A DNA stretch of 64,000 nucleotides. Source: Acidobacteriota bacterium (GTDB taxonomy: Bacteria > Acidobacteriota > Vicinamibacteria > Vicinamibacterales > CAVVIG01). Position numbers and translations under genes: made by a program. This document shows positions 1 through 64,000 of the stretch, one piece after another (the first letter of the stretch is position 1; each line of letters begins with the position of its first letter). Below the pieces are notes generated by a model that was not told the DNA's origin, searched no databases, and worked only from the letters and a program-made list of their open reading frames with translations. The stretch is from NCBI GenBank assembly GCA_018268955.1, contig JAFDVO010000023.1:7668-71667 (forward strand). The letters are read 5' to 3'.

Positions 1-2431
<2,431 letters not shown>

Positions 2432-2498
2432 GCTCCCTCTGCCGGGCTATCGCGGGGTGTGGAAACTCCCATTGTAGCGCCTCGCTGGCCGGGAGGGC

Positions 2499-2705
2499 TC
2501 GGGACAGGGAGCTGGGCGGGTAGGGCTGGTGGGGCTGGTCGGAGTGATCACGAATGGCTGGTAGGGCGGGGAAGGCGGGGCAGCAGGAGCGATCATGAAG
2601 GGCTGGTCGGGCGGGTCAGGCAGGTTGGACTGTGCGTGACAGGCCCATCAGCCCACCTGCCCCACCTGCCAGTGATGAGCATTCCTGCATTCGTGCATTC
2701 CTGCA
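2499..2705. repeat. Word-repeat spacer (TAGGGCTGGT and CATTCCTG words)
   Basis: The spacer between the permease stop and uvrA is built from imperfect copies of GGTAGGGCTGGTGGGGCTGG and GGGCTGGTCGGGCGGGT. The reverse-complement words CCCACCTGCCCCACCTGCC follow, then three copies of a CATTCNTGCATTC word ending at the permease stop codon. The two halves can pair. It belongs to the window-wide family described in the findings. Confidence 0.75.
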
Positions 2706-4199
2706 TTAGGCCTTCCCTGCCCGCCTGAGCCGGCTGTTCCTGTAGCCGTAGAAAACGTAGATGAGCAGGCCGATGGCGAGCCACATGCCGAACCGTTCCC
2801 ACGCGGTGTGCGGCAGGCCGCGCATGATGAAGATGCAGCCGGCAGCCGAGAGCAGCGAGACCGGCCAGACGAACGGCACGCGGAACGGGCGCTCGCGGGT
2901 GGGCTCCGTGTACCGGAGCACGAGCACGCCGATGCTGACGAGCATGAAGGCGAAGAGCGTCCCGATGTTCGTGAGGTCGTAGGTCTCCGCCGCGTCGCCG
3001 ATGAGCGCCCAGACGCCGACGAAGATGCCGGTGAGCGTGGTGGTGGTCGACGGGACCTGCGTGCGCGGGTTCACCGTCGCGGCCCAGCGCGGGAGCAGGC
3101 CGTCGCGCGCCATCGCGAAGAAGATCCGCGGCTGCCCGTACTGGAACACGAGCAGCACGGCGGACATCGAGATCACCGCCCCGAGCGCGACGAGGCTGCC
3201 GATCGCCTTGTATCCAGCGAGTTCCAGCGCGCGTGCCAGCGGATCGGCGACCGCGAGTTCACCGTACGGGACCATGCCGGTCAGCACCGCGCCGACGATG
3301 ACGTAGATGAGCGTGCAGATGGCGAGGCCGCCGAGGATGCCGATCGGCAGGTTGCGCTGCGGATCGATCGTCTCCTCCCCCGCCGTCGAGATCGCGTCGA
3401 AGCCGATGTAGGCGAAGAACACGATCGCGGCGCCCTGGTGGATGCCGGTGAAGCCGTTCGGCGCGAACGGGTGGTAGTTCGTGCTCTTCAGGTTCGAGAG
3501 GCCGACGAGGATGAAGATGCCGATCGCGATCAGCTTGATGACGACCATCACGTTGTTCGCCGTCGCGCTCTCGCGCGCGCCGCGCAGCAGCAGCCACGTG
3601 ATGAGCATCACAATTCCGAACGCCGGAACATGGACGAGAATCGGCACGCCGAACAGCTGCGGGGCGGTCTGCAGCAGGCCGTGCACCGCCGGGTCCGCGC
3701 TGAGGAGCGCCGTGCGATACCCGGTCGTGAGCCACGCGGGCAGCGTGACGCCGGCGCCGCGCAGCAGCGTGTTGAAGTAGTCGCCCCACGAAATCGCCAC
3801 AGCGACGTTGCCGACCGCGTACTCGAGGATCAGGTCCCAGCCGATGATCCACGCGACAAGTTCGCCGAGCGTCGCATACGAGTACGCGTAGGCGCTGCCC
3901 GCCTGCGGAATCATCGCTGCGAGTTCCGCGTAGCAGAGCGCGGCGAGCGCGCACGCGGCGCCGAGCAGGATGAAGGAGAAGACGAGCGCCGGTCCTGCGC
4001 CGAGCCTGATCACCTCGCCGTGCGGACCGGTCTGCCCCGCGGCCGCGGTGCCGATCGCGCCGAAGATGCCGGCGCCAATCACCGCGCCGATGGCGAGCAT
4101 GATCAGGTCCCCGGCACCAAGCGTCCGCTTGAGGGTGCCAGGGGCGCCGTCCCCCGACATCAGGTCAGCGATCGGCTTGCGCCGGAAGATCTGCAGCAT
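2706..4199 (-). CDS. APC-superfamily amino acid permease
   Basis: A 497-residue integral membrane transporter of the amino acid-polyamine-organocation superfamily, most like the cationic amino acid transporter group, so probably an inner-membrane amino acid importer or exchanger. The TM1 motif GAVIGAGIFGAIG (residues 38-50) is the family's unwound substrate-binding helix. At least twelve hydrophobic segments follow, including one with YAELAAMIPQAGSAYAYSYA. The substrate cannot be told from sequence. The start is the ATG at 4199. A TAGAAT box ends only 7 nt before it with no Shine-Dalgarno sequence, so the mRNA may be leaderless. The gene is monocistronic between uvrA and the propeller gene. 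Confidence 0.9.
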   Translation of the reverse strand: MLQIFRRKPIADLMSGDGAPGTLKRTLGAGDLIMLAIGAVIGAGIFGAIGTAAAGQTGPHGEVIRLGAGPALVFSFILLGAACALAALCYAELAAMIPQAGSAYAYSYATLGELVAWIIGWDLILEYAVGNVAVAISWGDYFNTLLRGAGVTLPAWLTTGYRTALLSADPAVHGLLQTAPQLFGVPILVHVPAFGIVMLITWLLLRGARESATANNVMVVIKLIAIGIFILVGLSNLKSTNYHPFAPNGFTGIHQGAAIVFFAYIGFDAISTAGEETIDPQRNLPIGILGGLAICTLIYVIVGAVLTGMVPYGELAVADPLARALELAGYKAIGSLVALGAVISMSAVLLVFQYGQPRIFFAMARDGLLPRWAATVNPRTQVPSTTTTLTGIFVGVWALIGDAAETYDLTNIGTLFAFMLVSIGVLVLRYTEPTRERPFRVPFVWPVSLLSAAGCIFIMRGLPHTAWERFGMWLAIGLLIYVFYGYRNSRLRRAGKA

Positions 4200-4206
4200 G
4201 CGGCTG

Positions 4207-4212
4207 ATTCTA
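4207..4212 (-). promoter_or_regulatory. Candidate -10 box of a leaderless promoter (permease)
   Basis: On the minus strand TAGAAT is followed by 7 nt (CAGCCGC) and then the permease ATG. This spacing would put the transcript start at or beside the start codon. No convincing -35 hexamer is seen. Confidence 0.45.
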
Positions 4213-4240
4213 TCGAAGGCGTGCGTGAGTCCGCGGCGCC

Positions 4241-5221
4241 TCAGGCGCGCCGCGGGATGCGATACGCGGTATCGGAGGAACAGACGATCAGGTCGTCCTC
4301 GTCGAACGCGAGCCCCACGAGGCGCGGCCCCGCGACGATCAGCTCCGGCGCCTCCCCCTCGCGCACCCGGTAGACCCCGCTGACGCCCGCAAGCGCCTCC
4401 ACGACGTGCAGTTCGCCGTCGGGCGAGAACGCAAGCCCCTGTGGCCGCCCGAAGCCGGCGTACACCACGGACGTCCCACCCTCATCGTCAATCCGGTAGA
4501 CCACGTCGCGTGCGGAGAGCGTCGGCGCCGTGACGTAGAGGCCGTCGGGCCCGAACGCGAGGTGAAACGCGGCGACACTCGAGGGCAGTGTCGCGAACGT
4601 GCGCGCCTGTCCGTCGGGCGACACGGCGAACAGCGTGCCCGATCGATCGCCGACGAAGAGCGTGCCGTCCGCGCGGAATGCGAGGCCGCAGGCGATCCCG
4701 AGGTCGCTGGCGTACACCTCCGCGCTGCCGTCCTCACTGAGCCGGTAGACCGAGCCCTCGAAGCGGCTCGACACGTAGAGGCGGCCGTCGGGTCCCACGG
4801 CCATGCCGGTCGGGTTCGTCACACCGGACGAGAAGCTCTCGCGCGCGCCCCCGCGCGGCACCCGGAAGATCGAGACCGGCACCTCCTGCCCGCGTGTCCC
4901 GCTGTAGGTGAGGTAGATGGTGCCGAACGGGTCGACAGCCGGGCTGTCCACCTGGTGCAGCCCGGTCGCGACGCTCGTACCGACCTGCAGCACGGCGCTG
5001 CCGTCGCTCCCCTCGGCACTGATCCGCTCGGCGCCTGTCGCCGCGTCCGGGACGATGAGGGCGAGTTCAGAGGAGGAGGCGAAGACGACCCGCGCCGGTT
5101 CGTTGCCGACGTGGACGATCGGGACGCCGTCGCGGATCGGGAAGTCGGAACCGAGGATGGAGACGCGGCCACCGGGCGTGGCGCGCGGTGGCGTGACAGA
5201 GAGGATCCGGGACGAGGGCAT
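4241..5221 (-). CDS. TIG-domain / SMP-30-like beta-propeller protein
   Basis: A 326-residue protein. Residues 1-80 resemble an IPT/TIG immunoglobulin-like fold (VTPPRATPGGRVSILGSDF). Residues 90-326 carry repeated propeller blades with motifs such as GMAVGPDGRLYVSSR, LAFRADGTLFVGD, LAFGPDGLYVTAP and LAFSPDGELHVVE, as in the NHL and SMP-30/gluconolactonase superfamily. No signal peptide is visible, so a cytoplasmic location is possible. Whether it hydrolyses a lactone or only binds a ligand or protein cannot be decided. The start ATG at 5221 has no strong Shine-Dalgarno sequence. Confidence 0.8.
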   Translation of the reverse strand: MPSSRILSVTPPRATPGGRVSILGSDFPIRDGVPIVHVGNEPARVVFASSSELALIVPDAATGAERISAEGSDGSAVLQVGTSVATGLHQVDSPAVDPFGTIYLTYSGTRGQEVPVSIFRVPRGGARESFSSGVTNPTGMAVGPDGRLYVSSRFEGSVYRLSEDGSAEVYASDLGIACGLAFRADGTLFVGDRSGTLFAVSPDGQARTFATLPSSVAAFHLAFGPDGLYVTAPTLSARDVVYRIDDEGGTSVVYAGFGRPQGLAFSPDGELHVVEALAGVSGVYRVREGEAPELIVAGPRLVGLAFDEDDLIVCSSDTAYRIPRRA

Positions 5222-5260
5222 CGGGGTTGGCCACCGCTCCGCGACAGGCGCGGCAGCTGG

Positions 5261-5794
5261 CTAGGTGTCGTCGAGCTCGGCGTTCCAGTAGAGGTAATCG
5301 CGCCAGCTGTCCGGCGCGTTCCGCAATCCTATCGTGATGCGGACGGCCGGTGTCGAGTCCGGTCGCTTCGGCGCGCGCAGCAGGTGCATGCCCGCCTGGA
5401 TCGGGGTCCGTCCGCCCTTCCGCCTGTTGCACGGGACGCAGCAGGTGACGATGTTCTCCCAGTCCTTGCGGCCGCCCTGGGCGACCGGCACCACATGATC
5501 GAAGGTCAGCTCGCTCGTGGCGAACAGCACGCCGCAGTACTGGCAGCGGTGGTCGTCGCGAGCGTAGATGTTGGCGCGGGAAAACGGGACGTAGTCGAAG
5601 TGGCGCTTGACCCTGACGAAGCGCAGCAGGCGGATGACCGACGGGAGCTTGAAGCTGATCGAGACGCCGCGAACCTCGCGGTCGTACACAGAGATAACCT
5701 CTACCTTCCGCTGGCACCACAGCATCACTGCCTTCTGCCAGTGGACGATCTTGAGAGGCTCGTACGACGCGTTCAGGAGCAGCGTCTGTTCCAT
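5261..5794 (-). CDS. HNH endonuclease family protein
   Basis: A 177-residue protein with a complete HNH fold: a zinc knuckle CQYC (C84/C87) paired with CVPC (C119/C122), the metal-binding FDHVVP (99-103), N114 and the terminal NRRKGG. This type of small chromosomal HNH protein (N-terminal LNASYEPLKIV block) is very common in bacteria. It is not tied to a restriction system here, and its biological role is unknown. It lies alone between the propeller gene and the NlpC gene, and no adjacent methylase is seen. Confidence 0.9.
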   Translation of the reverse strand: MEQTLLLNASYEPLKIVHWQKAVMLWCQRKVEVISVYDREVRGVSISFKLPSVIRLLRFVRVKRHFDYVPFSRANIYARDDHRCQYCGVLFATSELTFDHVVPVAQGGRKDWENIVTCCVPCNRRKGGRTPIQAGMHLLRAPKRPDSTPAVRITIGLRNAPDSWRDYLYWNAELDDT

Positions 5795-5941
5795 AGGTCA
5801 GCGTTCGTCTTCTCTCCGCCTTCCTCTCCGCCGAACTCGTGTCGATTCTGCATGACCCGTTGACGAGGTGTCAAGCAAGGCACCGCCGTAAACACCGAGG
5901 TCATCAGCGTTTAGCCCCTGTACCGCTCACGCGCCGAGCGG

Positions 5942-5947
5942 TAGAAT
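5942..5947 (+). promoter_or_regulatory. Candidate -10 box (NlpC/P60 gene)
   Basis: TAGAAT is followed by 8 nt and then the ATG at 5956. This is the same arrangement as at the permease, aldolase, CBS and antitoxin genes. No clear -35 box is seen. Confidence 0.4.
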
Positions 5948-5955
5948 GCCTCCGC

Positions 5956-6510
5956 ATGCGCACGCGCGGAGCGGAACTCATGCGGCTGCTTGGGGCGGTC
6001 GCCCTCGCGGCATCGACGACGGCGTGTGCGTCGAGCGGGGTGGCGCCGCGGCCGTTCCCCATGCCGTCAGCACCAGCGGTGGTCGAGCACCCGGCCGCAC
6101 CGCCGGAACGTCCCCCCGCACCCGTGCCGTCCGCCGCTCCGCTCGCCGAGCGGATTGTCCGTGCGGCGCTGGATCTCCAGGGCGCGCCGTATCGCAATGG
6201 CGGATCGGATCCCGACGGCTTCGACTGCTCGGGCTTCACGCAGTACGTCTTCGCCCAGGTCGGCCTCAGGCTCCCGCGCGACACGCGCGAGCAGTTCGAT
6301 GCCGGCGACCCGGTCGACCCCGACGAGGTGCAGCCCGGCGACCTCATCTTCTACCGCACAACCTCACGCCACGTGTCGCACGTCGGCATCGCACTCGGCA
6401 ACGGACGCTTCGTCCATGCGCCGAGCGCACGCGGCGTGGTCCGCATTGAATCGATGGCGCTGCCCTACTGGACCCGTCGGTTCGCGGGGATCCGGCGGAT
6501 GGCGGACTGA
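5956..6510 (+). CDS. NlpC/P60 family cell-wall peptidase, lipoprotein
   Basis: A 184-residue protein of the NlpC/P60 family, which cleaves peptide stems of peptidoglycan. The N-terminus (MRLLGAVALAASTTAC) is a lipoprotein-type signal with a likely lipidated Cys. A Pro/Ala-rich linker follows to about residue 65, then the catalytic domain with FDCSGF (C91), HVSHVGIAL (H142) and the third active-site region FVHAP. The start is ambiguous: 5956 fits the TAGAAT box as a leaderless start. The ATG at 5980 (176 aa) has an upstream GGAG and gives a shorter signal peptide. Likely exported and anchored to a membrane. Confidence 0.9.
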   Translation: MRTRGAELMRLLGAVALAASTTACASSGVAPRPFPMPSAPAVVEHPAAPPERPPAPVPSAAPLAERIVRAALDLQGAPYRNGGSDPDGFDCSGFTQYVFAQVGLRLPRDTREQFDAGDPVDPDEVQPGDLIFYRTTSRHVSHVGIALGNGRFVHAPSARGVVRIESMALPYWTRRFAGIRRMAD

Positions 6511-6573
6511 GTCGGGACTGGGGACTCGGGACTGGGAACTCGGGGACTCGACGGGCGACGCCGACCGACCAGG
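6511..6573. repeat. Word-repeat spacer (GGGACTCG word)
   Basis: Between two convergent stop codons lie tandem imperfect copies of GGGACTCGGGACT / GGGACTGGGA, followed by CGACGGGCGACGCCGACCG. The same word recurs at the right end of the window (63904 onward). The block may act as a transcription end region for one or both genes. Confidence 0.7.
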
Positions 6574-7401
6574 TCAGGCCGCGAGGTCGGGGCGGGTGGC
6601 GACGAAGCGGCGTGACGTGTCGAACATGAACTGGCGGACGTGCAGGTCCGCCTCGGTGTAGTGCTCGCGGCGGCGGATGGGGCGCCAGGGCTCCACCTCG
6701 ACCCCCTGCATGGACACGTCGCACGCGGGCTGCTCGTCGAGCCGCTCGAGATACCGCTGCGGATACGAGGGGAACGCGCGGAAGCTCGTCCCGACGACGC
6801 CGCCGTACCGTCCGTTCAGCGACGTGAAGTCGTAGCGCAGGAAATCGTAGACGGCCGGGTCGGGGTGCGAGTCCAGGTAGTCCGACACCATCTGCGCCAC
6901 CTGCTCGAAGAACTGCGGCCCGTGGCAGTTCGCGGAGAAGGTCCCGTCCGACCGCTCGATCCGCCGAATCCCCTTCTGGTCCGGATCCACGTGATAGAGC
7001 TCGTGCACCACGGTGTCCAGCTTCGCAATCCAGCTGTCGCTCGCGCGGCGGTAGAACCGCTCCTTGCGCGAGTACTCGAGCGACTGGTCGATGAAGCGGG
7101 GCAGCGAGAAGGAGATGAGGTACTTCATCTCACGGCCGTGCAGCGTGACGACGGGGGACTTCGTGATGAACCACTCGGAGCGCCGCGTGATGGCGCCCGT
7201 GTGGCGATCGCGCCAGAAGTAATAGCCCGGGTCGCTCGGCGGCAGGCAGAGGCAGTGGCAGGTGGCGAATGCGCCGTCGGTGCGGACGCGCCCGAAGCGC
7301 GCGAAGACGAGGATCTCGTCCATGTCGATGAACGAGAGCGCGGGGACCCGCGACACGATGTCGCGCATGAGCAACGTCAGGCGTTCGGTGTAGTTGATCA
7401 T
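6574..7401 (-). CDS. Putative zinc metallopeptidase-like protein (HELYH)
   Basis: A 275-residue protein of unrecognised family. It carries a zincin-type motif, VVHELYHVDP (H133-E134-x-x-H137), which suggests a zinc site with a catalytic glutamate. A third ligand was not identified. A Cys-rich stretch TCHCLCLP lies at residues 48-54. No signal peptide or membrane segment is seen, so it is probably cytoplasmic. The start is the ATG at 7401 (MINYTERL). A promoter-like pair lies 106-133 nt upstream. Function is inferred only from the motif. Confidence 0.72.
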   Translation of the reverse strand: MINYTERLTLLMRDIVSRVPALSFIDMDEILVFARFGRVRTDGAFATCHCLCLPPSDPGYYFWRDRHTGAITRRSEWFITKSPVVTLHGREMKYLISFSLPRFIDQSLEYSRKERFYRRASDSWIAKLDTVVHELYHVDPDQKGIRRIERSDGTFSANCHGPQFFEQVAQMVSDYLDSHPDPAVYDFLRYDFTSLNGRYGGVVGTSFRAFPSYPQRYLERLDEQPACDVSMQGVEVEPWRPIRRREHYTEADLHVRQFMFDTSRRFVATRPDLAA

Positions 7402-7506
7402 GCGTGGCACACCTGGTCCGCTCCAGCCGCGCGCGGCACACACCGCGGGCACTCCCGGCGGAGCTGGGGCCGACTCCAATGGCGATTGGGAAGCGGTCCT
7501 AAGAAC

Positions 7507-7534
7507 GTTATCGTCGCCCCGAAGCGGGCGTCAA
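7507..7534 (-). promoter_or_regulatory. Candidate sigma-70 promoter for the zincin-like gene
   Basis: On the minus strand, TTGACG (7534-7529), a 16-nt spacer and GATAAC (7512-7507) resemble -35 and -10 boxes. The resulting leader would be about 100 nt. Confidence 0.45.
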
Positions 7535-7558
7535 GCTGAACAAACGTCAGTTTGAGTG

Positions 7559-8323
7559 CTACTTCTGCACAGTTTCGCGATCTTCATCGCTCCCGCCTGC
7601 TCGACCGTTATCGTCAGCACGCGCGGCGGCGACAGGTGGCGTGACACCACCCATGCGGCGCAGGATGATCTGCTGCCGGCGGAGGAGGCGCGGTGTGGGG
7701 TGCGCGGGATTGAGCAGGCGCGGGTTGATGATGGCGCCCGCGAGCAGCGCGGCCTCGCCAGGGGCGAGCGCCGCCGCCGGTTTGTGGAAGTAGGTCTGCG
7801 CGGCGGCCTCGATGCCGTAGACGCCGTCGCCCCACTCGATGACGTTCAGGTAGATCTCGAGGATGCGGGTCTTCGTCAGCTCGGCTTCGAGCCGGCGCGC
7901 GATCAGCAGCTCGCGGAACTTGCGGAGCGGATTCTTCGAGGGCGAGAGGTAGAGGTTCTTCGCAAGCTGCTGCGTGATGGTGCTCGCGCCGCGCGTGAGC
8001 TGCCCGCGCGCCCAGTCCAGCTCGATGGACTTCTGCAGCTCGTCGTAGTCCACCCCTTCGTGCTGCCAGAAGGCGGCGTCCTCCGCCACGAGCACCGCCC
8101 GCGTGAGCGACGGTGAGATGCGCCGATACGCCACCCACCGCTGCACGTGCCGCGGCTCGCGCCCGCCAGCAATCGCTTCACGCGCCCGCAGATCGGAGAA
8201 GGCGGTCGCCGACGGGTTCTGCGTCGCGAGCGGACGGACGTCGGGCAGCGACAGGTACGCGTACATCACGCACGCAAACACCAGCGCCACTGCTCCTGCC
8301 GCCCACCGCCACACGTACCGCAC
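7559..8323 (-). CDS. mtgA: Monofunctional biosynthetic peptidoglycan transglycosylase
   Basis: A 254-residue GT51 enzyme that polymerises lipid II into glycan strands at the outer face of the inner membrane. An N-terminal membrane anchor (residues 7-26) is followed by the GT51 signature motifs: VAEDAAFWQHEG with catalytic E81, RGASTITQQLAKNLYL (111-126), RKFRE (134-138) and KTRILEIYLN (151-160). No transpeptidase domain is present, and the length matches the family. The start is the GTG at 8323. Its ribosome-binding region (GGTAGGGCT) is contributed by the adjacent word repeat. Confidence 0.95.
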   Translation of the reverse strand: MRYVWRWAAGAVALVFACVMYAYLSLPDVRPLATQNPSATAFSDLRAREAIAGGREPRHVQRWVAYRRISPSLTRAVLVAEDAAFWQHEGVDYDELQKSIELDWARGQLTRGASTITQQLAKNLYLSPSKNPLRKFRELLIARRLEAELTKTRILEIYLNVIEWGDGVYGIEAAAQTYFHKPAAALAPGEAALLAGAIINPRLLNPAHPTPRLLRRQQIILRRMGGVTPPVAAARADDNGRAGGSDEDRETVQK

Positions 8324-8393
8324 AGCCCTACCTGCCCTACCCGCCCTACCTGCCCAGCCCCGCCTGCCCTACCTGCCCTACCTGCCCTTCCTA
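8324..8393. repeat. Word-repeat spacer (CCTACCTGCC word)
   Basis: About seven imperfect copies of CCTACCTGCC / CCTGCCCTA lie in a row between mtgA and the aminotransferase. The block provides the mtgA ribosome-binding region on one side and the CTA complement of the aminotransferase stop codon on the other. It is a single-arm block, the complement of the GGTAGGGCTGG words seen at 2499 and 37923. Confidence 0.8.
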
Positions 8394-9509
8394 AGCCCCC
8401 ACCGCCCGCCGCTGCTGCGTCAGCGCCGATTCGAGCGCGCCCGTCAGCATGATGACGAGCCGTGGCGAGGAACTCGCGCCCATCAGCCCGATGCGCCAGA
8501 TGCGCCCGGCAAGCGGGCCGAGGCCCGCGCCGATCTCGATGTTGAAGGCCTCGAGCAGGTGCTTCCGGACCGCGGCTTCGTCCACCCCCTCGGGCACCTT
8601 GACGGCGTTGAGGGTCCACAGGCGCTCGCCTTCCGGCGGCAGCACGGTGAGCCCGAGCGGCGCCAGCGCCTCGAGCAAGGTGCGGTGGTTCTGCTCATGC
8701 CGCGCCCAGCGCGCGTCGAGCCCTTCCTCCTCCACGATCGCCAGCGCTTCGTCCAGCGCGAAGACGAGCGTGGACGACATGGTGTGGTGATACTTGCGGC
8801 GGACCCAGTAGTCCTCCAGCAGCCCGACGTCGAAGTAGAAGCTGCGGCAGGTCACCCGCCGTTCGAGCGCCCGCGGCGTGAAGACGACCGGCGCGAGGCC
8901 CGACGGTGCACCCAGGCATTTCTGCGTGCAGCTGTACGCCGCGTCGATGCCCCACGCGCCGATCTCCAGCGGATGCCCGCCGAAGGAGGTGACCGCATCG
9001 ACGAGCACGAGCGCATCGTGCCTCCGCGCAATCGCCGCCAGCTCGCGCACCGGGTTCAGCACGCCGGTGGACGTTTCCGCGTGCACCATCGCGACGATGT
9101 CCACGCGGCCCGCGGCCTTCAGTGCCGCCTCGAGCGCCGCCGGATCGCAGGCACGCCCCCACTCCACATCCAGCCGCGTCACGTCCGCGCCGTACCGCTG
9201 GCACATCTGCGCGAGCCGATCGCCGAAGTAGCCGGAGACGATCACGAGCACGCGCTTGCCTGGCTCGACGAGGTTCGCGACCGTCGTCTCCATCCCCGAC
9301 GTGCCGGTGCCCGACACCGCGAAGGCGAAGGACCCTTCCGGTGCCCGAAACACCCGAGTCAACCTCGCCCGCACATCGTCCAGCAGCGCGAGCATCAGCG
9401 GATCGAGATGGCTGACGGTGGGAGCCGCCATGGCGCGCATCACGCGCGGGGCGGTGAGGCTCGGCCCGGGGCCGAGCAGGATGCGGTCGACGTCTGGCAG
9501 CAGGCTCAT
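8391..9509 (-). CDS. Class V aminotransferase, alanine-glyoxylate type
   Basis: A 372-residue PLP enzyme of the alanine-glyoxylate/serine-pyruvate aminotransferase family. Visible are GPGPS near the N-terminus, SGTGTSGMET (66-75), the cofactor Asp in LVDAVTS (D171) and the Schiff-base lysine in SCTQKCLGAPSG (K197). Likely reaction: glyoxylate plus alanine or serine to glycine plus an oxoacid. It overlaps the start region of the upstream DapA-family gene by 4 nt (ATGA), so the two are co-translated. That gene is a plausible source of glyoxylate. A serine-pyruvate or phosphonate-linked role is an alternative. Confidence 0.9.
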   Translation of the reverse strand: MSLLPDVDRILLGPGPSLTAPRVMRAMAAPTVSHLDPLMLALLDDVRARLTRVFRAPEGSFAFAVSGTGTSGMETTVANLVEPGKRVLVIVSGYFGDRLAQMCQRYGADVTRLDVEWGRACDPAALEAALKAAGRVDIVAMVHAETSTGVLNPVRELAAIARRHDALVLVDAVTSFGGHPLEIGAWGIDAAYSCTQKCLGAPSGLAPVVFTPRALERRVTCRSFYFDVGLLEDYWVRRKYHHTMSSTLVFALDEALAIVEEEGLDARWARHEQNHRTLLEALAPLGLTVLPPEGERLWTLNAVKVPEGVDEAAVRKHLLEAFNIEIGAGLGPLAGRIWRIGLMGASSSPRLVIMLTGALESALTQQRRAVGA

Positions 9510-10396
9510 GCGAATGCGTCCTCGAATGTGTGAAGCGCCTGGCGCAGCGCCTCGATGGCAACGTCGGGTGCCGGCGCGAGCGGCTGGCGCGGCCAGCCAG
9601 CGTCGATACCGACCAGGCGCAGCGCGGCCTTGAGGCCGGGCACGCCGTAGCCCGTGGAAATCAGTCGTGCGAGCGGCAGCAGTTGCCGCTGCAAGGGCCT
9701 CGCGTCGTCCATCCGCCCGGCGCGCGCCAGCTCGAACAGCCGCACGCACGGCCCGGGCACGAGCCCGGCCAGCGCGAGGATGCCGCCGTCCACGCCGGCC
9801 GCGAGCGCGGCGTGGAACGTCGACGCGGACCCCGCCAGCACCGAGAACGCCGGCGAGCCGACCGCCACGAGATCCGCGATCTGCGCGATGTCGCTCCCGG
9901 ATTCCTTGATGCCGACGATGTTCGGGTGCGCGGCGAGGGTGCGGACCGTGTCCGGCTGCAGGTTCACGCCGGTGGCCGCGGTGAAGTTATACAGCAGCAC
10001 GGGGATCGGCGAGGCATCGGCCACGGCGCGGTAGTGCCGCTCGAAGGCAGCGCCGGTCATCTGCCCCTTGAAGAAGCAGGGGGTGCGGACCAGCACGGCA
10101 TCGGCGCCAAGCGCCGCGGCCCGCGTTGCCGCCTGGATGGCGGCGCGTGTGGACTCGCGCGCCGTGCCCGCAATCAGCGGCCGGCCGGCCGGCACGATCG
10201 CCCGTGCCTCCCCAATCACCCGCTCCGCCTCTTCGTCCGTGAGCAGGCCGGCCTCGCCGTTCGTGCCGAGGACGACGACGCCCGTGAGGGGAGAGGCGAG
10301 CCAGCGCGGGAGGGCGGCACGGAAACGCGGGAGATCGAGATCGCCGTCTTCGTCGAAGGGCGTGGGCAGTGGAGCGAAGACACCGGTCAGGTGCAT
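9506..10396 (-). CDS. DapA-family aldolase/synthase (possible 4-hydroxy-2-oxoglutarate aldolase)
   Basis: A 296-residue TIM-barrel class I aldolase of the dihydrodipicolinate synthase/N-acetylneuraminate lyase superfamily. Visible are GTNGE (44-48, where DapA has GTTGE), the catalytic Tyr in YNFTAATG (Y136) and the Schiff-base lysine in GIKESG (K164). Translational coupling to an alanine-glyoxylate aminotransferase favours an enzyme that splits 4-hydroxy-2-oxoglutarate into pyruvate and glyoxylate rather than true DapA, but this is inference. The ATG at 10396 lies 6 nt after a TACAAT box; a GTG at 10402 is an alternative start. Confidence 0.85.
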   Translation of the reverse strand: MHLTGVFAPLPTPFDEDGDLDLPRFRAALPRWLASPLTGVVVLGTNGEAGLLTDEEAERVIGEARAIVPAGRPLIAGTARESTRAAIQAATRAAALGADAVLVRTPCFFKGQMTGAAFERHYRAVADASPIPVLLYNFTAATGVNLQPDTVRTLAAHPNIVGIKESGSDIAQIADLVAVGSPAFSVLAGSASTFHAALAAGVDGGILALAGLVPGPCVRLFELARAGRMDDARPLQRQLLPLARLISTGYGVPGLKAALRLVGIDAGWPRQPLAPAPDVAIEALRQALHTFEDAFA

Positions 10397-10402
10397 CGCC
10401 AC

Positions 10403-10408
10403 ATTGTA
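10403..10408 (-). promoter_or_regulatory. Candidate -10 box of a leaderless promoter (aldolase)
   Basis: Minus-strand TACAAT is followed by GTGGCG and then ATG at 10396. The mRNA would begin at or beside the start codon. Confidence 0.5.
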
Positions 10409-10730
10409 TGGCCGTGCGAGCGGGGCACAGGCCTATCGGCTGTGGGGCGATCCGTGTCGAACGGAGCGGCGCGACGCGGGTGTCCGTTCGGAAACGGCCC
10501 GGCTGGCCAATGGATTGGCCGCGCCGCAGGCGACGCTGCAGGCAGGCGCGAAGCGAAATCACGAACAAAACGTGCGAAGACCGCACGGGCTCCGCCGGCA
10601 CGGGTGCAGGGCAGGCCAAGGGCTTGCCTCGCGCGCGGTGCGGACCGTCCCACGTGGTAAACGCCTGAATCGTACTTAACGCACAGCCGCAGAACGTTTT
10701 AGGTTCCGTTTACACAACGGCAAAACCGCG

Positions 10731-10745
10731 TGGCACCCAGCGTGC
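10731..10745 (+). promoter_or_regulatory. Candidate sigma-54 (-24/-12) promoter of the subtilase gene
   Basis: TGGCACCCAGCGTGC contains the invariant GG, exactly 10 nt, then GC. It matches the TGGCAC half of the consensus fully and the TTGC half in three of four positions. A sigma-54 activator is encoded two genes downstream. Transcription would begin near 10757. Confidence 0.55.
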
Positions 10746-10889
10746 GCTTGTATCCGGCGCCGCTCATCTCCCGTGCGCGACACCCCCGGCGTTCCTCCTT
10801 ATCGGCAGGAACGCGCTGCGCTGCAGCGCCGCGCACGTGGAGAGCGGGTCCGGCATTTCGCAAACCGTCCGTTGTCCCTGGAGCGTTCG

Positions 10890-12674
10890 ATGGCATCTAC
10901 CCCCCTGGTCAGGCGAGTGGCCCTCGCGCTGACGCTGGCCTCGACCACCTGGCTTGCCGCACCGGCCACTGCGGCCCCTCATCGTGCCCGGCTCGGGTCC
11001 GATCTCGAGCGCCGGGTCACACGCGGCGATCAGGCAATTGACGTGATCGTCCACGGCAGCGAGGCGGAGGTCACCGCGCTCGCCCGCCGCTACAACCTGC
11101 GCGTGCGCCGGTTGCTCCGGAACGGCGCGGTGCTCGGCGTCACGGCCGGGCAGCTCGACGCCGTGGCGCAGGACCCCGCTGTTGACCACCTCGCCTCCGA
11201 CGCAGACGTCCACTCCAGCAGCGTCACCACCGAAGCCATTGGCGCCGACCAGGTGCTGGCCGGCCTTCCCGCGCTCCCCCCCATTTCGGGTGCGGGCATT
11301 GGCGTGGCGGTGATTGACTCGGGCATCGACACGCGGCATCCGGCGCTGCGCAACCGGGTTGTCTACACGAAGGACTACCTTGGTGGCGACGGCAGCGATG
11401 CCTACGGCCACGGCACCCACGTCGGCGCGCTCATCGCGGGGCGGGCGGGGCAGGCGGCGGACACGGCGGCCTACATGGGCGTGGCGCCGGCCGCACGGCT
11501 CATCAACCTCCGGGTGCTCGATGCGAACGGCGCCGGCCGGGCAAGCGACGTGATCGACGCCATCGACTGGGCCATCGAGAACCGGCAGGCCTTCAACATC
11601 CGCATCATCAACCTCTCCCTCGGCGCTCCCGTCGTCCAGTCGTACAAGGACGATCCGCTGTGCGAAGCGGTGGAACGGGCCGTGTCCGCCGGCCTCGTCG
11701 TGGTGGCCGCGGCGGGCAACTACGGGGTGACGAAGGATGGGGCGCTCATCTACGGCGGCATCACGGCGCCGGGGAACGACCCGGCGGCGCTCACGGTTGG
11801 CGCGCTGGACCTGCACGACACGTCCCTCCGGACTGACGACACCCTCGCGAAGTACTCCTCGAAAGGCCCCAGCCTCTACGACCTCGTGCTGAAGCCGGAC
11901 CTTGTGGCGCCGGGCAGCCGGCTGGTGTCCGCCGAAGCGGCCGGTTCCACGCTGGCGCTGCGCTACCCCGAGAAGCACGTGGCCGGGTCGGGCACTGCCG
12001 GCTACATGCAGCTTTCAGGCACGAGCATGGCGGCGGCGGTGGCGAGCGGGGCGGCGGCGCTGCTGCTCGACGAGCGACCGCGGCTGAACCCGAGCGACGT
12101 GAAGCTGGCGCTGCAGCTGACCAGCTCGCACGTAAACGGCGAAGGGTTCGCGACGGTGGGTGCGGGGAGCCTGAACTCCCTGGCGGCGGCGAAGTTCGTG
12201 GCGCACCCGCGGCGCGGGCTGCCGACGACCACCATTGGCGGGGCGAGCGTTCAGGCGGCGGGCGTGGCGTTCGTGACGAGCAGCCAGGTGCAGCCGCAGA
12301 CCATCGTGTGGGGCGGCTCGACGCTGCAGGGCGGGACGATCGTGTGGGGCGGCGCCGCGATGCGCGGCGCAACTATCGTGTGGGGCACGGCTGACACGAT
12401 CGTCTGGGGGGGTAATGCAGGCGACGCGTCAACGATCGTGTGGGGCGGCTCAACCACTCAAGGCTCCACCATTGTGTGGGGCGGCTCAGCGCTCTGGGGT
12501 AACACCATAGTGTGGGGTGAAGCCGCAACGATCGTTTGGGGAGAACAGACCGACTACACCACCATAGTCTGGGGCGGCTCGGTTCAGGGCAGCACTATCG
12601 TGTGGGGAGAAGCAGCACTGGGGAGCAGCACGATTGTTTGGGGCGAAGTGGACACCATTGTATGGGGTGGATGA
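10890..12674 (+). CDS. Secreted subtilisin-like (S8) protease with C-terminal TIVWG repeats
   Basis: A 594-residue protein. Residues 1-28 form a Sec signal peptide ending in APATAA. An inhibitor-like prodomain region follows (about 30-110). The S8 catalytic domain has D143 (VIDSGID), H177 (GHGTHV) and S379 (SGTSMA), with the oxyanion Asn in AAAGNYG. From residue 471 to the end the sequence is only spacers of 2-9 residues between twelve copies of TIVWG followed by G, E or T. The ATG at 10890 is chosen over an upstream in-frame start because it begins the signal peptide and has GGAG before it. The substrate is unknown. The tail could be a cell-surface anchor, an aggregation module or a source of released peptides. 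Confidence 0.93.
   Translation: MASTPLVRRVALALTLASTTWLAAPATAAPHRARLGSDLERRVTRGDQAIDVIVHGSEAEVTALARRYNLRVRRLLRNGAVLGVTAGQLDAVAQDPAVDHLASDADVHSSSVTTEAIGADQVLAGLPALPPISGAGIGVAVIDSGIDTRHPALRNRVVYTKDYLGGDGSDAYGHGTHVGALIAGRAGQAADTAAYMGVAPAARLINLRVLDANGAGRASDVIDAIDWAIENRQAFNIRIINLSLGAPVVQSYKDDPLCEAVERAVSAGLVVVAAAGNYGVTKDGALIYGGITAPGNDPAALTVGALDLHDTSLRTDDTLAKYSSKGPSLYDLVLKPDLVAPGSRLVSAEAAGSTLALRYPEKHVAGSGTAGYMQLSGTSMAAAVASGAAALLLDERPRLNPSDVKLALQLTSSHVNGEGFATVGAGSLNSLAAAKFVAHPRRGLPTTTIGGASVQAAGVAFVTSSQVQPQTIVWGGSTLQGGTIVWGGAAMRGATIVWGTADTIVWGGNAGDASTIVWGGSTTQGSTIVWGGSALWGNTIVWGEAATIVWGEQTDYTTIVWGGSVQGSTIVWGEAALGSSTIVWGEVDTIVWGG
12300..12671 (+). repeat. Twelve-copy TIVWG protein repeat
   Basis: Twelve TIVWG pentapeptides occur in 124 residues. 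The DNA encoding them is strongly diverged: all three Ile codons, all four Val codons and three of the four Thr codons are used, while the amino acids do not change. That pattern points to selection on the peptide rather than recent DNA duplication. GC content falls toward the 3' end. Confidence 0.9.
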
Positions 12675-12718
12675 GCCTCGCCAATCCGCGGATTCGCACA
12701 TCCTCGCGGGAGACAACC

Positions 12719-12748
12719 ATGGTCGCAGTAATCATCTGGGGCGATTGA
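12719..12748 (+). CDS. Nine-codon ORF MVAVIIWGD resembling the TIVWG repeat
   Basis: ATG to TGA, nine codons, in a different frame from the subtilase and 44 nt after its stop. It has a well-placed Shine-Dalgarno sequence, GGGAG (12708-12712), 6 nt from the ATG. Its core VIIWGD matches the TIVWGE/G unit of the protease tail. It could encode a short signalling peptide, be a leader peptide for the HD-GYP gene 36 nt downstream, or be a relic of a longer repeat array. Translation is not proven. Confidence 0.45.
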   Translation: MVAVIIWGD

Positions 12749-12753
12749 GCCGA

Positions 12754-12759
12754 TATACT
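12754..12759 (+). promoter_or_regulatory. Candidate -10 box for the HD-GYP gene
   Basis: TATACT lies 25 nt before the HD-GYP ATG. It is followed by a small hairpin CCGGAG-CTGA-CTCCGG (12775-12780 is its right arm) just before the start. The -35 box is not clear. Confidence 0.35.
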
Positions 12760-12784
12760 CCTCACCGGAGCTGACTCCGGAACA

Positions 12785-15058
12785 ATGGACAGCTTCTCTA
12801 AACTCAGACCGGTAGTCCAGGCCTACGTATCTGCGGTTGTCGCCGTAGGCGTACTGGTCCTCGGACTATCGGTCCATTCCCTGACGGTAGCTCCGATCGG
12901 ATCAGAGTGGCTGATCTTGGCCGGACTGACCGTCTTGACCGGCTCATTCTCAGTCAAGGTCCCGTCGATAAACGCCTACATCTCAGTCTCGGAGGCATTC
13001 GTCTTCGCCTCGGTCTTGCTGTTCGGTGCCGAAGCGGGCACTGTGACGGTCCTTCTGGAGTGTCTTGTAATTGTACTCTGGATGAAGCCGCAGGGGCGTC
13101 CGCTCTATCGAATGCTGTTCAACCTGGCGGCACCCGCTGTGTCCATCTGGCTGGCAGGCCACTGCTTCTACTTCCTCTCCGGCATACGTCCTTATAGCGA
13201 AGTATTCACACCGCTGCCCCAGCTCTTCGTGCCGCTGCTCGCCTTCACCGCGGCATACTTCCTGTTGAACAGCACGCTCGTGGCGGTCGCCGTCGGTCTG
13301 GAAACCCAGCGCTCGCCCACGCAGATCTGGTGGACGAACTTCGCCTGGCTGTCGGTGAACTACTTCAGCGGCGCTTCGCTGGCAGCCCTGATCGTCACGT
13401 ATACGCAGAAGCTCGAGTTCAGCACGCTCGCCGTCATCGTCCCGCTCCTTGTCGTCTCCTACCTGACGTTCCGCACGGCGATGGGGCGAGCAGAAGACAG
13501 CTACAACCACCTCTCCCAGTTGAACCGGTTGTACCTGTCGACGATTGAAACACTGGCGATGGCGATCGACGCGAAGGATCAGGTCACGCACGGTCACATC
13601 AGGCGTGTGCAGACCTACGCGGTTGGCCTCGCGAAGCACGTCGGGGTCACCGACGACAACCTTCTCAAGGCCATCGAAGCCGCCGCGCTTCTGCACGACA
13701 TGGGCAAGCTGGCAGTGCCGGAGCACATCCTCAACAAGCCGGGAAAACTCACGCCAGCAGAGTTCGAGAAGATGAAGCTGCATGCCGGTATCGGCGCAGA
13801 CATTCTGTCGGCGATCGACTTCCCCTATCCGGTCGTGCCGATTGTGCGGCATCATCACGAGAACTGGGACGGAACCGGCTATCCAGATGGCATCCGTGGT
13901 ACCGACATCCCAATCGGCGCTCGGATTCTCTCCGTAGTCGATTGCTTCGATGCGCTGACGTCTGATCGACCCTACCGCCCTCGGCTGTCCGACGATGATG
14001 CACTCGCCATCTTACGGGAGCGACGGGGTGTCATGTACGACCCGTTGGTTGTCGATACCTTCGTACGCGTGTATAAGACCATCGGCCCTGGTGAGCTTGA
14101 ACCGGCTGACGTTCACGCTGGTGCAATCCGAGACATCGCGAACGCTACTGCACCGGATTCCGCCGCCTTCGTCAGCGCGCATAGCTCACATCCGGCCAAC
14201 TTCGCAGATGTGGGCGAGCTGCTTCTAACTCAGGTTGCCGAGACGATCCCGTTCAAGCTCGGCATCGTGTTCCAATACGACAAGAACACCGATCAGCTCT
14301 CTGTTGGCGCGGCGAAGGGTGTAAACGCCAGTACGGTTCGAGACTTGCGGATTGCTCGTGGTGAGAAGCTCAGTGGGTGGGTCGCCGCAAATGGCCGTTC
14401 AATTGTTAATTCAGACCCCCAGCTTGATCTCCACACATGCGGCTTCAGCGCTGCCAACGGACTAGCTTTTACCCTCAGCGTTCCCGTCATCGACGGCAGC
14501 GACCTCGCTGCGGTTGTTTCGCTGTATGGAGATGAAGCGTTTTCCGAGGAACATCGTGAGCACCTTGAAAAGTCTGTTCACTCGCGACACGCTAATAGCA
14601 GCGTGACGTGTACCGGCGCGGGTGCAGTGGTTGACCTGCCGGACCACCGTGGCTCGCTCGAAGGCCCGGCACACGTATCTGCGGTGATCCGCGTGGAAGT
14701 CCTGAATTGGGACGAAGCAGGCCAGGTCGCAAACGGGAGACTCCTGGCGCAGCGGTTTGTCGAGCTCTGCGAAGAAATGAGGCGAGCACTTTCGGCCGCT
14801 GCACTTGTGGTGCGAACGAGAGACCACGAGCTCATTGCCCTCATGCCACGCGTGAATGCTCAAGAGCTCCGCCGCGCGTCGGTGGTGATCAGGCATATTG
14901 CTGCCGCTAGTCACATCGGCACACCTGAGGGTTTTCGCCTCGAGTTGGCCGTTGATACCTTTCTCGCCCCGGCCGACGCAGGAATCATCTGGGACATTCT
15001 GTCCACCGAAGGCTCCCACTTGCCTGCGGTCTTCGGCGCCTCTGCAAAGGTGCACTGA
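12785..15058 (+). CDS. Membrane HD-GYP domain signalling protein with GAF domain
   Basis: A 757-residue protein. Residues 15-235 hold about seven hydrophobic helices forming an integral membrane sensor (MASE-like; class not recognised). The HD-GYP domain has H304-D305 (LLHDMGK) and HHHENWDGTGYP (356-367), the signature of c-di-GMP phosphodiesterases. Residues 470-600 look like a GAF domain. The C-terminal 150 residues may be a degenerate GGDEF fold without the active-site motif. Likely activity: c-di-GMP hydrolysis at the inner membrane in response to an envelope signal. GC content is lower than in the flanking core genes. It sits between the TIVWG protease and the sigma-54 activator. Confidence 0.88.
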   Translation: MDSFSKLRPVVQAYVSAVVAVGVLVLGLSVHSLTVAPIGSEWLILAGLTVLTGSFSVKVPSINAYISVSEAFVFASVLLFGAEAGTVTVLLECLVIVLWMKPQGRPLYRMLFNLAAPAVSIWLAGHCFYFLSGIRPYSEVFTPLPQLFVPLLAFTAAYFLLNSTLVAVAVGLETQRSPTQIWWTNFAWLSVNYFSGASLAALIVTYTQKLEFSTLAVIVPLLVVSYLTFRTAMGRAEDSYNHLSQLNRLYLSTIETLAMAIDAKDQVTHGHIRRVQTYAVGLAKHVGVTDDNLLKAIEAAALLHDMGKLAVPEHILNKPGKLTPAEFEKMKLHAGIGADILSAIDFPYPVVPIVRHHHENWDGTGYPDGIRGTDIPIGARILSVVDCFDALTSDRPYRPRLSDDDALAILRERRGVMYDPLVVDTFVRVYKTIGPGELEPADVHAGAIRDIANATAPDSAAFVSAHSSHPANFADVGELLLTQVAETIPFKLGIVFQYDKNTDQLSVGAAKGVNASTVRDLRIARGEKLSGWVAANGRSIVNSDPQLDLHTCGFSAANGLAFTLSVPVIDGSDLAAVVSLYGDEAFSEEHREHLEKSVHSRHANSSVTCTGAGAVVDLPDHRGSLEGPAHVSAVIRVEVLNWDEAGQVANGRLLAQRFVELCEEMRRALSAAALVVRTRDHELIALMPRVNAQELRRASVVIRHIAAASHIGTPEGFRLELAVDTFLAPADAGIIWDILSTEGSHLPAVFGASAKVH

Positions 15059-15188
15059 ATCGGCGTACCGCTGTAAAACGAAGCACAGTCCCGTTCGCCT
15101 TCCTTTCGCGCGACTTGCACACATTCGGCAGCCGGGAAAGCCTTTCGCCTTCCGACCGCGACCTGACCCTGCCACAATCTCGGGCACC

Positions 15189-17879
15189 ATGGCTGAGACA
15201 GCACAGCTGGCCAACGTTACGGAGCTGTCAGCGGCTGGATTGTTTACCAAAGCCCTCCAGTCGCTGAATAGATTGCCTGACCTGCGCTCGAAAAATGCGC
15301 ACGGCGAGGTCCTACGGCTTGAATTGCTCGAGCGGACAGGTGACCTGGAGGCTGCCCGGACTCTGGGGATTAGGCTACTGAAGAGTCGGGGACTCTCGCC
15401 CACCCAGCGTAGTGCCTGCGAAATAGTGATGGGGTTAGTCTCATGGGATGTCGGCGATGTCGCCACCGCGGTCGCGTGCTTTGAGCGCGGAATGCGATGC
15501 GCCGAGGAAAGTGAGGACCTCCTACACCAGTGCTGGGCTGGTATACGCCTACTCGTCGCACGATCCAGCACCACGAGCGCTGACAGCGTTTCGAAGCTAC
15601 TGACCCAGGTCAGACATGACGTTGTGAGGCTTGGAGAACCCACTGTTCGCGCCGCCCTACACATCTTTCTTGGCGAGATCGAAGGAAAGAGGGGTTTGGC
15701 TTCTGTTTCTCTCCGACATACCGAACTCGGACTGACAATCCTAAAGCGGGCGCCCAATGTGTGGCTTGAAGCCGTAGCCGAAAACAATCTCATGGCGGCT
15801 GCAATAATGCGCCTGGATGTCGACTCAGCGCTTGAGCATGGAGAGAGAGCTCTGGCATTGGGGAACACGAGTGGGGCTCGTGCAATTACACGTGCCGCCG
15901 TGGGGAACTTGGGGTATGTAAGCTACCTAAGGGGTGAGCTGCTGCAATCTCGCGACCTCGTCATGCAGGCGCAGGCTCTCTCGCCTTCTGCCAGCGAGTC
16001 GATGAACGGGACGCTTGAGACGTTGGCACGAACCTACGTTGCCGCTGGTGAGTGGACAGAAGCGACTGCGATTTTGGAGAGACTCGAAGAGGCTTTCACA
16101 TCAGAGACAGACCGACTCCTGTACCCAAATCGCTATGCGATGCTAACAAAGGTCGACATTCTGATGCGCCGAGCCGACTGGGGCGCGGCTCACCGCGTGG
16201 CCAGAGAACTCGTCGAGATCTCGGAATTGGTAGGGGATCACAGTTTACGCATTATTGCCACTGCGAGGTACGCGGTAGCCGCATCATCGATCGGCGAGAA
16301 CACGAAGGCAAACGAGCTCCTCGACGAAGTCGGCAAGCTGCTGGTTGACAACTACTCGCCGCGCCACGTCGCGGAGTACGAATTCGCTCTCGCCAAGATT
16401 CTGGCTGAACAATCCCACGAAGCAAGCAGCCAATCTCACGAACTACGAGCAGCTCGGATCTACAAAGCCCTAAATTGCGTTTGGCAGGGGCCCCCGCACG
16501 AAACGGATGGCCCTGTTCCTTGTCTGGCTGGCGCCGGTATCCATGAAGCGGTTCACGAGATAGCCTCGCTCCTGCTCCATGCCGGAAGACCGGAATTGGT
16601 TGCAGTGGGGCTACTCAGGGTGGCCGAGACTGAGGGTTACGCGAAGTATGGCCGCGCGACTAAGGTCTCTAAGCACCATGAACGTCAATTGGGGGAGTTC
16701 GGTGGCCTCGAATCGAGTACGCCTCGGAGGTTCAGAGTCGGTGCTTCGGGAAGCGGCGAGTCTGTGACGCTCGAACTGAGTGAGCCCCTTTCGGCCGAAG
16801 ATCAGAGTTGCCTAAACAGCCTGAGCTTCATCTTGTCGGCAACTCAGGAATTGGCGCAGGCTCGCGCTCAACGTGAAGAGCGCATGACGCTGTGGCCCAT
16901 GGACGAGTTGCCGGCTGTCGATGATGAATCGATCGTGACCGGGCGCTTACGGGAGTTCATGCTCGCCGTCCGCAAGATAGCTGACGCCAAGGTTACGGTC
17001 CTTATCACCGGGGAGAGCGGCACCGGCAAGGAGGTCATTGCCCGGGCCTTGCACCGATACTCGCATCGGGCAACCAAGCCGTTTGTCGCACTGAACTGCA
17101 CGGCCGTCCCCCGTGACCTGATGGAAAGCCACCTGTTTGGCTTCCGCCGCGGGGCCTTCACTGGGGCGGACCGCGACAACCTCGGACTGTTCCGGTCGGC
17201 GAAGGACGGCACCATCTTCCTCGACGAAATTGGTGACCTTAATCTGGATCTGCAGCCGAAGCTGCTGCGCGTACTCGAGACGAGCCAGGTCAACCCGCTG
17301 GGCGATGCCGCAACGGTACCGGTCAACGTCCGCATCGTGGCAGCCACGAACGCCAATCTCAAACGGATGGTCGAACAAGGGCGATTTCGTGAGGACCTGT
17401 ACTACCGGCTCAACGTGTATCCAATTCAGATCCCGCCCTTGCGCGAGCGCAGAGAGGAAATCGCTCCGCTGGCTCAGTTCTTCGCAGGCAAGTGGTCCTA
17501 CGAGTTCAGGGGGAAACCCACGACGGTCTCACCGGAGCTGATGGCTCACCTCGAACTCCATCCGTGGCCCGGCAACATCCGGCAGTTGAGCAATGAGATC
17601 AACCGCATGGTGGCGCAGGCGGATTCAGGGGAGCCGCTCACCCTCAAGCACCTCACCCCAGAGATGAAGGAGCAGATCGAAGAGGTCCGCACAAAGGCCG
17701 ACGGCCAGGAGATCACGCTGCCGCTGACAGGCACGCTGCAGGACGCCGTCGACACACTCGAGCGCCAGATGATCGAGCTCGCCCTCAAGCTCCACAACGG
17801 CAAGCTCGAAGACGCCGCCAAGGCGCTCGGCCTCTCCCGCAAAGGGCTCTACCTCAAACGGCAGCGCCTCGGGCTCTGA
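15189..17879 (+). CDS. Sigma-54-dependent transcriptional activator with large helical-repeat sensor domain
   Basis: An 896-residue protein. Residues 1-530 are an all-helical, TPR-like region with many paired helices rather than a receiver domain. The AAA+ domain has Walker A GESGTGKE (K614), GAFTGA (655-660) for sigma-54 contact, FLDEIGDL as Walker B, and WPGNIRQL. The C-terminus is a Fis-type HTH (KLEDAAKALGLSRKGLYLKR). The start at 15189 is chosen because upstream codons lack coding character and overlap the spacer. With no phospho-acceptor receiver, activity is probably controlled by ligand or protein binding to the N-terminal repeats. A likely target is the -24/-12 element at 10731, but this is inference. 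Confidence 0.92.
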   Translation: MAETAQLANVTELSAAGLFTKALQSLNRLPDLRSKNAHGEVLRLELLERTGDLEAARTLGIRLLKSRGLSPTQRSACEIVMGLVSWDVGDVATAVACFERGMRCAEESEDLLHQCWAGIRLLVARSSTTSADSVSKLLTQVRHDVVRLGEPTVRAALHIFLGEIEGKRGLASVSLRHTELGLTILKRAPNVWLEAVAENNLMAAAIMRLDVDSALEHGERALALGNTSGARAITRAAVGNLGYVSYLRGELLQSRDLVMQAQALSPSASESMNGTLETLARTYVAAGEWTEATAILERLEEAFTSETDRLLYPNRYAMLTKVDILMRRADWGAAHRVARELVEISELVGDHSLRIIATARYAVAASSIGENTKANELLDEVGKLLVDNYSPRHVAEYEFALAKILAEQSHEASSQSHELRAARIYKALNCVWQGPPHETDGPVPCLAGAGIHEAVHEIASLLLHAGRPELVAVGLLRVAETEGYAKYGRATKVSKHHERQLGEFGGLESSTPRRFRVGASGSGESVTLELSEPLSAEDQSCLNSLSFILSATQELAQARAQREERMTLWPMDELPAVDDESIVTGRLREFMLAVRKIADAKVTVLITGESGTGKEVIARALHRYSHRATKPFVALNCTAVPRDLMESHLFGFRRGAFTGADRDNLGLFRSAKDGTIFLDEIGDLNLDLQPKLLRVLETSQVNPLGDAATVPVNVRIVAATNANLKRMVEQGRFREDLYYRLNVYPIQIPPLRERREEIAPLAQFFAGKWSYEFRGKPTTVSPELMAHLELHPWPGNIRQLSNEINRMVAQADSGEPLTLKHLTPEMKEQIEEVRTKADGQEITLPLTGTLQDAVDTLERQMIELALKLHNGKLEDAAKALGLSRKGLYLKRQRLGL

Positions 17880-18099
17880 GCCAGTCGGGCACTGCAGGCC
17901 CAAGGCGCTCGACGACCGCCGCCTGCCGCGCACGCGCCACCGACGCGGAGAGCACCCGCTGCGACCGGGGCTCCCCGCGCTCCGCCTCCAGACGGCCCGC
18001 TCGAATCCAGTAGTACACCGTCCGCCGGGACACCCCCAGCACCGCCGCTGCCTCGTCCACCCGCAGCGTCCGCTTCGCCAGCCATGCCGCTTGTGCCAT
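17854..18099 (-). CDS. Small excisionase-like helix-turn-helix protein
   Basis: An 81-residue protein. Residues 12-42 (LRVDEAAAVLGVSRRTVYYW) form a MerR/excisionase-type HTH followed by a basic wing (GRLEAERGEPRSQRVLS), as in HTH_17 proteins. Its last eight codons plus stop overlap the 3' end of the sigma-54 activator gene, read in the opposite direction. It is convergent with that gene and divergent from the methyltransferase. Probably a DNA-binding regulator; no recombinase or integrase partner is nearby. The ATG at 18099 is chosen because coding character begins there. Confidence 0.65.
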   Translation of the reverse strand: MAQAAWLAKRTLRVDEAAAVLGVSRRTVYYWIRAGRLEAERGEPRSQRVLSASVARARQAAVVERLGPAVPDWLRARGAAV

Positions 18100-18382
18100 G
18101 CGCCACGCAGGCGCACGCCACATTCCAGCCCGCAACGCACAAGTTCCCGAGGAAATCCACACGTCCGCCCCGCTCGGAGGGGCGCAACACGGGTAGTTGC
18201 TACACGCGTGGGGAGAGGCTGACCGTCGCCAGGCCGACCACGCGTTCGGGTCCGGTCCGCGCAACGTTCACTCAACAAGGCGTCAGCCCCCACGCGCAGA
18301 GCCGTCGCGCGGAAGGGCACGACCACCAGCCGGCAAACCGTGGCGCCCATCACCGGCGTCCGCAACTGGAGCGATCGCACGC

Positions 18383-19215
18383 ATGCCTGTACCAGACCCG
18401 CTACTCGAGGAACTTCGCCGCATCCTCGACGCGCGCGGCGGGGAGAAGTCGCCGCGGCTGGAAGCCTTCCTGGCCGGCCGCCTCTTCCCCCCCGGGACGT
18501 CCACGATGCCGCCGCCTGGGACGAGTGGCACCACACCCACCTCGAGGTGGGACCGACGGACCAGGCCTTCGCGGACATGATGGCGTCCAGCCCCAGGCTG
18601 CCGCGGCTGCTGGCCAGGCACGGGGCGCGCACGGTGCTCTGCGCCGGCAACGGCCTCTCAGCCGAGGCGCTCTCCCTCGCGTGCTTCGGCTTCGACGTCA
18701 CAGCCCTGGACCTCTCGTCCGTGCCGGCACGGCATATCGGACCCAAGGTCCGCGATCCCGATCACCCGGTCCACCGCATCCACCGCCTGCACATCAGCGA
18801 CGACGACGTGATCACGATCGGTGGCGACGGTCGAGTCGACCCGGCACTCTGCCGGATGCACCGGGGCGACGACGCTGTGCCGCAGGGCGGTGGGACCCTC
18901 GCGCTCGTCACCGGCGACCTGACCAACCCCGCCATCTCCCCCGGCCCCTTCCACGTCGTCATCGAGCGGCGCACGGTGCAATTGTTCCCGCCGGAGGAGC
19001 AGCCGTCGGCGCTGGACCGCCTCACGGCCCGGTTGGGGACGAAGGGTCTGATCGTGAGCCAGGAGCACCACGGTGGGTGGAAACCCGGACAACCGCGGAT
19101 ACATTTCGCGGAGAAAGCACTCCGCAATCAGGGCTTTGTGCTGCCGGGCGATGTGACAGACGATGAGCGGGACGCCGCCCCACGGCTGGCCGTCCTGATG
19201 TTCACATCGGGGTGA
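18383..19215 (+). pseudogene. SAM-dependent methyltransferase, frameshifted
   Basis: Two frames together make one class I methyltransferase. The first (18383 to about 18486) reads MPVPDPLLEELRRIL through AFLAGRLFP. The second (about 18494-19215) reads RDVHDAAAWDEWHH, then the SAM-binding LCAGNGLSAEAL with acidic ALDLS, and ends LAVLMFTSG. The break coincides with a run of seven C (18487-18493); one extra C would join them. It may be a sequencing error, a recent inactivating mutation or slippage. The rest is intact and resembles thiopurine-methyltransferase-like enzymes. It is followed 9 nt later by the DUF4062 gene, so the two are probably co-transcribed. Confidence 0.75.
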
Positions 19216-19224
19216 GGACCGCAG

Positions 19225-20391
19225 ATGCGCATTTACCTCTCGTCCACCTACACGGACCTCGTCGATCACCGCGCCGCCGTCGCACGCCTCCTCCGCCAGA
19301 TGGGGCACGAGGTCATCGGCATGGAGGAGTACGTCGCCGAAGGCGGCCGCCCGCTCGACGTCTGCCTGCGGGATGTCGACCGCGCCGACATCTACATCGG
19401 CATCTTCGCCTGGCGCTACGGCTTCGTCCCCGAGGCGCACGGCGGACCTCCGGACACGCCCGTCGGCACGCCGCCGCGCCTCTCCATCACCGAGTCCGAG
19501 TTCCGGCGCGCCGTTCCGAAGCGCCCGCTGATCTTCCTGCTGGACCCGAAGGCGAGCTGGCCCGTGCCGCACATCGATGCGGTGGCCGGCAAGCCCGAGG
19601 ACGCCGCCGCCGTGAAGAAGCTCCGCGAGGAGCTGGCCGGCCAGTGGCTCGCCGGCTTCTTCACCACGCCCGAGGACCTCGCACGCCAGGTCGGCGCCGC
19701 CGTGTACCGCCGGGAAGTGACCGACCGGCTCGGCACCGTGAGCGCCGCACCAGGCCTCACCGAGTCGCTCATGTTCGGCGGCCCGATTTCGGACTCCACC
19801 CTCGGGAGCCTCCAGCAGTCGCTCGTCCAGGCGCCGGAGCTGCGCGTCCTCACGGTCGATCTCCGCGATGGCCGCTACTGGTGGTCCACGCGGCTCTTCT
19901 TCCTCGCCGCCGTCGCGGGTGTGCTCGCCGGCACCCGCCTCCTGATCTTCACGGAGGCGGGCGAACGCTACCTCGGCTCGGCCACGACGACGGTGGTGCG
20001 GGACCGGTTGGCGATGATGAGCCCGCCGCTCCAGCAGTTCCTCGAACGCTGCCGCCAGCAGCCGGGCGGCTCGCCGGACCTCGCCCGCGCGCTCGACCAG
20101 CACGCGCTGCTCTGGAACATGGTGGTCCCGCCGGGCATCGAGGACGCGGAACGCGCGTTCGTCAGCGCACGCGATCTGCGCCGCTGGCTGGGCGACGACC
20201 TCCTCGAACGCTCGGTCAACCAGGACGGCGACGCCGTCTCCAACGACTTCCTCAAGGCCATCGTCACCTGGCCGCACCCGTACGTGCCGATCACCGACGG
20301 CGGCGTGCTGCGCAAGGTGGTGGCCCGCGCAACGGTGGCGGACAACCTCGCGCGCATCTTCGTCGAAGGGCTCGACCGCGCGCGGCCCTGA
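19225..20391 (+). CDS. DUF4062 domain protein
   Basis: A 388-residue protein. Residues 1-100 match DUF4062 (MRIYLSSTYTDLVDHR, then VDRADIYIGIFAWRYG and SITESEFRRA), a TIR/Toll-like alpha-beta fold often found fused to NTPases or repeats in signalling and conflict proteins. The remainder (about 170-388) has no recognised domain; a hydrophobic stretch LFFLAAVAGVLAG lies near residues 231-243. No NTPase motif is present. It directly follows the frameshifted methyltransferase. A role in defence or stress sensing is possible but not shown. Confidence 0.8.
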   Translation: MRIYLSSTYTDLVDHRAAVARLLRQMGHEVIGMEEYVAEGGRPLDVCLRDVDRADIYIGIFAWRYGFVPEAHGGPPDTPVGTPPRLSITESEFRRAVPKRPLIFLLDPKASWPVPHIDAVAGKPEDAAAVKKLREELAGQWLAGFFTTPEDLARQVGAAVYRREVTDRLGTVSAAPGLTESLMFGGPISDSTLGSLQQSLVQAPELRVLTVDLRDGRYWWSTRLFFLAAVAGVLAGTRLLIFTEAGERYLGSATTTVVRDRLAMMSPPLQQFLERCRQQPGGSPDLARALDQHALLWNMVVPPGIEDAERAFVSARDLRRWLGDDLLERSVNQDGDAVSNDFLKAIVTWPHPYVPITDGGVLRKVVARATVADNLARIFVEGLDRARP

Positions 20392-20518
20392 CGCGGCGCC
20401 ACGGCGATGCACATGTGGATGAGCTATAGGGATTTTCCCTGCGTGACGATTGACTCCGAAACCTGAGGCGCACCGATGAGCGTGCGGGCGCCGGGGCCAC
20501 GACAGGAGCAGCACGCAC

Positions 20519-20854
20519 ATGCAGTCACGAGCCATGCGCGTCCCGGTCTGGGACGTCGCCGCGTCGTTCGGGGGCTATACCGCCACAATCGTCAACATCA
20601 GCCGGTCCGGCGTGTTGTTGGCACTCCACCGATCGGGGCCGACGCCCGGCGAGCAGGGGCAGGTCGTCTTCGAGCTGGCCCAGCCGGTGGCGCTTGCGGG
20701 CACCGTGGTACGCGAACACGAGGAGCGGCCCAGGCCGCGCAACCGCCAGCCCCTGTGGCATGTCGCGATTGCGTTCGACCTGAGCGACCCGGCAGCAGTG
20801 GCCAGTGCGGTACAGCAGGTGATGGCCGCGCAGCGGCACAGACGCGTCGCGTGA
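20519..20854 (+). CDS. PilZ domain protein
   Basis: A 111-residue single-domain protein. The N-terminal SRAMRVPV and the later NISRSGVLLAL fit the PilZ pattern (R-rich start, [D/N]xSxxG), which binds cyclic di-GMP. A TVVREHEERPRPRNRQPLWHV stretch forms the expected barrel strands. The arginine box is imperfect, so c-di-GMP binding is likely but not certain. It may connect with the HD-GYP protein 6 kb upstream or the pilus cluster downstream. GGAG lies upstream of the ATG. Confidence 0.7.
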   Translation: MQSRAMRVPVWDVAASFGGYTATIVNISRSGVLLALHRSGPTPGEQGQVVFELAQPVALAGTVVREHEERPRPRNRQPLWHVAIAFDLSDPAAVASAVQQVMAAQRHRRVA

Positions 20855-20876
20855 TCCCTGTCTGACAGGCGCGCGA

Positions 20877-20975
20877 CCGCGCGTGCGGCACGACCTCGTG
20901 CCCGGCCTCGATCAGCGCCCGTGCTGCGGCCCCGCCAAGGCCGTCAGTGCTGCCGGTGATGAAGATGCGGCTCAT
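20877..20975 (-). pseudogene. Remnant of a short-chain dehydrogenase/reductase gene
   Basis: On the minus strand the first 33 codons encode a perfect SDR N-terminus: MSRIFITGSTDGLGGAAARA with the TGxxxGxG cofactor loop, then ALIEAGHEVVPHAR. Similarity stops abruptly, and the frame continues only into sequence antisense to the PilZ gene. The remaining 200-odd residues are absent. This is a truncated relic, probably from a deletion or rearrangement that joined it to the PilZ gene. Confidence 0.7.
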
Positions 20976-21015
20976 CGCCCGGCTCCTCCCGCGCTCCACG
21001 AGGGTGCGCTGGCAC

Positions 21016-21396
21016 TCAGACGCGCTGCGCGCCCTCCAGCCGACCGCGTGCGCGATCGAAGGTCCCGAGTGGCACGTGGCCGGTCTTCCGCGACACGGCC
21101 AGCATCAGGCAGTCCGAGAACTCGAGGCTGCGCTTCCGCCGGAATTGATCAACCGCCTGCGCCACCGCGTCCGCATCCTGCAGTGCCAGGTGCTCGTGGT
21201 TCAGCAGCATCTCGACGGCAGTGGCGACCGCCGCCGGAGCGCAGTCGTACACGGACGACAACACCCAGGTCGTTTCGGCCAGCGCGAGCAGCGGCACCCA
21301 CGCGCCATTCGCGATGAACGCCTCCGCCGCTTCAACCTGCTCCGCATCGTCGCGAACGAGCAGCCGGACCAGGACGTTCGTGTCAACCGCGCGCAT
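21016..21396 (-). CDS. PIN-domain ribonuclease toxin, VapC family
   Basis: A 126-residue PIN-domain protein with the acidic catalytic set D5 (VDTNVLVR), E41 (ALAETTW), D95 (EFSDCL) and D114 (TFDRA). VapC toxins are Mg-dependent RNases that cut tRNA or rRNA. It follows the AbrB-type antitoxin and overlaps its 3' end by 14 nt, the usual order for a VapBC operon. Confidence 0.9.
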   Translation of the reverse strand: MRAVDTNVLVRLLVRDDAEQVEAAEAFIANGAWVPLLALAETTWVLSSVYDCAPAAVATAVEMLLNHEHLALQDADAVAQAVDQFRRKRSLEFSDCLMLAVSRKTGHVPLGTFDRARGRLEGAQRV

Positions 21397-21643
21397 GCCG
21401 CTTCCGCATGTGCCGCCGGATCCCTTCCGTCAGATCCGCCGTCGTCCGCGGAGCTGGCGCCGCGAAGAAGAGCGCCCGGTGGATATCCTCCGACGAGTAG
21501 CGTCCTGCCTTTCGCACCACCACGTGTCCACCATCTTCGTCCCACTCGATGACCGCCCCTGGGCCGACCCCGAGCCGTTGCCGCACCTTCAGGGGCACCG
21601 AGATCTGCCCCTGCGCGGTGAGTCGTGAATGTGCCAGAGCCAT
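21383..21643 (-). CDS. AbrB/MazE-type antitoxin, VapB family
   Basis: An 86-residue antitoxin. Residues 3-45 (SRLTAQGQISVPLKVRQRLG then AVIEWDEDGG) form a swapped-hairpin AbrB DNA-binding domain. The C-terminal part should neutralise the PIN toxin. The ATG at 21643 follows a TAATAT box by only 5 nt, and that box overlaps a palindrome, which fits autorepression by the complex and a leaderless mRNA. Confidence 0.9.
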   Translation of the reverse strand: MALAHSRLTAQGQISVPLKVRQRLGVGPGAVIEWDEDGGHVVVRKAGRYSSEDIHRALFFAAPAPRTTADLTEGIRRHMRKRHARG

Positions 21644-21648
21644 GCCGG

Positions 21649-21664
21649 ATATTACCACGGTAAT
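21649..21664 (-). promoter_or_regulatory. TA operon promoter/operator palindrome
   Basis: ATTACC-AC-GGTAAT (21651-21664) is a perfect inverted repeat overlapping the minus-strand TAATAT box (21654-21649), which lies 5 nt before the antitoxin ATG. This is the expected geometry for VapBC autoregulation. Confidence 0.55.
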
Positions 21665-21828
21665 GGCATTGCTGGCCTGTTGTTGGTCGTGGTCCATCGG
21701 TCCACTCCTGCCTGAGACAGGGCTGTCGCGAACGACGTGCCAGGGCGAGGCGATCGCGAACATCAGGCGAGGGGAGAAGGGGCCGTCGGCGTGTGCGCCG
21801 GGGTCGGGCCGGGCGCGGAGTGGGCTGC

Positions 21829-21864
21829 GAGGCCTATTGCCCATGGCCCAGCGCCCATCGCCGG
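21829..21864. repeat. Word-repeat fragment (GCCCATGGC word)
   Basis: GCCTATTGCCCATGGCCCAGCGCCCATCGCC is a single arm of the GGGCGCTGGGC/GCCCATGGC word used at 33476. It ends next to the pilR stop codon. Confidence 0.55.
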
Positions 21865-23301
21865 TCAGCGTAAGTTGTATTTCTTCACGTAGTAGCGGAA
21901 CGAGCGGAAGCTCATGCCGAGCAGCTCCGCGGCCTTCACCTGCACGCCGTTCGCGCGCTCGAGCGCCTGTGCGAGGTAGCCGCGCTCGATCTCCTGCACG
22001 CGCGCCTCGAGGTCCAGGCCTTCTTCCGGCAACAGCTCGTGGACGACCGGCGCGCCGCCGGATGCGGCGGGGCGCGGCGTGCTGCTGCGCACCACCGACG
22101 GCAGGCTTTCCGGCTGGATCGAGGGGGTCGGCTCGAGGGCCACCGCACGCTCGATGACGTTCTCCAGCTCGCGGATGTTCCCAGGCCAGTCGTGCTTGAT
22201 CAGCAGCTCCATCGCCGGGCGCGCGATCGCGGTGACCGCCTTCTCCATCTGCCCCGCGAACTTCGCGAGGAAGTGCTCGGCGAGCAGCGGGATGTCCTCG
22301 CGCCGGTCCCGCAGCGGCGGGAGCGCAATCGGGATGACGTTAATCCGGTAGAAGAGATCCTCGCGGAACCGCCCCTCGGCCACCGCCTTCGTGAGGTCCT
22401 GGTTCGTCGCGGCAATCACGCGGATGTCCGCCTGCAGTTCTTCGAGCCCGCCCACGCGGCGGAAGCGCCGCTCCTGCAGCACGCGCAGCAGCTTCACCTG
22501 CATCACCGGGCTCATCTCCCCGATTTCGTCGAGGAAGATGGTCCCCTTCTCCGCCACTTCGAGCAGCCCCTTCTTGTTCTGCTCCGCGCCGGTGAACGCG
22601 CCGCGCATGTGCCCGAACAGCTCGGATTCGAGCAGCGTTTCAGGCATCGCGCCGCAGTTGAGGGAGACCATCGGCTTGTCGCGCCGCAGCGAGTGGTAGT
22701 GCACCGCCTGCGCGACGAGCCCCTTGCCGGTGCCCGATTCGCCCGTGATGAGGATGGTGCTGTTGGTCTTCGCGACGGTCTCCACCATCTTGAAGACGTC
22801 GAGCATCGACCCGCTCCGCCCGATGATGTTCGAGAAGGCGTGCGTCGCGCCGAGCGTCCGCTTCAGCAGGATGTTCTCCTGCCGGAGCTGCCGGTTCTCC
22901 ACCTTCTCGCGCACCTTCATCTTGAGCAGGTCCACGTCGAACGGCTTGCTCAGGTAATCGCACGCGCCGAGCCGCATCGCCTCGATCGCCGTCTCGGTGG
23001 AGGCGAACGCGGTGATCATGATGCCGAGGATGTCCGGGTCCAGCTTCTTGGCCGCGCGCAGCACGTCCACGCCGCTCATGTCCGGCATCTTGATGTCCGA
23101 GATGAGCAGGTCGAACGGCCCGCGCTCGAGCGCGGCAACGGCGCTCCGGCCGTTCTCCGCGAGCACGACCTCGTAGCCTTCGCGCTTCAGCACGATCGCC
23201 AGCAGTTCCCGCATCGACCGCTCATCGTCCACGACGAGCACGCGCGGTGCAGCCGGCTTCTCCGTTGCGGTCGGCGCTGGCATCCTCACGGTGGCGTTCA
23301 T
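21865..23301 (-). CDS. pilR: NtrC-family response regulator PilR
   Basis: A 478-residue sigma-54 activator. Receiver domain with phospho-acceptor D69 and K119; AAA+ domain with Walker A GESGTGKG, intact GAFTGA (234-239), FLDEIGEM and WPGNIRELENV; C-terminal Fis-type HTH (VKAAELLGMSFRSFRYYVKK). In characterised systems PilR with sigma-54 drives pilin (pilA) transcription; pilA is not in this window. Its start overlaps the pilS stop by 4 nt, so the pair is translationally coupled. Confidence 0.95.
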   Translation of the reverse strand: MNATVRMPAPTATEKPAAPRVLVVDDERSMRELLAIVLKREGYEVVLAENGRSAVAALERGPFDLLISDIKMPDMSGVDVLRAAKKLDPDILGIMITAFASTETAIEAMRLGACDYLSKPFDVDLLKMKVREKVENRQLRQENILLKRTLGATHAFSNIIGRSGSMLDVFKMVETVAKTNSTILITGESGTGKGLVAQAVHYHSLRRDKPMVSLNCGAMPETLLESELFGHMRGAFTGAEQNKKGLLEVAEKGTIFLDEIGEMSPVMQVKLLRVLQERRFRRVGGLEELQADIRVIAATNQDLTKAVAEGRFREDLFYRINVIPIALPPLRDRREDIPLLAEHFLAKFAGQMEKAVTAIARPAMELLIKHDWPGNIRELENVIERAVALEPTPSIQPESLPSVVRSSTPRPAASGGAPVVHELLPEEGLDLEARVQEIERGYLAQALERANGVQVKAAELLGMSFRSFRYYVKKYNLR

Positions 23302-24947
23302 GTGGTGACTTCCGCATGCGCCGGCAGGCGCACTGAAAACAGGGTGCCGAGCCCGGGCGTCGAATCGACGCGGACCTCGCCCTGGTAGTCGGTGACGATG
23401 CGATGGACGATGGCGAGGCCGAGCCCGCTGCCCTTCGCAAACGATCCGTGGAACGGCTGGAACAGCCCTTCAATCTGCTCGGGCGGAATGCCGATCCCCT
23501 CGTCGCGCACGGTGAGCACGAGCGCTTCGGCCTCTTCGCGCACGCCGAGCTCGAGCCGCCCGCCCTCGGGCATGGCGCGCAGGCCGTTGGTCGCGAGGTT
23601 CCAGACAATCTGCTTGAGCTGCCCCTCGTCCGCCTCGAACCACACCGGTTCGTCCGGCACGAGCACGTCCACGCTGTGCGACTCGCGCACGTCGGGACTG
23701 TTGCGCAGCAGCAGCGCCGCGTCCTGCACGACGCGCCGCAGGTCGAAGCGGGCGATCGCGAAGCGGCGCGGGCGCGCGTAGTCGAGGAACGATCGGATGG
23801 TGGTGTTCAGCCGGTCGGACTCGCGCAGCACGATGTCCATCAGCTGCTCCTGCTCCTCGCTGAGCGGCAGCTCCTCGCGCAGGATCTGGATCGACCCCGA
23901 CATCGACGCGAGCGGGTTGCGGATCTCATGCGCGATGCCGGCCGCCATCTCGCCGACGGCGGCGAGCCGCTGCTGCATGCGCGCGTCCCGTTCGAGCTTC
24001 TTGATGTCGGTGAGGTCCTGGAACGTGATGAGGAACCCGGCGGACCCTTTCGGCGTGTCCACGTGCGTGGCGCTCAGGCCGATGTCGATCTCGCGCCCGT
24101 CCTGCCGCCTGAACCGGTACTCGAGGCGCTGCGCCCCGGTGCGGCTCAGGCCGCGGTTCAGCGCATCCGTCACGTCGGTCGGCAGTTGCAGCACCTCGGC
24201 GACCGGCCGGCCCACCACCGCCCCTTCGGCCACGCCGCAGATCCGCTCCGCCGCATGGTTGAAGGTGATCACGAGCTGGCCCGGGTCTGTCGTGACGAGC
24301 CCGCTCGGCAGGCTGTCGATGACGTTCTGGTTCAGCGCCTGCAGGTCGGCCAGTGCGCTGGAGGCCCGCTCGAACCGCGCGCCCGCCTTGCGTGCGCTCT
24401 CCGCCATCGAGCCGGTCAGCAGCGCGACGACGAAGAAGCCGAACAGGTTCATGAGGACGACGTACTGCGCCGCCGGCCGCGAGGGCAGCGACGCGGCGTG
24501 CGCCGCCAGGCCGGGCCACGGCAGCATGGACGCCGGCACGTACTGCGCGCCGACGATGCCGAGGTAGAGGACGGCGCTGAAGGCGGCAACCAGCAGGCCG
24601 CTGCGGCGGAAGCCGATGACGCTCGCCGCGATGATCGGCAGCGCGTAGAGCGATGCGAAGAAGCTGGTGACGCCGCCCGTGAGGAAGATGAAGGCCGAGA
24701 CGATGATGGCGTCGCACGCGAGCTGTGCGTCCACCATCCAGCGGTGCTGCTCGACGGAGCGGAGGGTGGCGGCCCAGAGGATCGTCAGCCCGTACGTGGC
24801 GGCAATCAGCAGGAAGAACGGGTGCTCGGCGAACGAGTCGGGCGCCGTCATCTGCGCGAGCGTGGCGCCGCCGAGCAGCAGGGTGCTGACCACCGCGCGC
24901 AGCGCGATGAGCCAGCCGATCTTCCCCCGCAGGTCCGTCTGCATCAC
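23298..24947 (-). CDS. pilS: Sensor histidine kinase PilS
   Basis: A 549-residue inner-membrane kinase. About six hydrophobic helices lie in residues 10-180, then a PAS domain (about 205-320; NVIDSLPSGLVTTDPG), a HisKA domain with phospho-acceptor H340 (GIAHEIRNPLA) and an HATPase domain with N box (NLATNGLRAM), DEGIGIP and GSGLGLAI. It phosphorylates PilR. In Pseudomonas PilS senses membrane pilin levels. Either of two adjacent Met codons could be the start. Confidence 0.94.
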   Translation of the reverse strand: MMQTDLRGKIGWLIALRAVVSTLLLGGATLAQMTAPDSFAEHPFFLLIAATYGLTILWAATLRSVEQHRWMVDAQLACDAIIVSAFIFLTGGVTSFFASLYALPIIAASVIGFRRSGLLVAAFSAVLYLGIVGAQYVPASMLPWPGLAAHAASLPSRPAAQYVVLMNLFGFFVVALLTGSMAESARKAGARFERASSALADLQALNQNVIDSLPSGLVTTDPGQLVITFNHAAERICGVAEGAVVGRPVAEVLQLPTDVTDALNRGLSRTGAQRLEYRFRRQDGREIDIGLSATHVDTPKGSAGFLITFQDLTDIKKLERDARMQQRLAAVGEMAAGIAHEIRNPLASMSGSIQILREELPLSEEQEQLMDIVLRESDRLNTTIRSFLDYARPRRFAIARFDLRRVVQDAALLLRNSPDVRESHSVDVLVPDEPVWFEADEGQLKQIVWNLATNGLRAMPEGGRLELGVREEAEALVLTVRDEGIGIPPEQIEGLFQPFHGSFAKGSGLGLAIVHRIVTDYQGEVRVDSTPGLGTLFSVRLPAHAEVTT

Positions 24948-24960
24948 GCCGCGCCCAGCC

Positions 24961-26193
24961 CTACGTCAGCTTGCTGATCAGGTCGAAGATCGGCAGGTAC
25001 ATCGCGATGACGATGCCGCCGACGACGACGCCGAGGAACGCGATCATGATCGGCTCGAGGAGCGTCAGCAGGCCGGCCACGGCTGCGTCGACTTCCTCTT
25101 CGTAGAAGTCCGCAATCTTCGCGAGCATCGTGTCGAGCGCGCCGGTGGTTTCGCCGACGCCGATCATCTGCACGACCATCGGCGGGAACACCGCGGTTTC
25201 CCGCAGCGGCGCCGCAATCGTCTCGCCGTGCTCGATGCTCTTGCGGGTCACCATCACCGCGTCCTCGATGATGGCGTTGCCCGAGGTGCGGGCCGTGATG
25301 TCCAGGCCGTCCAGAATCGGCACGCCGGAGCTGATGAGTGTGGCGAGCGTGCGGCAGAAGCGGGCCACCGCAATTTTGCGGAGGATGTCGCCCAGCACGG
25401 GCAGCTTCAGCGTGACCCGGTCGATGGTCCGCCGCCCGCCCTCCGTGCGGTAGTAGGTGCGGAACGCCCACCCGAGCGCGGCGATGCCGGCGACGATGAA
25501 GACGAAGTAGCTGACGAGCGAGTTGCTCAGCCAGATGACGACGCGCGTCGGCAGCGGCAGCTCGGCGCCGAGCCCTTCGAACAGCTGCGCGAAGGTCGGG
25601 ATGACCTTCCAGAGGATGACGCCCACCACGAGCGCGGCAATGACGATGACCGCGACCGGGTAGATCATCGCGGACTTCACCTGCCCCTTCAGCTTGACGT
25701 TCTTCTCGATGTAGGTGGCGAGCCGCTTCAGGATGGTGTCCAGGATGCCGCCCGCCTCGCCCGCGGCCACCATGTTGGTGAAGAGCGGGTCGAACGTCTT
25801 GGGGTGGCGCCGCATCGCGTCGGCGAGCGACGCGCCCCCCTCGACGTCGGTGCGGGTCTGGAGGATCGTCGCGGAGAAGTTCTTGTCCTGCTCCTGCGTG
25901 CCGAGGATGTCCAGGCACTGGACGAGCGGGAGGCCCGCGTCGATCATCACGGAGAACTGGCGCGTGAAGACGGCGAGGCTCTTGGCTGATGCGGACTTGC
26001 CGGTCTTCCCGGCGCCCTTGACGGCCGCTGCCTTCTGCTTCTCCTCGGCCTTCGCCTTGGCCGGCGTGATCTTCGTGACCACCACCTGTTCACGGCGCAG
26101 CGCCGCGACGGCGGCCTCGATGGTGTCCGCGACCCGTTCGCCGCTGACGGCCTGCCCGGCGCGCGTCCGGCCCGAGTATGCGAATGTCGCCAT
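24961..26193 (-). CDS. pilC: Type IV pilus inner-membrane platform protein PilC
   Basis: A 410-residue protein with two T2SF/GspF domains and three membrane helices. Typical blocks are FTRQFSVMIDAGLPLVQCL, GGSLADAM-type ASLADAMRRHPKTFD, and near the end GALDTMLAKIADFYEEEVD with ALLEP-like TLLEPIMIAFLGV. It links the pilus motors to pilin insertion. It lies 12 nt after pilT and 13 nt before pilS, within one operon. Confidence 0.95.
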   Translation of the reverse strand: MATFAYSGRTRAGQAVSGERVADTIEAAVAALRREQVVVTKITPAKAKAEEKQKAAAVKGAGKTGKSASAKSLAVFTRQFSVMIDAGLPLVQCLDILGTQEQDKNFSATILQTRTDVEGGASLADAMRRHPKTFDPLFTNMVAAGEAGGILDTILKRLATYIEKNVKLKGQVKSAMIYPVAVIVIAALVVGVILWKVIPTFAQLFEGLGAELPLPTRVVIWLSNSLVSYFVFIVAGIAALGWAFRTYYRTEGGRRTIDRVTLKLPVLGDILRKIAVARFCRTLATLISSGVPILDGLDITARTSGNAIIEDAVMVTRKSIEHGETIAAPLRETAVFPPMVVQMIGVGETTGALDTMLAKIADFYEEEVDAAVAGLLTLLEPIMIAFLGVVVGGIVIAMYLPIFDLISKLT

Positions 26194-26205
26194 GCCGTTC
26201 CTTCC

Positions 26206-27342
26206 TTACCGTGCTGCGGCGGGCCGCACGACCGCGGGCCCGCGTCCCATGCCCGCGCCGGCGACGACGCCGACGCCGCGGTTGATCATTTCCTGCAGTT
26301 CGTCCTTGTTCGACGAGTTGTTCAGCGCTGTTTCGAGCGTGATCTTGCGCTGCAGGTAGAGGCTCGCCAGCGACTGGTTCGCCGTCTGCATCCCGTATTT
26401 CTCCTGGCCGGTCTGCATCGAGCCGTAGATCTGGTGGATCTTGTCGTCGCGAATGAGGTTCCTGATGGCCGGGGTCGGCACCATGATCTCGAGCGAGGCG
26501 ACGCGCCCCTTGCCGTCGGCCTTCGGCAGCAGCGCCTGGCAGACGATGCCTTCGAGGACGAGCGAGAGCTGCGTGCGGATCTGCGACTGCTGCCCCGACG
26601 GGAAAATGTCGATGATGCGGTTGATCGTCTGGGCCGCCGAGTTCGTGTGCAGCGTGCCGAACGTGAGGTGGCCGGTCTCCGCAATCTTCAGCGCCGCTTC
26701 CACCGTTTCGAGATCCCGCATTTCGCCGATGAGGACGATGTCCGGGTCCTCGCGGAGGGCGGCACGAAGCGCGTTCGAGAAGCTGTTCGTGTCGCTGTGG
26801 ACCTCGCGCTGGTTCACCAGGCAGTTCTTGTGCGGGTGGATGTACTCGATCGGGTCCTCGATGGTGAGGATGTGGTCGTGCCGCTCCGAGTTGATCTTGT
26901 CGATCATCGCCGCCAGCGTCGTCGACTTGCCGCTGCCGGTCGGGCCGGTGACGAGCACGAGGCCGCGCGGCCGTTCGGCGAGCGTGGCGATGACCGGCGG
27001 CAGCCCGAGTTCACCGAAGCTGCGGATCTTCTCGGGGATGAGGCGGTAGACCGCGCCGGTGGCGCCGCGCTGGCTGAAGACGTTGCAGCGGAAGCGCGCG
27101 AGCCCCTTGATGCCGAAGGAGAAGTCCAGCTCCTGGGTTTCCTCGTAGCGCTTCTTCTGCGCGTCGGTGAGGACGCTGTAGACCAGCTGCTTCGTTTCGG
27201 CGGGGCCGAGGTCCGGCATCGGCAGCCGCTGCAGGTGGCCGTGCACGCGGATCTGCGGCGGCGTGGCGGTGGTGATGTGGAGGTCCGAGCCCTCCATGTC
27301 GACGAGCAGCTTGAGCAGTTCTGGCAGCGTTGCCGTGGCCAT
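26206..27342 (-). CDS. pilT: Type IV pilus retraction ATPase PilT
   Basis: A 378-residue hexameric ATPase that powers pilus retraction. Visible are Walker A GPTGSGKSTTLAAMID, the Asp box ILTIEDPIEYIH, Walker B DIVLIGEMRDLET, the His box TGHLTFGTLHTNSA and the PilT-type C-terminal AIRNLIRDDKIHQIYG. Only 3 nt separate it from pilB, indicating tight coupling. Confidence 0.96.
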   Translation of the reverse strand: MATATLPELLKLLVDMEGSDLHITTATPPQIRVHGHLQRLPMPDLGPAETKQLVYSVLTDAQKKRYEETQELDFSFGIKGLARFRCNVFSQRGATGAVYRLIPEKIRSFGELGLPPVIATLAERPRGLVLVTGPTGSGKSTTLAAMIDKINSERHDHILTIEDPIEYIHPHKNCLVNQREVHSDTNSFSNALRAALREDPDIVLIGEMRDLETVEAALKIAETGHLTFGTLHTNSAAQTINRIIDIFPSGQQSQIRTQLSLVLEGIVCQALLPKADGKGRVASLEIMVPTPAIRNLIRDDKIHQIYGSMQTGQEKYGMQTANQSLASLYLQRKITLETALNNSSNKDELQEMINRGVGVVAGAGMGRGPAVVRPAAAR

Positions 27343-27345
27343 GGG

Positions 27346-29115
27346 TTACTTCACCGTCTCCCGGACGACTTCCTCGATGGTGGTGACGCCGTCGCGGACC
27401 TTGCGCAGGCCGCTCTGGCGGAGCGTGATCATCCCTTCGTCGATCGCCTTGCGCCGCAGTTCCAGCCCAGACGCGCCGACGAGAATGAGCTCACGCAGTT
27501 CCTCGCTGATCTCCATCACTTCGTACAGGCCGACGCGCCCCTTGTAGCCGGTGTTGTTGCACCGGTCGCAGCCGGAGCCCTTCATCGGGACCACCGTCTG
27601 CGCATCGTCGGGCGAGAAGCCAGCCTGGATGAGCGCGGCCGGCGCATGCGGATGCGGCTCCGCACAGTTGGAGCAGATACGCCGGACCAGTCGCTGTGCG
27701 CAGATGAGGTGCACAGAGCTTGCCACCAGGAACGGCTCGATGCCCATGTTCATCAGGCGGTTGATCGTGCTCGGCGCGTCGTTGGTGTGGAGCGTCGAGA
27801 GCACGAGGTGCCCGGTGAGCGCAGCCTTCACGGCGATTTCCGCCGTTTCGAAGTCGCGGATTTCGCCCACGAGGATGATGTTCGGGTCCTGGCGCAGGAA
27901 GGAGCGGAGCGCGGCGGCGAAGTTCAGGCCGATGTTTTCACGGACCTGCACCTGGTTGACGCCGGCGAGGTTGAATTCGACCGGATCCTCCGCCGTCATG
28001 ATGTTGGTTTCCGAGGTGTTGATCCGCGCAATCGAGGAGTAGAGCGTGTTGGTCTTGCCGCTGCCCGTGGGCCCGGTGACGAGCACCATGCCCCACGGCC
28101 GCTGGATGGCGGTCTCGAACTTGGCGAGCGACTCGGACTCGAAGCCGAGCTTCGTCATGTCGAGCATCAGCTTGTCGCGGTCGAGGAGACGCATGACGAT
28201 CTTCTCGCCGAAGAGCGTCGGCAGCACCGAGACGCGGAAGTCGATCTCCTTGGGGACACCGTTCTCGTTGAAGCGGATCTTGATGCGCCCGTCCTGCGGG
28301 AGCCGCTTCTCGGCGATGTCCAGCTTGGACATGATCTTGATGCGCGACGAGATCGCGTCGCGGAACTTCATCGGCGGGCTCATGATGTTGTAGAGGATCC
28401 CGTCGATGCGGTAGCGAACCCGCAGCTCCTTCTCGTACGGCTCGATGTGGATGTCGCTCGCCCCTTTCTGGATGGCGGACATCAGCACGACGTTGACGAG
28501 CCGCACCACCGGCGCTTCCTCGCCCTGCTTGGCGAGCGCCTCGGCGCTGATCTCCTGTAGTTCCTCGAGAACCTCGACGTCGTCGGCCGGCGCGGAGAGC
28601 GCCTCCTGGAGTTCCTCGAGCCCCTTGCTCGCGGCATCGAGCGCGCTCGGCCCGGACGGCACGGCGACGCTGACGGCCGCCTTGCCGGGCGAGGCGGCGT
28701 AGTACTTCTGGATGGCGTCGACGACCGCGGTTTCGGAGGCGACGACCGGCTCCACGTTGTAGCCGGTCATGAACTTGATGTCGTCCATCGCGAAGACGTT
28801 GGTGGGGTCCGTCATCGCGATGGTGAGCGTCGCGCCCGAGCGGGAGAGCGGGATGATCTCGTACTTGCGGGCGGTGTCGGCGGGAATGAGCTTGATGACC
28901 GCCGGGTCGATCTCGAACTGGGTGAGGTTGATCGACGGGACGCCGTACTGGCGGCTGAGGAGTGCGGTGATCTCCTCGTCCTTCACGAAGCCGAGGCGAA
29001 CCAGGTTGTGGCCGAGCTTTCCCCCGTTGGCCTTCTGATGGTTCAGGGCCTGCTGCAGCTGCTCCGGGGTGATGCGTTTCTCCTTGAGGAGAAGTTCGCC
29101 AATGCGGACGGCCAT
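27346..29115 (-). CDS. pilB: Type IV pilus assembly ATPase PilB
   Basis: A 589-residue extension ATPase. An N-terminal MshEN-type domain (residues 1-150) is followed by the secretion ATPase core with GPTGSGKTNTLYSS, DPNIILVGEIRDFET and TGHLVLSTLHTNDA. The zinc-binding tetracysteine motif is present: CSNC, later CDRCNNTG. MshEN domains of this class often bind c-di-GMP, which would tie pilus extension to c-di-GMP signalling. First gene of the pilBTCSR operon. Confidence 0.96.
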   Translation of the reverse strand: MAVRIGELLLKEKRITPEQLQQALNHQKANGGKLGHNLVRLGFVKDEEITALLSRQYGVPSINLTQFEIDPAVIKLIPADTARKYEIIPLSRSGATLTIAMTDPTNVFAMDDIKFMTGYNVEPVVASETAVVDAIQKYYAASPGKAAVSVAVPSGPSALDAASKGLEELQEALSAPADDVEVLEELQEISAEALAKQGEEAPVVRLVNVVLMSAIQKGASDIHIEPYEKELRVRYRIDGILYNIMSPPMKFRDAISSRIKIMSKLDIAEKRLPQDGRIKIRFNENGVPKEIDFRVSVLPTLFGEKIVMRLLDRDKLMLDMTKLGFESESLAKFETAIQRPWGMVLVTGPTGSGKTNTLYSSIARINTSETNIMTAEDPVEFNLAGVNQVQVRENIGLNFAAALRSFLRQDPNIILVGEIRDFETAEIAVKAALTGHLVLSTLHTNDAPSTINRLMNMGIEPFLVASSVHLICAQRLVRRICSNCAEPHPHAPAALIQAGFSPDDAQTVVPMKGSGCDRCNNTGYKGRVGLYEVMEISEELRELILVGASGLELRRKAIDEGMITLRQSGLRKVRDGVTTIEEVVRETVK

Positions 29116-29148
29116 GTGTCGATCGTCGTGGTCACCGGTGGAAGCTCG

Positions 29149-30180
29149 TCAGAACGTCACGCTGACGCCCGTGCTCCACCCCTGCACCGATTCATCGCGC
29201 CCCTGCGTGCGCGTGGCATTGACATGAATGGCCCGCGTCACCGCGACGCTGACCCCGCCGCTGACTGCCGGCCGCAGATCGTCGACCGTGTTGCCCGACA
29301 AACCGCCGCGCACGCCAAGGCGGCCGTTCAACAGCCACGCCTCCGCGCCTCCCGCGACATGCCGGACGTTCCCCGTGACCGTTGCCTGCGTCGTGAGATC
29401 GGCATCGGCCGCCAGCTTCCAGCCTTGAAGGCCGCCGACCCGACGCGTGAAGACCGCCAGGCCGACACGCGCCTGCCGCTCCAGCGTCAGCGCATCAGCG
29501 CCGCTGCCGAGCGTCGGCCGCGTGAGGTTCTTCGCCGTGAAGCCGACCCGCACGTGCCCGAGCTGCGCCATCGCGCCGACATCGAGGTCCGAGCGGTAGT
29601 GGCGCGACACGCTGAGCCCATCGACGTCGTCCAGCGACGGGGCCGCCGCCGAGAGCGGGGGCGTCAACACCGTTGCCCCGGCCACCAGCAGCTTGATGGT
29701 GCTGCCGATGACGAGGTGATCGCCAATCGACTGGCCGATCGTGGTGCCGAACTGGTTCACCGATACGGAACGCACACTGCTCCCACTGGTCCGAGGATCT
29801 TGTCGGTTGGCGGCCCACGACGCTGTAGAGCCAAATGGCGCTATTTCACTGATGCGAAACCGGTAGTAGCTCAGGCCGAGTGCAGGAAATGCGATCGCGA
29901 AGTCCCCGGATGTCGCACGAATTGCGGGGCCTCCGGCAACGGGGCTCGACGGTTCGGTGACCCGGCTGCGCTCGAGGAGCGCGCTGAGGTATGCGCCGCT
30001 GGCGAGCCCGGCCGGGTTCCACCAGCTCGCCGTCGCGTCGTCCGCCACGGCGACGAAGGCGCCACCCATCCCCTGCGCACGAACGCCTACGTTTTCGAAC
30101 GTTTGCGCCGAAACAGTGGACGCGTGGCCAGCCAGGCCGAGGGCGAGTGCCGCCGCGCACAGAAACGTACAGTTCCGCAT
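29149..30180 (-). CDS. Outer-membrane beta-barrel protein, PorV/UPF0164-like
   Basis: A 343-residue exported protein. Residues 1-25 are a signal peptide ending VSAQT. The start of the mature chain, RAQGMGGAFVAVADDATASW, with a following WNPAGLA, is the hallmark of the PorV/FadL-like barrels with an early GGA-VA-DDA-WNPAGL signature. Alternating strands continue to the C-terminal aromatic VTF. It probably sits in the outer membrane; no function can be assigned. It lies 33 nt upstream of pilB and may be co-transcribed. AAGAGG precedes the ATG. Confidence 0.78.
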   Translation of the reverse strand: MRNCTFLCAAALALGLAGHASTVSAQTFENVGVRAQGMGGAFVAVADDATASWWNPAGLASGAYLSALLERSRVTEPSSPVAGGPAIRATSGDFAIAFPALGLSYYRFRISEIAPFGSTASWAANRQDPRTSGSSVRSVSVNQFGTTIGQSIGDHLVIGSTIKLLVAGATVLTPPLSAAAPSLDDVDGLSVSRHYRSDLDVGAMAQLGHVRVGFTAKNLTRPTLGSGADALTLERQARVGLAVFTRRVGGLQGWKLAADADLTTQATVTGNVRHVAGGAEAWLLNGRLGVRGGLSGNTVDDLRPAVSGGVSVAVTRAIHVNATRTQGRDESVQGWSTGVSVTF

Positions 30181-30306
30181 ACAGACCTCTTATCGGGCGA
30201 TACAGGGGCGCGGGTCACTCCGCCGCCCCGGGGTGAACAGTTTTGGATGCGCGATCACGAAAGTGGCAGCGCAAGGAACGTGCGTGGTACGTTAGCCGTC
30301 TTAACA

Positions 30307-30321
30307 GTTAGGCAGCCTAAC
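30307..30321 (+). promoter_or_regulatory. MarR-type operator palindrome
   Basis: GTTAGGC-A-GCCTAAC is a perfect 7+1+7 inverted repeat 11 nt before the marR start codon. It matches the TTAG-N-CTAA style of operators bound by MarR dimers and suggests autoregulation of the efflux operon. Confidence 0.7.
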
Positions 30322-30332
30322 CTTCCGAGACC

Positions 30333-30827
30333 ATGCCCCGAACGGAGACGCGCGATACCGCGCGCCAGATACTCGAGATCATCCCGGTCGTGATGAGAAC
30401 CGTGGCCGCCGAGCTGCGCTCGGCCGGCGAGATGCCGGCACCCGCGCACTTCGGCCTGCTCACGATTCTCGGCGATCAGCCGCGTACGCTGACAGAGCTG
30501 GCGCTGCTGCAGGGGGTGAGCCTGCCGACCATGTCCAACTCGATCTCCACGCTCGTCCAGCGCGGGTGGGTGAAGCGCTCCTCCCCGGCGAAGGACCGGC
30601 GCGTGGTGCTCATCGAGGTGACACCGCTCGGCCGCGCCACGGTCGAGCGGGTCGGCAAGGCGGCCGAAGCGCACCTGAGCGAGCGGCTGGGCACGCTCGA
30701 CGCGGCGTCGCGACGGCGGCTGCGGGCCGGCCTCGGCGTGCTGCGCGCGGTCTTTGCCGACGCGCCCCCGGCCGCCCTGCGCAGTTCGCGTCGAACATCA
30801 GCCCGCACGCCAGCGTCTAACGGCTGA
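30333..30827 (+). CDS. MarR-family transcriptional regulator
   Basis: A 164-residue winged-helix protein. The core (about residues 25-130) includes LTELALLQGVSLPTMSNSIS as the recognition helix region and the wing KRSSPAKDRRVVLIEVTPLG with the conserved DRR. MarR proteins are usually ligand-released repressors of efflux genes. It is the first gene of a cluster with a membrane-fusion protein and two ABC permeases, and a palindromic operator lies just upstream. Confidence 0.93.
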   Translation: MPRTETRDTARQILEIIPVVMRTVAAELRSAGEMPAPAHFGLLTILGDQPRTLTELALLQGVSLPTMSNSISTLVQRGWVKRSSPAKDRRVVLIEVTPLGRATVERVGKAAEAHLSERLGTLDAASRRRLRAGLGVLRAVFADAPPAALRSSRRTSARTPASNG

Positions 30828-30849
30828 GCATCAGATTCTGGAGCACAGC

Positions 30850-32229
30850 GTGAAGAGGAAACCGGTTCTCATCGTCCTGCTGGTCATCATCCTTGGCGGC
30901 GCCATCGCCGGCGGGACCGCATATTACCGGCGAACCCCGGGCACGACCGTCACCGTCGAGGCGATCCGCGCACGGGACCTCGAGTCCATCGTCTCGGCAT
31001 CCGGCAAGATCCAGCCGAAGCGGCTCGTCAACATCAGCGCCGACACCTCCGGCCGCGTGGTCGACCTCGCCGTGAACGAGGGGGACCGCGTCACCAAGGG
31101 GCAGTTCCTCCTCCAGATCGATCCGAAGTCGCTGCGCACCCGCGTCGACAGCGGCACCGCATCGCTGCAGGCGGCCGAGAGCTCGCTGGACCAGCAGCGC
31201 CAGTCGGTCGAGACCGCACGCGTGCAGCTCGATCAGGCGCAGAAGAACCTGGCGCGGCAGCGGGACCTCTGGAGCCAGCAGCTCACCACGCGGGAAGCGC
31301 TCGACAAGGCCGAGAGCGACGTCCGCGCCGCCGAGTCGTCGCTGCGCGAACGCGAAAAGCAGGTGTCCGCGCAGGCGGCACGCATTGGCCAGGAGCGCGC
31401 ATCGCTCGAGAGCGCCCGCTACGACCTCAGCAAGGTCCGCATCGAGTCGCCCATCGACGGCATCGTCACCCGCCGCAACATCCAGGAAGGCGAAACGGCG
31501 GTCATCGGGACGATGAACAATGCCGGGACGGTGCTGCTGACGCTGGCCGACATGTCGGTCATCCAGGCCGAGGTCGAGGTCGACGAGACGAACATCCCCA
31601 ACGTGAAGATCGGCCAGCCCGCCAAGATCACCATCGACGCGATGCCGGACCGCACGTTCAAGGGGCACGTCAGCGAGATCGGCAACAGCCCGATCCAGAG
31701 CACCTCCAGCACGTCCACGACACAGGCGACCAACTTCAAGGTCGTCGTCATCCTCGACGAGCCGATTCCGGACGTGCGCCCCGGCTTCACCTGCACGGCC
31801 GACATCACGACCGCGACCCGCCAGAACGTCACCGCGGTGCCGATCCCAGCCGTGGCGGTGCGTGAGCTTGTCTACGACGCGAGCGGCGCGGTCGTGAAGC
31901 AGCCGAAGGCGCCGAAGCCGAAGCGGTCCCCGTTCGTGTTCGGCTCGAACGCGAGCGTGGGTTCGTCAGAGGCAGAACAGGCGGCCACCCGCGAGCTGCT
32001 GCCCGGACAGACACGCAAGGAAGTGGAGGGCGTGTTCGTCCGGCGCGGCGGTCTCGCCGAGTTCGTGCCGATCAGGCTCGGGATTTCCGGCGACAAGTAC
32101 TTCGAGGTGCTCGGCGGCCTGAAGCCGGGCGACGAGGTGGTCACCGGCCCGTTCAACCAGGTCCGCTCGCTCGCAGACGGCGACGAGATCAAGGTGGATC
32201 AGGCGAAGACTCCGGTCCGGGCGAACTGA
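30850..32229 (+). CDS. Periplasmic membrane-fusion protein, MacA-like
   Basis: A 459-residue adaptor of an efflux system. One N-terminal membrane anchor (residues 6-22), then a split lipoyl domain (ISADTSGRVVDLAVNEGDRV and later SPIDGIVTRRNIQEGE) flanking a long coiled coil (about 95-200), then a beta-barrel domain. Chosen start: the GTG at 30850, with GGAG 6 nt upstream; the region before it is the marR tail in another frame. It is expected to connect an inner-membrane transporter to an outer-membrane channel. Confidence 0.9.
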   Translation: MKRKPVLIVLLVIILGGAIAGGTAYYRRTPGTTVTVEAIRARDLESIVSASGKIQPKRLVNISADTSGRVVDLAVNEGDRVTKGQFLLQIDPKSLRTRVDSGTASLQAAESSLDQQRQSVETARVQLDQAQKNLARQRDLWSQQLTTREALDKAESDVRAAESSLREREKQVSAQAARIGQERASLESARYDLSKVRIESPIDGIVTRRNIQEGETAVIGTMNNAGTVLLTLADMSVIQAEVEVDETNIPNVKIGQPAKITIDAMPDRTFKGHVSEIGNSPIQSTSSTSTTQATNFKVVVILDEPIPDVRPGFTCTADITTATRQNVTAVPIPAVAVRELVYDASGAVVKQPKAPKPKRSPFVFGSNASVGSSEAEQAATRELLPGQTRKEVEGVFVRRGGLAEFVPIRLGISGDKYFEVLGGLKPGDEVVTGPFNQVRSLADGDEIKVDQAKTPVRAN

Positions 32230-32248
32230 CGGGCAATCCCAAAGGCAC

Positions 32249-33475
32249 GTGAACACGCTCTTCGAATCGGCCGGCATCGCGCTCCAGGCGATCTGGGCCT
32301 CCAAGCTCCGGTCCTTGATGACCGTGCTCGGCAACATCGTCGCCGTCACGTCGATCATTGCCGTGGTGTCGCTGATTCAGGGGCTGAACGCCTCGGTCAC
32401 GTCGGCCATCATGAGCCAGGCGGGCGCCGACTCGTTCAGCGTGCAGCAGTTCCCGGTCACGCGCAGCGACGAGGAGTTCGAGGCGGTCCGGGCCAACCCG
32501 CGGCTGACGCTCACCGAAGCGCGCGCAATCCGGCGCTACAGCGATCAGATTGCGGCCGTCATGGCCGAAGCGACCGGGAACGGACGCGTCACCTACCGCG
32601 ACAAGTCGATCGACAGCACGCGGGTCCTCGGCGTCACCGAGGAATACGTCGACTTCTCGACGTTCGACGCCGAACGCGGGCGCCTCATGAGCCCAACGGA
32701 GGTGAGCACGTCACGGCCGGTCACCGTGATCGGCTGGCAGACGGCCGACCGGCTCTTCGGATCCCAGGTGGATCCGCTCGACAAGGTCATCCAGATCGAG
32801 GGCATCCACTTCCGCGTCGTCGGCGTCAGCGCGAAGAAGGGCTCGATCCTCGGCCAGTCGCAGGACGAGTTCGCCGTCATTCCGCTCGGCCAGTTCCAGC
32901 AGATCTTCGGCTCGCGCCGTTCGCTGTCGATCATGGTCAAGCCGCGGGACGTGAACACCATCTCGTCGGTGATGGACGAGGCGACCATTGCGCTGCGCAG
33001 CGCACGAGGCCTCAAGCCGAAGCAGAAGGACAACTTCGGCATGTTCACCTCGGACACGATCCTCGACATCTACCACCAGGCGACCAACGGCATCTTCGCC
33101 GTGCTCGTCGGCGTGGTCGCACTGTCGCTCGTCGTGGGCGGCATCGTCATCATGAACATCATGCTGATGGTCGTGAGCGAGCGGACGCGCGAGATCGGCC
33201 TGCGCAAGGCGCTCGGGGCGAGGCGGGCCGACATCATGGCGCAGATGCTCACCGAGTCGGTCGTGCTCTCGATGTTCGGCGGCGTCATCGGCACCGTCTT
33301 CGGCGGGCTCATTGCCACCACGATTGCGGCGTTCACGCCGATCCCCGCCTCGGTCGAACTCTGGTCGGTCGGACTCGGCATCGGCATCACCGCCCTGGTC
33401 GGCCTGTTCTTCGGGTTGTATCCCGCCGGCCGCGCTGCACGGCTCGACCCCATCGAGGCGCTGCGCCGTGAGTAA
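32249..33475 (+). CDS. MacB/FtsX-type ABC transporter permease
   Basis: A 408-residue protein with the MacB topology: one N-terminal helix (residues 15-45), a large periplasmic MacB_PCD domain (about 50-270) and three C-terminal helices in the FtsX domain with ERTREIGLRKALGARR. The ATPase domain that MacB normally carries is absent, and no ATPase gene adjoins it. The start is a GTG at 32249. Confidence 0.92.
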   Translation: MNTLFESAGIALQAIWASKLRSLMTVLGNIVAVTSIIAVVSLIQGLNASVTSAIMSQAGADSFSVQQFPVTRSDEEFEAVRANPRLTLTEARAIRRYSDQIAAVMAEATGNGRVTYRDKSIDSTRVLGVTEEYVDFSTFDAERGRLMSPTEVSTSRPVTVIGWQTADRLFGSQVDPLDKVIQIEGIHFRVVGVSAKKGSILGQSQDEFAVIPLGQFQQIFGSRRSLSIMVKPRDVNTISSVMDEATIALRSARGLKPKQKDNFGMFTSDTILDIYHQATNGIFAVLVGVVALSLVVGGIVIMNIMLMVVSERTREIGLRKALGARRADIMAQMLTESVVLSMFGGVIGTVFGGLIATTIAAFTPIPASVELWSVGLGIGITALVGLFFGLYPAGRAARLDPIEALRRE

Positions 33476-33640
33476 CAGGACGGCTATGAGCTATGGGCGC
33501 TGGGCGCTGGGCTGCAGGTACTGGGGGATGGGCTCTCCAGGCGCCTGGCTGCGCGTCAGCGCGGCTGCTCGTCGCGGGAGTCGGCGTGGATTCGGCCTGT
33601 CGCCCATGGCTCATCGCCCATGGCCTGTCCGCGAGGAACT
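33476..33640. repeat. Word-repeat hairpin spacer inside the efflux operon (GGGCGCTGGGC word)
   Basis: The left arm GAGCTATGGGCGCTGGGCGC, with TGGGCTGCAGG after it, is answered by a right arm GCCCATGGCTCATCGCCCAT, with GGCC after it. The two arms can pair across about 100 nt. The block separates two co-directional permease genes and ends just before the ribosome-binding site of the second. Confidence 0.75.
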
Positions 33641-33643
33641 CGC

Positions 33644-34933
33644 ATGCGCCTGACGCTGTTCGGCGAGATCGTCACGATGGCGCTCGACACGGTGCGGACC
33701 AACAAGATGCGGTCCGCGCTGACGGTGCTCGGGGTCGTCATCGGCATCACGTCGATCGTGGGGATGACGGCGATGATCCGCGGCTTCGACCAGTCGCTGC
33801 GCGACATGATCGGCGCCATCGGTCCCAACACGATCTTCGTCCAGCGGTTCGGCGTGACGAGCTTCTCCAGCGGGGCGGAGATCCGCGACCTGCTGAAGCG
33901 GCCGAACCTCACCATCTCGGATGCGCGCGCGCTCGAGGATCAGAGCGACACGATCCAGCTGGTCGACATCCAGCTCGGCGCCGGTGGACCGCCGACCACC
34001 CGTCGGGTCTTCTACCGTGACCAGAAGACCAGGCCGGTGGTGGTCTTCGGCACCACGGAGAACTTCGCCGAAGGCACCAAGATCCCGATGGTGGCGGGCC
34101 GCTTCTTCAACGGCACTGAGGTGCAGTACCGCAAGAACGTGGCGGTCCTCGGCAACGCCCCGTTCCAGCTGCTGTTCGGCACGGCCGGCATCGACCCGCT
34201 CGGCAAGTCCATCCGCGTCGGCTCCGAACGCTTCGAGGTCGTCGGCGTGTTCGACAAGCGCCCGGCCGCGGGCGGGTTCAACCTTGGCCAGGACGACTTT
34301 GTCGTCATCCCCTATACGGCATATCAGCGGATCTTCGGGCTCAACGCGGTGCGGGTCGCCCGCAACGCGACCTTCCTGCCGATCCAGATCGCGCTCGTCC
34401 CGCGCGAGGGCGTGCGCCAGGAGGATGCGATCGCGGACGTGGAGCGGGTCATGCGGATCCGCCACGGGCTGCGCCTCGACGAGCCGAACGACTTCGACAT
34501 CCTCACGCAGGACGCGTTCCTGAAGCTCTGGGACCAGATCAGCCAGGGCACCTTCTTCGCGCTCATCGTCATCTCGTCGATCGCGCTGATGGTGGGCGGC
34601 ATCGGCGTGATGGCAATCATGTCGATCTCGGTGACGGAGCGCACGCGCGAGATCGGCGTGCGCAAGGCACTCGGGGCGCGCCGGTCGGAGATCCTCTTCC
34701 AGTTCCTGATGGAAGCGGCGTTCCTCACCTCGCTCGGCGGCATCATCGGCATCGTGCTCGGCAGCTCGCTCGGCTGGCTCGTGCACGTCGTGTCCGGTTT
34801 CCCGATTTCGCTGCCGTGGTGGTCCTTTGCGATCGGCCTTGGCTTCTCGGCCTCGGTCGGCCTGTTCTTCGGCATCTGGCCGGCCATGAAAGCCTCGCGT
34901 CTCGACCCGATCGAAGCCCTCCGCTACGAGTGA
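33644..34933 (+). CDS. MacB/FtsX-type ABC transporter permease (second copy)
   Basis: A 429-residue paralogue of the preceding permease with the same layout: N-terminal helix (MRSALTVLGVVIGITSIVGM), MacB_PCD periplasmic domain and three C-terminal helices with the motif ERTREIGVRKALGARR. The ATG at 33644 has GAGGA upstream; an earlier in-frame ATG falls in the repeat spacer. The two permeases may form a heterodimer. The ATPase must come from elsewhere. Confidence 0.92.
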   Translation: MRLTLFGEIVTMALDTVRTNKMRSALTVLGVVIGITSIVGMTAMIRGFDQSLRDMIGAIGPNTIFVQRFGVTSFSSGAEIRDLLKRPNLTISDARALEDQSDTIQLVDIQLGAGGPPTTRRVFYRDQKTRPVVVFGTTENFAEGTKIPMVAGRFFNGTEVQYRKNVAVLGNAPFQLLFGTAGIDPLGKSIRVGSERFEVVGVFDKRPAAGGFNLGQDDFVVIPYTAYQRIFGLNAVRVARNATFLPIQIALVPREGVRQEDAIADVERVMRIRHGLRLDEPNDFDILTQDAFLKLWDQISQGTFFALIVISSIALMVGGIGVMAIMSISVTERTREIGVRKALGARRSEILFQFLMEAAFLTSLGGIIGIVLGSSLGWLVHVVSGFPISLPWWSFAIGLGFSASVGLFFGIWPAMKASRLDPIEALRYE

Positions 34934-35129
34934 ACCTCCGCGCGCCGGAGTCACCCCACCAGCCGGACCCACTCCGCTGTCAACAGGGGTATGATCCGCC
35001 CATAAGCCGCACGCCGGCTCGCGCCGGTGCGCGGACCCATCAGCGCCAGGTGCTGCGCCGGGATGTCAGCCCGCCCGCGCGCCGCTCCGCATCAGGCTGC
35101 ACTCGAGGTGGCCTGAGGGAGAGCTTCCC
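34934..35129 (+). other. Intergenic region upstream of the EF-G paralogue
   Basis: No gene is seen in these 196 nt. A TATGAT box (34990-34995) might be a -10 element, but no matching -35 is found. GAGGGAGAGC just before 35130 serves as ribosome-binding site. Confidence 0.3.
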
Positions 35130-37226
<2,097 letters not shown>

Positions 37227-37228
37227 AA

Positions 37229-37263
37229 AAAAGGCCCCGCCTGCTTGCGCAGCGGGGCCTTTT
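37229..37263. terminator. Bidirectional rho-independent terminator
   Basis: AAAAGGCCCCGC pairs perfectly with GCGGGGCCTTTT across an 11-nt loop, with A and T tracts on both outer sides. It lies between the convergent EF-G2 and rplQ genes and should stop transcription from both directions. Confidence 0.92.
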
Positions 37264-37328
37264 CAGTTGGGACCGGCCCTGAGCCGAACGCCCAGAGCCT
37301 GACGCGTGCGAGCGGCGGGAGCCGCGAG

Positions 37329-37922
37329 CTAGCTGCCGCCTGCCTTGCGCGGGGTGGTTGCCTTGCGGACGGTGCCCTTCGCTGGCTTCGTGGCCTTGGC
37401 CTTGGGCGCGTCGCCTGCGTCCTTCTTGCTGCCGCGCAGCCGCTCCGCGGCCGCCTTCAACCGGCCGCCGACGCCCTTCGACTTCGGCGCCGTTTCCGCC
37501 TGCGCAGCCTCGGTCTCAGCCTCCGCGCGCGGGTTGAACTCGCTGCCGACCAGTTCCACCTGGGCGATCTCGGCCGAGTCGCCGCGGCGGTAGCCGAGGC
37601 GCAGGATGCGGGTGTAGCCGCCGGGCCGCGCTTCGAACCGGGGCGCGATCGAATCGAACAGCTTCGACACGACCTCGCGGTCCTGGACGTCCTGCATCAC
37701 CAGGCGCCGTGCGTTCAGGGTCTTCCCCTTCGGGTCCGCCGCCTTGACGCCGCGCTTGGCAATGGTGATGAGGCGCTCGACGAAGGGCCGCAGTTCCTTC
37801 GCGCGCGGGACCGTCGTCACGATGTGCTCGTGACGAAGGAGGGCGGTGGCCTGGTTGCGGATCATCGCGATGCGATGTTCGGTGACGCGGCCAAGCTTGC
37901 GATGTGCTACTCGGTGTCTCAT
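37329..37922 (-). CDS. rplQ: 50S ribosomal protein L17, extended
   Basis: Residues 1-118 are a normal L17 ([30 protein letters not shown]-like [36 protein letters not shown]). The remaining 80 residues form an Ala/Lys/Pro-rich basic tail, longer than in most bacteria, where L17 is about 120-130 residues. L17 lies near the tunnel exit of the large subunit. Last gene of the alpha operon; a terminator follows. Confidence 0.95.
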
Positions 37923-38025
37923 AGTCTTCGGCGGGTAGGGCTGGTGGGGCGGGTTGGACTGAGCGAGAGCTTCCTCTCGGTGACTGTCCTACCTGCCATT
38001 CCTGCCTGACCTGCCCTCCCTCTTC
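37923..38025. repeat. Word-repeat hairpin spacer (TAGGGCTGGT / CCTACCTGCC)
   Basis: The left arm GGGTAGGGCTGGTGGGGCGG is answered by CCTACCTGCCATTCCTGCCT and CCTGCCCTCCC. It uses the same word as 2499 and 8324 and lies between rplQ and rpoA. Confidence 0.75.
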
Positions 38026-39006
38026 TTAGTCCTGCGCTCCCGCCTGGTCGACGCGCATGCCGAGGCTCAGGCCCATCGTGTGCAGGATTTCCTTGATCTC
38101 GTTCAGGCTCTTGCGCCCGAAGTTCTTCGTCTTGAGCATCTCGGCTTCCGTCTTCTGCACCAGCTCACGGATGGTCCGGATGTTCGCGTTCTTCAGGCAG
38201 TTGTAGGAGCGCACCGAGAGCTCGAGCTCCTCGACCGACTTGTCGAGGTTCTCGTTGCCGGCGCCCGTGCGCGGCACATCGCCCGCAACCTCGGACTGCG
38301 GCTCGGCACCTTCCTCGAGGTTGATGAAGATGTTCAGGTGATCGCGAATCAGCTTTGCCGCGAGCGACACGGCATCGCGCGGCGTCACCGACCCGTTGGT
38401 CCACACGTCGACGGTCAGCTTGTCGTAGTCCGTGGTCTGGCCCAGACGTGCGGCCTCCACCAGGTAGTTGACCTTCTTGATCGGCGAGTGCACCGAGTCG
38501 ATCGGGATCCAGCCGATGCCGAGGTCCTCGTCGAAGTTCTTGTCGGCCGAGACGTAGCCGCGGCCGCGGCGCATGCGCATCTCCATGTGGAGCTTGCCGC
38601 CCTCGGAGACGGTCGCGATGTGCGCGTCCGGATCGAGGATGTCGACGTCCTGGTCCACCTGGATGTCGCGCGCCTTGACCTCACCCGGCTTGTCCACGCG
38701 GATGATCAGCGTCTTGGTGGCGTCGACGTGCAGCTTCAGCGGAATCTGCTTGAGGTTGAGGATGATGTCGGTCGCATCCTCGACGACGCCCGGGATCGGC
38801 GAGAACTCGTGCTGCACGCCGTCGATCTTCACCGCGGTGATCGCGGCGCCTTCGATCGAGGAGAGCAGCACGCGGCGCAGCGAGTTTCCGATGGTCGTGC
38901 CGAAGCCCCGCTCGAACGGCTGCGCGTAGAACCGGCCGAACCGATCGGTGAGGGTTTCGCGCTCGAACTCGAGCCGCTTGGGCCGCTGAAAACCTTTCCA
39001 GAGCAT
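38026..39006 (-). CDS. rpoA: DNA-directed RNA polymerase subunit alpha
   Basis: A 326-residue protein. The N-terminal dimerisation domain ([29 protein letters not shown]) assembles the core enzyme. The C-terminal domain ([22 protein letters not shown] through [14 protein letters not shown]) contacts DNA and activators. Two adjacent ATG codons (39009, 39006) follow AAAGGACAC; 39006 gives better ribosome-binding spacing. Part of the alpha operon between rpsD and rplQ. Confidence 0.97.
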
Positions 39007-39009
39007 CAT

Positions 39010-39261
39010 GTGTCCTTTCGTCCGCCTCCGCTCAGGCTTCGGCCGGACTTCGCTATCGGGCCCGCAGACGGGCCTCCAGACCTGCAAGATACCGCCGGCC
39101 TCCCGCCGCAGGTCTGTTCAAGGCTGCGGGCCGACGGGTAGCGAGGCGGCGCCAATCGAGCGCCGCCCTGAAGGCTCTGGCCTCCTGACTTCTGGCGTCG
39201 GGCCGAGTCGGGAGCCGACATCGCCTGGAGCCTGGAGCCTGAAGACCGAAGCCTGAAAGCC
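39010..39261. repeat. Word-repeat spacer (CCTGGAGCC / GGCTCTGG family) between rpsD and rpoA
   Basis: A 252-nt spacer, long for this operon. Its rpsD side reads GCCTGGAGCCTGGAGCCTGA, then AGACCGAAGCCTGAAAGCC, and is partly complementary to GGCCTCCTGACTTCTGGCGT further left. The rpoA side contains a second imperfect pair around GGCGGTATCTTGCAGGTCTG and CCGCAGGTCTG. I see no gene. Confidence 0.65.
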
Positions 39262-39891
39262 TTACTTCGAGTAGAGCTCGACGATGAGCTGTTCCTGCAC
39301 GGGCAGGTTGATCTGCTCGCGCGTCGGCATCGAGACGACGCGGCCGGAGAGCGAGCCGGAGTCGAACGACAGCCACTCCGGGATGCCGCGCCCCTTCACT
39401 TCCTGCATCGCGTGCTCGATCGTCGGGTTCTTCTGGCTGCGGCCCAGGATCGAGATCACGTCGCCCTGCTTCAGCGAGTACGACGGGATGTCGACCTTCT
39501 TGCCGTTGATCAGGTAGTGGCCGTGACGCACCAGCTGACGCGCCTGCGCACGCGACGTCGAGAGACCGAGGCGGTAGATCACGTTGTCCAGGCGGCGCTC
39601 CAGGAGCTGGAGCAGCGTGACGCCCGTGACGCCGCGGGTCCGCTCCGCTTCCTCGAAGTAGCCGCGGAACTGGTCTTCCAGCACGCCGTAGATACGCTTG
39701 ACCTTCTGCTTCTCACGGAGCTGCAGGCCGTAGCCCGCGAGCTTCGCCTTGCGCGTCTTGCCGTGCTGACCGGGCGCAAAGTTGCGCTTCTCGATCGCGC
39801 ACTTCTCGGTGTAGCACCGCTCGCCCTTCAGGAAGAGCTTCATGCCTTCGCGGCGGCACAGACGGCAGACCGGTCCGATGTAACGAGCCAT
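39262..39891 (-). CDS. rpsD: 30S ribosomal protein S4
   Basis: A 209-residue primary 16S rRNA-binding protein. It starts [16 protein letters not shown] and keeps cysteine pairs in the N-terminal extension (CRLC, then C at 27 and 32), so it is of the zinc-binding type. An S4 RNA-binding domain follows ([20 protein letters not shown]). In many bacteria S4 represses its own operon. Confidence 0.97.
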
Positions 39892-40025
39892 TCAATCAAC
39901 CTCTAAGAGAACATCGCAGTTGGTGAATTGGTGATCTGGTGAATCGGTGAATGCCTGTCACGAAATTCACCAACCGACTCACCAACTCGCCAACTCACCA
40001 GATCACCAATTGCACGCGCAGCGCC
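39892..40025. repeat. Word-repeat hairpin spacer (TTGGTGAA word) between rpsK and rpsD
   Basis: AATTGGTGATCTGGTGA (39926-39942) pairs perfectly over 17 nt with TCACCAGATCACCAATT (39995-40011). Further copies of GGTGAATT and TTCACCAA extend both arms imperfectly. This is the clearest hairpin of the family. Confidence 0.88.
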
Positions 40026-40463
40026 TCAGACCCGACGCCGCTTCGAGGGGCGGCAGCCGTTGTGCGGAATCGGGGTGACGTCGCGGATCGACTTCACCTC
40101 GAGGCCGACGGTCTGCAGCGCGCGGATGGCGGACTCACGGCCGGAGCCGGGGCCCTTCACGCGGACGTCGAGCGAGCGCATGGAGACCGAGGTCTTCGCG
40201 GCGTTGCCCGCGTTCATGGCCGCCTGCGTCGCGGCGAATGGCGTGCCCTTGCGCGAGCCCTTGAAGCCGATGCCGCCGGCGCTCGACCAGGCCACCACGT
40301 TGCCCTCGGTGTCGGTGATCGTCACCGTCGTGTTGTTGAACGACGCATGAATGTGCGCGAAGCCATGGTGCACGACGCGCTTCTCGCCGCGCTTCTTGAA
40401 GGTCTTCTTGGGCTTTCCAGCCGCCTTCTTCTCTGCGCCGCCTTCAGCTTCAGTCTTTGCCAT
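40026..40463 (-). CDS. rpsK: 30S ribosomal protein S11
   Basis: A 145-residue protein. The S11 core ([21 protein letters not shown] to the end, [11 protein letters not shown]) is preceded by a 30-residue Lys/Ala-rich extension. S11 forms part of the platform near the anti-Shine-Dalgarno helix. Spacing to rpsM is 65 nt of word repeat. Confidence 0.97.
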
Positions 40464-40528
40464 ATCAGTTCAATCCGCTGTCAGTTCACTCTGCAATCCG
40501 CAGCCTGCAACCTGGAATTCCAGAATCG
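40464..40528. repeat. Word-repeat spacer between rpsM and rpsK
   Basis: Words TCAGTTCAATCCGCTGTCAG and CAATCCGCAGCCTGCAACCT, then GGAATTCCAGAATC: two imperfect copies of CAGTTCA/GCAATCCGCAGC and a short GGAATTCC palindrome. The pairing is weaker than in other blocks. Confidence 0.5.
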
Positions 40529-40903
40529 CTAGACCGTCTTCTTCTTGGCGATGGCGCCCTTGCGCGGGCCCTTGCGGGTACGCGCGTTGGTCTTCGTGCG
40601 CTGGCCGCGCACCGGAAGGCCGCGGCGGTGGCGCAGGCCACGGTAGCTGCCGATTTCCATCAGCCGCTTGATGTTCATCGAGATTTCCTTGCGGAGGTCG
40701 CCTTCGACGCCCCCCTGCTCCTCGATGACCCGGCTGATCTTCCGGACGTCGTCTTCGGAGAGATCCTTCACGCGGATGTCGCCGCTGACGCCCGCCGCGG
40801 TCAGGATGTCGTTCGAGCGCTTGCGCCCGATGCCGAAGATGTACGTGAGACCGATTTCGATCCGCTTGGTGCGCGGAAGATCGACGCCTGCAATACGAGC
40901 CAT
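40529..40903 (-). CDS. rpsM: 30S ribosomal protein S13
   Basis: A 124-residue protein of the small-subunit head that contacts the P-site tRNA and bridges to the large subunit. [21 protein letters not shown] and [20 protein letters not shown] are diagnostic. The ATG at 40903 is chosen over an upstream in-frame start lying in the repeat spacer. Confidence 0.97.
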
Positions 40904-41009
40904 ACCTCTGAGTCCTCGCAATTGGGGATTTGGTGAGTTGGAGAATGGGCGGGGGCCGCAGCACCCACCGGAATCCGCCAACTCACCAATTCACCAAATC
41001 ACCAATTGA
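40904..41009. repeat. Word-repeat hairpin spacer (TTGGTGA word) between rpmJ and rpsM
   Basis: Left arm CAATTGGGGATTTGGTGAGT and TGG; right arm CCAACTCACCAATTCACCAA and ATCACCAATTG. The arms match almost fully, except that the right arm carries one extra AATTCACC unit, evidence of unit gain or loss. Confidence 0.85.
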
Positions 41010-41123
41010 TTATCCCTGCCGCTGCTTGTGCTTCTGGTTGGCGCAGATCACCCGGACCACGCCACGGCGGCGGACGATCTTGCACTTATCGCAAATGCGC
41101 TTCACCGATGCTCGAACCTTCAT
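41010..41123 (-). CDS. rpmJ: 50S ribosomal protein L36
   Basis: A 37-residue protein, [20 protein letters not shown], then [13 protein letters not shown]. It keeps the zinc ligands C11, C14, C27 and H32, so this is the zinc-binding L36 form. ATG at 41123, TAA at 41010. Between infA and rpsM, the usual place. Confidence 0.95.
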
Positions 41124-41276
41124 TGTCTACCGATCCTTGCCGGCTCTGGGCGTTCGGCGATGGGCCGTGGCCCGACCGCGCTGCCCTTCGAGACCAGAAA
41201 CCTACGCGTTTCCGCGTTCGTGCGGTCCTGCGTTACACCGTACCCGCCTGCATTCCTGCATTGCTGCATTCCTGCA
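41124..41276. repeat. Word-repeat spacer (GGCTCTGGGC and CATTCCTG words) between infA and rpmJ
   Basis: GGCTCTGGGCGTTCGGCGAT and GGGC sit on the rpmJ side; near infA the words CTGCATTCCTGCATTGCTGC and ATTCCTGCATCA repeat four times. The CATTCCTG word also occurs at 2680 and 52550. Confidence 0.65.
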
Positions 41277-41513
41277 TCACGGGAGCTTCTCCACAATCCG
41301 TCCGCGCCCTCGGTCGACCGGCGACAGTTCCAGCCGCACGCGGTCGCCCACGAGCACCCGGACGAAGTTGCGATCCATCCGGTCGGCGATGTGCGCGGTG
41401 ACCAGGGCGCCTCCCTCCAGCTTGACGCGGTAGAGTGCGCTCGGCAACTGCTCCATCACGGTGCCGGTTACCGCGGACCGGCTGCCGGCACGTCCCTCGC
41501 CGTCAGAATCCAT
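41277..41513 (-). CDS. infA: Translation initiation factor IF-1
   Basis: A 78-residue OB-fold protein that binds the A site during initiation. The core VTGTVMEQLPSALYRVKLEG, AHIADRMDRNFVRVLVGDRV and LSPVDRGRGRI is typical. The only suitable start, the ATG at 41513, lies inside the 3' end of map, giving a 46-nt out-of-frame overlap that implies translational coupling. Confidence 0.93.
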   Translation of the reverse strand: MDSDGEGRAGSRSAVTGTVMEQLPSALYRVKLEGGALVTAHIADRMDRNFVRVLVGDRVRLELSPVDRGRGRIVEKLP

Positions 41514-42241
41514 GGCCCGTTCGCCGTTACCGCCACCGTGTGCTCGAAATGCGCCGACAGGCTCTTGTCCCGCGTGACCGCGGTCCACCCATCCGACAGC
41601 ACCTTCACACCCGGCTTCCCTGCGTTCACCATCGGCTCGATGGCGAGCACCATGCCTTCGGCCAGACGCGCCCCGCGCCCGGGCTCGCCGTAGTTCGGGA
41701 TCTGCGGCTCCTCGTGCATCTCCTGCCCGATGCCGTGCCCCACGAACTCCCGGACGACCGAGAACCCCTGCGCCTCCACGTGCGACTGCACCGCGTGCCC
41801 GATGTCGGAGACCCGCGCGCCCGGCTTCACGACCTCGATCGCCTTGTAGAGCGATTCCTCGGTCACGCGCAGCAGCCGCGCCGCGTCTTCCGAAATGCGC
41901 CCCACGGCCAGCGTGACCGCCGAGTCGCCGAAGTACCCCTCGAGCGACGCGCCGACATCAATCGAGATGATGTCGCCGGCCTTCAGCACCCGCTTGCCTG
42001 ACGGGATGCCGTGAATCACCTCATCGTTCACCGACGCGCAAATCGTCGCCGGGTATCCGTGATACCCCTTGAACGCGGGAATCGCGCCCGCGTCGACAAT
42101 CAGGCCTTCGGCGATGGCGTCGAGGTCCCCCGTCGTCACGCCAGGCTCGACCTTCGCCGCCAGGGCGGTCAGCACCTGGCCGACCAGCCGGCCCGCGGCC
42201 CGCATCTTGTCGAGTTCCGCGCGCGACCTGCAGACGATCAC
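41468..42241 (-). CDS. map: Methionine aminopeptidase, type I
   Basis: A 257-residue dinuclear metalloenzyme that removes N-terminal Met. The ligand set is visible: HGYPATICASVNDEVIHGIP, D in ISIDVG, D in YFGDSAVT, H in VGHGIG, E in AIEPM and E in FEHTVAV. The start is a GTG at 42241 overlapping the adk stop (GTGA). Its 3' end overlaps infA by 46 nt. Confidence 0.95.
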   Translation of the reverse strand: MIVCRSRAELDKMRAAGRLVGQVLTALAAKVEPGVTTGDLDAIAEGLIVDAGAIPAFKGYHGYPATICASVNDEVIHGIPSGKRVLKAGDIISIDVGASLEGYFGDSAVTLAVGRISEDAARLLRVTEESLYKAIEVVKPGARVSDIGHAVQSHVEAQGFSVVREFVGHGIGQEMHEEPQIPNYGEPGRGARLAEGMVLAIEPMVNAGKPGVKVLSDGWTAVTRDKSLSAHFEHTVAVTANGPWILTARDVPAAGPR

Positions 42242-42915
42242 AGAGCCGACCCGCCCGCCACGACCGCCCGCGCCGATTCGACGGCGTCCACGAGCGCGGC
42301 GGCCACGATGTCCGGCGCCTGCGCCCCGTCGACGCTTCGGAACGTCGGACGGCCAGCGTAGTAGTCCACCAGGGGCCGGGTGTTCTTCTCGTACACCTTC
42401 AGCCGCTCCCGGATCGTCGCCTCGTTGTCGTCCGACCGCTGGATCAGCGCGTTCCCGCACTTCCCGCAGCGCATCGTCGTGACCGCCTGGGCATCCGACG
42501 GGTCCGCGTTCTGCCCGCAGGTGCCGCACACCAGCCGCGACGTCAGGCGACGCACCAGCTCCGCCTCCGGCACCGCGATGTCGATCACGATCAGCGGCAC
42601 GCGTCCGGCCATCACGCCGTCGAGCGCCTGGGCCTGCGCCACCGTGCGCGGGAAACCATCAAGGATAAACCCATTTCGCGCATCCGCGCGAGCCAGACGT
42701 TCCTCGACGATGCCGATGATGACCTCGTCGCTCACGAGTTCGCCGCGGTCCATGATCGCCTTGGCCCGGAGCCCGACCTCGGTGCCGGCCTTGACCGCCT
42801 CACGCAGCATGTCGCCGGTCGAGATCTTCGGAATCCCCTTCGAGGCGGCAAGCCTGTCTGCCTGCGTGCCCTTTCCAGCCCCCGGGGGGCCCAGGATGAT
42901 GAGATTCAGCGCCAT
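42238..42915 (-). CDS. adk: Adenylate kinase
   Basis: A 225-residue nucleoside-monophosphate kinase (ATP + AMP to 2 ADP). P-loop GPPGAGKGTQ (9-18), the GFPRT motif and a long lid with a four-cysteine zinc site (CGTC and CGKC). In the secY-adk-map-infA order usual for many phyla. Confidence 0.97.
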   Translation of the reverse strand: MALNLIILGPPGAGKGTQADRLAASKGIPKISTGDMLREAVKAGTEVGLRAKAIMDRGELVSDEVIIGIVEERLARADARNGFILDGFPRTVAQAQALDGVMAGRVPLIVIDIAVPEAELVRRLTSRLVCGTCGQNADPSDAQAVTTMRCGKCGNALIQRSDDNEATIRERLKVYEKNTRPLVDYYAGRPTFRSVDGAQAPDIVAAALVDAVESARAVVAGGSAL

Positions 42916-42928
42916 CGGTCTGCTCCGC

Positions 42929-44317
42929 CTACGCGCGACGCCCGCGAATGCGCGTCTTCTTCATGAAGCCGTCGTAGTGCCGCATGATCAGCTGGCTCTC
43001 GACCTGCTGGACGGTGTCCATCGCGACGCCGACGACAATCAGGAGCGACGTGCCGCCGAAGTAGAACTGGACGCCGAGACCTTCCGTGACGAACCGTGGA
43101 AGCGCCGCGTCGAGCCAGCCGCCGATGAACGGGATCGGCTCCACCTTGAACCCGCTCAGCAGGAACTGCGGCAGGATGGCGATGACCGCCAGGTAGACCG
43201 CACCCGCCAGTGTGATGCGCGTCAGGATGGTGTCGATGTACTCGGCGGTCCGCTTGCCCGGGCGGATGCCGGGGATGAAGCCGCCGTACTTCCGCATGTT
43301 CTCCGCGACATCATCCGGATTGAAGATGATTGCCGTGTAGAAGTAGGCGAAGAAGATGATGCCGGCCACGAAGAGCAGGTTGTAGAGCGGCATCCCCAGG
43401 CCGAGCTGCGTCACGACCGCGTCGGCGAAGCGCCGCCCCTGGAACATCTGCGCGAACGTCGCCGGGAACGCCAGGATGGACGACGCGAAGATCACCGGGA
43501 TGACGCCGCCGGTGTTCACCTTCAGCGGGATGTGCGTGCTCGAGCCGCCATACATGCGCCGGCCGACCACGCGCTTCGCGTACTGGACGGTCACGCGGCG
43601 ATGGCCGCGCTCGACGAAGATGATCGCCGCGACGACCAGCGCCATCACCACCAGCAGGAGCAGCATCGAGAACAGGCCGAGCTGCCCGGTCCGGATCTGA
43701 TCGATCGTCTGGATCACCGCACGCGGGAAGCCGACGACGATGCCGGAGTAGATGATGAGGGACATGCCGTTCCCGATGCCGCGCTCGGTGATCTGCTCAC
43801 CGAGCCACATGATGAACGACGTGCCGGTCGTGAGCGTCAGGACCGTCAGCAGCCGGAAGCCGAAGCCCGGGTTGTAGACCAGGGGCAGGCCGCCGGTGAT
43901 GTTCGTCTGGCGCTCGAGGAAGATCGCGATGCCGAGCGACTGCACGATGCTGAGGACGATCGTGCCGTAGCGCGTGTACTGCGTGATCTTGCGGCGGCCG
44001 AGTTCGCCTTCCTTCGACAGCTTCTCCAGGTACGGCCACACCACGGTGAGGAGCTGGAGGATGATCGACGCGCTGATATACGGCATGATGCCGAGCGCGA
44101 AGATCGTCACCCGCGACAGGTTCCCGCCCGAGAACATGTCGTACAGGCCGAACATCTGGTTCTGCATCTGCTGCGCGAGCTCGGCCAGTGCGGCCGTGTT
44201 CACGCCCGGCGTCGGGATGTGGTGCCCGAGCCGATAGACACCCAGCATCCCGAGCGTGAACAGCACCCGGTTGCGCAGGTCCGAGACGGCGAAGATGTTC
44301 TTGAGGCTGTTTTCCAT
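42929..44317 (-). CDS. secY: Protein translocase subunit SecY
   Basis: A 462-residue inner-membrane channel protein with ten transmembrane helices, the plug region near FSGGNLSRVTIFALGIMPYI and the cytoplasmic loop ...YIRPGKRTAEYIDTILTRIT-type segment (GIRPGKRTAEYIDTIL). The ATG at 44317 is chosen; a TTG at 44326 is an alternative. Confidence 0.97.
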   Translation of the reverse strand: MENSLKNIFAVSDLRNRVLFTLGMLGVYRLGHHIPTPGVNTAALAELAQQMQNQMFGLYDMFSGGNLSRVTIFALGIMPYISASIILQLLTVVWPYLEKLSKEGELGRRKITQYTRYGTIVLSIVQSLGIAIFLERQTNITGGLPLVYNPGFGFRLLTVLTLTTGTSFIMWLGEQITERGIGNGMSLIIYSGIVVGFPRAVIQTIDQIRTGQLGLFSMLLLLVVMALVVAAIIFVERGHRRVTVQYAKRVVGRRMYGGSSTHIPLKVNTGGVIPVIFASSILAFPATFAQMFQGRRFADAVVTQLGLGMPLYNLLFVAGIIFFAYFYTAIIFNPDDVAENMRKYGGFIPGIRPGKRTAEYIDTILTRITLAGAVYLAVIAILPQFLLSGFKVEPIPFIGGWLDAALPRFVTEGLGVQFYFGGTSLLIVVGVAMDTVQQVESQLIMRHYDGFMKKTRIRGRRA

Positions 44318-44356
44318 GGGCTGCAATCCGGGGCGGGCGCGCCGCCCGCCCGCCTG

Positions 44357-44800
44357 CTAGGCGATCGCCTCGGTCTGGCCGCCGGCGGCCGCGATCTTCT
44401 CCGCGGCCTTCCCGCTGAACTTGTGGGCCTTGACCGTCAGCGCCTTGCTCACGTCGCCGCGCGCCAGCACCTTGATCGGGCTGTTGCCGGTCACGAGTCC
44501 CGCCGCGACCAGTGCCTCCGGCGTGATGACCGTGCCCGCCTCGAAGCGCTCGGCCAGCGTGTCGAGGTTGACCACCTCGAACTCCACGCGGAACGGGTTG
44601 TGGAACCCGCGCTTGGGCATGCGGCGGTGCAGCGGCATCTGGCCGCCTTCGAACCCGCGCTTGAACTTGAAGCCCGAACGCGACTTCGCGCCCTTGTGCC
44701 CGCGGCTGGCCGTCTTGCCGTGCCCGGTGCCGTGGCCGCGGCCGATCCGCTTCTTCGCGTGCTTCGCGCCCTTTGGCGGCTTGAGATTCGACAGATCCAT
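44357..44800 (-). CDS. rplO: 50S ribosomal protein L15
   Basis: A 147-residue protein with the Gly-rich RNA-binding N-terminus [20 protein letters not shown] and the core [13 protein letters not shown]. The ATG at 44800 begins the conserved MDLSNLKPP. The upstream in-frame extension falls in a word-repeat spacer and is rejected. Confidence 0.97.
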
Positions 44801-44905
44801 TGCTCTTGATCCCCGCAATTGGTGAATGGGCGACCGGTGCGGCGGCCGGTGGCGACGTCCCGCTCGGGAACGACCGCTCACCACCTCACCCGATCGCCAA
44901 TTCCG
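44801..44905. repeat. Word-repeat hairpin spacer between rpmD and rplO
   Basis: AATTGGTGAATGGGCGACCG and GTGCGGCGGCCGGTGGCGAC are answered by GCTCACCACCTCACCCGATC and GCCAATT. The arms pair imperfectly through the GGTGA/TCACC word. Confidence 0.75.
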
Positions 44906-45112
44906 CTATTCGCTAACCGTGACCAGGTGGCGGACCTTGTGGATCATGCCGCGCGTCTGGACGGAGTCCTTCACTTCGACCGTGTGGCGGATGCGGCGCA
45001 GGCCGAGGCCCCGCAGCACGTCGCCCTGGTTCTTGTTGAACCCGATCGGGCTCTTGACGAGGGTCACCTTGAGCGTGCCGGTGCCCTTCGAGTCGGTTCG
45101 CTGGTTTGCCAT
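44906..45112 (-). CDS. rpmD: 50S ribosomal protein L30
   Basis: A 68-residue protein with the L30 fold motif [20 protein letters not shown] and [13 protein letters not shown]. Slightly longer at the N-terminus than the usual 60 residues. Between rpsE (13 nt) and rplO. Confidence 0.95.
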
Positions 45113-45125
45113 GGTTCGCGTTCTC

Positions 45126-45665
45126 TCAGGCGGTCGCCGCCGGCGCCGGAGCGCCCGAGCGGGTCAGCTCCTCGACGTCCTTGCCGCGCAACCGTGCGAT
45201 GTTGACCGGATCCTTCAGCCCGTCGAGCCCCGCCACGGTGGCGCGCACGACGTTGTGCGGGTTGGCCGAGCCGAGCGACTTCGTCAGGATGTTCGTGATC
45301 CCGGCCGCTTCGACCACGGCGCGCACGGCGCCGCCGGCGATGATGCCGGTGCCGTCCGGTGCCGGCTTCAGCAGCACGCTGCCGGAGCCGAAGTTGCCGA
45401 CCACCGGGTGCGGAATCGTCGACCCCTGCAGCGGCACGCGGATCAGGTTCTTCTTGGCCGCCTCGATGCCCTTCTTGATGGCCGACGGCACTTCCTTGGC
45501 CTTCCCGATGCCGAAGCCGACGACACCGTGGCCGTCGCCGACGACCACCAGGGCGCTGAAGCTCAGGTTCTTGCCGCCCTTGACCACCTTGGTGACGCGG
45601 TTGATCGAGACGACGGTGTCCTTGATGTCCAGCTGCGACGGATCGATTCGCTCGCGAGTACGCAT
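45126..45665 (-). CDS. rpsE: 30S ribosomal protein S5
   Basis: A 179-residue decoding-site protein. The double-stranded RNA-binding-like domain is near residues 10-75 ([34 protein letters not shown]) and the C-terminal domain includes [20 protein letters not shown]. Follows rplR by 7 nt. Confidence 0.97.
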
Positions 45666-45672
45666 ACCGCTC

Positions 45673-46047
45673 CTAGAACTCCAGTCCTGCCTTGCGCGCA
45701 GCGTCCGCCACGGCGCGGATGCGCCCGTGGTAGAGGAAGCCGCTGCGGTCGAACACGACGCGCTTGATGCCCTTCTCGATGGCCCGCTCCGCGATCGCCT
45801 TGCCGATCGCCTCGGCGCCCTTCAGGTTGCCGCCGGTCACGCCCTGCTCGAAGGCGCCCTTCACGGACGGCTCGACGCTCGACGCCGAGGCCAGCGTGCG
45901 GCCGGTCAGGTCGTCGATCACCTGGGCGTAGATGTGGCTCACGCTGCGGAACACGCTCAGGCGCGGCCGCTCGGGCGAACCGGAGATCCGCTTCCGCTGC
46001 CGCAGCTGGATGCGGCGGCGACGATCGTCTTTCGTCTGTATCTTCAT
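45673..46047 (-). CDS. rplR: 50S ribosomal protein L18
   Basis: A 124-residue 5S rRNA-binding protein ([40 protein letters not shown]). The ATG at 46047 begins MKIQTKDD; the upstream in-frame extension is repeat sequence. Confidence 0.97.
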
Positions 46048-46150
46048 AATCGTCAGGCTCTGGGCTCTGGGCTGCAGGCTCCTGGCTCCGTCGGCTCCGG
46101 GCCCGAAGGCCACCGCGCCCGACGCCTGGAACCCGAAGCCCGAAGCCTCG
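46048..46150. repeat. Word-repeat hairpin spacer (GGCTCTGG / CCCGAAGCC) between rplF and rplR
   Basis: AGGCTCTGGGCTCTGGGCTG plus CAGGCTCCTGGCTCC on the left can pair with GACGCCTGGAACCCGAAGCC plus CGAAGCC on the right. At least five word copies occur in the left arm and three in the right. Confidence 0.82.
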
Positions 46151-46690
46151 TTACTTGGCCCCCGTCTTACCGGCCTTCTTCTTCAGCACTTCGCCCGTGT
46201 ACCGCACGCCCTTCTGCTTGTAGGGGTCCGGCTTGCGCAGGCGGCGCAGGTTGGCGGCCACCTGGCCCACGAGCTGGCGGTCGACGCCGGTCACAGTCAG
46301 GTGCGTCTGCTTGTCGATGGCGATGTCGATCCCGTTCGGGACGTCGAAGACCACCGGGTGGGAGTAGCCGAGCGCGAGGATGACCTGGCGCCCCTTCAGC
46401 TCCGCGCGGTAGCCGACGCCGACGATGTCGAGCTCGCGCTTGAAGCCGTCGGTGACACCTGCGACTGCGTTCGCGACCAGGCTGCGCGACAGGCCGTGGA
46501 ACTTGGCCAGGCCCGGATCCTCGGTCGACCGCTTGGCGTGCAGGTGTCCGTCCACCAGCTCGAAGTTGATGCCGGCCGGGTGGGCCTGGCGCAGCGAGCC
46601 TTTCGGACCCTTCACTTCCACGAGGCCCGGCTCGATCTTCACGGTGACGCCCTTCGGCACCGCAATCGGTTTCTTTCCAATACGAGACAT
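46151..46690 (-). CDS. rplF: 50S ribosomal protein L6
   Basis: A 179-residue protein with two L6 domains; [20 protein letters not shown] and the C-terminal [20 protein letters not shown] are diagnostic. It lies near the factor-binding site of the large subunit. Confidence 0.97.
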
Positions 46691-46767
46691 GTCGCTGATT
46701 CCTCGTCCGCTCTCGGCTCACGGCGCCGCGCGCCGGCTTCGAGCCTCTCCTGCTGAACTCGCCAGTG

Positions 46768-47166
46768 CTACCAGACGTTGCAGAGCACTTCGCCGCCCAC
46801 GCCAGCCTTGATGGCAGCGCGGCCGGTCATCACGCCGCGCGACGTGGTCAGGATGCTGGTGCCGAGCCCGCCGAGCACGTCCGGCACGTCCTCGCACCCG
46901 AAGTAGACACGGCGGCCCGGGCGGCTGATGCGCTCGATGCCCGTGATGAGGCGCTCGCCATGCGGGCCGTACTTCAGCTGCAGCCGCAGCGTCTTCTGCA
47001 CGGCACCCGGCTCCTCGACCAGCTTGTAACCCTGGATGTAGCCCTCGTCGGCCAGGATCCGGGCGATGTCGCTCTTGATGCGCGACGCGGGCATGTCCAC
47101 GCGAGTGTGCTTCGCGGCCACCGCGTTGCGGATCCGCGTCAACATGTCGGCAATGGGATCGGTCAT
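46768..47166 (-). CDS. rpsH: 30S ribosomal protein S8
   Basis: A 132-residue 16S rRNA-binding protein (MTDPIADMLTRIRNA; STSRGVMT-like TTSRGVMTGRAAIKAGVGGE). S8 is the usual autoregulator of the spc operon. The ATG at 47166 is selected by homology; upstream in-frame codons are spacer. Confidence 0.97.
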   Translation of the reverse strand: MTDPIADMLTRIRNAVAAKHTRVDMPASRIKSDIARILADEGYIQGYKLVEEPGAVQKTLRLQLKYGPHGERLITGIERISRPGRRVYFGCEDVPDVLGGLGTSILTTSRGVMTGRAAIKAGVGGEVLCNVW

Positions 47167-47260
47167 CTCTCTGAACCTTCGTAATTGGTGAATTGGTGAT
47201 GTGGTGACTTGGGGAAGGACCTCGCCATTCCGCCAACCCACCAACTCGCCAACTGCTATG
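47167..47260. repeat. Word-repeat hairpin spacer (TTGGTGA word) between rpsN and rpsH
   Basis: GTAATTGGTGAATTGGTGAT plus GTGGTGACTTGGGG on the left; CCGCCAACCCACCAACTCGC plus CAACTG on the right. This is the same word as at 39892 and 40904. Confidence 0.82.
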
Positions 47261-47446
47261 TCACCAGCTGCTCTTCGTGACTCCCGTGATGTCGCCGTCC
47301 AGGGCGAGCTTCCGGAAGCAGAGGCGGCACAGCGCGAACTTCCGCATGTAGGCGCGCGGGCGACCACAGAGGCGGCAGCGGTTCCGCAGCCGGATCTTGA
47401 ACTTCGGGGCTTTCTGTTCCTTCGCGATCTTTGCAGTTGTGGCCAT
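47261..47446 (-). CDS. rpsN: 30S ribosomal protein S14, zinc-binding type
   Basis: A 61-residue short S14 with zinc ligands CRLC and CRLC ([20 protein letters not shown], then [11 protein letters not shown]). This is the type Z form, distinct from the about 100-residue zinc-free S14. Confidence 0.96.
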
Positions 47447-47467
47447 GACTTCCTTGACGCTGACCGA

Positions 47468-48007
47468 TTACTGTCTGAACGGCATCCCGATGAACTGGAG
47501 CAGCTTGCGCGCTTCCTCATCGGTCTTGGCGGTCGTGACCACCGACACGTTCATGCCGCGGGCCTTGTCGACCTTCATGTAGTCGATCTCGGGGAACAGC
47601 AGCTGGTCGCGCAGCCCGAGCGTGTAGTTGCCGCGGCCGTCGAACCCACGCGACGAGACACCCTTGAAGTCGCGGACGCGCGGCAGCGCGATCGTCACCA
47701 GGCGGTCGAGGAACTCCCACATCCGCTCACCGCGGAGGGTCACCATCGTCCCGACCGGCTGGCCCTGGCGCAGCTTGAACTGCGCGATCGACTTGCGGGC
47801 GCGGCGGACGACCGGCTTCTGGCCGCTGATGCGCGCCAGTTCGTCGACGCCCGTGTCGATGATCTTCGCGTTGGCGGTCGCCTCACCGAGGCCCATGTTG
47901 ATGACCACCTTCTCGATCTTCGGGATGGCCATCACGTTCGTGTACCCGAACTCCTTCTTCAGGCTCGGGATCGCCTCGTTCTGGTACTTCGCTTTCAGGC
48001 GGTTCAT
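47468..48007 (-). CDS. rplE: 50S ribosomal protein L5
   Basis: A 179-residue 5S rRNA-binding protein ([56 protein letters not shown]). The ATG at 48007 overlaps the rplX stop by 4 nt. Confidence 0.97.
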
Positions 48008-48336
48008 TTGTCGACCACTCCCTCGCACTTGCGGCAGATGCGCACCTTCCGGCCGTCGTTCAGGACCTTGCGGCCCACGCGCGTCTGCTTGCCGCACTCC
48101 GGGCAGACCAGCTGCACGTTGCTCGCGTGAATCGGGGCTTCCCGCTCGACCACCCCGCCCTTGATGTTGCGCTGGGGGTTCGGCTTGGTGTGCCGCTTGA
48201 TGACGTTCACGCCCTCGACGACCAGGCGGTTCTTGTCCGGGTCGACCCGGAGCACGCGGCCGCGCGTGCCGCGGTTCTTGCCCGTGATGACCAGGACGTT
48301 GTCGTTCTTCCGGATGGGTGTCGCTAGACGACTCAT
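48004..48336 (-). CDS. rplX: 50S ribosomal protein L24
   Basis: A 110-residue assembly-initiator protein with a KOW motif ([20 protein letters not shown]). It has an added zinc site near the C-terminus (CPEC, then CRKC), seen in a subset of bacterial L24 proteins. Confidence 0.96.
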
Positions 48337-48436
48337 ACTCAGTTACCTTGGCTGGCGAGGCTGGCCGGTCTGGCAGGACTGCCGGGGCACTGCCCCGCCT
48401 GCCGTTGCGCGCCCTGCGCTGCCTGAACCCGCTGCC
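48337..48436. repeat. Word-repeat spacer (TGGCTGGC / GCCGGTCTGGC) between rplN and rplX
   Basis: CTTGGCTGGCGAGGCTGGCC plus GGTCTGGCAGG faces CTGCCGGGGCACTGCCCCGC plus CTGCCGTTG. The words are a GC-rich variant of the GGGCTGGT family. The arms can pair partially. Confidence 0.65.
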
Positions 48437-48805
48437 CTACAGCACCTCAGGGGCGAGCGAGATGATCTTCATGAACTTGCGCTCGCGCAGCTCGCGGGCG
48501 ACCGGGCCGAACACGCGGGTGCCAACCGGCTCCCCGGAGTCGTTGATGAGCACGGCGGCGTTGCGGTCGAAGCGGATGTAGCTGCCGTCGCGGCGGCGCT
48601 GCTCCTTCACGGTCCGCACGATGACGGCCTTGACGACCTGCCCCTTCTTCACGGTGCCTTCCGGGGTGGCTTCCTTCACCGACGCCGTCACGATGTCGCC
48701 CAGGCGCGCGTACCGGCCGGTCGAACCGCCGATCGGGTTGATGATGGCGATCTTGCGCGCGCCGGAATTGTCGGCCACGTCAAGGATCGATCGCATTTGA
48801 ATCAT
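48437..48805 (-). CDS. rplN: 50S ribosomal protein L14
   Basis: A 122-residue protein, canonical length. [20 protein letters not shown] and [20 protein letters not shown] are diagnostic. It sits at the intersubunit bridge region. Confidence 0.97.
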
Positions 48806-48914
48806 GGCTGTTCTCCGAGCCTGGAGGGTCTGGACCGCCTGGAGGGGCCGGAAGGCATCGCTGCTCTCCGCGCCATCCTGGCCGTCCGGGCCGTCCGGGC
48901 CGCTCTACTCTGCC
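48806..48914. repeat. Word-repeat spacer (CTGGAGGG / CCGTCCGGGC) between rpsQ and rplN
   Basis: GAGCCTGGAGGGTCTGGACC plus GCCTGGAGGGGCCGG on the left; CCATCCTGGCCGTCCGGGCC plus GTCCGGGCC on the right. A further dialect of the family with pairing arms. Confidence 0.72.
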
Positions 48915-49169
48915 CTAGACCTGCGCGGCCTGGCGCACGACGCGCTTCAGGGCCCAACGCTTGCGGCGGCTCAACGGACGCGTCTCGACGATCTCGACGA
49001 TGTCGCCGATCTTCGCCTCGCTGTTCTCGTCGTGCACCATGAACTTCGACGTCCGGCGCTCGGTCTTGCCGTAGAGCCCGTGACGGACCTGCCATTCGAC
49101 CGCCACCACGATGCTCTTCTGCATCTTGTTGCTGACGACGACGCCCTGCTTTTCCGATTTCTGAGCCAT
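48915..49169 (-). CDS. rpsQ: 30S ribosomal protein S17
   Basis: An 84-residue OB-fold 16S rRNA-binding protein ([39 protein letters not shown]). Two nucleotides after rpmC. Confidence 0.96.
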
Positions 49170-49171
49170 AG

Positions 49172-49363
49172 CTACTTTGCCTGCTTCTGCCGGAGCACGG
49201 TCTTGACGCGGGCCAGGTCGCGCCGCACCGTGCGGATCTGCTCGGGGGCTTCGAGCTGCCCCATCGACTTCTGGATCCGCATCCGGAACAGCTGGTCGTT
49301 GAGTTCACGCTCCTTGTTGCCGAGTTCCTCGGCCCCGAGGTCGCGGAGTTCCGCTGCCTTCAT
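49172..49363 (-). CDS. rpmC: 50S ribosomal protein L29
   Basis: A 63-residue helical protein at the tunnel exit ([40 protein letters not shown]). The ATG at 49363 overlaps the rplP stop by 1 nt; a GTG at 49366 is equally possible. AGGAG lies upstream. Confidence 0.95.
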
Positions 49364-49785
49364 CACGCCTTCTCCTGCGAGAACCGGGTCGCGAACTTCG
49401 TGAGGATCGGGAGCTTCGCCGCGGCGAGCCGCATCGCCTCGCGGGCGTCAGTCTCGCTCACCCCTTCCATCTCGAAGAGGATGCGTCCCGGCCGCACCAC
49501 GCACACCCATTCCTCGGGCGCGCCCTTGCCCTTACCCATTCGGGTTTCCTGCGGCTTCTTGGTGATCGGCTTGTCGGGGAACACCCGCACCCAGATCTTG
49601 CCGCCGCGCTTGACGAAGCGGGTCATCGCGATACGCGCCGCTTCGATCTGACGCGCCGTCATCCAGCAGGGCTCGAGCGCCTTCAGGCCGTAGTCGCCGA
49701 ACGACACGTCCGACCCACGCCAGGCCTTTCCGGTCATGCGCCCGCGCTGCTGCTTGCGGTACTTGACTTTCTTCGGCATCAACAT
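49363..49785 (-). CDS. rplP: 50S ribosomal protein L16
   Basis: A 140-residue protein near the A-site tRNA elbow ([40 protein letters not shown]). GAGG lies 8 nt before the ATG at 49785, and the MLMPK start is the conserved one. Confidence 0.97.
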
Positions 49786-49869
49786 AACGACATCCTCGAC
49801 ATTGCTGATTGCGAATCGCCAAATGCTGAATTCAAATCAGCAATCAGCATTCAGCAGTTAGCAATGCTC
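49786..49869. repeat. Word-repeat hairpin spacer (ATTGCTGATT / AATCAGCAAT) between rpsC and rplP
   Basis: ATTGCTGATTGCGAATCGCC plus AAATGCTGAATT on the left; AAATCAGCAATCAGCATTCA plus GCAGTTAGCAAT on the right. This AT-rich word stands out from the GC-rich surroundings. Confidence 0.85.
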
Positions 49870-50562
49870 TTACGCCCGCGGTCCCGCCGGCCGACGCGGC
49901 CCGCGCTCGCGGTATTCCTCTTCGCGCCCACGCTGCGGCACCAGGCGCTCACCCTTGTAGAGCCACACCTTGATGCCGATCTGGCCATACGTCGTGTTGG
50001 CTTCGGCGAAACCGTAGTCGATGTCCGCCCGCAGGGTCTGCAGCGGCAGCTGGCCGTGCAGGTACCACTCGGAGCGGGCGATTTCGGCCCCGTTCAGGCG
50101 ACCGGAGACGCGCACCTTGATGCCGCGCGCGCCGAAGCGCAGCGCCGACTCGACCGCCTTGCGCATCGCGCGGCGGAACGCGACGCGCTTCTCGAGCTGC
50201 ATCGCCACCGACTCGGCGATGAGCTGCGAGTCGAGCTCCGGCTTCTGGATCTCCTGGATGTTGATGAAGACCTCGCGGCTGGTGCGCTTCTGGATTTCCT
50301 GCTTCAGCTTGTCGACTTCCGTCCCCTTGCGGCCGATGATGATGCCCGGGCGCGAGGTGTAGATGTCGATCTTGAGCTTGTTCGCCGCACGCTCGGTCTC
50401 GATCTTCGAGACGCCGGCGTGCGCGAAGCGCTTCTTCAGCGACTGGCGCAGCTGCAGATCCTCGTGCAGCAGCTTGGCGTAGTCGCGGTCCGAGTACCAC
50501 CGCGAGCGCCAGGTCTTGTTGAACCCCAGACGGAATCCGAACGGGTGAACCTTCTGGCCCAC
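49870..50562 (-). CDS. rpsC: 30S ribosomal protein S3
   Basis: A 230-residue mRNA-entry protein. [20 protein letters not shown], the KH domain [20 protein letters not shown] and the C-terminal [20 protein letters not shown] are visible. Confidence 0.97.
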
Positions 50563-50564
50563 GG

Positions 50565-50978
50565 TTACTCCTTATCCTTCTTCGCAGCACGGGCGCGCTT
50601 GGGCGCCGCCCCGCCGCCAACCGGCACAACCTTCTCGGCACGCTCCGCCACCTGCACCGTCAGGTGCGCGGTGCGCTTCAGCACGCGGTACGCGCGACCC
50701 ATCGGCGCCGGGCGCACCCGCTTCTGCGAGGGGCCCTGGTCCGCGTAGCACGCGGCCACGAACAGCCGGTCCACGTCGCCGCTGAACCCATCCTTCTGCT
50801 GCGCGTTCGCAATCGCCGACCGGAGCACCTTCGAGATGTCACCAGCCACCGACTTGCGCGAGAACTTCAGCGTCGCCAGCGCCTTGTTGACGTCCTTGCC
50901 GCGGATCAGATCCATCACCAGCCCGGCCTTCTGGGCCGAGGTCCGGACGTAGCGCGCCGTTGCCTTCGCTTCGACCAT
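50565..50978 (-). CDS. rplV: 50S ribosomal protein L22
   Basis: A 137-residue protein lining the exit tunnel ([40 protein letters not shown]). An about 25-residue basic C-terminal tail is extra. The ATG at 50978 begins [11 protein letters not shown]. Confidence 0.97.
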
Positions 50979-50988
50979 GACTCGCTCC

Positions 50989-51285
50989 CTACTTCGCACC
51001 GGCGGGCGACGCCGCCTTCTCGGACACCTTCGTCGTGTGCCCCTTGAACGTACGCGTCGGCGCAAACTCACCCAGCTTGTGACCGACCATGTTCTCGGTC
51101 ACGTACACCGGGATGAACTTCTTCCCGTTGTGCACGGCGAGCGTGTGGCCGACGAACTCGGGAATCACGGTCGAACGACGCGACCAGGTCTTGATGACCT
51201 TCTTCTCCGACCCCCGGTTCATCACCTCGATCTTCTCGAGGAGCGAGGTGTCGACGAACGGTCCCTTCTTCAGTGAACGGCTCAT
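50989..51285 (-). CDS. rpsS: 30S ribosomal protein S19
   Basis: A 98-residue protein of the small-subunit head ([40 protein letters not shown]). Canonical length. The in-frame upstream extension lies in repeat sequence and is rejected. Confidence 0.97.
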
Positions 51286-51392
51286 ATCTGCATCACCTGA
51301 ATTGCCAATTGCTAATCGCTGATTGCGAATTGCATGGCCGGCTCGCGGCCCGCTCAAATCAGCAATTTGCAATTAGCCTTTAGCAATTCCCG
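51286..51392. repeat. Word-repeat hairpin spacer (AATTGCTAAT / GCAATTAGC) between rplB and rpsS
   Basis: ATTGCCAATTGCTAATCGCT plus GATTGCGAATTGC faces AAATCAGCAATTTGCAATTA plus GCCTTTAGCAATTC, with GGCCGGCTCGCGGCC as a GC-rich centre. Same word class as 49786 and 53211. Confidence 0.85.
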
Positions 51393-52217
51393 TTACTTCT
51401 GTCTCCGCTGCACGATGAACTTGTCCGTGGTCTTGCGGCTGCGGGTCTTGTAGCCCTTCGTCGGCTGGCCCCACGGCGACACCGGATGGCGACCGCCCGA
51501 GGTCTTGCCTTCACCGCCGCCCAGCGGATGGTCGACCGGGTTCATCGAGACGCCGCGGTTGTGCGGCCGGCGGCCGAGCCACCGGCTGCGCCCGGCCTTG
51601 CCGAGCGAGACGTTCTCGTGATCCAGGTTGCCGACCTGCCCCACGGTCGCGAGGCACTCGATGAAGATCTTGCGAACCTCGCCCGACGGCAGCTTCACCG
51701 AGGCGTACTCGCCTTCCTTCGCCACGAGCTGCACGGAGGCGCCGGCGCTGCGCGCAATCTGGCCGCCCTTCCCCGGACGCAGCTCCACGTTGTGAATCAG
51801 CGTGCCGAGCGGGATGTTCCGCAGCGGGAGCGCGTTCCCCGGCAGGATGTCGACCGTCGGTCCGGACACGATCGTGTCCCCGACCTTCAGCCCCACCGGA
51901 TGGAGGATGTAGCGCTTCTCGCCGTCCGCGTACGTCAGCAGCGCGATGCGCGACGAACGGTTCGGGTCGTACTCGATCGTCGACACCGTCGCGGGGATGC
52001 CGTGCTTGTCCCGCTTGAAGTCGATGATGCGGTACATCCGCTTGTGGCCACCACCACGCCACCACGACGTCAGCTCGCCGCGGTTGTTGCGACCACCGCT
52101 CCGGTGCAGCTTCTCGACGAGCGGCTTGTACGGCTCGGACGTCGTGATCTCGTCGAACGTCTGGACGGTCTTGAAGCGGGTGCCAGGCGACGTCGGGTTG
52201 AACTTGCGAATGGGCAT
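51393..52217 (-). CDS. rplB: 50S ribosomal protein L2
   Basis: A 274-residue protein near the peptidyl-transferase centre ([54 protein letters not shown]). Canonical in length and motifs. Confidence 0.98.
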
Positions 52218-52220
52218 GAT

Positions 52221-52511
52221 TTACGCGCCCTCCAGGAATTCAGGCATCTTCTGGCCTTCGCGCAGCGTGACGTAGGCCTTCTTCCAGTCAGGCCGCTGGC
52301 CGGCATAGCGGCCCTGCCGCTTGATCTTGCCGTGCGCGATGCTCGTGCGGATGTTCTCCACCTTCGCACCAAGCAGCTTCTCGATCGCCGTGCGAATCTG
52401 CACCTTGTTGGCGTCGCGGGCCACCTCGAAGACGATGGTCTTCCCGTCTTCGCGCAGGATCGACGTCTTCTCGGTGACGAGCGGGCGGCGAATGATATCG
52501 GTGAGCTTCAT
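52221..52511 (-). CDS. rplW: 50S ribosomal protein L23
   Basis: A 96-residue tunnel-exit protein that docks trigger factor and SRP (IIRRPLVTEKTSIL; KQGRYAGQRPDWKKAYVTL-type RQGRYAGQRPDWKKAYVTLR). The ATG at 52511 is chosen; the in-frame extension is repeat sequence. Confidence 0.96.
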   Translation of the reverse strand: MKLTDIIRRPLVTEKTSILREDGKTIVFEVARDANKVQIRTAIEKLLGAKVENIRTSIAHGKIKRQGRYAGQRPDWKKAYVTLREGQKMPEFLEGA

Positions 52512-52589
52512 AACTTGATCCTTGTCAATGCCGGCACGCCGCCATGCAGGAATGCCGTGCTGCATTCATGCATCCGGGCATGGCCTGCA
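52512..52589. repeat. Word-repeat spacer (GCAGGAATGCCG / CATTCATGCATCC) between rplD and rplW
   Basis: GCCATGCAGGAATGCCGTGC faces TGCATTCATGCATCCGGGCA plus TGGCCTGC. The words match the CATTCCTG class at 2680 and 41230, here as an inverted pair. Confidence 0.72.
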
Positions 52590-53210
52590 TCAGCCAAGCG
52601 CCTCCTGCAACTTCTCGAGCGCGCTCCGGGTCGCGATGACGCGGCGGGCCTGGACGACGTCGCGGGCCGTCAGGCGCGAGCTCGGGATGGCCTGCACGCC
52701 CGGGATGTTGCGCACCGAGCGGGCGAAGTTGCCGTCGAGCGCCACGTCCACCACCACCGCCTTGCCGGTGACGCCAAGCTTCTTCAGCGTCTCGGCCGCC
52801 GTCTTCGTCTTCACCTCGGCCTGGCTCAGCGACTCGACCACCACCAGGCTGCCGTCCTGGATGCGGGCCGACAGCGCCGCGCGCAGCGCGCCGCGCTCGA
52901 CCTTCTTCGGGAGCGCGTAGTCGTAGCTGCGGGGCTGCGGGCCGAACACCGTGCCGCCCTTGCGCCACAGCGGGTTCCGCGCCTCGCCGACACGCGCCCG
53001 GCCGGTGCCCTTCTGGCGCCACGGCTTCTTGCCCGTGCCGCTGACCATGCCGCGCGTCTTCGTGGCGTGCGTGCCCTGACGTTCCGAGGCGTTCTGCCGG
53101 ACGACCGACTCCCACACGAGGCCCGCGTTCACCTGCCCGCCGAACACCTCGTCGCGCACGTCGATCGCGCCGACCTTCTCGTTGTTACCGTTCACGATAT
53201 CGAGCTGCAT
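52590..53210 (-). CDS. rplD: 50S ribosomal protein L4
   Basis: A 206-residue protein with a long tunnel-reaching loop (RQGTHATKTRGMVSGTGKKP, WRQKGTGRARVGEARNPLWR, GGTVFGPQPRSYDYALPKKV). In E. coli L4 also represses the S10 operon. Confidence 0.97.
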   Translation of the reverse strand: MQLDIVNGNNEKVGAIDVRDEVFGGQVNAGLVWESVVRQNASERQGTHATKTRGMVSGTGKKPWRQKGTGRARVGEARNPLWRKGGTVFGPQPRSYDYALPKKVERGALRAALSARIQDGSLVVVESLSQAEVKTKTAAETLKKLGVTGKAVVVDVALDGNFARSVRNIPGVQAIPSSRLTARDVVQARRVIATRSALEKLQEALG

Positions 53211-53295
53211 AAATCACCAGGAATCGCTAACTGCCGTTCGCTACTTGCCGCGGAGTCCGTTCGCGCAACTAGCACGGGCAATTGGCAATCAGCAA
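53211..53295. repeat. Word-repeat spacer (AATCGCTAACTGC / GGCAATTGGCAATC) between rplC and rplD
   Basis: AATCGCTAACTGCCGTTCGC plus TACTTGCCGCGG on the left and GCACGGGCAATTGGCAATCA plus GCAATTAC on the right. Imperfect pairing through GCTAACTGCC/GGCAATTGGC words. Confidence 0.68.
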
Positions 53296-53976
53296 TTACT
53301 TCTTGCCCTTCTTCGGCTTCTCGACCTGGGCGACCTTGATCCGCTTCGCCTTGATGGCCTTGCGAATGACCACGTAGGCGGTCGGCGCGCCGGGGATGCC
53401 GCCCTCGACCAGCAGGAGGTTGTTCTCGAGGTCCACCTTCAGGACCTTGAGGTTGTGCACGGTCGTCTGCTGGCCGCCCATGCGGCCGCCCATGCGCATG
53501 CCCTTGACGACGCGCGAGGGAAACGACGAGGCACCGATCGAGCCGGGCGCCCGATGGAACATCGACCCGTGGGTCGAGGCGCCGCCGCCGAAGTGGTGCC
53601 GCTTCATGACACCCTGGAAGCCCTTGCCGCGGCCGTGCCCCACGATGTCGACCCGCTCGCCCACGTTGAAGATGGACGCGAGCACCTGGTCACCCACCTT
53701 GGGGGCCTCGGCGCCGGCGGCGAGCTTGACCTCGCGACGCACGCGGGTCGGAGGCACGCCGGCCTTCTTGTAGTGCCCCGCGAGCGGCTTGCCGACCTTC
53801 GCTGGCTGCCCCTCAACCAGGCCGAGCTGGACGGCTTCGTAGCCGTCGCCCTGCGCGGTCTTCGCCTGGACGACCACGCACGGGCCGGCCTTGATCACGG
53901 TCGCCGGATGTACCGTACCGTCCGCGTCGAAGACCTGCGTCATCCCGACTTTTCTGCCGATGATTCCGTTCACCAT
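53296..53976 (-). CDS. rplC: 50S ribosomal protein L3
   Basis: A 226-residue protein reaching the peptidyl-transferase centre ([60 protein letters not shown]). Canonical. Confidence 0.97.
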
Positions 53977-54084
53977 GTCAACAACCCTGTCAGGCTCTGG
54001 GCTCTAGGCTCTCGGCTCTGGGCCGCGTAGGCTCCGGGCCACCAGCCGACGCTGGCTGAAGCCTGGAGCCTGGAGCCTGAAGCC
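53977..54084. repeat. Word-repeat hairpin spacer (GGCTCTGGGCTCT / GCCTGGAGCCTGGA) between rpsJ and rplC
   Basis: GTCAGGCTCTGGGCTCTAGG plus CTCTCGGCTCTGGGCC faces GAAGCCTGGAGCCTGGAGCC plus TGAAGCC. The same word pair occurs at 46048 and 39200, with different copy numbers. Confidence 0.82.
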
Positions 54085-54420
54085 TTACTTGTGCTCTTTG
54101 CCGAACGCCTTGATCTCGACGTCGACGCCCGCCGGCAGATCCAGCTTCATGAGCGCGTCGACCGTCTGCGGCGTCGGCTCGAAGATGTCAATCAGCCGCT
54201 TGTGCGTGCGGATCTCGAACTGCTCACGCGACTTCTTGTCGACGTGGGGCGAACGGAGCACCGTCCACTTGTTCTTGGCCGTCGGCAGCGGAATCGGCCC
54301 GGCCAGGCGCGCACCGGTGCGCTTCGCGGTGTCCACGATTTCGGTCGTGGACTGATCCAGCACCCGGTAGTCGTAGGCCTTGAGACGGATCCGAATCTTC
54401 TCGCTGAACGATGTAGTCAT
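54085..54420 (-). CDS. rpsJ: 30S ribosomal protein S10
   Basis: A 111-residue protein, also NusE in antitermination complexes ([40 protein letters not shown]). It follows fusA by only 4 nt; tuf, usually between them, is absent. Confidence 0.97.
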
Positions 54421-54424
54421 CTGC

Positions 54425-56533
<2,109 letters not shown>

Positions 56534-56541
56534 TTCCCTGC

Positions 56542-57015
56542 TTACCAGCGGTAGTGAGCGAAGGCCTTGTTCGCTTCGGCCATGCGGTGCGTGTCTTCAC
56601 GCTTCTTGACCGCGCCGCCACGGAGGTTCGCCGCGTCCATCAGCTCGTTCGCCAGCTTCTCCTGCATCGTCTTGCCGTCGCCGCGCGACGTGGCGTAGCC
56701 GACAATCCAGCGGAGGCTCAGCGAGAGACGACGGTTCGGATTGACCTCGACCGGCACCTGGTAGTTGCTGCCGCCGACGCGGCGCGACTTGACCTCGAGA
56801 CTCGGCTTGACGTTGTCGATGGCCTTCTTGAAGACCTTCAACGGATCGTCGCCGGTCTTCTCCTTGATGATGTCGAAGCTCTTGTAGAGGATGCGCTCGG
56901 CAGTGCTGCGCTTGCCGTCGCTCATCACGCAGTTGATGAACTTGCTGACGAGCGGGCTGTCGTAGAGAGGATCGGGCGCGATTTCGCGCTTCGGAATTTC
57001 GCGTCTACGCGGCAT
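56542..57015 (-). CDS. rpsG: 30S ribosomal protein S7
   Basis: A 157-residue 16S rRNA-binding protein that nucleates head assembly ([40 protein letters not shown]). S7 is the known autoregulator of the str operon in E. coli. Confidence 0.98.
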
Positions 57016-57018
57016 GAC

Positions 57019-57396
57019 TTAAGCCTTCTTCGGGCGCTTCGCGCCGTATTTGGAACGTCCCTGCATGCGCCCCTGCACGCCGACGGCGTCGAGCGTGCCG
57101 CGCACCACGTGATAGCGGACACCCGGCAGATCCTTCACGCGGCCGCCGCGGATGAGCACCAGCGAGTGCTCCTGGAGGTTGTGGCCGACGCCCGGAATGT
57201 AGGTCGTCACCTCGATGCCGTTCGTCAAGCGAACACGCGCCACCTTGCGGAGCGCCGAGTTCGGCTTCTTCGGGGTCTGGGTGAAGACACGGACGCAGAC
57301 GCCGCGCTTCTGCGGGCTGTTCTGCAGCGCCGGGCTCTTCGTCTTGATCTCGATCTTCTTGCGACCGGCGCGGACAAGCTGGCTGATAGTCGGCAT
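57019..57396 (-). CDS. rpsL: 30S ribosomal protein S12
   Basis: A 125-residue decoding-centre protein ([74 protein letters not shown]). The usual streptomycin-site lysines ([15 protein letters not shown]) are present. First gene of the whole ribosomal cluster. Confidence 0.98.
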
Positions 57397-57636
57397 AACG
57401 CACTGAGCGTCCAGAATCCACGAACAACAGCGATCGCCGCGGACGCCTCTGCGGCAACTCGCATTACTCCGGGGAGCGTCCCCGGCAGCGCTCCAGGCCT
57501 AGAAGCCTCGCGGCTTGGCGCCTGGAACTGACTACCCTATGGCTCGAAATGTGTCGCGCGATGGAGTGGTTGGCCCACTGGTGCCGCTGTCCTTTCGGGA
57601 ACATCCCCGAAGGCGGGCCGGGCTCCGAACTTCCTG

Positions 57637-57664
57637 CGTGTTGTCCCTCGATCCTGCACGGGAC
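57637..57664. repeat. GTTGTCCC/GGGACAAC hairpin in the str leader
   Basis: GTTGTCCC, a 12-nt loop and GGGACAAC form a perfect 8-bp stem in the rpsL leader. The flanking CCCGAACGCGTCGAAGGGTC resembles the dispersed GTCGAAGGG-type intergenic repeats known from many GC-rich bacteria. That likeness is from memory and unconfirmed. Confidence 0.5.
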
Positions 57665-57728
57665 AACCCCGAACGCGTCGAAGGGTCATGGCCAGATAGG
57701 GTGGTCCTGGCCCTGACAGAACCTGACG

Positions 57729-57758
57729 AGCATAGCACGGGCTTTTCCGCCCATGCAA
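57729..57758 (-). promoter_or_regulatory. Candidate promoter of the rpsL operon
   Basis: On the minus strand TTGCAT (57758-57753), an 18-nt spacer and TATGCT (57734-57729) resemble sigma-70 boxes. It is the best match upstream of rpsL. Confidence 0.45.
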
Positions 57759-57800
57759 CACTGCCGGCGAGGAGAACCCCACCAGACCGCTCATCTTAGC

Positions 57801-57824
57801 GTACGTACAAGTCGCGGTACGTAC
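57801..57824. promoter_or_regulatory. GTACGTAC inverted repeat, possible operator
   Basis: Two identical palindromic octamers GTACGTAC separated by 8 nt form a 24-nt dyad. It lies upstream of the candidate rpsL promoter and about 160 nt upstream of the cytochrome gene. The binding protein is unknown. Confidence 0.45.
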
Positions 57825-57839
57825 TCATTTTCCGGAAAT

Positions 57840-57925
57840 CACGATGCGACGAACTCACCAGTTCGCCAGCTCACCCAATCGCCAACGCACCGGGTCACCA
57901 ACTCACCACGTCACCGCGTCGCCCC
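57840..57925. repeat. Word-repeat block (CTCACCA word)
   Basis: GACGAACTCACCAGTTCGCC, then AGCTCACCCAATCGCCAACG, then CACCGGGTCACCAACTCACC and ACGTCACCGCGTCGCC: about eight copies of the TCACCAA/TCGCCAA word without a clear opposite arm. Confidence 0.75.
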
Positions 57926-57959
57926 CTGAGGCCCTCCCGTTCTCTTTACGCCTCTTCTG

Positions 57960-57965
57960 TATAGT
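57960..57965 (+). promoter_or_regulatory. Candidate -10 box of the cytochrome gene
   Basis: TATAGT is followed by 18 nt and the ATG at 57984, with GAGG between. No strong -35 box is visible. Confidence 0.35.
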
Positions 57966-57983
57966 CCTCTGCCCGAGGTACAC

Positions 57984-58391
57984 ATGAGCCGACTTCTGAC
58001 TGTTCCGTGTGTTCTGGCGTGCGCAGCCCTGCTGACCGTCGGCGCCCCTGCGTCGGCGCAGCCGGCCGGCGGCCAGGCACCGCCCCCGCCGAAGAACCTG
58101 CAGGTGCTGAAGGCCGACACCTACGGCCCCGCCATGCGCGCCTTCACCCAGGCGCTCGGCGTGCAGTGCAACTACTGCCATGTCGTCGAGCCGACGCGCG
58201 ACATGGCGTCAGACGAGAAGCAGACGAAGAAGACCGCACGCCTGATGCTGCAGATGGTCGGACACGTGAACGAGATGATCGCGTCCGGTGTCGGCAAGCC
58301 GGCCGGTGACGTGGTGCGCGTCCAGTGCTGGACCTGCCATCGCGGCAAGGCGATTCCCGAAACGCCACCACCAGCCGCGCCACGGCCCTGA
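57984..58391 (+). CDS. Exported di-haem c-type cytochrome, CytC_RC-like
   Basis: A 135-residue protein. A signal peptide (residues 1-25, ending APASAQ) is followed by a compact domain with two covalent haem motifs: CNYCH (62-66) and CWTCH (115-119). The layout KNLQVLK then MRAFTQALGVQCNYCH resembles the photosynthetic reaction-centre cytochrome family, which in non-phototrophs is found as small periplasmic cytochromes. Probable electron carrier in the periplasm. No reaction-centre genes are near. Confidence 0.88.
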   Translation: MSRLLTVPCVLACAALLTVGAPASAQPAGGQAPPPPKNLQVLKADTYGPAMRAFTQALGVQCNYCHVVEPTRDMASDEKQTKKTARLMLQMVGHVNEMIASGVGKPAGDVVRVQCWTCHRGKAIPETPPPAAPRP

Positions 58392-58450
58392 TACGGAAGT
58401 GAGAAGTTGGAAGTGAAGGTCTGACTTCACACTTCTGAGTTCTGAGTTCG
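58392..58450. repeat. Word-repeat hairpin (AAGTTGGAAGTGAAG / CTTCACACTTCTGAGTTCTGAG)
   Basis: GAAGTGAGAAGTTGGAAGTG plus AAG faces CTTCACACTTCTGAGTTCTG plus AGTTC. The right arm enters the ligase gene and encodes its last residues RTQNSEV and stop codon. Confidence 0.75.
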
Positions 58451-59980
58451 GAACGCCGTGTGGATGCGGCGCACCGTGTCGATGGTGTCCGCCTCCGCTG
58501 CGGTCTTGTCCGTGCGGTAGCGTTTCACCCGGGCGAATCGCAGGGCGAGCCCGCCTGGATAGTGCGGGCTCTCCTGAATCTCGTTGAACGCGATCTCGAC
58601 GACCAGTTCCGGGCGGACATGGACGATGTGGCCGTCGCGACCGATCTCGCGGGTGAGGAGTTCGGCTGTCTGCCAGGCGAGCAGCGCGTCGGTGAGCCCC
58701 TTGAAGGTCTTGCCGAGCATCACGAACCCGCCACGTTCGGGATCGCGCGCGCCCAGGTGCAGGTTGCTCAGCGTGCCGGTCCGTCGACCGCTGCCCCACT
58801 CCGCGGCCAGCACCACGAGGTCCAGCGTCTGCGCGCGCTTCACCTTCACCCACGCGCTCCCCCGCCGACCGGCCGCGTAGGGCGCCTCCAGCGCCTTCAC
58901 CATGACGCCCTCGTGCCCGGCCTCCTCCGCTCGCTGCGCAAACGCCTCCGCAGCCGCCCGGTCCCCGCCGGCCTCGCGCGGCACCCGCAGCGCCGCAGGG
59001 ACAACGTCCTCCAGCAGCGCCACGCGACGAGCCAGCGGGTCGTCGATGGTCGGCGTCCCATCCATGTAGAGGCAGTCGAAGAACATCGGCGTGAGCGGCA
59101 GTTCGCTGCGGAGCGCCTTCTCGTCCGCGCGACGGCCGAACCGACGCATCGTGACCTGAAACGGATGCGGCGTGCCGTCTGCTCGCAACGCAATCGCCTC
59201 GCCGTCGAGGATCAGATCCCGCGCGGGCAACGCGCGCACGGCGTCGACCACGTCCGTGAGGCCAGCCGTCACGTCGCGCAGGGTGCGTGAGTAGATGCGC
59301 ACGTCGTCTCCCGACTTGTGCACCTGGATGCGTGCGCCGTCGATCTTGTATTCGACCGATGCGGGCCCGGTCTCCCCGAGCGCCTCCTCCACGTCGTCTG
59401 CCGACGCGGCGAGCATCGGCTGCACGGGCGAGAACACGGAGAGGCGCAGGGCGGACAGCGCAGCCTCTCCTCCAGTGAGCGCGTCCACCGCCACCGGCGC
59501 GAGCGCTCCCGCCAGCATCGCGGCGCGGCGCACGCGGTCCACCGGAATGGAGCACGCCTTCGCGACGCCCTCGAGCAGCACGCCTTCGACGGCGCCCTGC
59601 CGCAGCTCACCAAACAACAGGCGCACCAGGAACCCCTGCTCTTCACGAGTGGCGCGCTGGAACAGCCCGCGCAATCGCTCGACGCGTCGGGTCGATGATC
59701 CGGCGCCGCGCGCGGTGGCGACCTCGTCGAAGGCAGCATCCACGTCGGCGAGCACGAGCGTCGGCACCTCCGCCGGCGGCACATCGGCCGCCTGCCGAAT
59801 GACCGCGTAGCCGACACCGATCTTCCCCTGCCTCAACGCACCCGCGAGGAACGGCACCGCGATCGCGACATCCTGCGGAGCCAGCCGCTGGAGGAACGCG
59901 GCAAGCGCGGCAACCTTGTCCAGTCGCCGCGACGAGGCGGCAACGGTGCTCGATGCGGCGACGAGGTCAGCGAGGCGCAC
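58427..59980 (-). CDS. ATP-dependent DNA ligase
   Basis: A 517-residue ligase. An N-terminal DNA-binding domain (1-180) is followed by the adenylation domain with the nucleophilic lysine in EYKIDGARIQVH (K212), then motifs III-V (LILDGEAIAL; MFFDCLYMDG; EGVMVKALEAPYAAGRRGSA; WVKVK) and an OB domain. This archaeal/eukaryal-like class is an accessory repair ligase in bacteria beside LigA. The C-terminal seven residues come from a word repeat. Its start overlaps the methyltransferase stop by 14 nt. Confidence 0.94.
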   Translation of the reverse strand: MRLADLVAASSTVAASSRRLDKVAALAAFLQRLAPQDVAIAVPFLAGALRQGKIGVGYAVIRQAADVPPAEVPTLVLADVDAAFDEVATARGAGSSTRRVERLRGLFQRATREEQGFLVRLLFGELRQGAVEGVLLEGVAKACSIPVDRVRRAAMLAGALAPVAVDALTGGEAALSALRLSVFSPVQPMLAASADDVEEALGETGPASVEYKIDGARIQVHKSGDDVRIYSRTLRDVTAGLTDVVDAVRALPARDLILDGEAIALRADGTPHPFQVTMRRFGRRADEKALRSELPLTPMFFDCLYMDGTPTIDDPLARRVALLEDVVPAALRVPREAGGDRAAAEAFAQRAEEAGHEGVMVKALEAPYAAGRRGSAWVKVKRAQTLDLVVLAAEWGSGRRTGTLSNLHLGARDPERGGFVMLGKTFKGLTDALLAWQTAELLTREIGRDGHIVHVRPELVVEIAFNEIQESPHYPGGLALRFARVKRYRTDKTAAEADTIDTVRRIHTAFRTQNSEV

Positions 59981-60575
59981 GAACGACCCACGTGGCCATG
60001 CACCGCATGTCCTGGACGATGGTGCTCTTGATCGGATCGACGAGCTGCGCGCCGAGATCGCGTGTCAGGGCGACGAGGCGCGGTTCGCTGACGAGATACC
60101 GCTCACTGCCGTCTGGCAGCAGGAAGCGGCCGTGCCCGAGCGCCGTCACGCGCCCTTCGATGCCGGTCGATGCAGCCAGCCGGCAGAACAGCAGGCCGCC
60201 TGGTGCGAGCGCACGCCACATGCGGTGCACCATCGCGTCGAAATGCCGGTCGTCCCGCGCGAAGTGCAGCACGGCGCTGCTGACGACGACGTCCATGCTC
60301 GCGTCGGGCACCGACATCTCCTCGACCGCCTCGACGAGAAAGTTCGACTCCGGCAGTTGCGGTGCGAGCGAAGCCGCGAGCACCCGAACAGCGGCCACGG
60401 CGGCCGGATCGTGGTCGACCGCATGCACGTCGCAACCGATGCGCAGCAAGTACACGACGTTGCGGCCACGGCCGCAGCCGGCGTCGAGCACGCGAATCCC
60501 GGGCTGGATGCGCCCGCGCAACAGCTGGTCGAACAGGTAGATGTCGATGTCGCCGAACTGATCGCGCAGCGTCAT
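59967..60575 (-). CDS. Class I SAM-dependent methyltransferase
   Basis: A 202-residue protein. Motif I VLDAGCGRGRNVVYLL, the acidic residue in HAVDHDPAA and the post-motif VVSSAVLHFARDD are visible, similar to TehB/UbiE-like enzymes. The substrate is unknown. The ATG at 60575 is used because sequence further upstream in frame is antisense to the CBS gene. It lies 5 nt after cbs and overlaps the ligase gene, so the three form one operon. Confidence 0.88.
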   Translation of the reverse strand: MTLRDQFGDIDIYLFDQLLRGRIQPGIRVLDAGCGRGRNVVYLLRIGCDVHAVDHDPAAVAAVRVLAASLAPQLPESNFLVEAVEEMSVPDASMDVVVSSAVLHFARDDRHFDAMVHRMWRALAPGGLLFCRLAASTGIEGRVTALGHGRFLLPDGSERYLVSEPRLVALTRDLGAQLVDPIKSTIVQDMRCMATWVVRAPR

Positions 60576-60580
60576 GGCAC

Positions 60581-61948
60581 CTACAGCATGCGGATGACGT
60601 CGCTGCGCGTGATGATGAAGGTCTTCTCGGTCTTGAAGTCGCGCACGAGCACCGCCGGGTTCTGCGCCGTGATCATCGTCGACAGCAGCTCGACCGGGGT
60701 CGACGCGTCGACGAAGGGGAAGGCCGGCAGCATGATCGAGCCGACCGGTTGCCGCTTCACGTCGGCGTTCCGAATCAGCTCCTCGTACAGGTGCGCTTCG
60801 TTCAACGAGCCGACGAGCCTGCCGTCCTGGGTGATCGACACCTGGGAGAAGTCGTGCTGGCTCATGAGCGTCACGGCATGCTCGACCGGCTCGTTGGCCT
60901 CGAGGGAGCACAGTTCGCCCGAGAGGCCGCGCGCCACCATGTCGCGTGCACTCATGCCGCTCTTCTCGAGGAACCCCTTCTCGCGCATCCACTCGTCGTT
61001 GAACATCTTGCCGAGGTAGCGCGAGCCGTGGTCGTGGAAGATCACCACCACCACGTCGTCCGCGGTGAAGTGCTGGCTCAACTGCAGGAGCCCGGCCATT
61101 GCCGAACCGGCAGAGTTGCCGGCGAAGATCCCTTCCTCCCGCGCGATACGCCGCGTCATGAGGGCGGCATCCTTGTCGGTGACCTTCTCGAAATGATCGA
61201 TGACCGAGAAGTCCACGTTCTGCGGAAGGAAGTCCTCGCCGATCCCTTCGGTGATGTAGGGGTAAATCTCGTTCTTGTCGAAGATTCCGGTCTCCTTGTA
61301 CTTCTTGAACACCGACCCGTACGTGTCGATGCCCCAGACCTTGATCTTCGGGTTCTTCTCCTTCAGGTAGCGGCCCGTGCCCGAGATCGTGCCGCCGGTC
61401 CCGACCCCGACGACGAGGTGCGTGATGCGCCCGTCGGTCTGCTCCCAGATTTCGGGACCGGTCTGCTCGTAGTGCGCGGCGGAATTCGACAGGTTGTCGT
61501 ACTGGTTCGCCTTCCAGGCGTTCGGCACCTCACGCTCGAGACGCGACGACACGGCATAGTACGAGCGCGGGTCTTCCGGCTCGACGTTGGTGGGGCAGAC
61601 GATGACCTCGGCGCCGAAGGCCTTGAGTGCGTCGACCTTCTCCTTGGACTGCTTGTCGGTCGTCGTGAAGATGCACTTGTAGCCCTTGATCACGGCCGCG
61701 ATGGCGAGCCCCATCCCGGTATTGCCGGAGGTGCCCTCGATGATCGTCCCGCCAGGCTTCAGCACGCCCGCCTTCTCGGCGTCCTCGATCATCCGCAGCG
61801 CCATGCGGTCCTTGATGGAGTTGCCGGGATTGAACGTCTCCACCTTCGCCAGCACCTCGGCAGCGACGATGCCCCTGGTGATGGTGTTGATGCGGACGAG
61901 GGGCGTATGGCCGATCGCGTCCAGGATGGTGTCGCAGATCTTCTTCAC
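60581..61948 (-). CDS. Cystathionine beta-synthase
   Basis: A 455-residue PLP enzyme of the cysteine synthase/CBS family. PLP lysine K46 (NSIKDRMA), the substrate loop EGTSGNTG and GTGGTISG for the PLP phosphate are visible. The C-terminal 120 residues form a CBS-domain pair. Likely reaction: serine + homocysteine to cystathionine, or an H2S-generating variant. It starts with GTG, and a TAGATT box lies 6 nt upstream, so the mRNA may be leaderless. Confidence 0.92.
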   Translation of the reverse strand: MKKICDTILDAIGHTPLVRINTITRGIVAAEVLAKVETFNPGNSIKDRMALRMIEDAEKAGVLKPGGTIIEGTSGNTGMGLAIAAVIKGYKCIFTTTDKQSKEKVDALKAFGAEVIVCPTNVEPEDPRSYYAVSSRLEREVPNAWKANQYDNLSNSAAHYEQTGPEIWEQTDGRITHLVVGVGTGGTISGTGRYLKEKNPKIKVWGIDTYGSVFKKYKETGIFDKNEIYPYITEGIGEDFLPQNVDFSVIDHFEKVTDKDAALMTRRIAREEGIFAGNSAGSAMAGLLQLSQHFTADDVVVVIFHDHGSRYLGKMFNDEWMREKGFLEKSGMSARDMVARGLSGELCSLEANEPVEHAVTLMSQHDFSQVSITQDGRLVGSLNEAHLYEELIRNADVKRQPVGSIMLPAFPFVDASTPVELLSTMITAQNPAVLVRDFKTEKTFIITRSDVIRML

Positions 61949-61954
61949 GCGATG

Positions 61955-61960
61955 AATCTA
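61955..61960 (-). promoter_or_regulatory. Candidate -10 box of a leaderless promoter (CBS gene)
   Basis: Minus-strand TAGATT is followed by 6 nt (CATCGC) and the GTG start of the CBS gene. It has the same geometry as the other leaderless candidates. Confidence 0.4.
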
Positions 61961-62029
61961 TCGCACAACGCAGGCCGCGCCGCACCGGCGTCAACGGCCG
62001 AGCCGGCCACCCCGCTCCGCTCCCCGTCC

Positions 62030-62110
62030 GAACCCCCAACCTCGAACCTCAAACCCCGAACCTCCGACCTCCAACCTCCAACCTCCAACCTCCAACCTCC
62101 AACCTCTCAG
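62030..62110. repeat. Word-repeat block (CCAACCTC word)
   Basis: CCCCCAACCTCGAACCTCAA, then CCCCGAACCTCCGACC and five near-identical AACCTCC units in a row, ending with CAACCTCTCAG. It is a single-arm block between the divergent CBS and cupin genes. Confidence 0.85.
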
Positions 62111-62133
62111 CGTCCCTGTTGTACCCTCCCCTC

Positions 62134-62499
62134 ATGCCCAGATTGATCGAACAGCCGACCATCATCCAGCCCGCAGGGAACAAGCCCAAACGGATCGAGG
62201 AATATGCCGGTCGCGTGAACACGACGCAGGGCGACGTAAGCGTCGCACGCATGGTTTCGCCGCAGGGCTGGGTCGAGCCGGGGCAGCGCCCGCAGTTCCA
62301 GGAGGTGACGCTCGTCCTGCGCGGCATGCTGCGGGTCGAGCACGAGCAGGGGGTCACCGAGGTCCGACAAGGGCAGGCGATCGTGACGGCCCCAGGCGAG
62401 TGGGTGCGCTACAGCACACCCGAGGAGGGTGGCGCCGAGTACGTCGCGGTGTGTACGCCGGCGTTCTCCATGGACACCGTCAACCGCGACGCCGACTAG
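62134..62499 (+). CDS. Cupin-domain protein
   Basis: A 121-residue single-domain cupin. The first motif region is GWVEPGQRPQFQEVTLVLRG and the second is APGEWVRYSTPEEGGAEYV. The usual metal-binding histidines are mostly replaced, so catalysis is doubtful and a ligand-binding role is possible. The ATG at 62134 (MPRLIEQPTII) is chosen; it overlaps the DUF1810 stop by 4 nt, convergently. Confidence 0.75.
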   Translation: MPRLIEQPTIIQPAGNKPKRIEEYAGRVNTTQGDVSVARMVSPQGWVEPGQRPQFQEVTLVLRGMLRVEHEQGVTEVRQGQAIVTAPGEWVRYSTPEEGGAEYVAVCTPAFSMDTVNRDAD

Positions 62500-62930
62500 G
62501 CGCGCCTCTCCAGCGTCGTGACTGTTCGGGCATCGCGTTCACCCCCGAAGAAGCGCGCGAGCGCATCGGTGAAGAGCGATTCCGACGGGTCAGCCTCGGC
62601 AAACAGCGTGAGGCATGAGCGGAACTTCAGCGCGTCGACGTCGCCGAGGATCGCGTCGGCTGACATCCCTGCGTGGGTGAGCATCGCGGTGACGCACTCG
62701 CGGAGCCTGGGTCCGAGCACAGGATGCGCCAGGTAGGCACGTGCCTCCGCGAGGCCGCTGATCCCATACCGCTCCGACATCGCGCTGAAGCCAAGGCCCC
62801 GCAGCTGGGGAAAGACGAACCAGATCCAATGCGAGCGCTTGCGCCCGGCCTTTAGTTCGGCGAGGGCCGACGCATACATCTGCTCCTGCGCATCAACGAA
62901 CCGGGTGAGTGAGAACTCGTCTCGAGGCAT
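62496..62930 (-). CDS. DUF1810 family protein
   Basis: A 144-residue protein matching DUF1810: FSLTRFVDAQEQMYASALAE, GRKRSHWIWFVFPQLRGLGF, then ISGLAEARAYLAHPVLGPRL and LKFRSCLTLFAEADP. The function is uncertain; the family has been linked to ADP-ribose-related folds. The ATG at 62930 lies 1 nt from the gluQ stop, so the two are co-transcribed. Confidence 0.88.
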   Translation of the reverse strand: MPRDEFSLTRFVDAQEQMYASALAELKAGRKRSHWIWFVFPQLRGLGFSAMSERYGISGLAEARAYLAHPVLGPRLRECVTAMLTHAGMSADAILGDVDALKFRSCLTLFAEADPSESLFTDALARFFGGERDARTVTTLERRA

Positions 62931-62931
62931 G

Positions 62932-63903
62932 TCAGCGCCCGTCCGCCAGATCCCCGACCGCTTCACTGTACCGCTGCGCGACCAGGGACTCGGCCTCACG
63001 GCGCGCCAGCGGATCAGGGGAGGACACGAAGCCCGCCGCATGCAGGGCACGGCCGATGACCGCATCAGCGCTGTTCCCCGCAGCACGCATGTCCCGCACG
63101 CTCGTGTCCCGATCGGCCTTGCTCAACTTCTGGGTGGCGCTCTTCATGATCAGCCCGTGGTGCAGGAAGCGCGGTGGATCGTCGCGTCCAAGCAGGCGCG
63201 CGAGCTGGATCTGCCGCCCGGTCGACGCGAGCAGGTCGTCGCCGCGAATCACCAGATTGACGCCCTGCTCCATGTCGTCCACGGTCGCAGCGAACTGGTA
63301 GGTCCAGTTTCCATCGCGGTCCCGCACCAGCAGGTCGCCACACTGCTCGAATGGACGCTGCTCCTGCAGCCCGTGACGCAGGTCGACGAAGCGCTCGATC
63401 GTGGGCTCGAGCCGCACGCGGATGCCGATCCGCCCGGCCACCGGGAGCCCGCGCGCCGCACAGCGTCCGCCGTAGCGGAGTTCGCTGTCCGCCGCACGTG
63501 AACCGGCAGCATCCATTGCCTCTCGCAGGTCCCTGCGCGTGCAGTCGCAGCCGTACACCAGCGGCTGCTGCGCACGCCCGCGCGGATCGCCCGAGGCATC
63601 ACGCCCGCGCAGCCGCGCAAGCGCCGATTCGTAGACATCCGCGCGATCGCTCTGCCGCCCTCGGCAGGCACCGGCACGGAAGTCATCCGTCGGAGGATCG
63701 TCAGGCACGAACCCGAGCCAGTCGAGATCCTCGAGAATCGCGCGCTCGTACTCGCGACGGCTGCGCTGCCGGTCGTGGTCCTCGATCCGCAGCAGCACAC
63801 GCCCGCCGAGTGCGCGCGCGATGCCCCAGACATGCAGCGCGTTCACCACATGACCAAGATGCAGGAACCCGGTCGGCGCCGGCGCGAATCGCGTCACGAA
63901 CAT
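62932..63903 (-). CDS. gluQ: Glutamyl-Q tRNA(Asp) synthetase
   Basis: A 323-residue truncated GluRS-like enzyme that attaches Glu to queuosine in tRNA(Asp). The class I signatures are HLGH (15-18, in APAPTGFLHLGH) and KLSKA (KMSKS equivalent). The zinc region has YGCDCTRRDL. The anticodon-binding half of GluRS is absent, which identifies GluQ. Starts MFVTRFAPAP. Confidence 0.94.
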   Translation of the reverse strand: MFVTRFAPAPTGFLHLGHVVNALHVWGIARALGGRVLLRIEDHDRQRSRREYERAILEDLDWLGFVPDDPPTDDFRAGACRGRQSDRADVYESALARLRGRDASGDPRGRAQQPLVYGCDCTRRDLREAMDAAGSRAADSELRYGGRCAARGLPVAGRIGIRVRLEPTIERFVDLRHGLQEQRPFEQCGDLLVRDRDGNWTYQFAATVDDMEQGVNLVIRGDDLLASTGRQIQLARLLGRDDPPRFLHHGLIMKSATQKLSKADRDTSVRDMRAAGNSADAVIGRALHAAGFVSSPDPLARREAESLVAQRYSEAVGDLADGR

Positions 63904-64000
63904 GGGCAGGTTGGGGACTCGGGGCTCGGGACTCGGAATTCGGGACTGGGGACTCGGGATTCGGGGCTGGTTCCGGACGACACGGTGCCGAATCGGTCCG
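63904..64000. repeat. Word-repeat block (GGGACTCGGGACT word) at window edge
   Basis: GGGGACTCGGGGCTCGGGAC, then TCGGAATTCGGGACTGGGGA and CTCGGGATTCGGGGCTGG: about eight copies of GGGACTCG variants. Same word as 6511-6573. It may continue beyond the window. Confidence 0.8.

Follow-up and report, generated by a model that had tools for sequence, protein, structure and literature searches.

A candidate peptide-signalling operon joining a WG-repeat subtilase, a nine-residue micropeptide and a TPR-sigma54 activator in Acidobacteriota

We have found that a secreted subtilase gene of an Acidobacteriota bacterium is followed by a nine-codon micro-ORF, MVAVIIWGD, whose end resembles the repeats in the tail of the subtilase. 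Comparison of homologous loci shows selection on the amino acids of the micro-ORF, which is confined to the subtilase/HD-GYP operon and is associated with an upstream sigma54 promoter. We give about an even chance to the proposal that the WG-tail subtilase, the 9-residue micropeptide, an HD-GYP/GAF membrane protein and a TPR-sigma54 activator form a four-gene peptide-signalling module. More tentatively, and with the balance somewhat against it, the module may be a pheromone circuit in which the co-expressed protease, bearing up to 22 copies of the motif, is a self-releasable pheromone reservoir or a decoy. To judge from the sequence, this would be a bacterial peptide-signalling circuit of a sort that has not been described before.

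Background

Acidobacteriota is an abundant phylum that is largely known from metagenomes. Cytosolic TPR-type receptors for peptide pheromones have been described for Firmicutes and their phages. Within the open-access literature, we found nothing comparable to TPR peptide signalling in Acidobacteriota, searches on HD-GYP/sigma-54/TPR and on autoinducing peptides had the same outcome, and no paper containing the string TIVWG was found. SIP, a leaderless 8-residue peptide of Streptococcus pyogenes, is a ligand of the TPR regulator RopB and has the secreted protease SpeB under its control (PMC6565748). Tandem pheromone copies, as in Phr-type propeptides, are cut out by extracellular proteases (PMC11343458).

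Methods

The window, to which all coordinates refer, is the whole stretch of DNA that was analysed, 64,000 nucleotides in length. The membrane domain of the HD-GYP protein served as the query against 162 genomes of the order, and 53 homologous loci were retrieved. A sigma54 site was defined as TGG[CT]A[CT]-N5-NTGC at no more than 500 nt from the subtilase start. Because the regular expression used for the micro-ORF itself requires hydrophobic-hydrophobic-Trp, and thus carries a selection bias, a blind scan was run with one DNA pattern over 84,980 named genomes.

Results

The operon is arranged in the order subtilase, micro-ORF, membrane HD-GYP/GAF protein and TPR-sigma54 activator, with the following features:

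10731..10745, + strand: sigma54-type promoter, TGGCAC-N5-GTGC (TGGCACCCAGCGTGC), located 159 nt ahead of the start codon (ATG) of the subtilase
10890..12674, + strand: secreted subtilase (S8 peptidase; PF00082, E=1.8e-46), intact, with an N-terminal signal-like hydrophobic stretch
12300..12671, + strand: C-terminal tail of the subtilase, 124 residues with 12 TIVWG repeats, predicted disordered; TGA at 12672-12674
12708..12712, + strand: Shine-Dalgarno-like GGGAG before the micro-ORF, called from sequence, with GGAG/GAGG kept in homologues
12719..12748, + strand: micro-ORF MVAVIIWGD and stop, 9 aa, putative leaderless peptide signal by conserved sequence and linkage
12729..12755, + strand: putative sigma28-type promoter TAAT-N16-GCCGATA over the micro-ORF (TAAT 12729-12732, GCCGATA 12749-12755)
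12785..15058, + strand: membrane (MASE9-like) HD-GYP + GAF protein, probable c-di-GMP phosphodiesterase (HD_5 E=6.6e-41, GAF_2, MASE9) and conserved neighbour
15189..17879, + strand: TPR - GAF-like - sigma54 activator (AAA+) - Fis-type HTH protein, putative peptide receptor, start codon picked by homology

The micro-ORF comes directly after the subtilase in a frame that differs from that of the tail, and ends 36 bases before the next large ORF. Its counterpart in a genome of the same genus is MLNVIIWGD, and other genomes carry MKTLIVWGE, MKTIFVWD and MKPVIVWD. Such a micro-ORF occurs at most 200 nt upstream of the HD-GYP gene in 37 of the 53 loci (36 distinct), which are related, come mostly from metagenome assemblies and do not count as independent events. 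The consensus over the 36 distinct loci of the order is M-x-x-[LI]-I-[IV]-W-G-[DE]; shuffled windows gave a mean of 0.015, and 712 kb of background gave 0 matches. When codons -3 to +2 were aligned on the Trp, second-position diversity was close to 0 in the hydrophobic core, third positions reached 0.5-0.7 and the flanking DNA was saturated (0.75). Leu is encoded by CTA, CTC, CTG, TTA and TTG across the set, with the sixth codon, CTT, in L142, and the Gly codon is GGC nearly always. All three frames relative to the subtilase occur, and the spacing is variable, nearly always between 18 and 114 nt. Since second positions are kept and third positions are free, while the flanks have diverged and every frame is used, the conserved entity is a peptide of 8-10 residues. 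The three frames, the micro-ORF's own Shine-Dalgarno sequence and start, and its conservation across families rule out a frameshifted thirteenth repeat of the tail.

The blind scan returned 25 matches. The 20 in Acidobacteriota-type metagenome assemblies all lie immediately before the same HD-GYP gene, and most also come after the subtilase, as do all whose contig reaches far enough upstream; the other five (Dickeya, Providencia, Lentibacillus, Cerasicoccus and Thauera) are without subtilase or HD-GYP neighbours and look like chance. With the strict pattern, 396 genomes of the phylum were scanned; 7 of the 42 that belong to the order had a match, compared with 0 of the remaining 354, and the reversed pattern gave 0 matches. 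Four of the non-acidobacterial matches of the blind scan (L131, L140, L146 and L154) form two look-alike pairs, MRLLIIWGD/MHLLIIWGD and MQHFIIWGD/MQHFIVWGD; their frames are open upstream and may be the ends of ordinary proteins.

Linkage to the operon is close. No micro-ORF was found at the seven HD-GYP relatives without an adjacent subtilase (L111, L112, L115, L119, L120, L125 and L129), the sole exception to this rule being L102, where MTSRTIVWG lies upstream of the HD-GYP gene, no subtilase adjoins and the micro-ORF has its own sigma54-like site 52 nt upstream. The TPR-sigma54 gene is absent nearby in L102, whose genome (89% complete) yielded no WG tail. Of 29 micropeptide loci, 24 have a sigma54 site ahead of the subtilase; such a site occurs in 2.7% of random windows and in none of seven loci that combine the subtilase and HD-GYP genes but lack the micropeptide. 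In L109, the operon is retained and both the micro-ORF and the sigma54 site are missing. Like the lack of a subtilase and a TPR-sigma54 gene nearby in L102, this counts against the proposed module. In L118, L123 and L124, a WG-subtilase is followed directly by the HD-GYP gene, again without either element, which is perhaps a degenerate or different form of the operon. As the sigma54 site and a sigma54 activator belong to one operon, the arrangement suggests autoregulation through that site.

The DNA of the micro-ORF may have a second function. GCCGATA-like DNA follows the stop in 13 loci whose peptide has two residues past the Trp, and TAAT lies over the Leu codon in 13/13 loci with CCGATA versus 4/19 (Fisher p=7e-6, kinship ignored). 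TAAT-N16-GCCGATA, which we take to follow the sigma28 promoter consensus, is thus read as a putative sigma28-type promoter of the HD-GYP gene that overlaps the micro-ORF, and two FliA/WhiG-type sigma factors are encoded in the genome. A search of the same genome for the micro-ORF end plus GCCGATA gave no further copy besides the window site. Because promoter and coding sequence overlap, some third positions of the micro-ORF may be under DNA-level constraint. That the promoter is all that is conserved, with the ORF incidental, would fit the co-occurrence of TAAT and CCGATA and the presence of the two sigma factors; it is nonetheless highly improbable, being largely refuted by the many loci without CCGATA that keep the ATG, the Shine-Dalgarno sequence, LIIWGE, the stop and free third positions.

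Another reading takes the micro-ORF as a cis-acting leader, an attenuator or translational coupler of the HD-GYP gene, whose nascent LIIWG would stall the ribosome and never become a free signal. Its position 16-63 nt upstream of that gene, a conservation at the amino acid level that would suit nascent-chain stalling, and the near-constant GGC all point in this direction. However, the downstream spacing is variable and the flanks are saturated, no RNA structure was found around the micro-ORF (mean z -0.2), and an Rfam search of window positions 10300-18000 gave no RNA leader or riboswitch match. A leader would also leave the likeness of the peptide to the tail motif unexplained, and in L084 the micropeptide end is joined in frame to the subtilase tail (ending TKSIIVWD and stop). 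We therefore regard a leader as unlikely and prefer a free peptide related to the tail. As a point against the module, the residue before the Trp is the same in tail and micropeptide at 18 of 32 loci versus 12.9 after shuffling (p=0.033, kinship ignored). The WGD end of the micropeptide may recall ComX, a resemblance that was no more than a lead.

The subtilase that bears the tail is assigned to Peptidase S8 by its profile match and by its catalytic Asp143 (D143), His174 (H174) and Ser379 (S379), which are invariant across 31 homologues, as is Asn277. From a shallow alignment, the catalytic domain gave a good structure model and the tail was predicted as disordered (pLDDT <35). There are exactly 12 TIVWG copies in the tail, spaced by 8, 11 or 12 residues. 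Their core is identical in amino acids throughout, while third codon positions vary (Thr: ACC 5, ACG 5, ACT 2; Ile: ATC 7, ATT 3, ATA 2; Val: GTG 7, GTC 2, GTT 2, GTA 1; Gly: GGC 7, GGT 2, GGA 2, GGG 1) and the spacer residues differ; Tandem Repeats Finder detected weak pieces only, with 65-80% matches. A fixed core with varying third positions and differing spacers argues for purifying selection on the core rather than fresh duplication of DNA, and selection at the protein level is thus supported by the sequence. These counts bear out the initial annotation, which described twelve invariant TIVWG copies with scattered codons, including all Ile codons and all four Val codons; neither the adjacent micro-ORF nor the operon figured in it.

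That annotation also claimed selection on the tail peptide, for which codon scatter is now joined by conservation between genomes. Elsewhere in the order, every complete subtilase homologue at the same operon has a tail, which is made of 2 to 22 copies of a broader motif, [IVLA][IVFA]W[GSAT], in which the Trp is invariant. Tail-less homologues and random changes at the WG positions, named at the outset as the contrary outcome, did not occur among the operon orthologues, in some of which the Gly is swapped as a block for Ser, Ala or Thr. Residues flanking the Trp are mostly homogenised within one tail and different between tails (TIIWAD, TIVWSD, GIAWSD, QIIWGD, SIIWGN). As the motif varies in this manner, the selected unit is [hydrophobic]-[hydrophobic]-Trp-[small] and not TIVWG itself. 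A WG-tail match in a plasmid record, to a Streptomyces pentapeptide-repeat protein, was weak (25% identity) and was judged unrelated.

WG tails are commoner than the micropeptide and were found in 22 of 27 genomes of the family. Among the family loci retrieved, 17 are of another operon type, and in 16 of these a GNAT acetyltransferase gene (PF13302) adjoins or overlaps the subtilase end (L005, L042, L044-L046, L048-L056, L058 and L059). The genome under study has examples of this second, unexplained locus type on contigs C43 and C56. Near the WG-subtilase in L057 and L055, a MASE-like membrane domain is fused to histidine kinase modules in place of HD-GYP. Since tails also occur outside the micropeptide operon, their role extends beyond the module, which lowers confidence in a role as reservoir alone.

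Several functions had been suggested for the tail from the sequence of the window. Release of peptides by proteolysis has gained circumstantial support from the adjacent gene, whose product would be a free peptide with the tail motif and whose operon also includes a TPR regulator. An adhesive, amyloid-like or anchoring stalk, whose assembly is capped or chaperoned by the micropeptide, would be in keeping with hydrophobic Trp repeats of variable copy number that are homogenised inside each tail, and with tails that occur without a micropeptide. Yet the shallow-alignment model is disordered and not a solenoid, the L102 genome has the micropeptide without a detected WG tail, and capping would need no sigma54-TPR regulator; we consider such a stalk quite unlikely and favor the signalling module.

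The two downstream genes encode the putative output of the module. At the sequence level, the HD-GYP protein has the marks of a phosphodiesterase, namely an HD_5 domain with LLHDMGK and HHHENWDGTGYPDG. The last gene encodes a sigma54-dependent activator (PF00158, E=1.6e-66; PF02954, E=7.4e-8). Its TPR region was modelled with a pLDDT of 89.7, and re-alignment of Foldseek matches gave Z scores of 25.1, 24.6 and 23.6 for Rap-pheromone complexes, 24.6 for MalT, 23.1 for NprR, 22.4 for AimR and 18.2 for PlcR-PapR, with eukaryotic TPR proteins (APPBP2, APC subunits) ranking above the pheromone receptors. As TPR folds are common, a superhelix like that of Rap and NprR is necessary and not sufficient for a receptor role, and the modelled TPR region is compatible with a peptide receptor without being proof of one. 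Asn240 was rejected as a receptor signature; it is near-invariant, but is the consensus TPR Asn. The genome encodes five oligopeptide-binding proteins (PF00496).

A free micropeptide might instead be purely intracellular, for example a co-factor for the HD-GYP membrane domain or for the TPR regulator that takes no part in cell-cell signalling. It lacks a signal sequence, and its linkage to the HD-GYP gene is strict even in L102, which has no TPR-sigma54 gene beside it. On the other hand, leaderless peptides of similar size are exported elsewhere (SIP, PMC6565748), and the motif is common to the tail of a secreted protein. A purely intracellular role seems rather unlikely to us, and a signal that acts between cells is the reading developed below.

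Other features of the window include a second sigma54 activator at 21871-22815 (- strand), which shares 41% identity with the TPR-sigma54 regulator over the AAA+ part of the latter, a DUF4062-domain protein (PF13271) near the operon at 19225-20391 (+ strand), and two seven-base tandem arrays, AACCTCC in about 11 copies at 62031-62106 and GGGACTC in about 7 copies at 63914-63970.

Discussion

The SIP-RopB-SpeB system and tandem pheromones serve as precedents for our proposal of a leaderless signal that is read by a TPR-sigma54 activator. MVAVIIWGD would be made without a leader and would bind the TPR domain of the activator; by analogy, the peptide-bound activator would then induce the joint transcript of subtilase and micropeptide, closing a positive loop, and the HD-GYP protein would couple the state of the circuit to c-di-GMP. 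The tail, a secreted disordered chain that exposes 2 to 22 copies of an [IV][IV]WG-type motif, most likely belongs to the same recognition network. It may be a releasable peptide reservoir or a competing display; of all steps in the proposal, what exactly the tail does is the least certain.

If the proposal is true, a nine-codon ORF, which falls under the usual limits of gene calling, is a widespread signal in one order and is tied to protease secretion and c-di-GMP. It could also account for the long IVWG runs on a secreted protease family. Synthesis of micropeptides of this size is trivial, which opens the hypothesis to direct testing. Even if it is not a pheromone, the micro-ORF is an unusually small gene with clear selection at the amino acid level.

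Comparison with known systems

The subtilase is a member of the Peptidase S8 family (PF00082) by Pfam score and motifs, with a complete catalytic triad, and differs from it by a WG-repeat tail that lies outside every matched Pfam/NCBIfam model. MalT (PDB 1hz4), a sugar-sensing activator of the NTPase/LuxR type, is likewise a transcription activator with a region of TPR repeats as sensor (Z 24.6), whereas the output of the window regulator is sigma54-type.

RRNPPA receptors (Rap, Rgg, NprR, PlcR, PrgX and AimR) have a similar TPR superhelix, with Z of 18-25 to Rap, NprR, AimR and PlcR, and a small peptide gene beside the receptor. Here, the micro-ORF is in the same cluster, two genes upstream of the TPR-sigma54 gene and not immediately adjacent to it. 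RRNPPA output is through an N-terminal HTH or a Rap-type domain, in contrast to the sigma54 AAA+ domain and Fis HTH found here, and the micropeptide is without a secretion leader; the putative receptor role is drawn from the TPR model. In view of this different output domain, we do not assign the system to RRNPPA.

Phr-type tandem propeptides also place several motif copies on one secreted chain, with extracellular proteolysis as a Phr feature, whereas in the present case protease and repeats form a single protein, and processing of the tail is putative. The closest parallel in overall design is SIP-RopB-SpeB, which shares a leaderless hydrophobic peptide of 8-9 residues, a secreted protease and a TPR transcription regulator with the Acidobacteriota operon, the latter as read from its genes. 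The Acidobacteriota regulator differs in being a sigma54 AAA+ activator, a membrane HD-GYP protein is added and the protease bears repeats of the peptide motif; homology between the peptides is not claimed.
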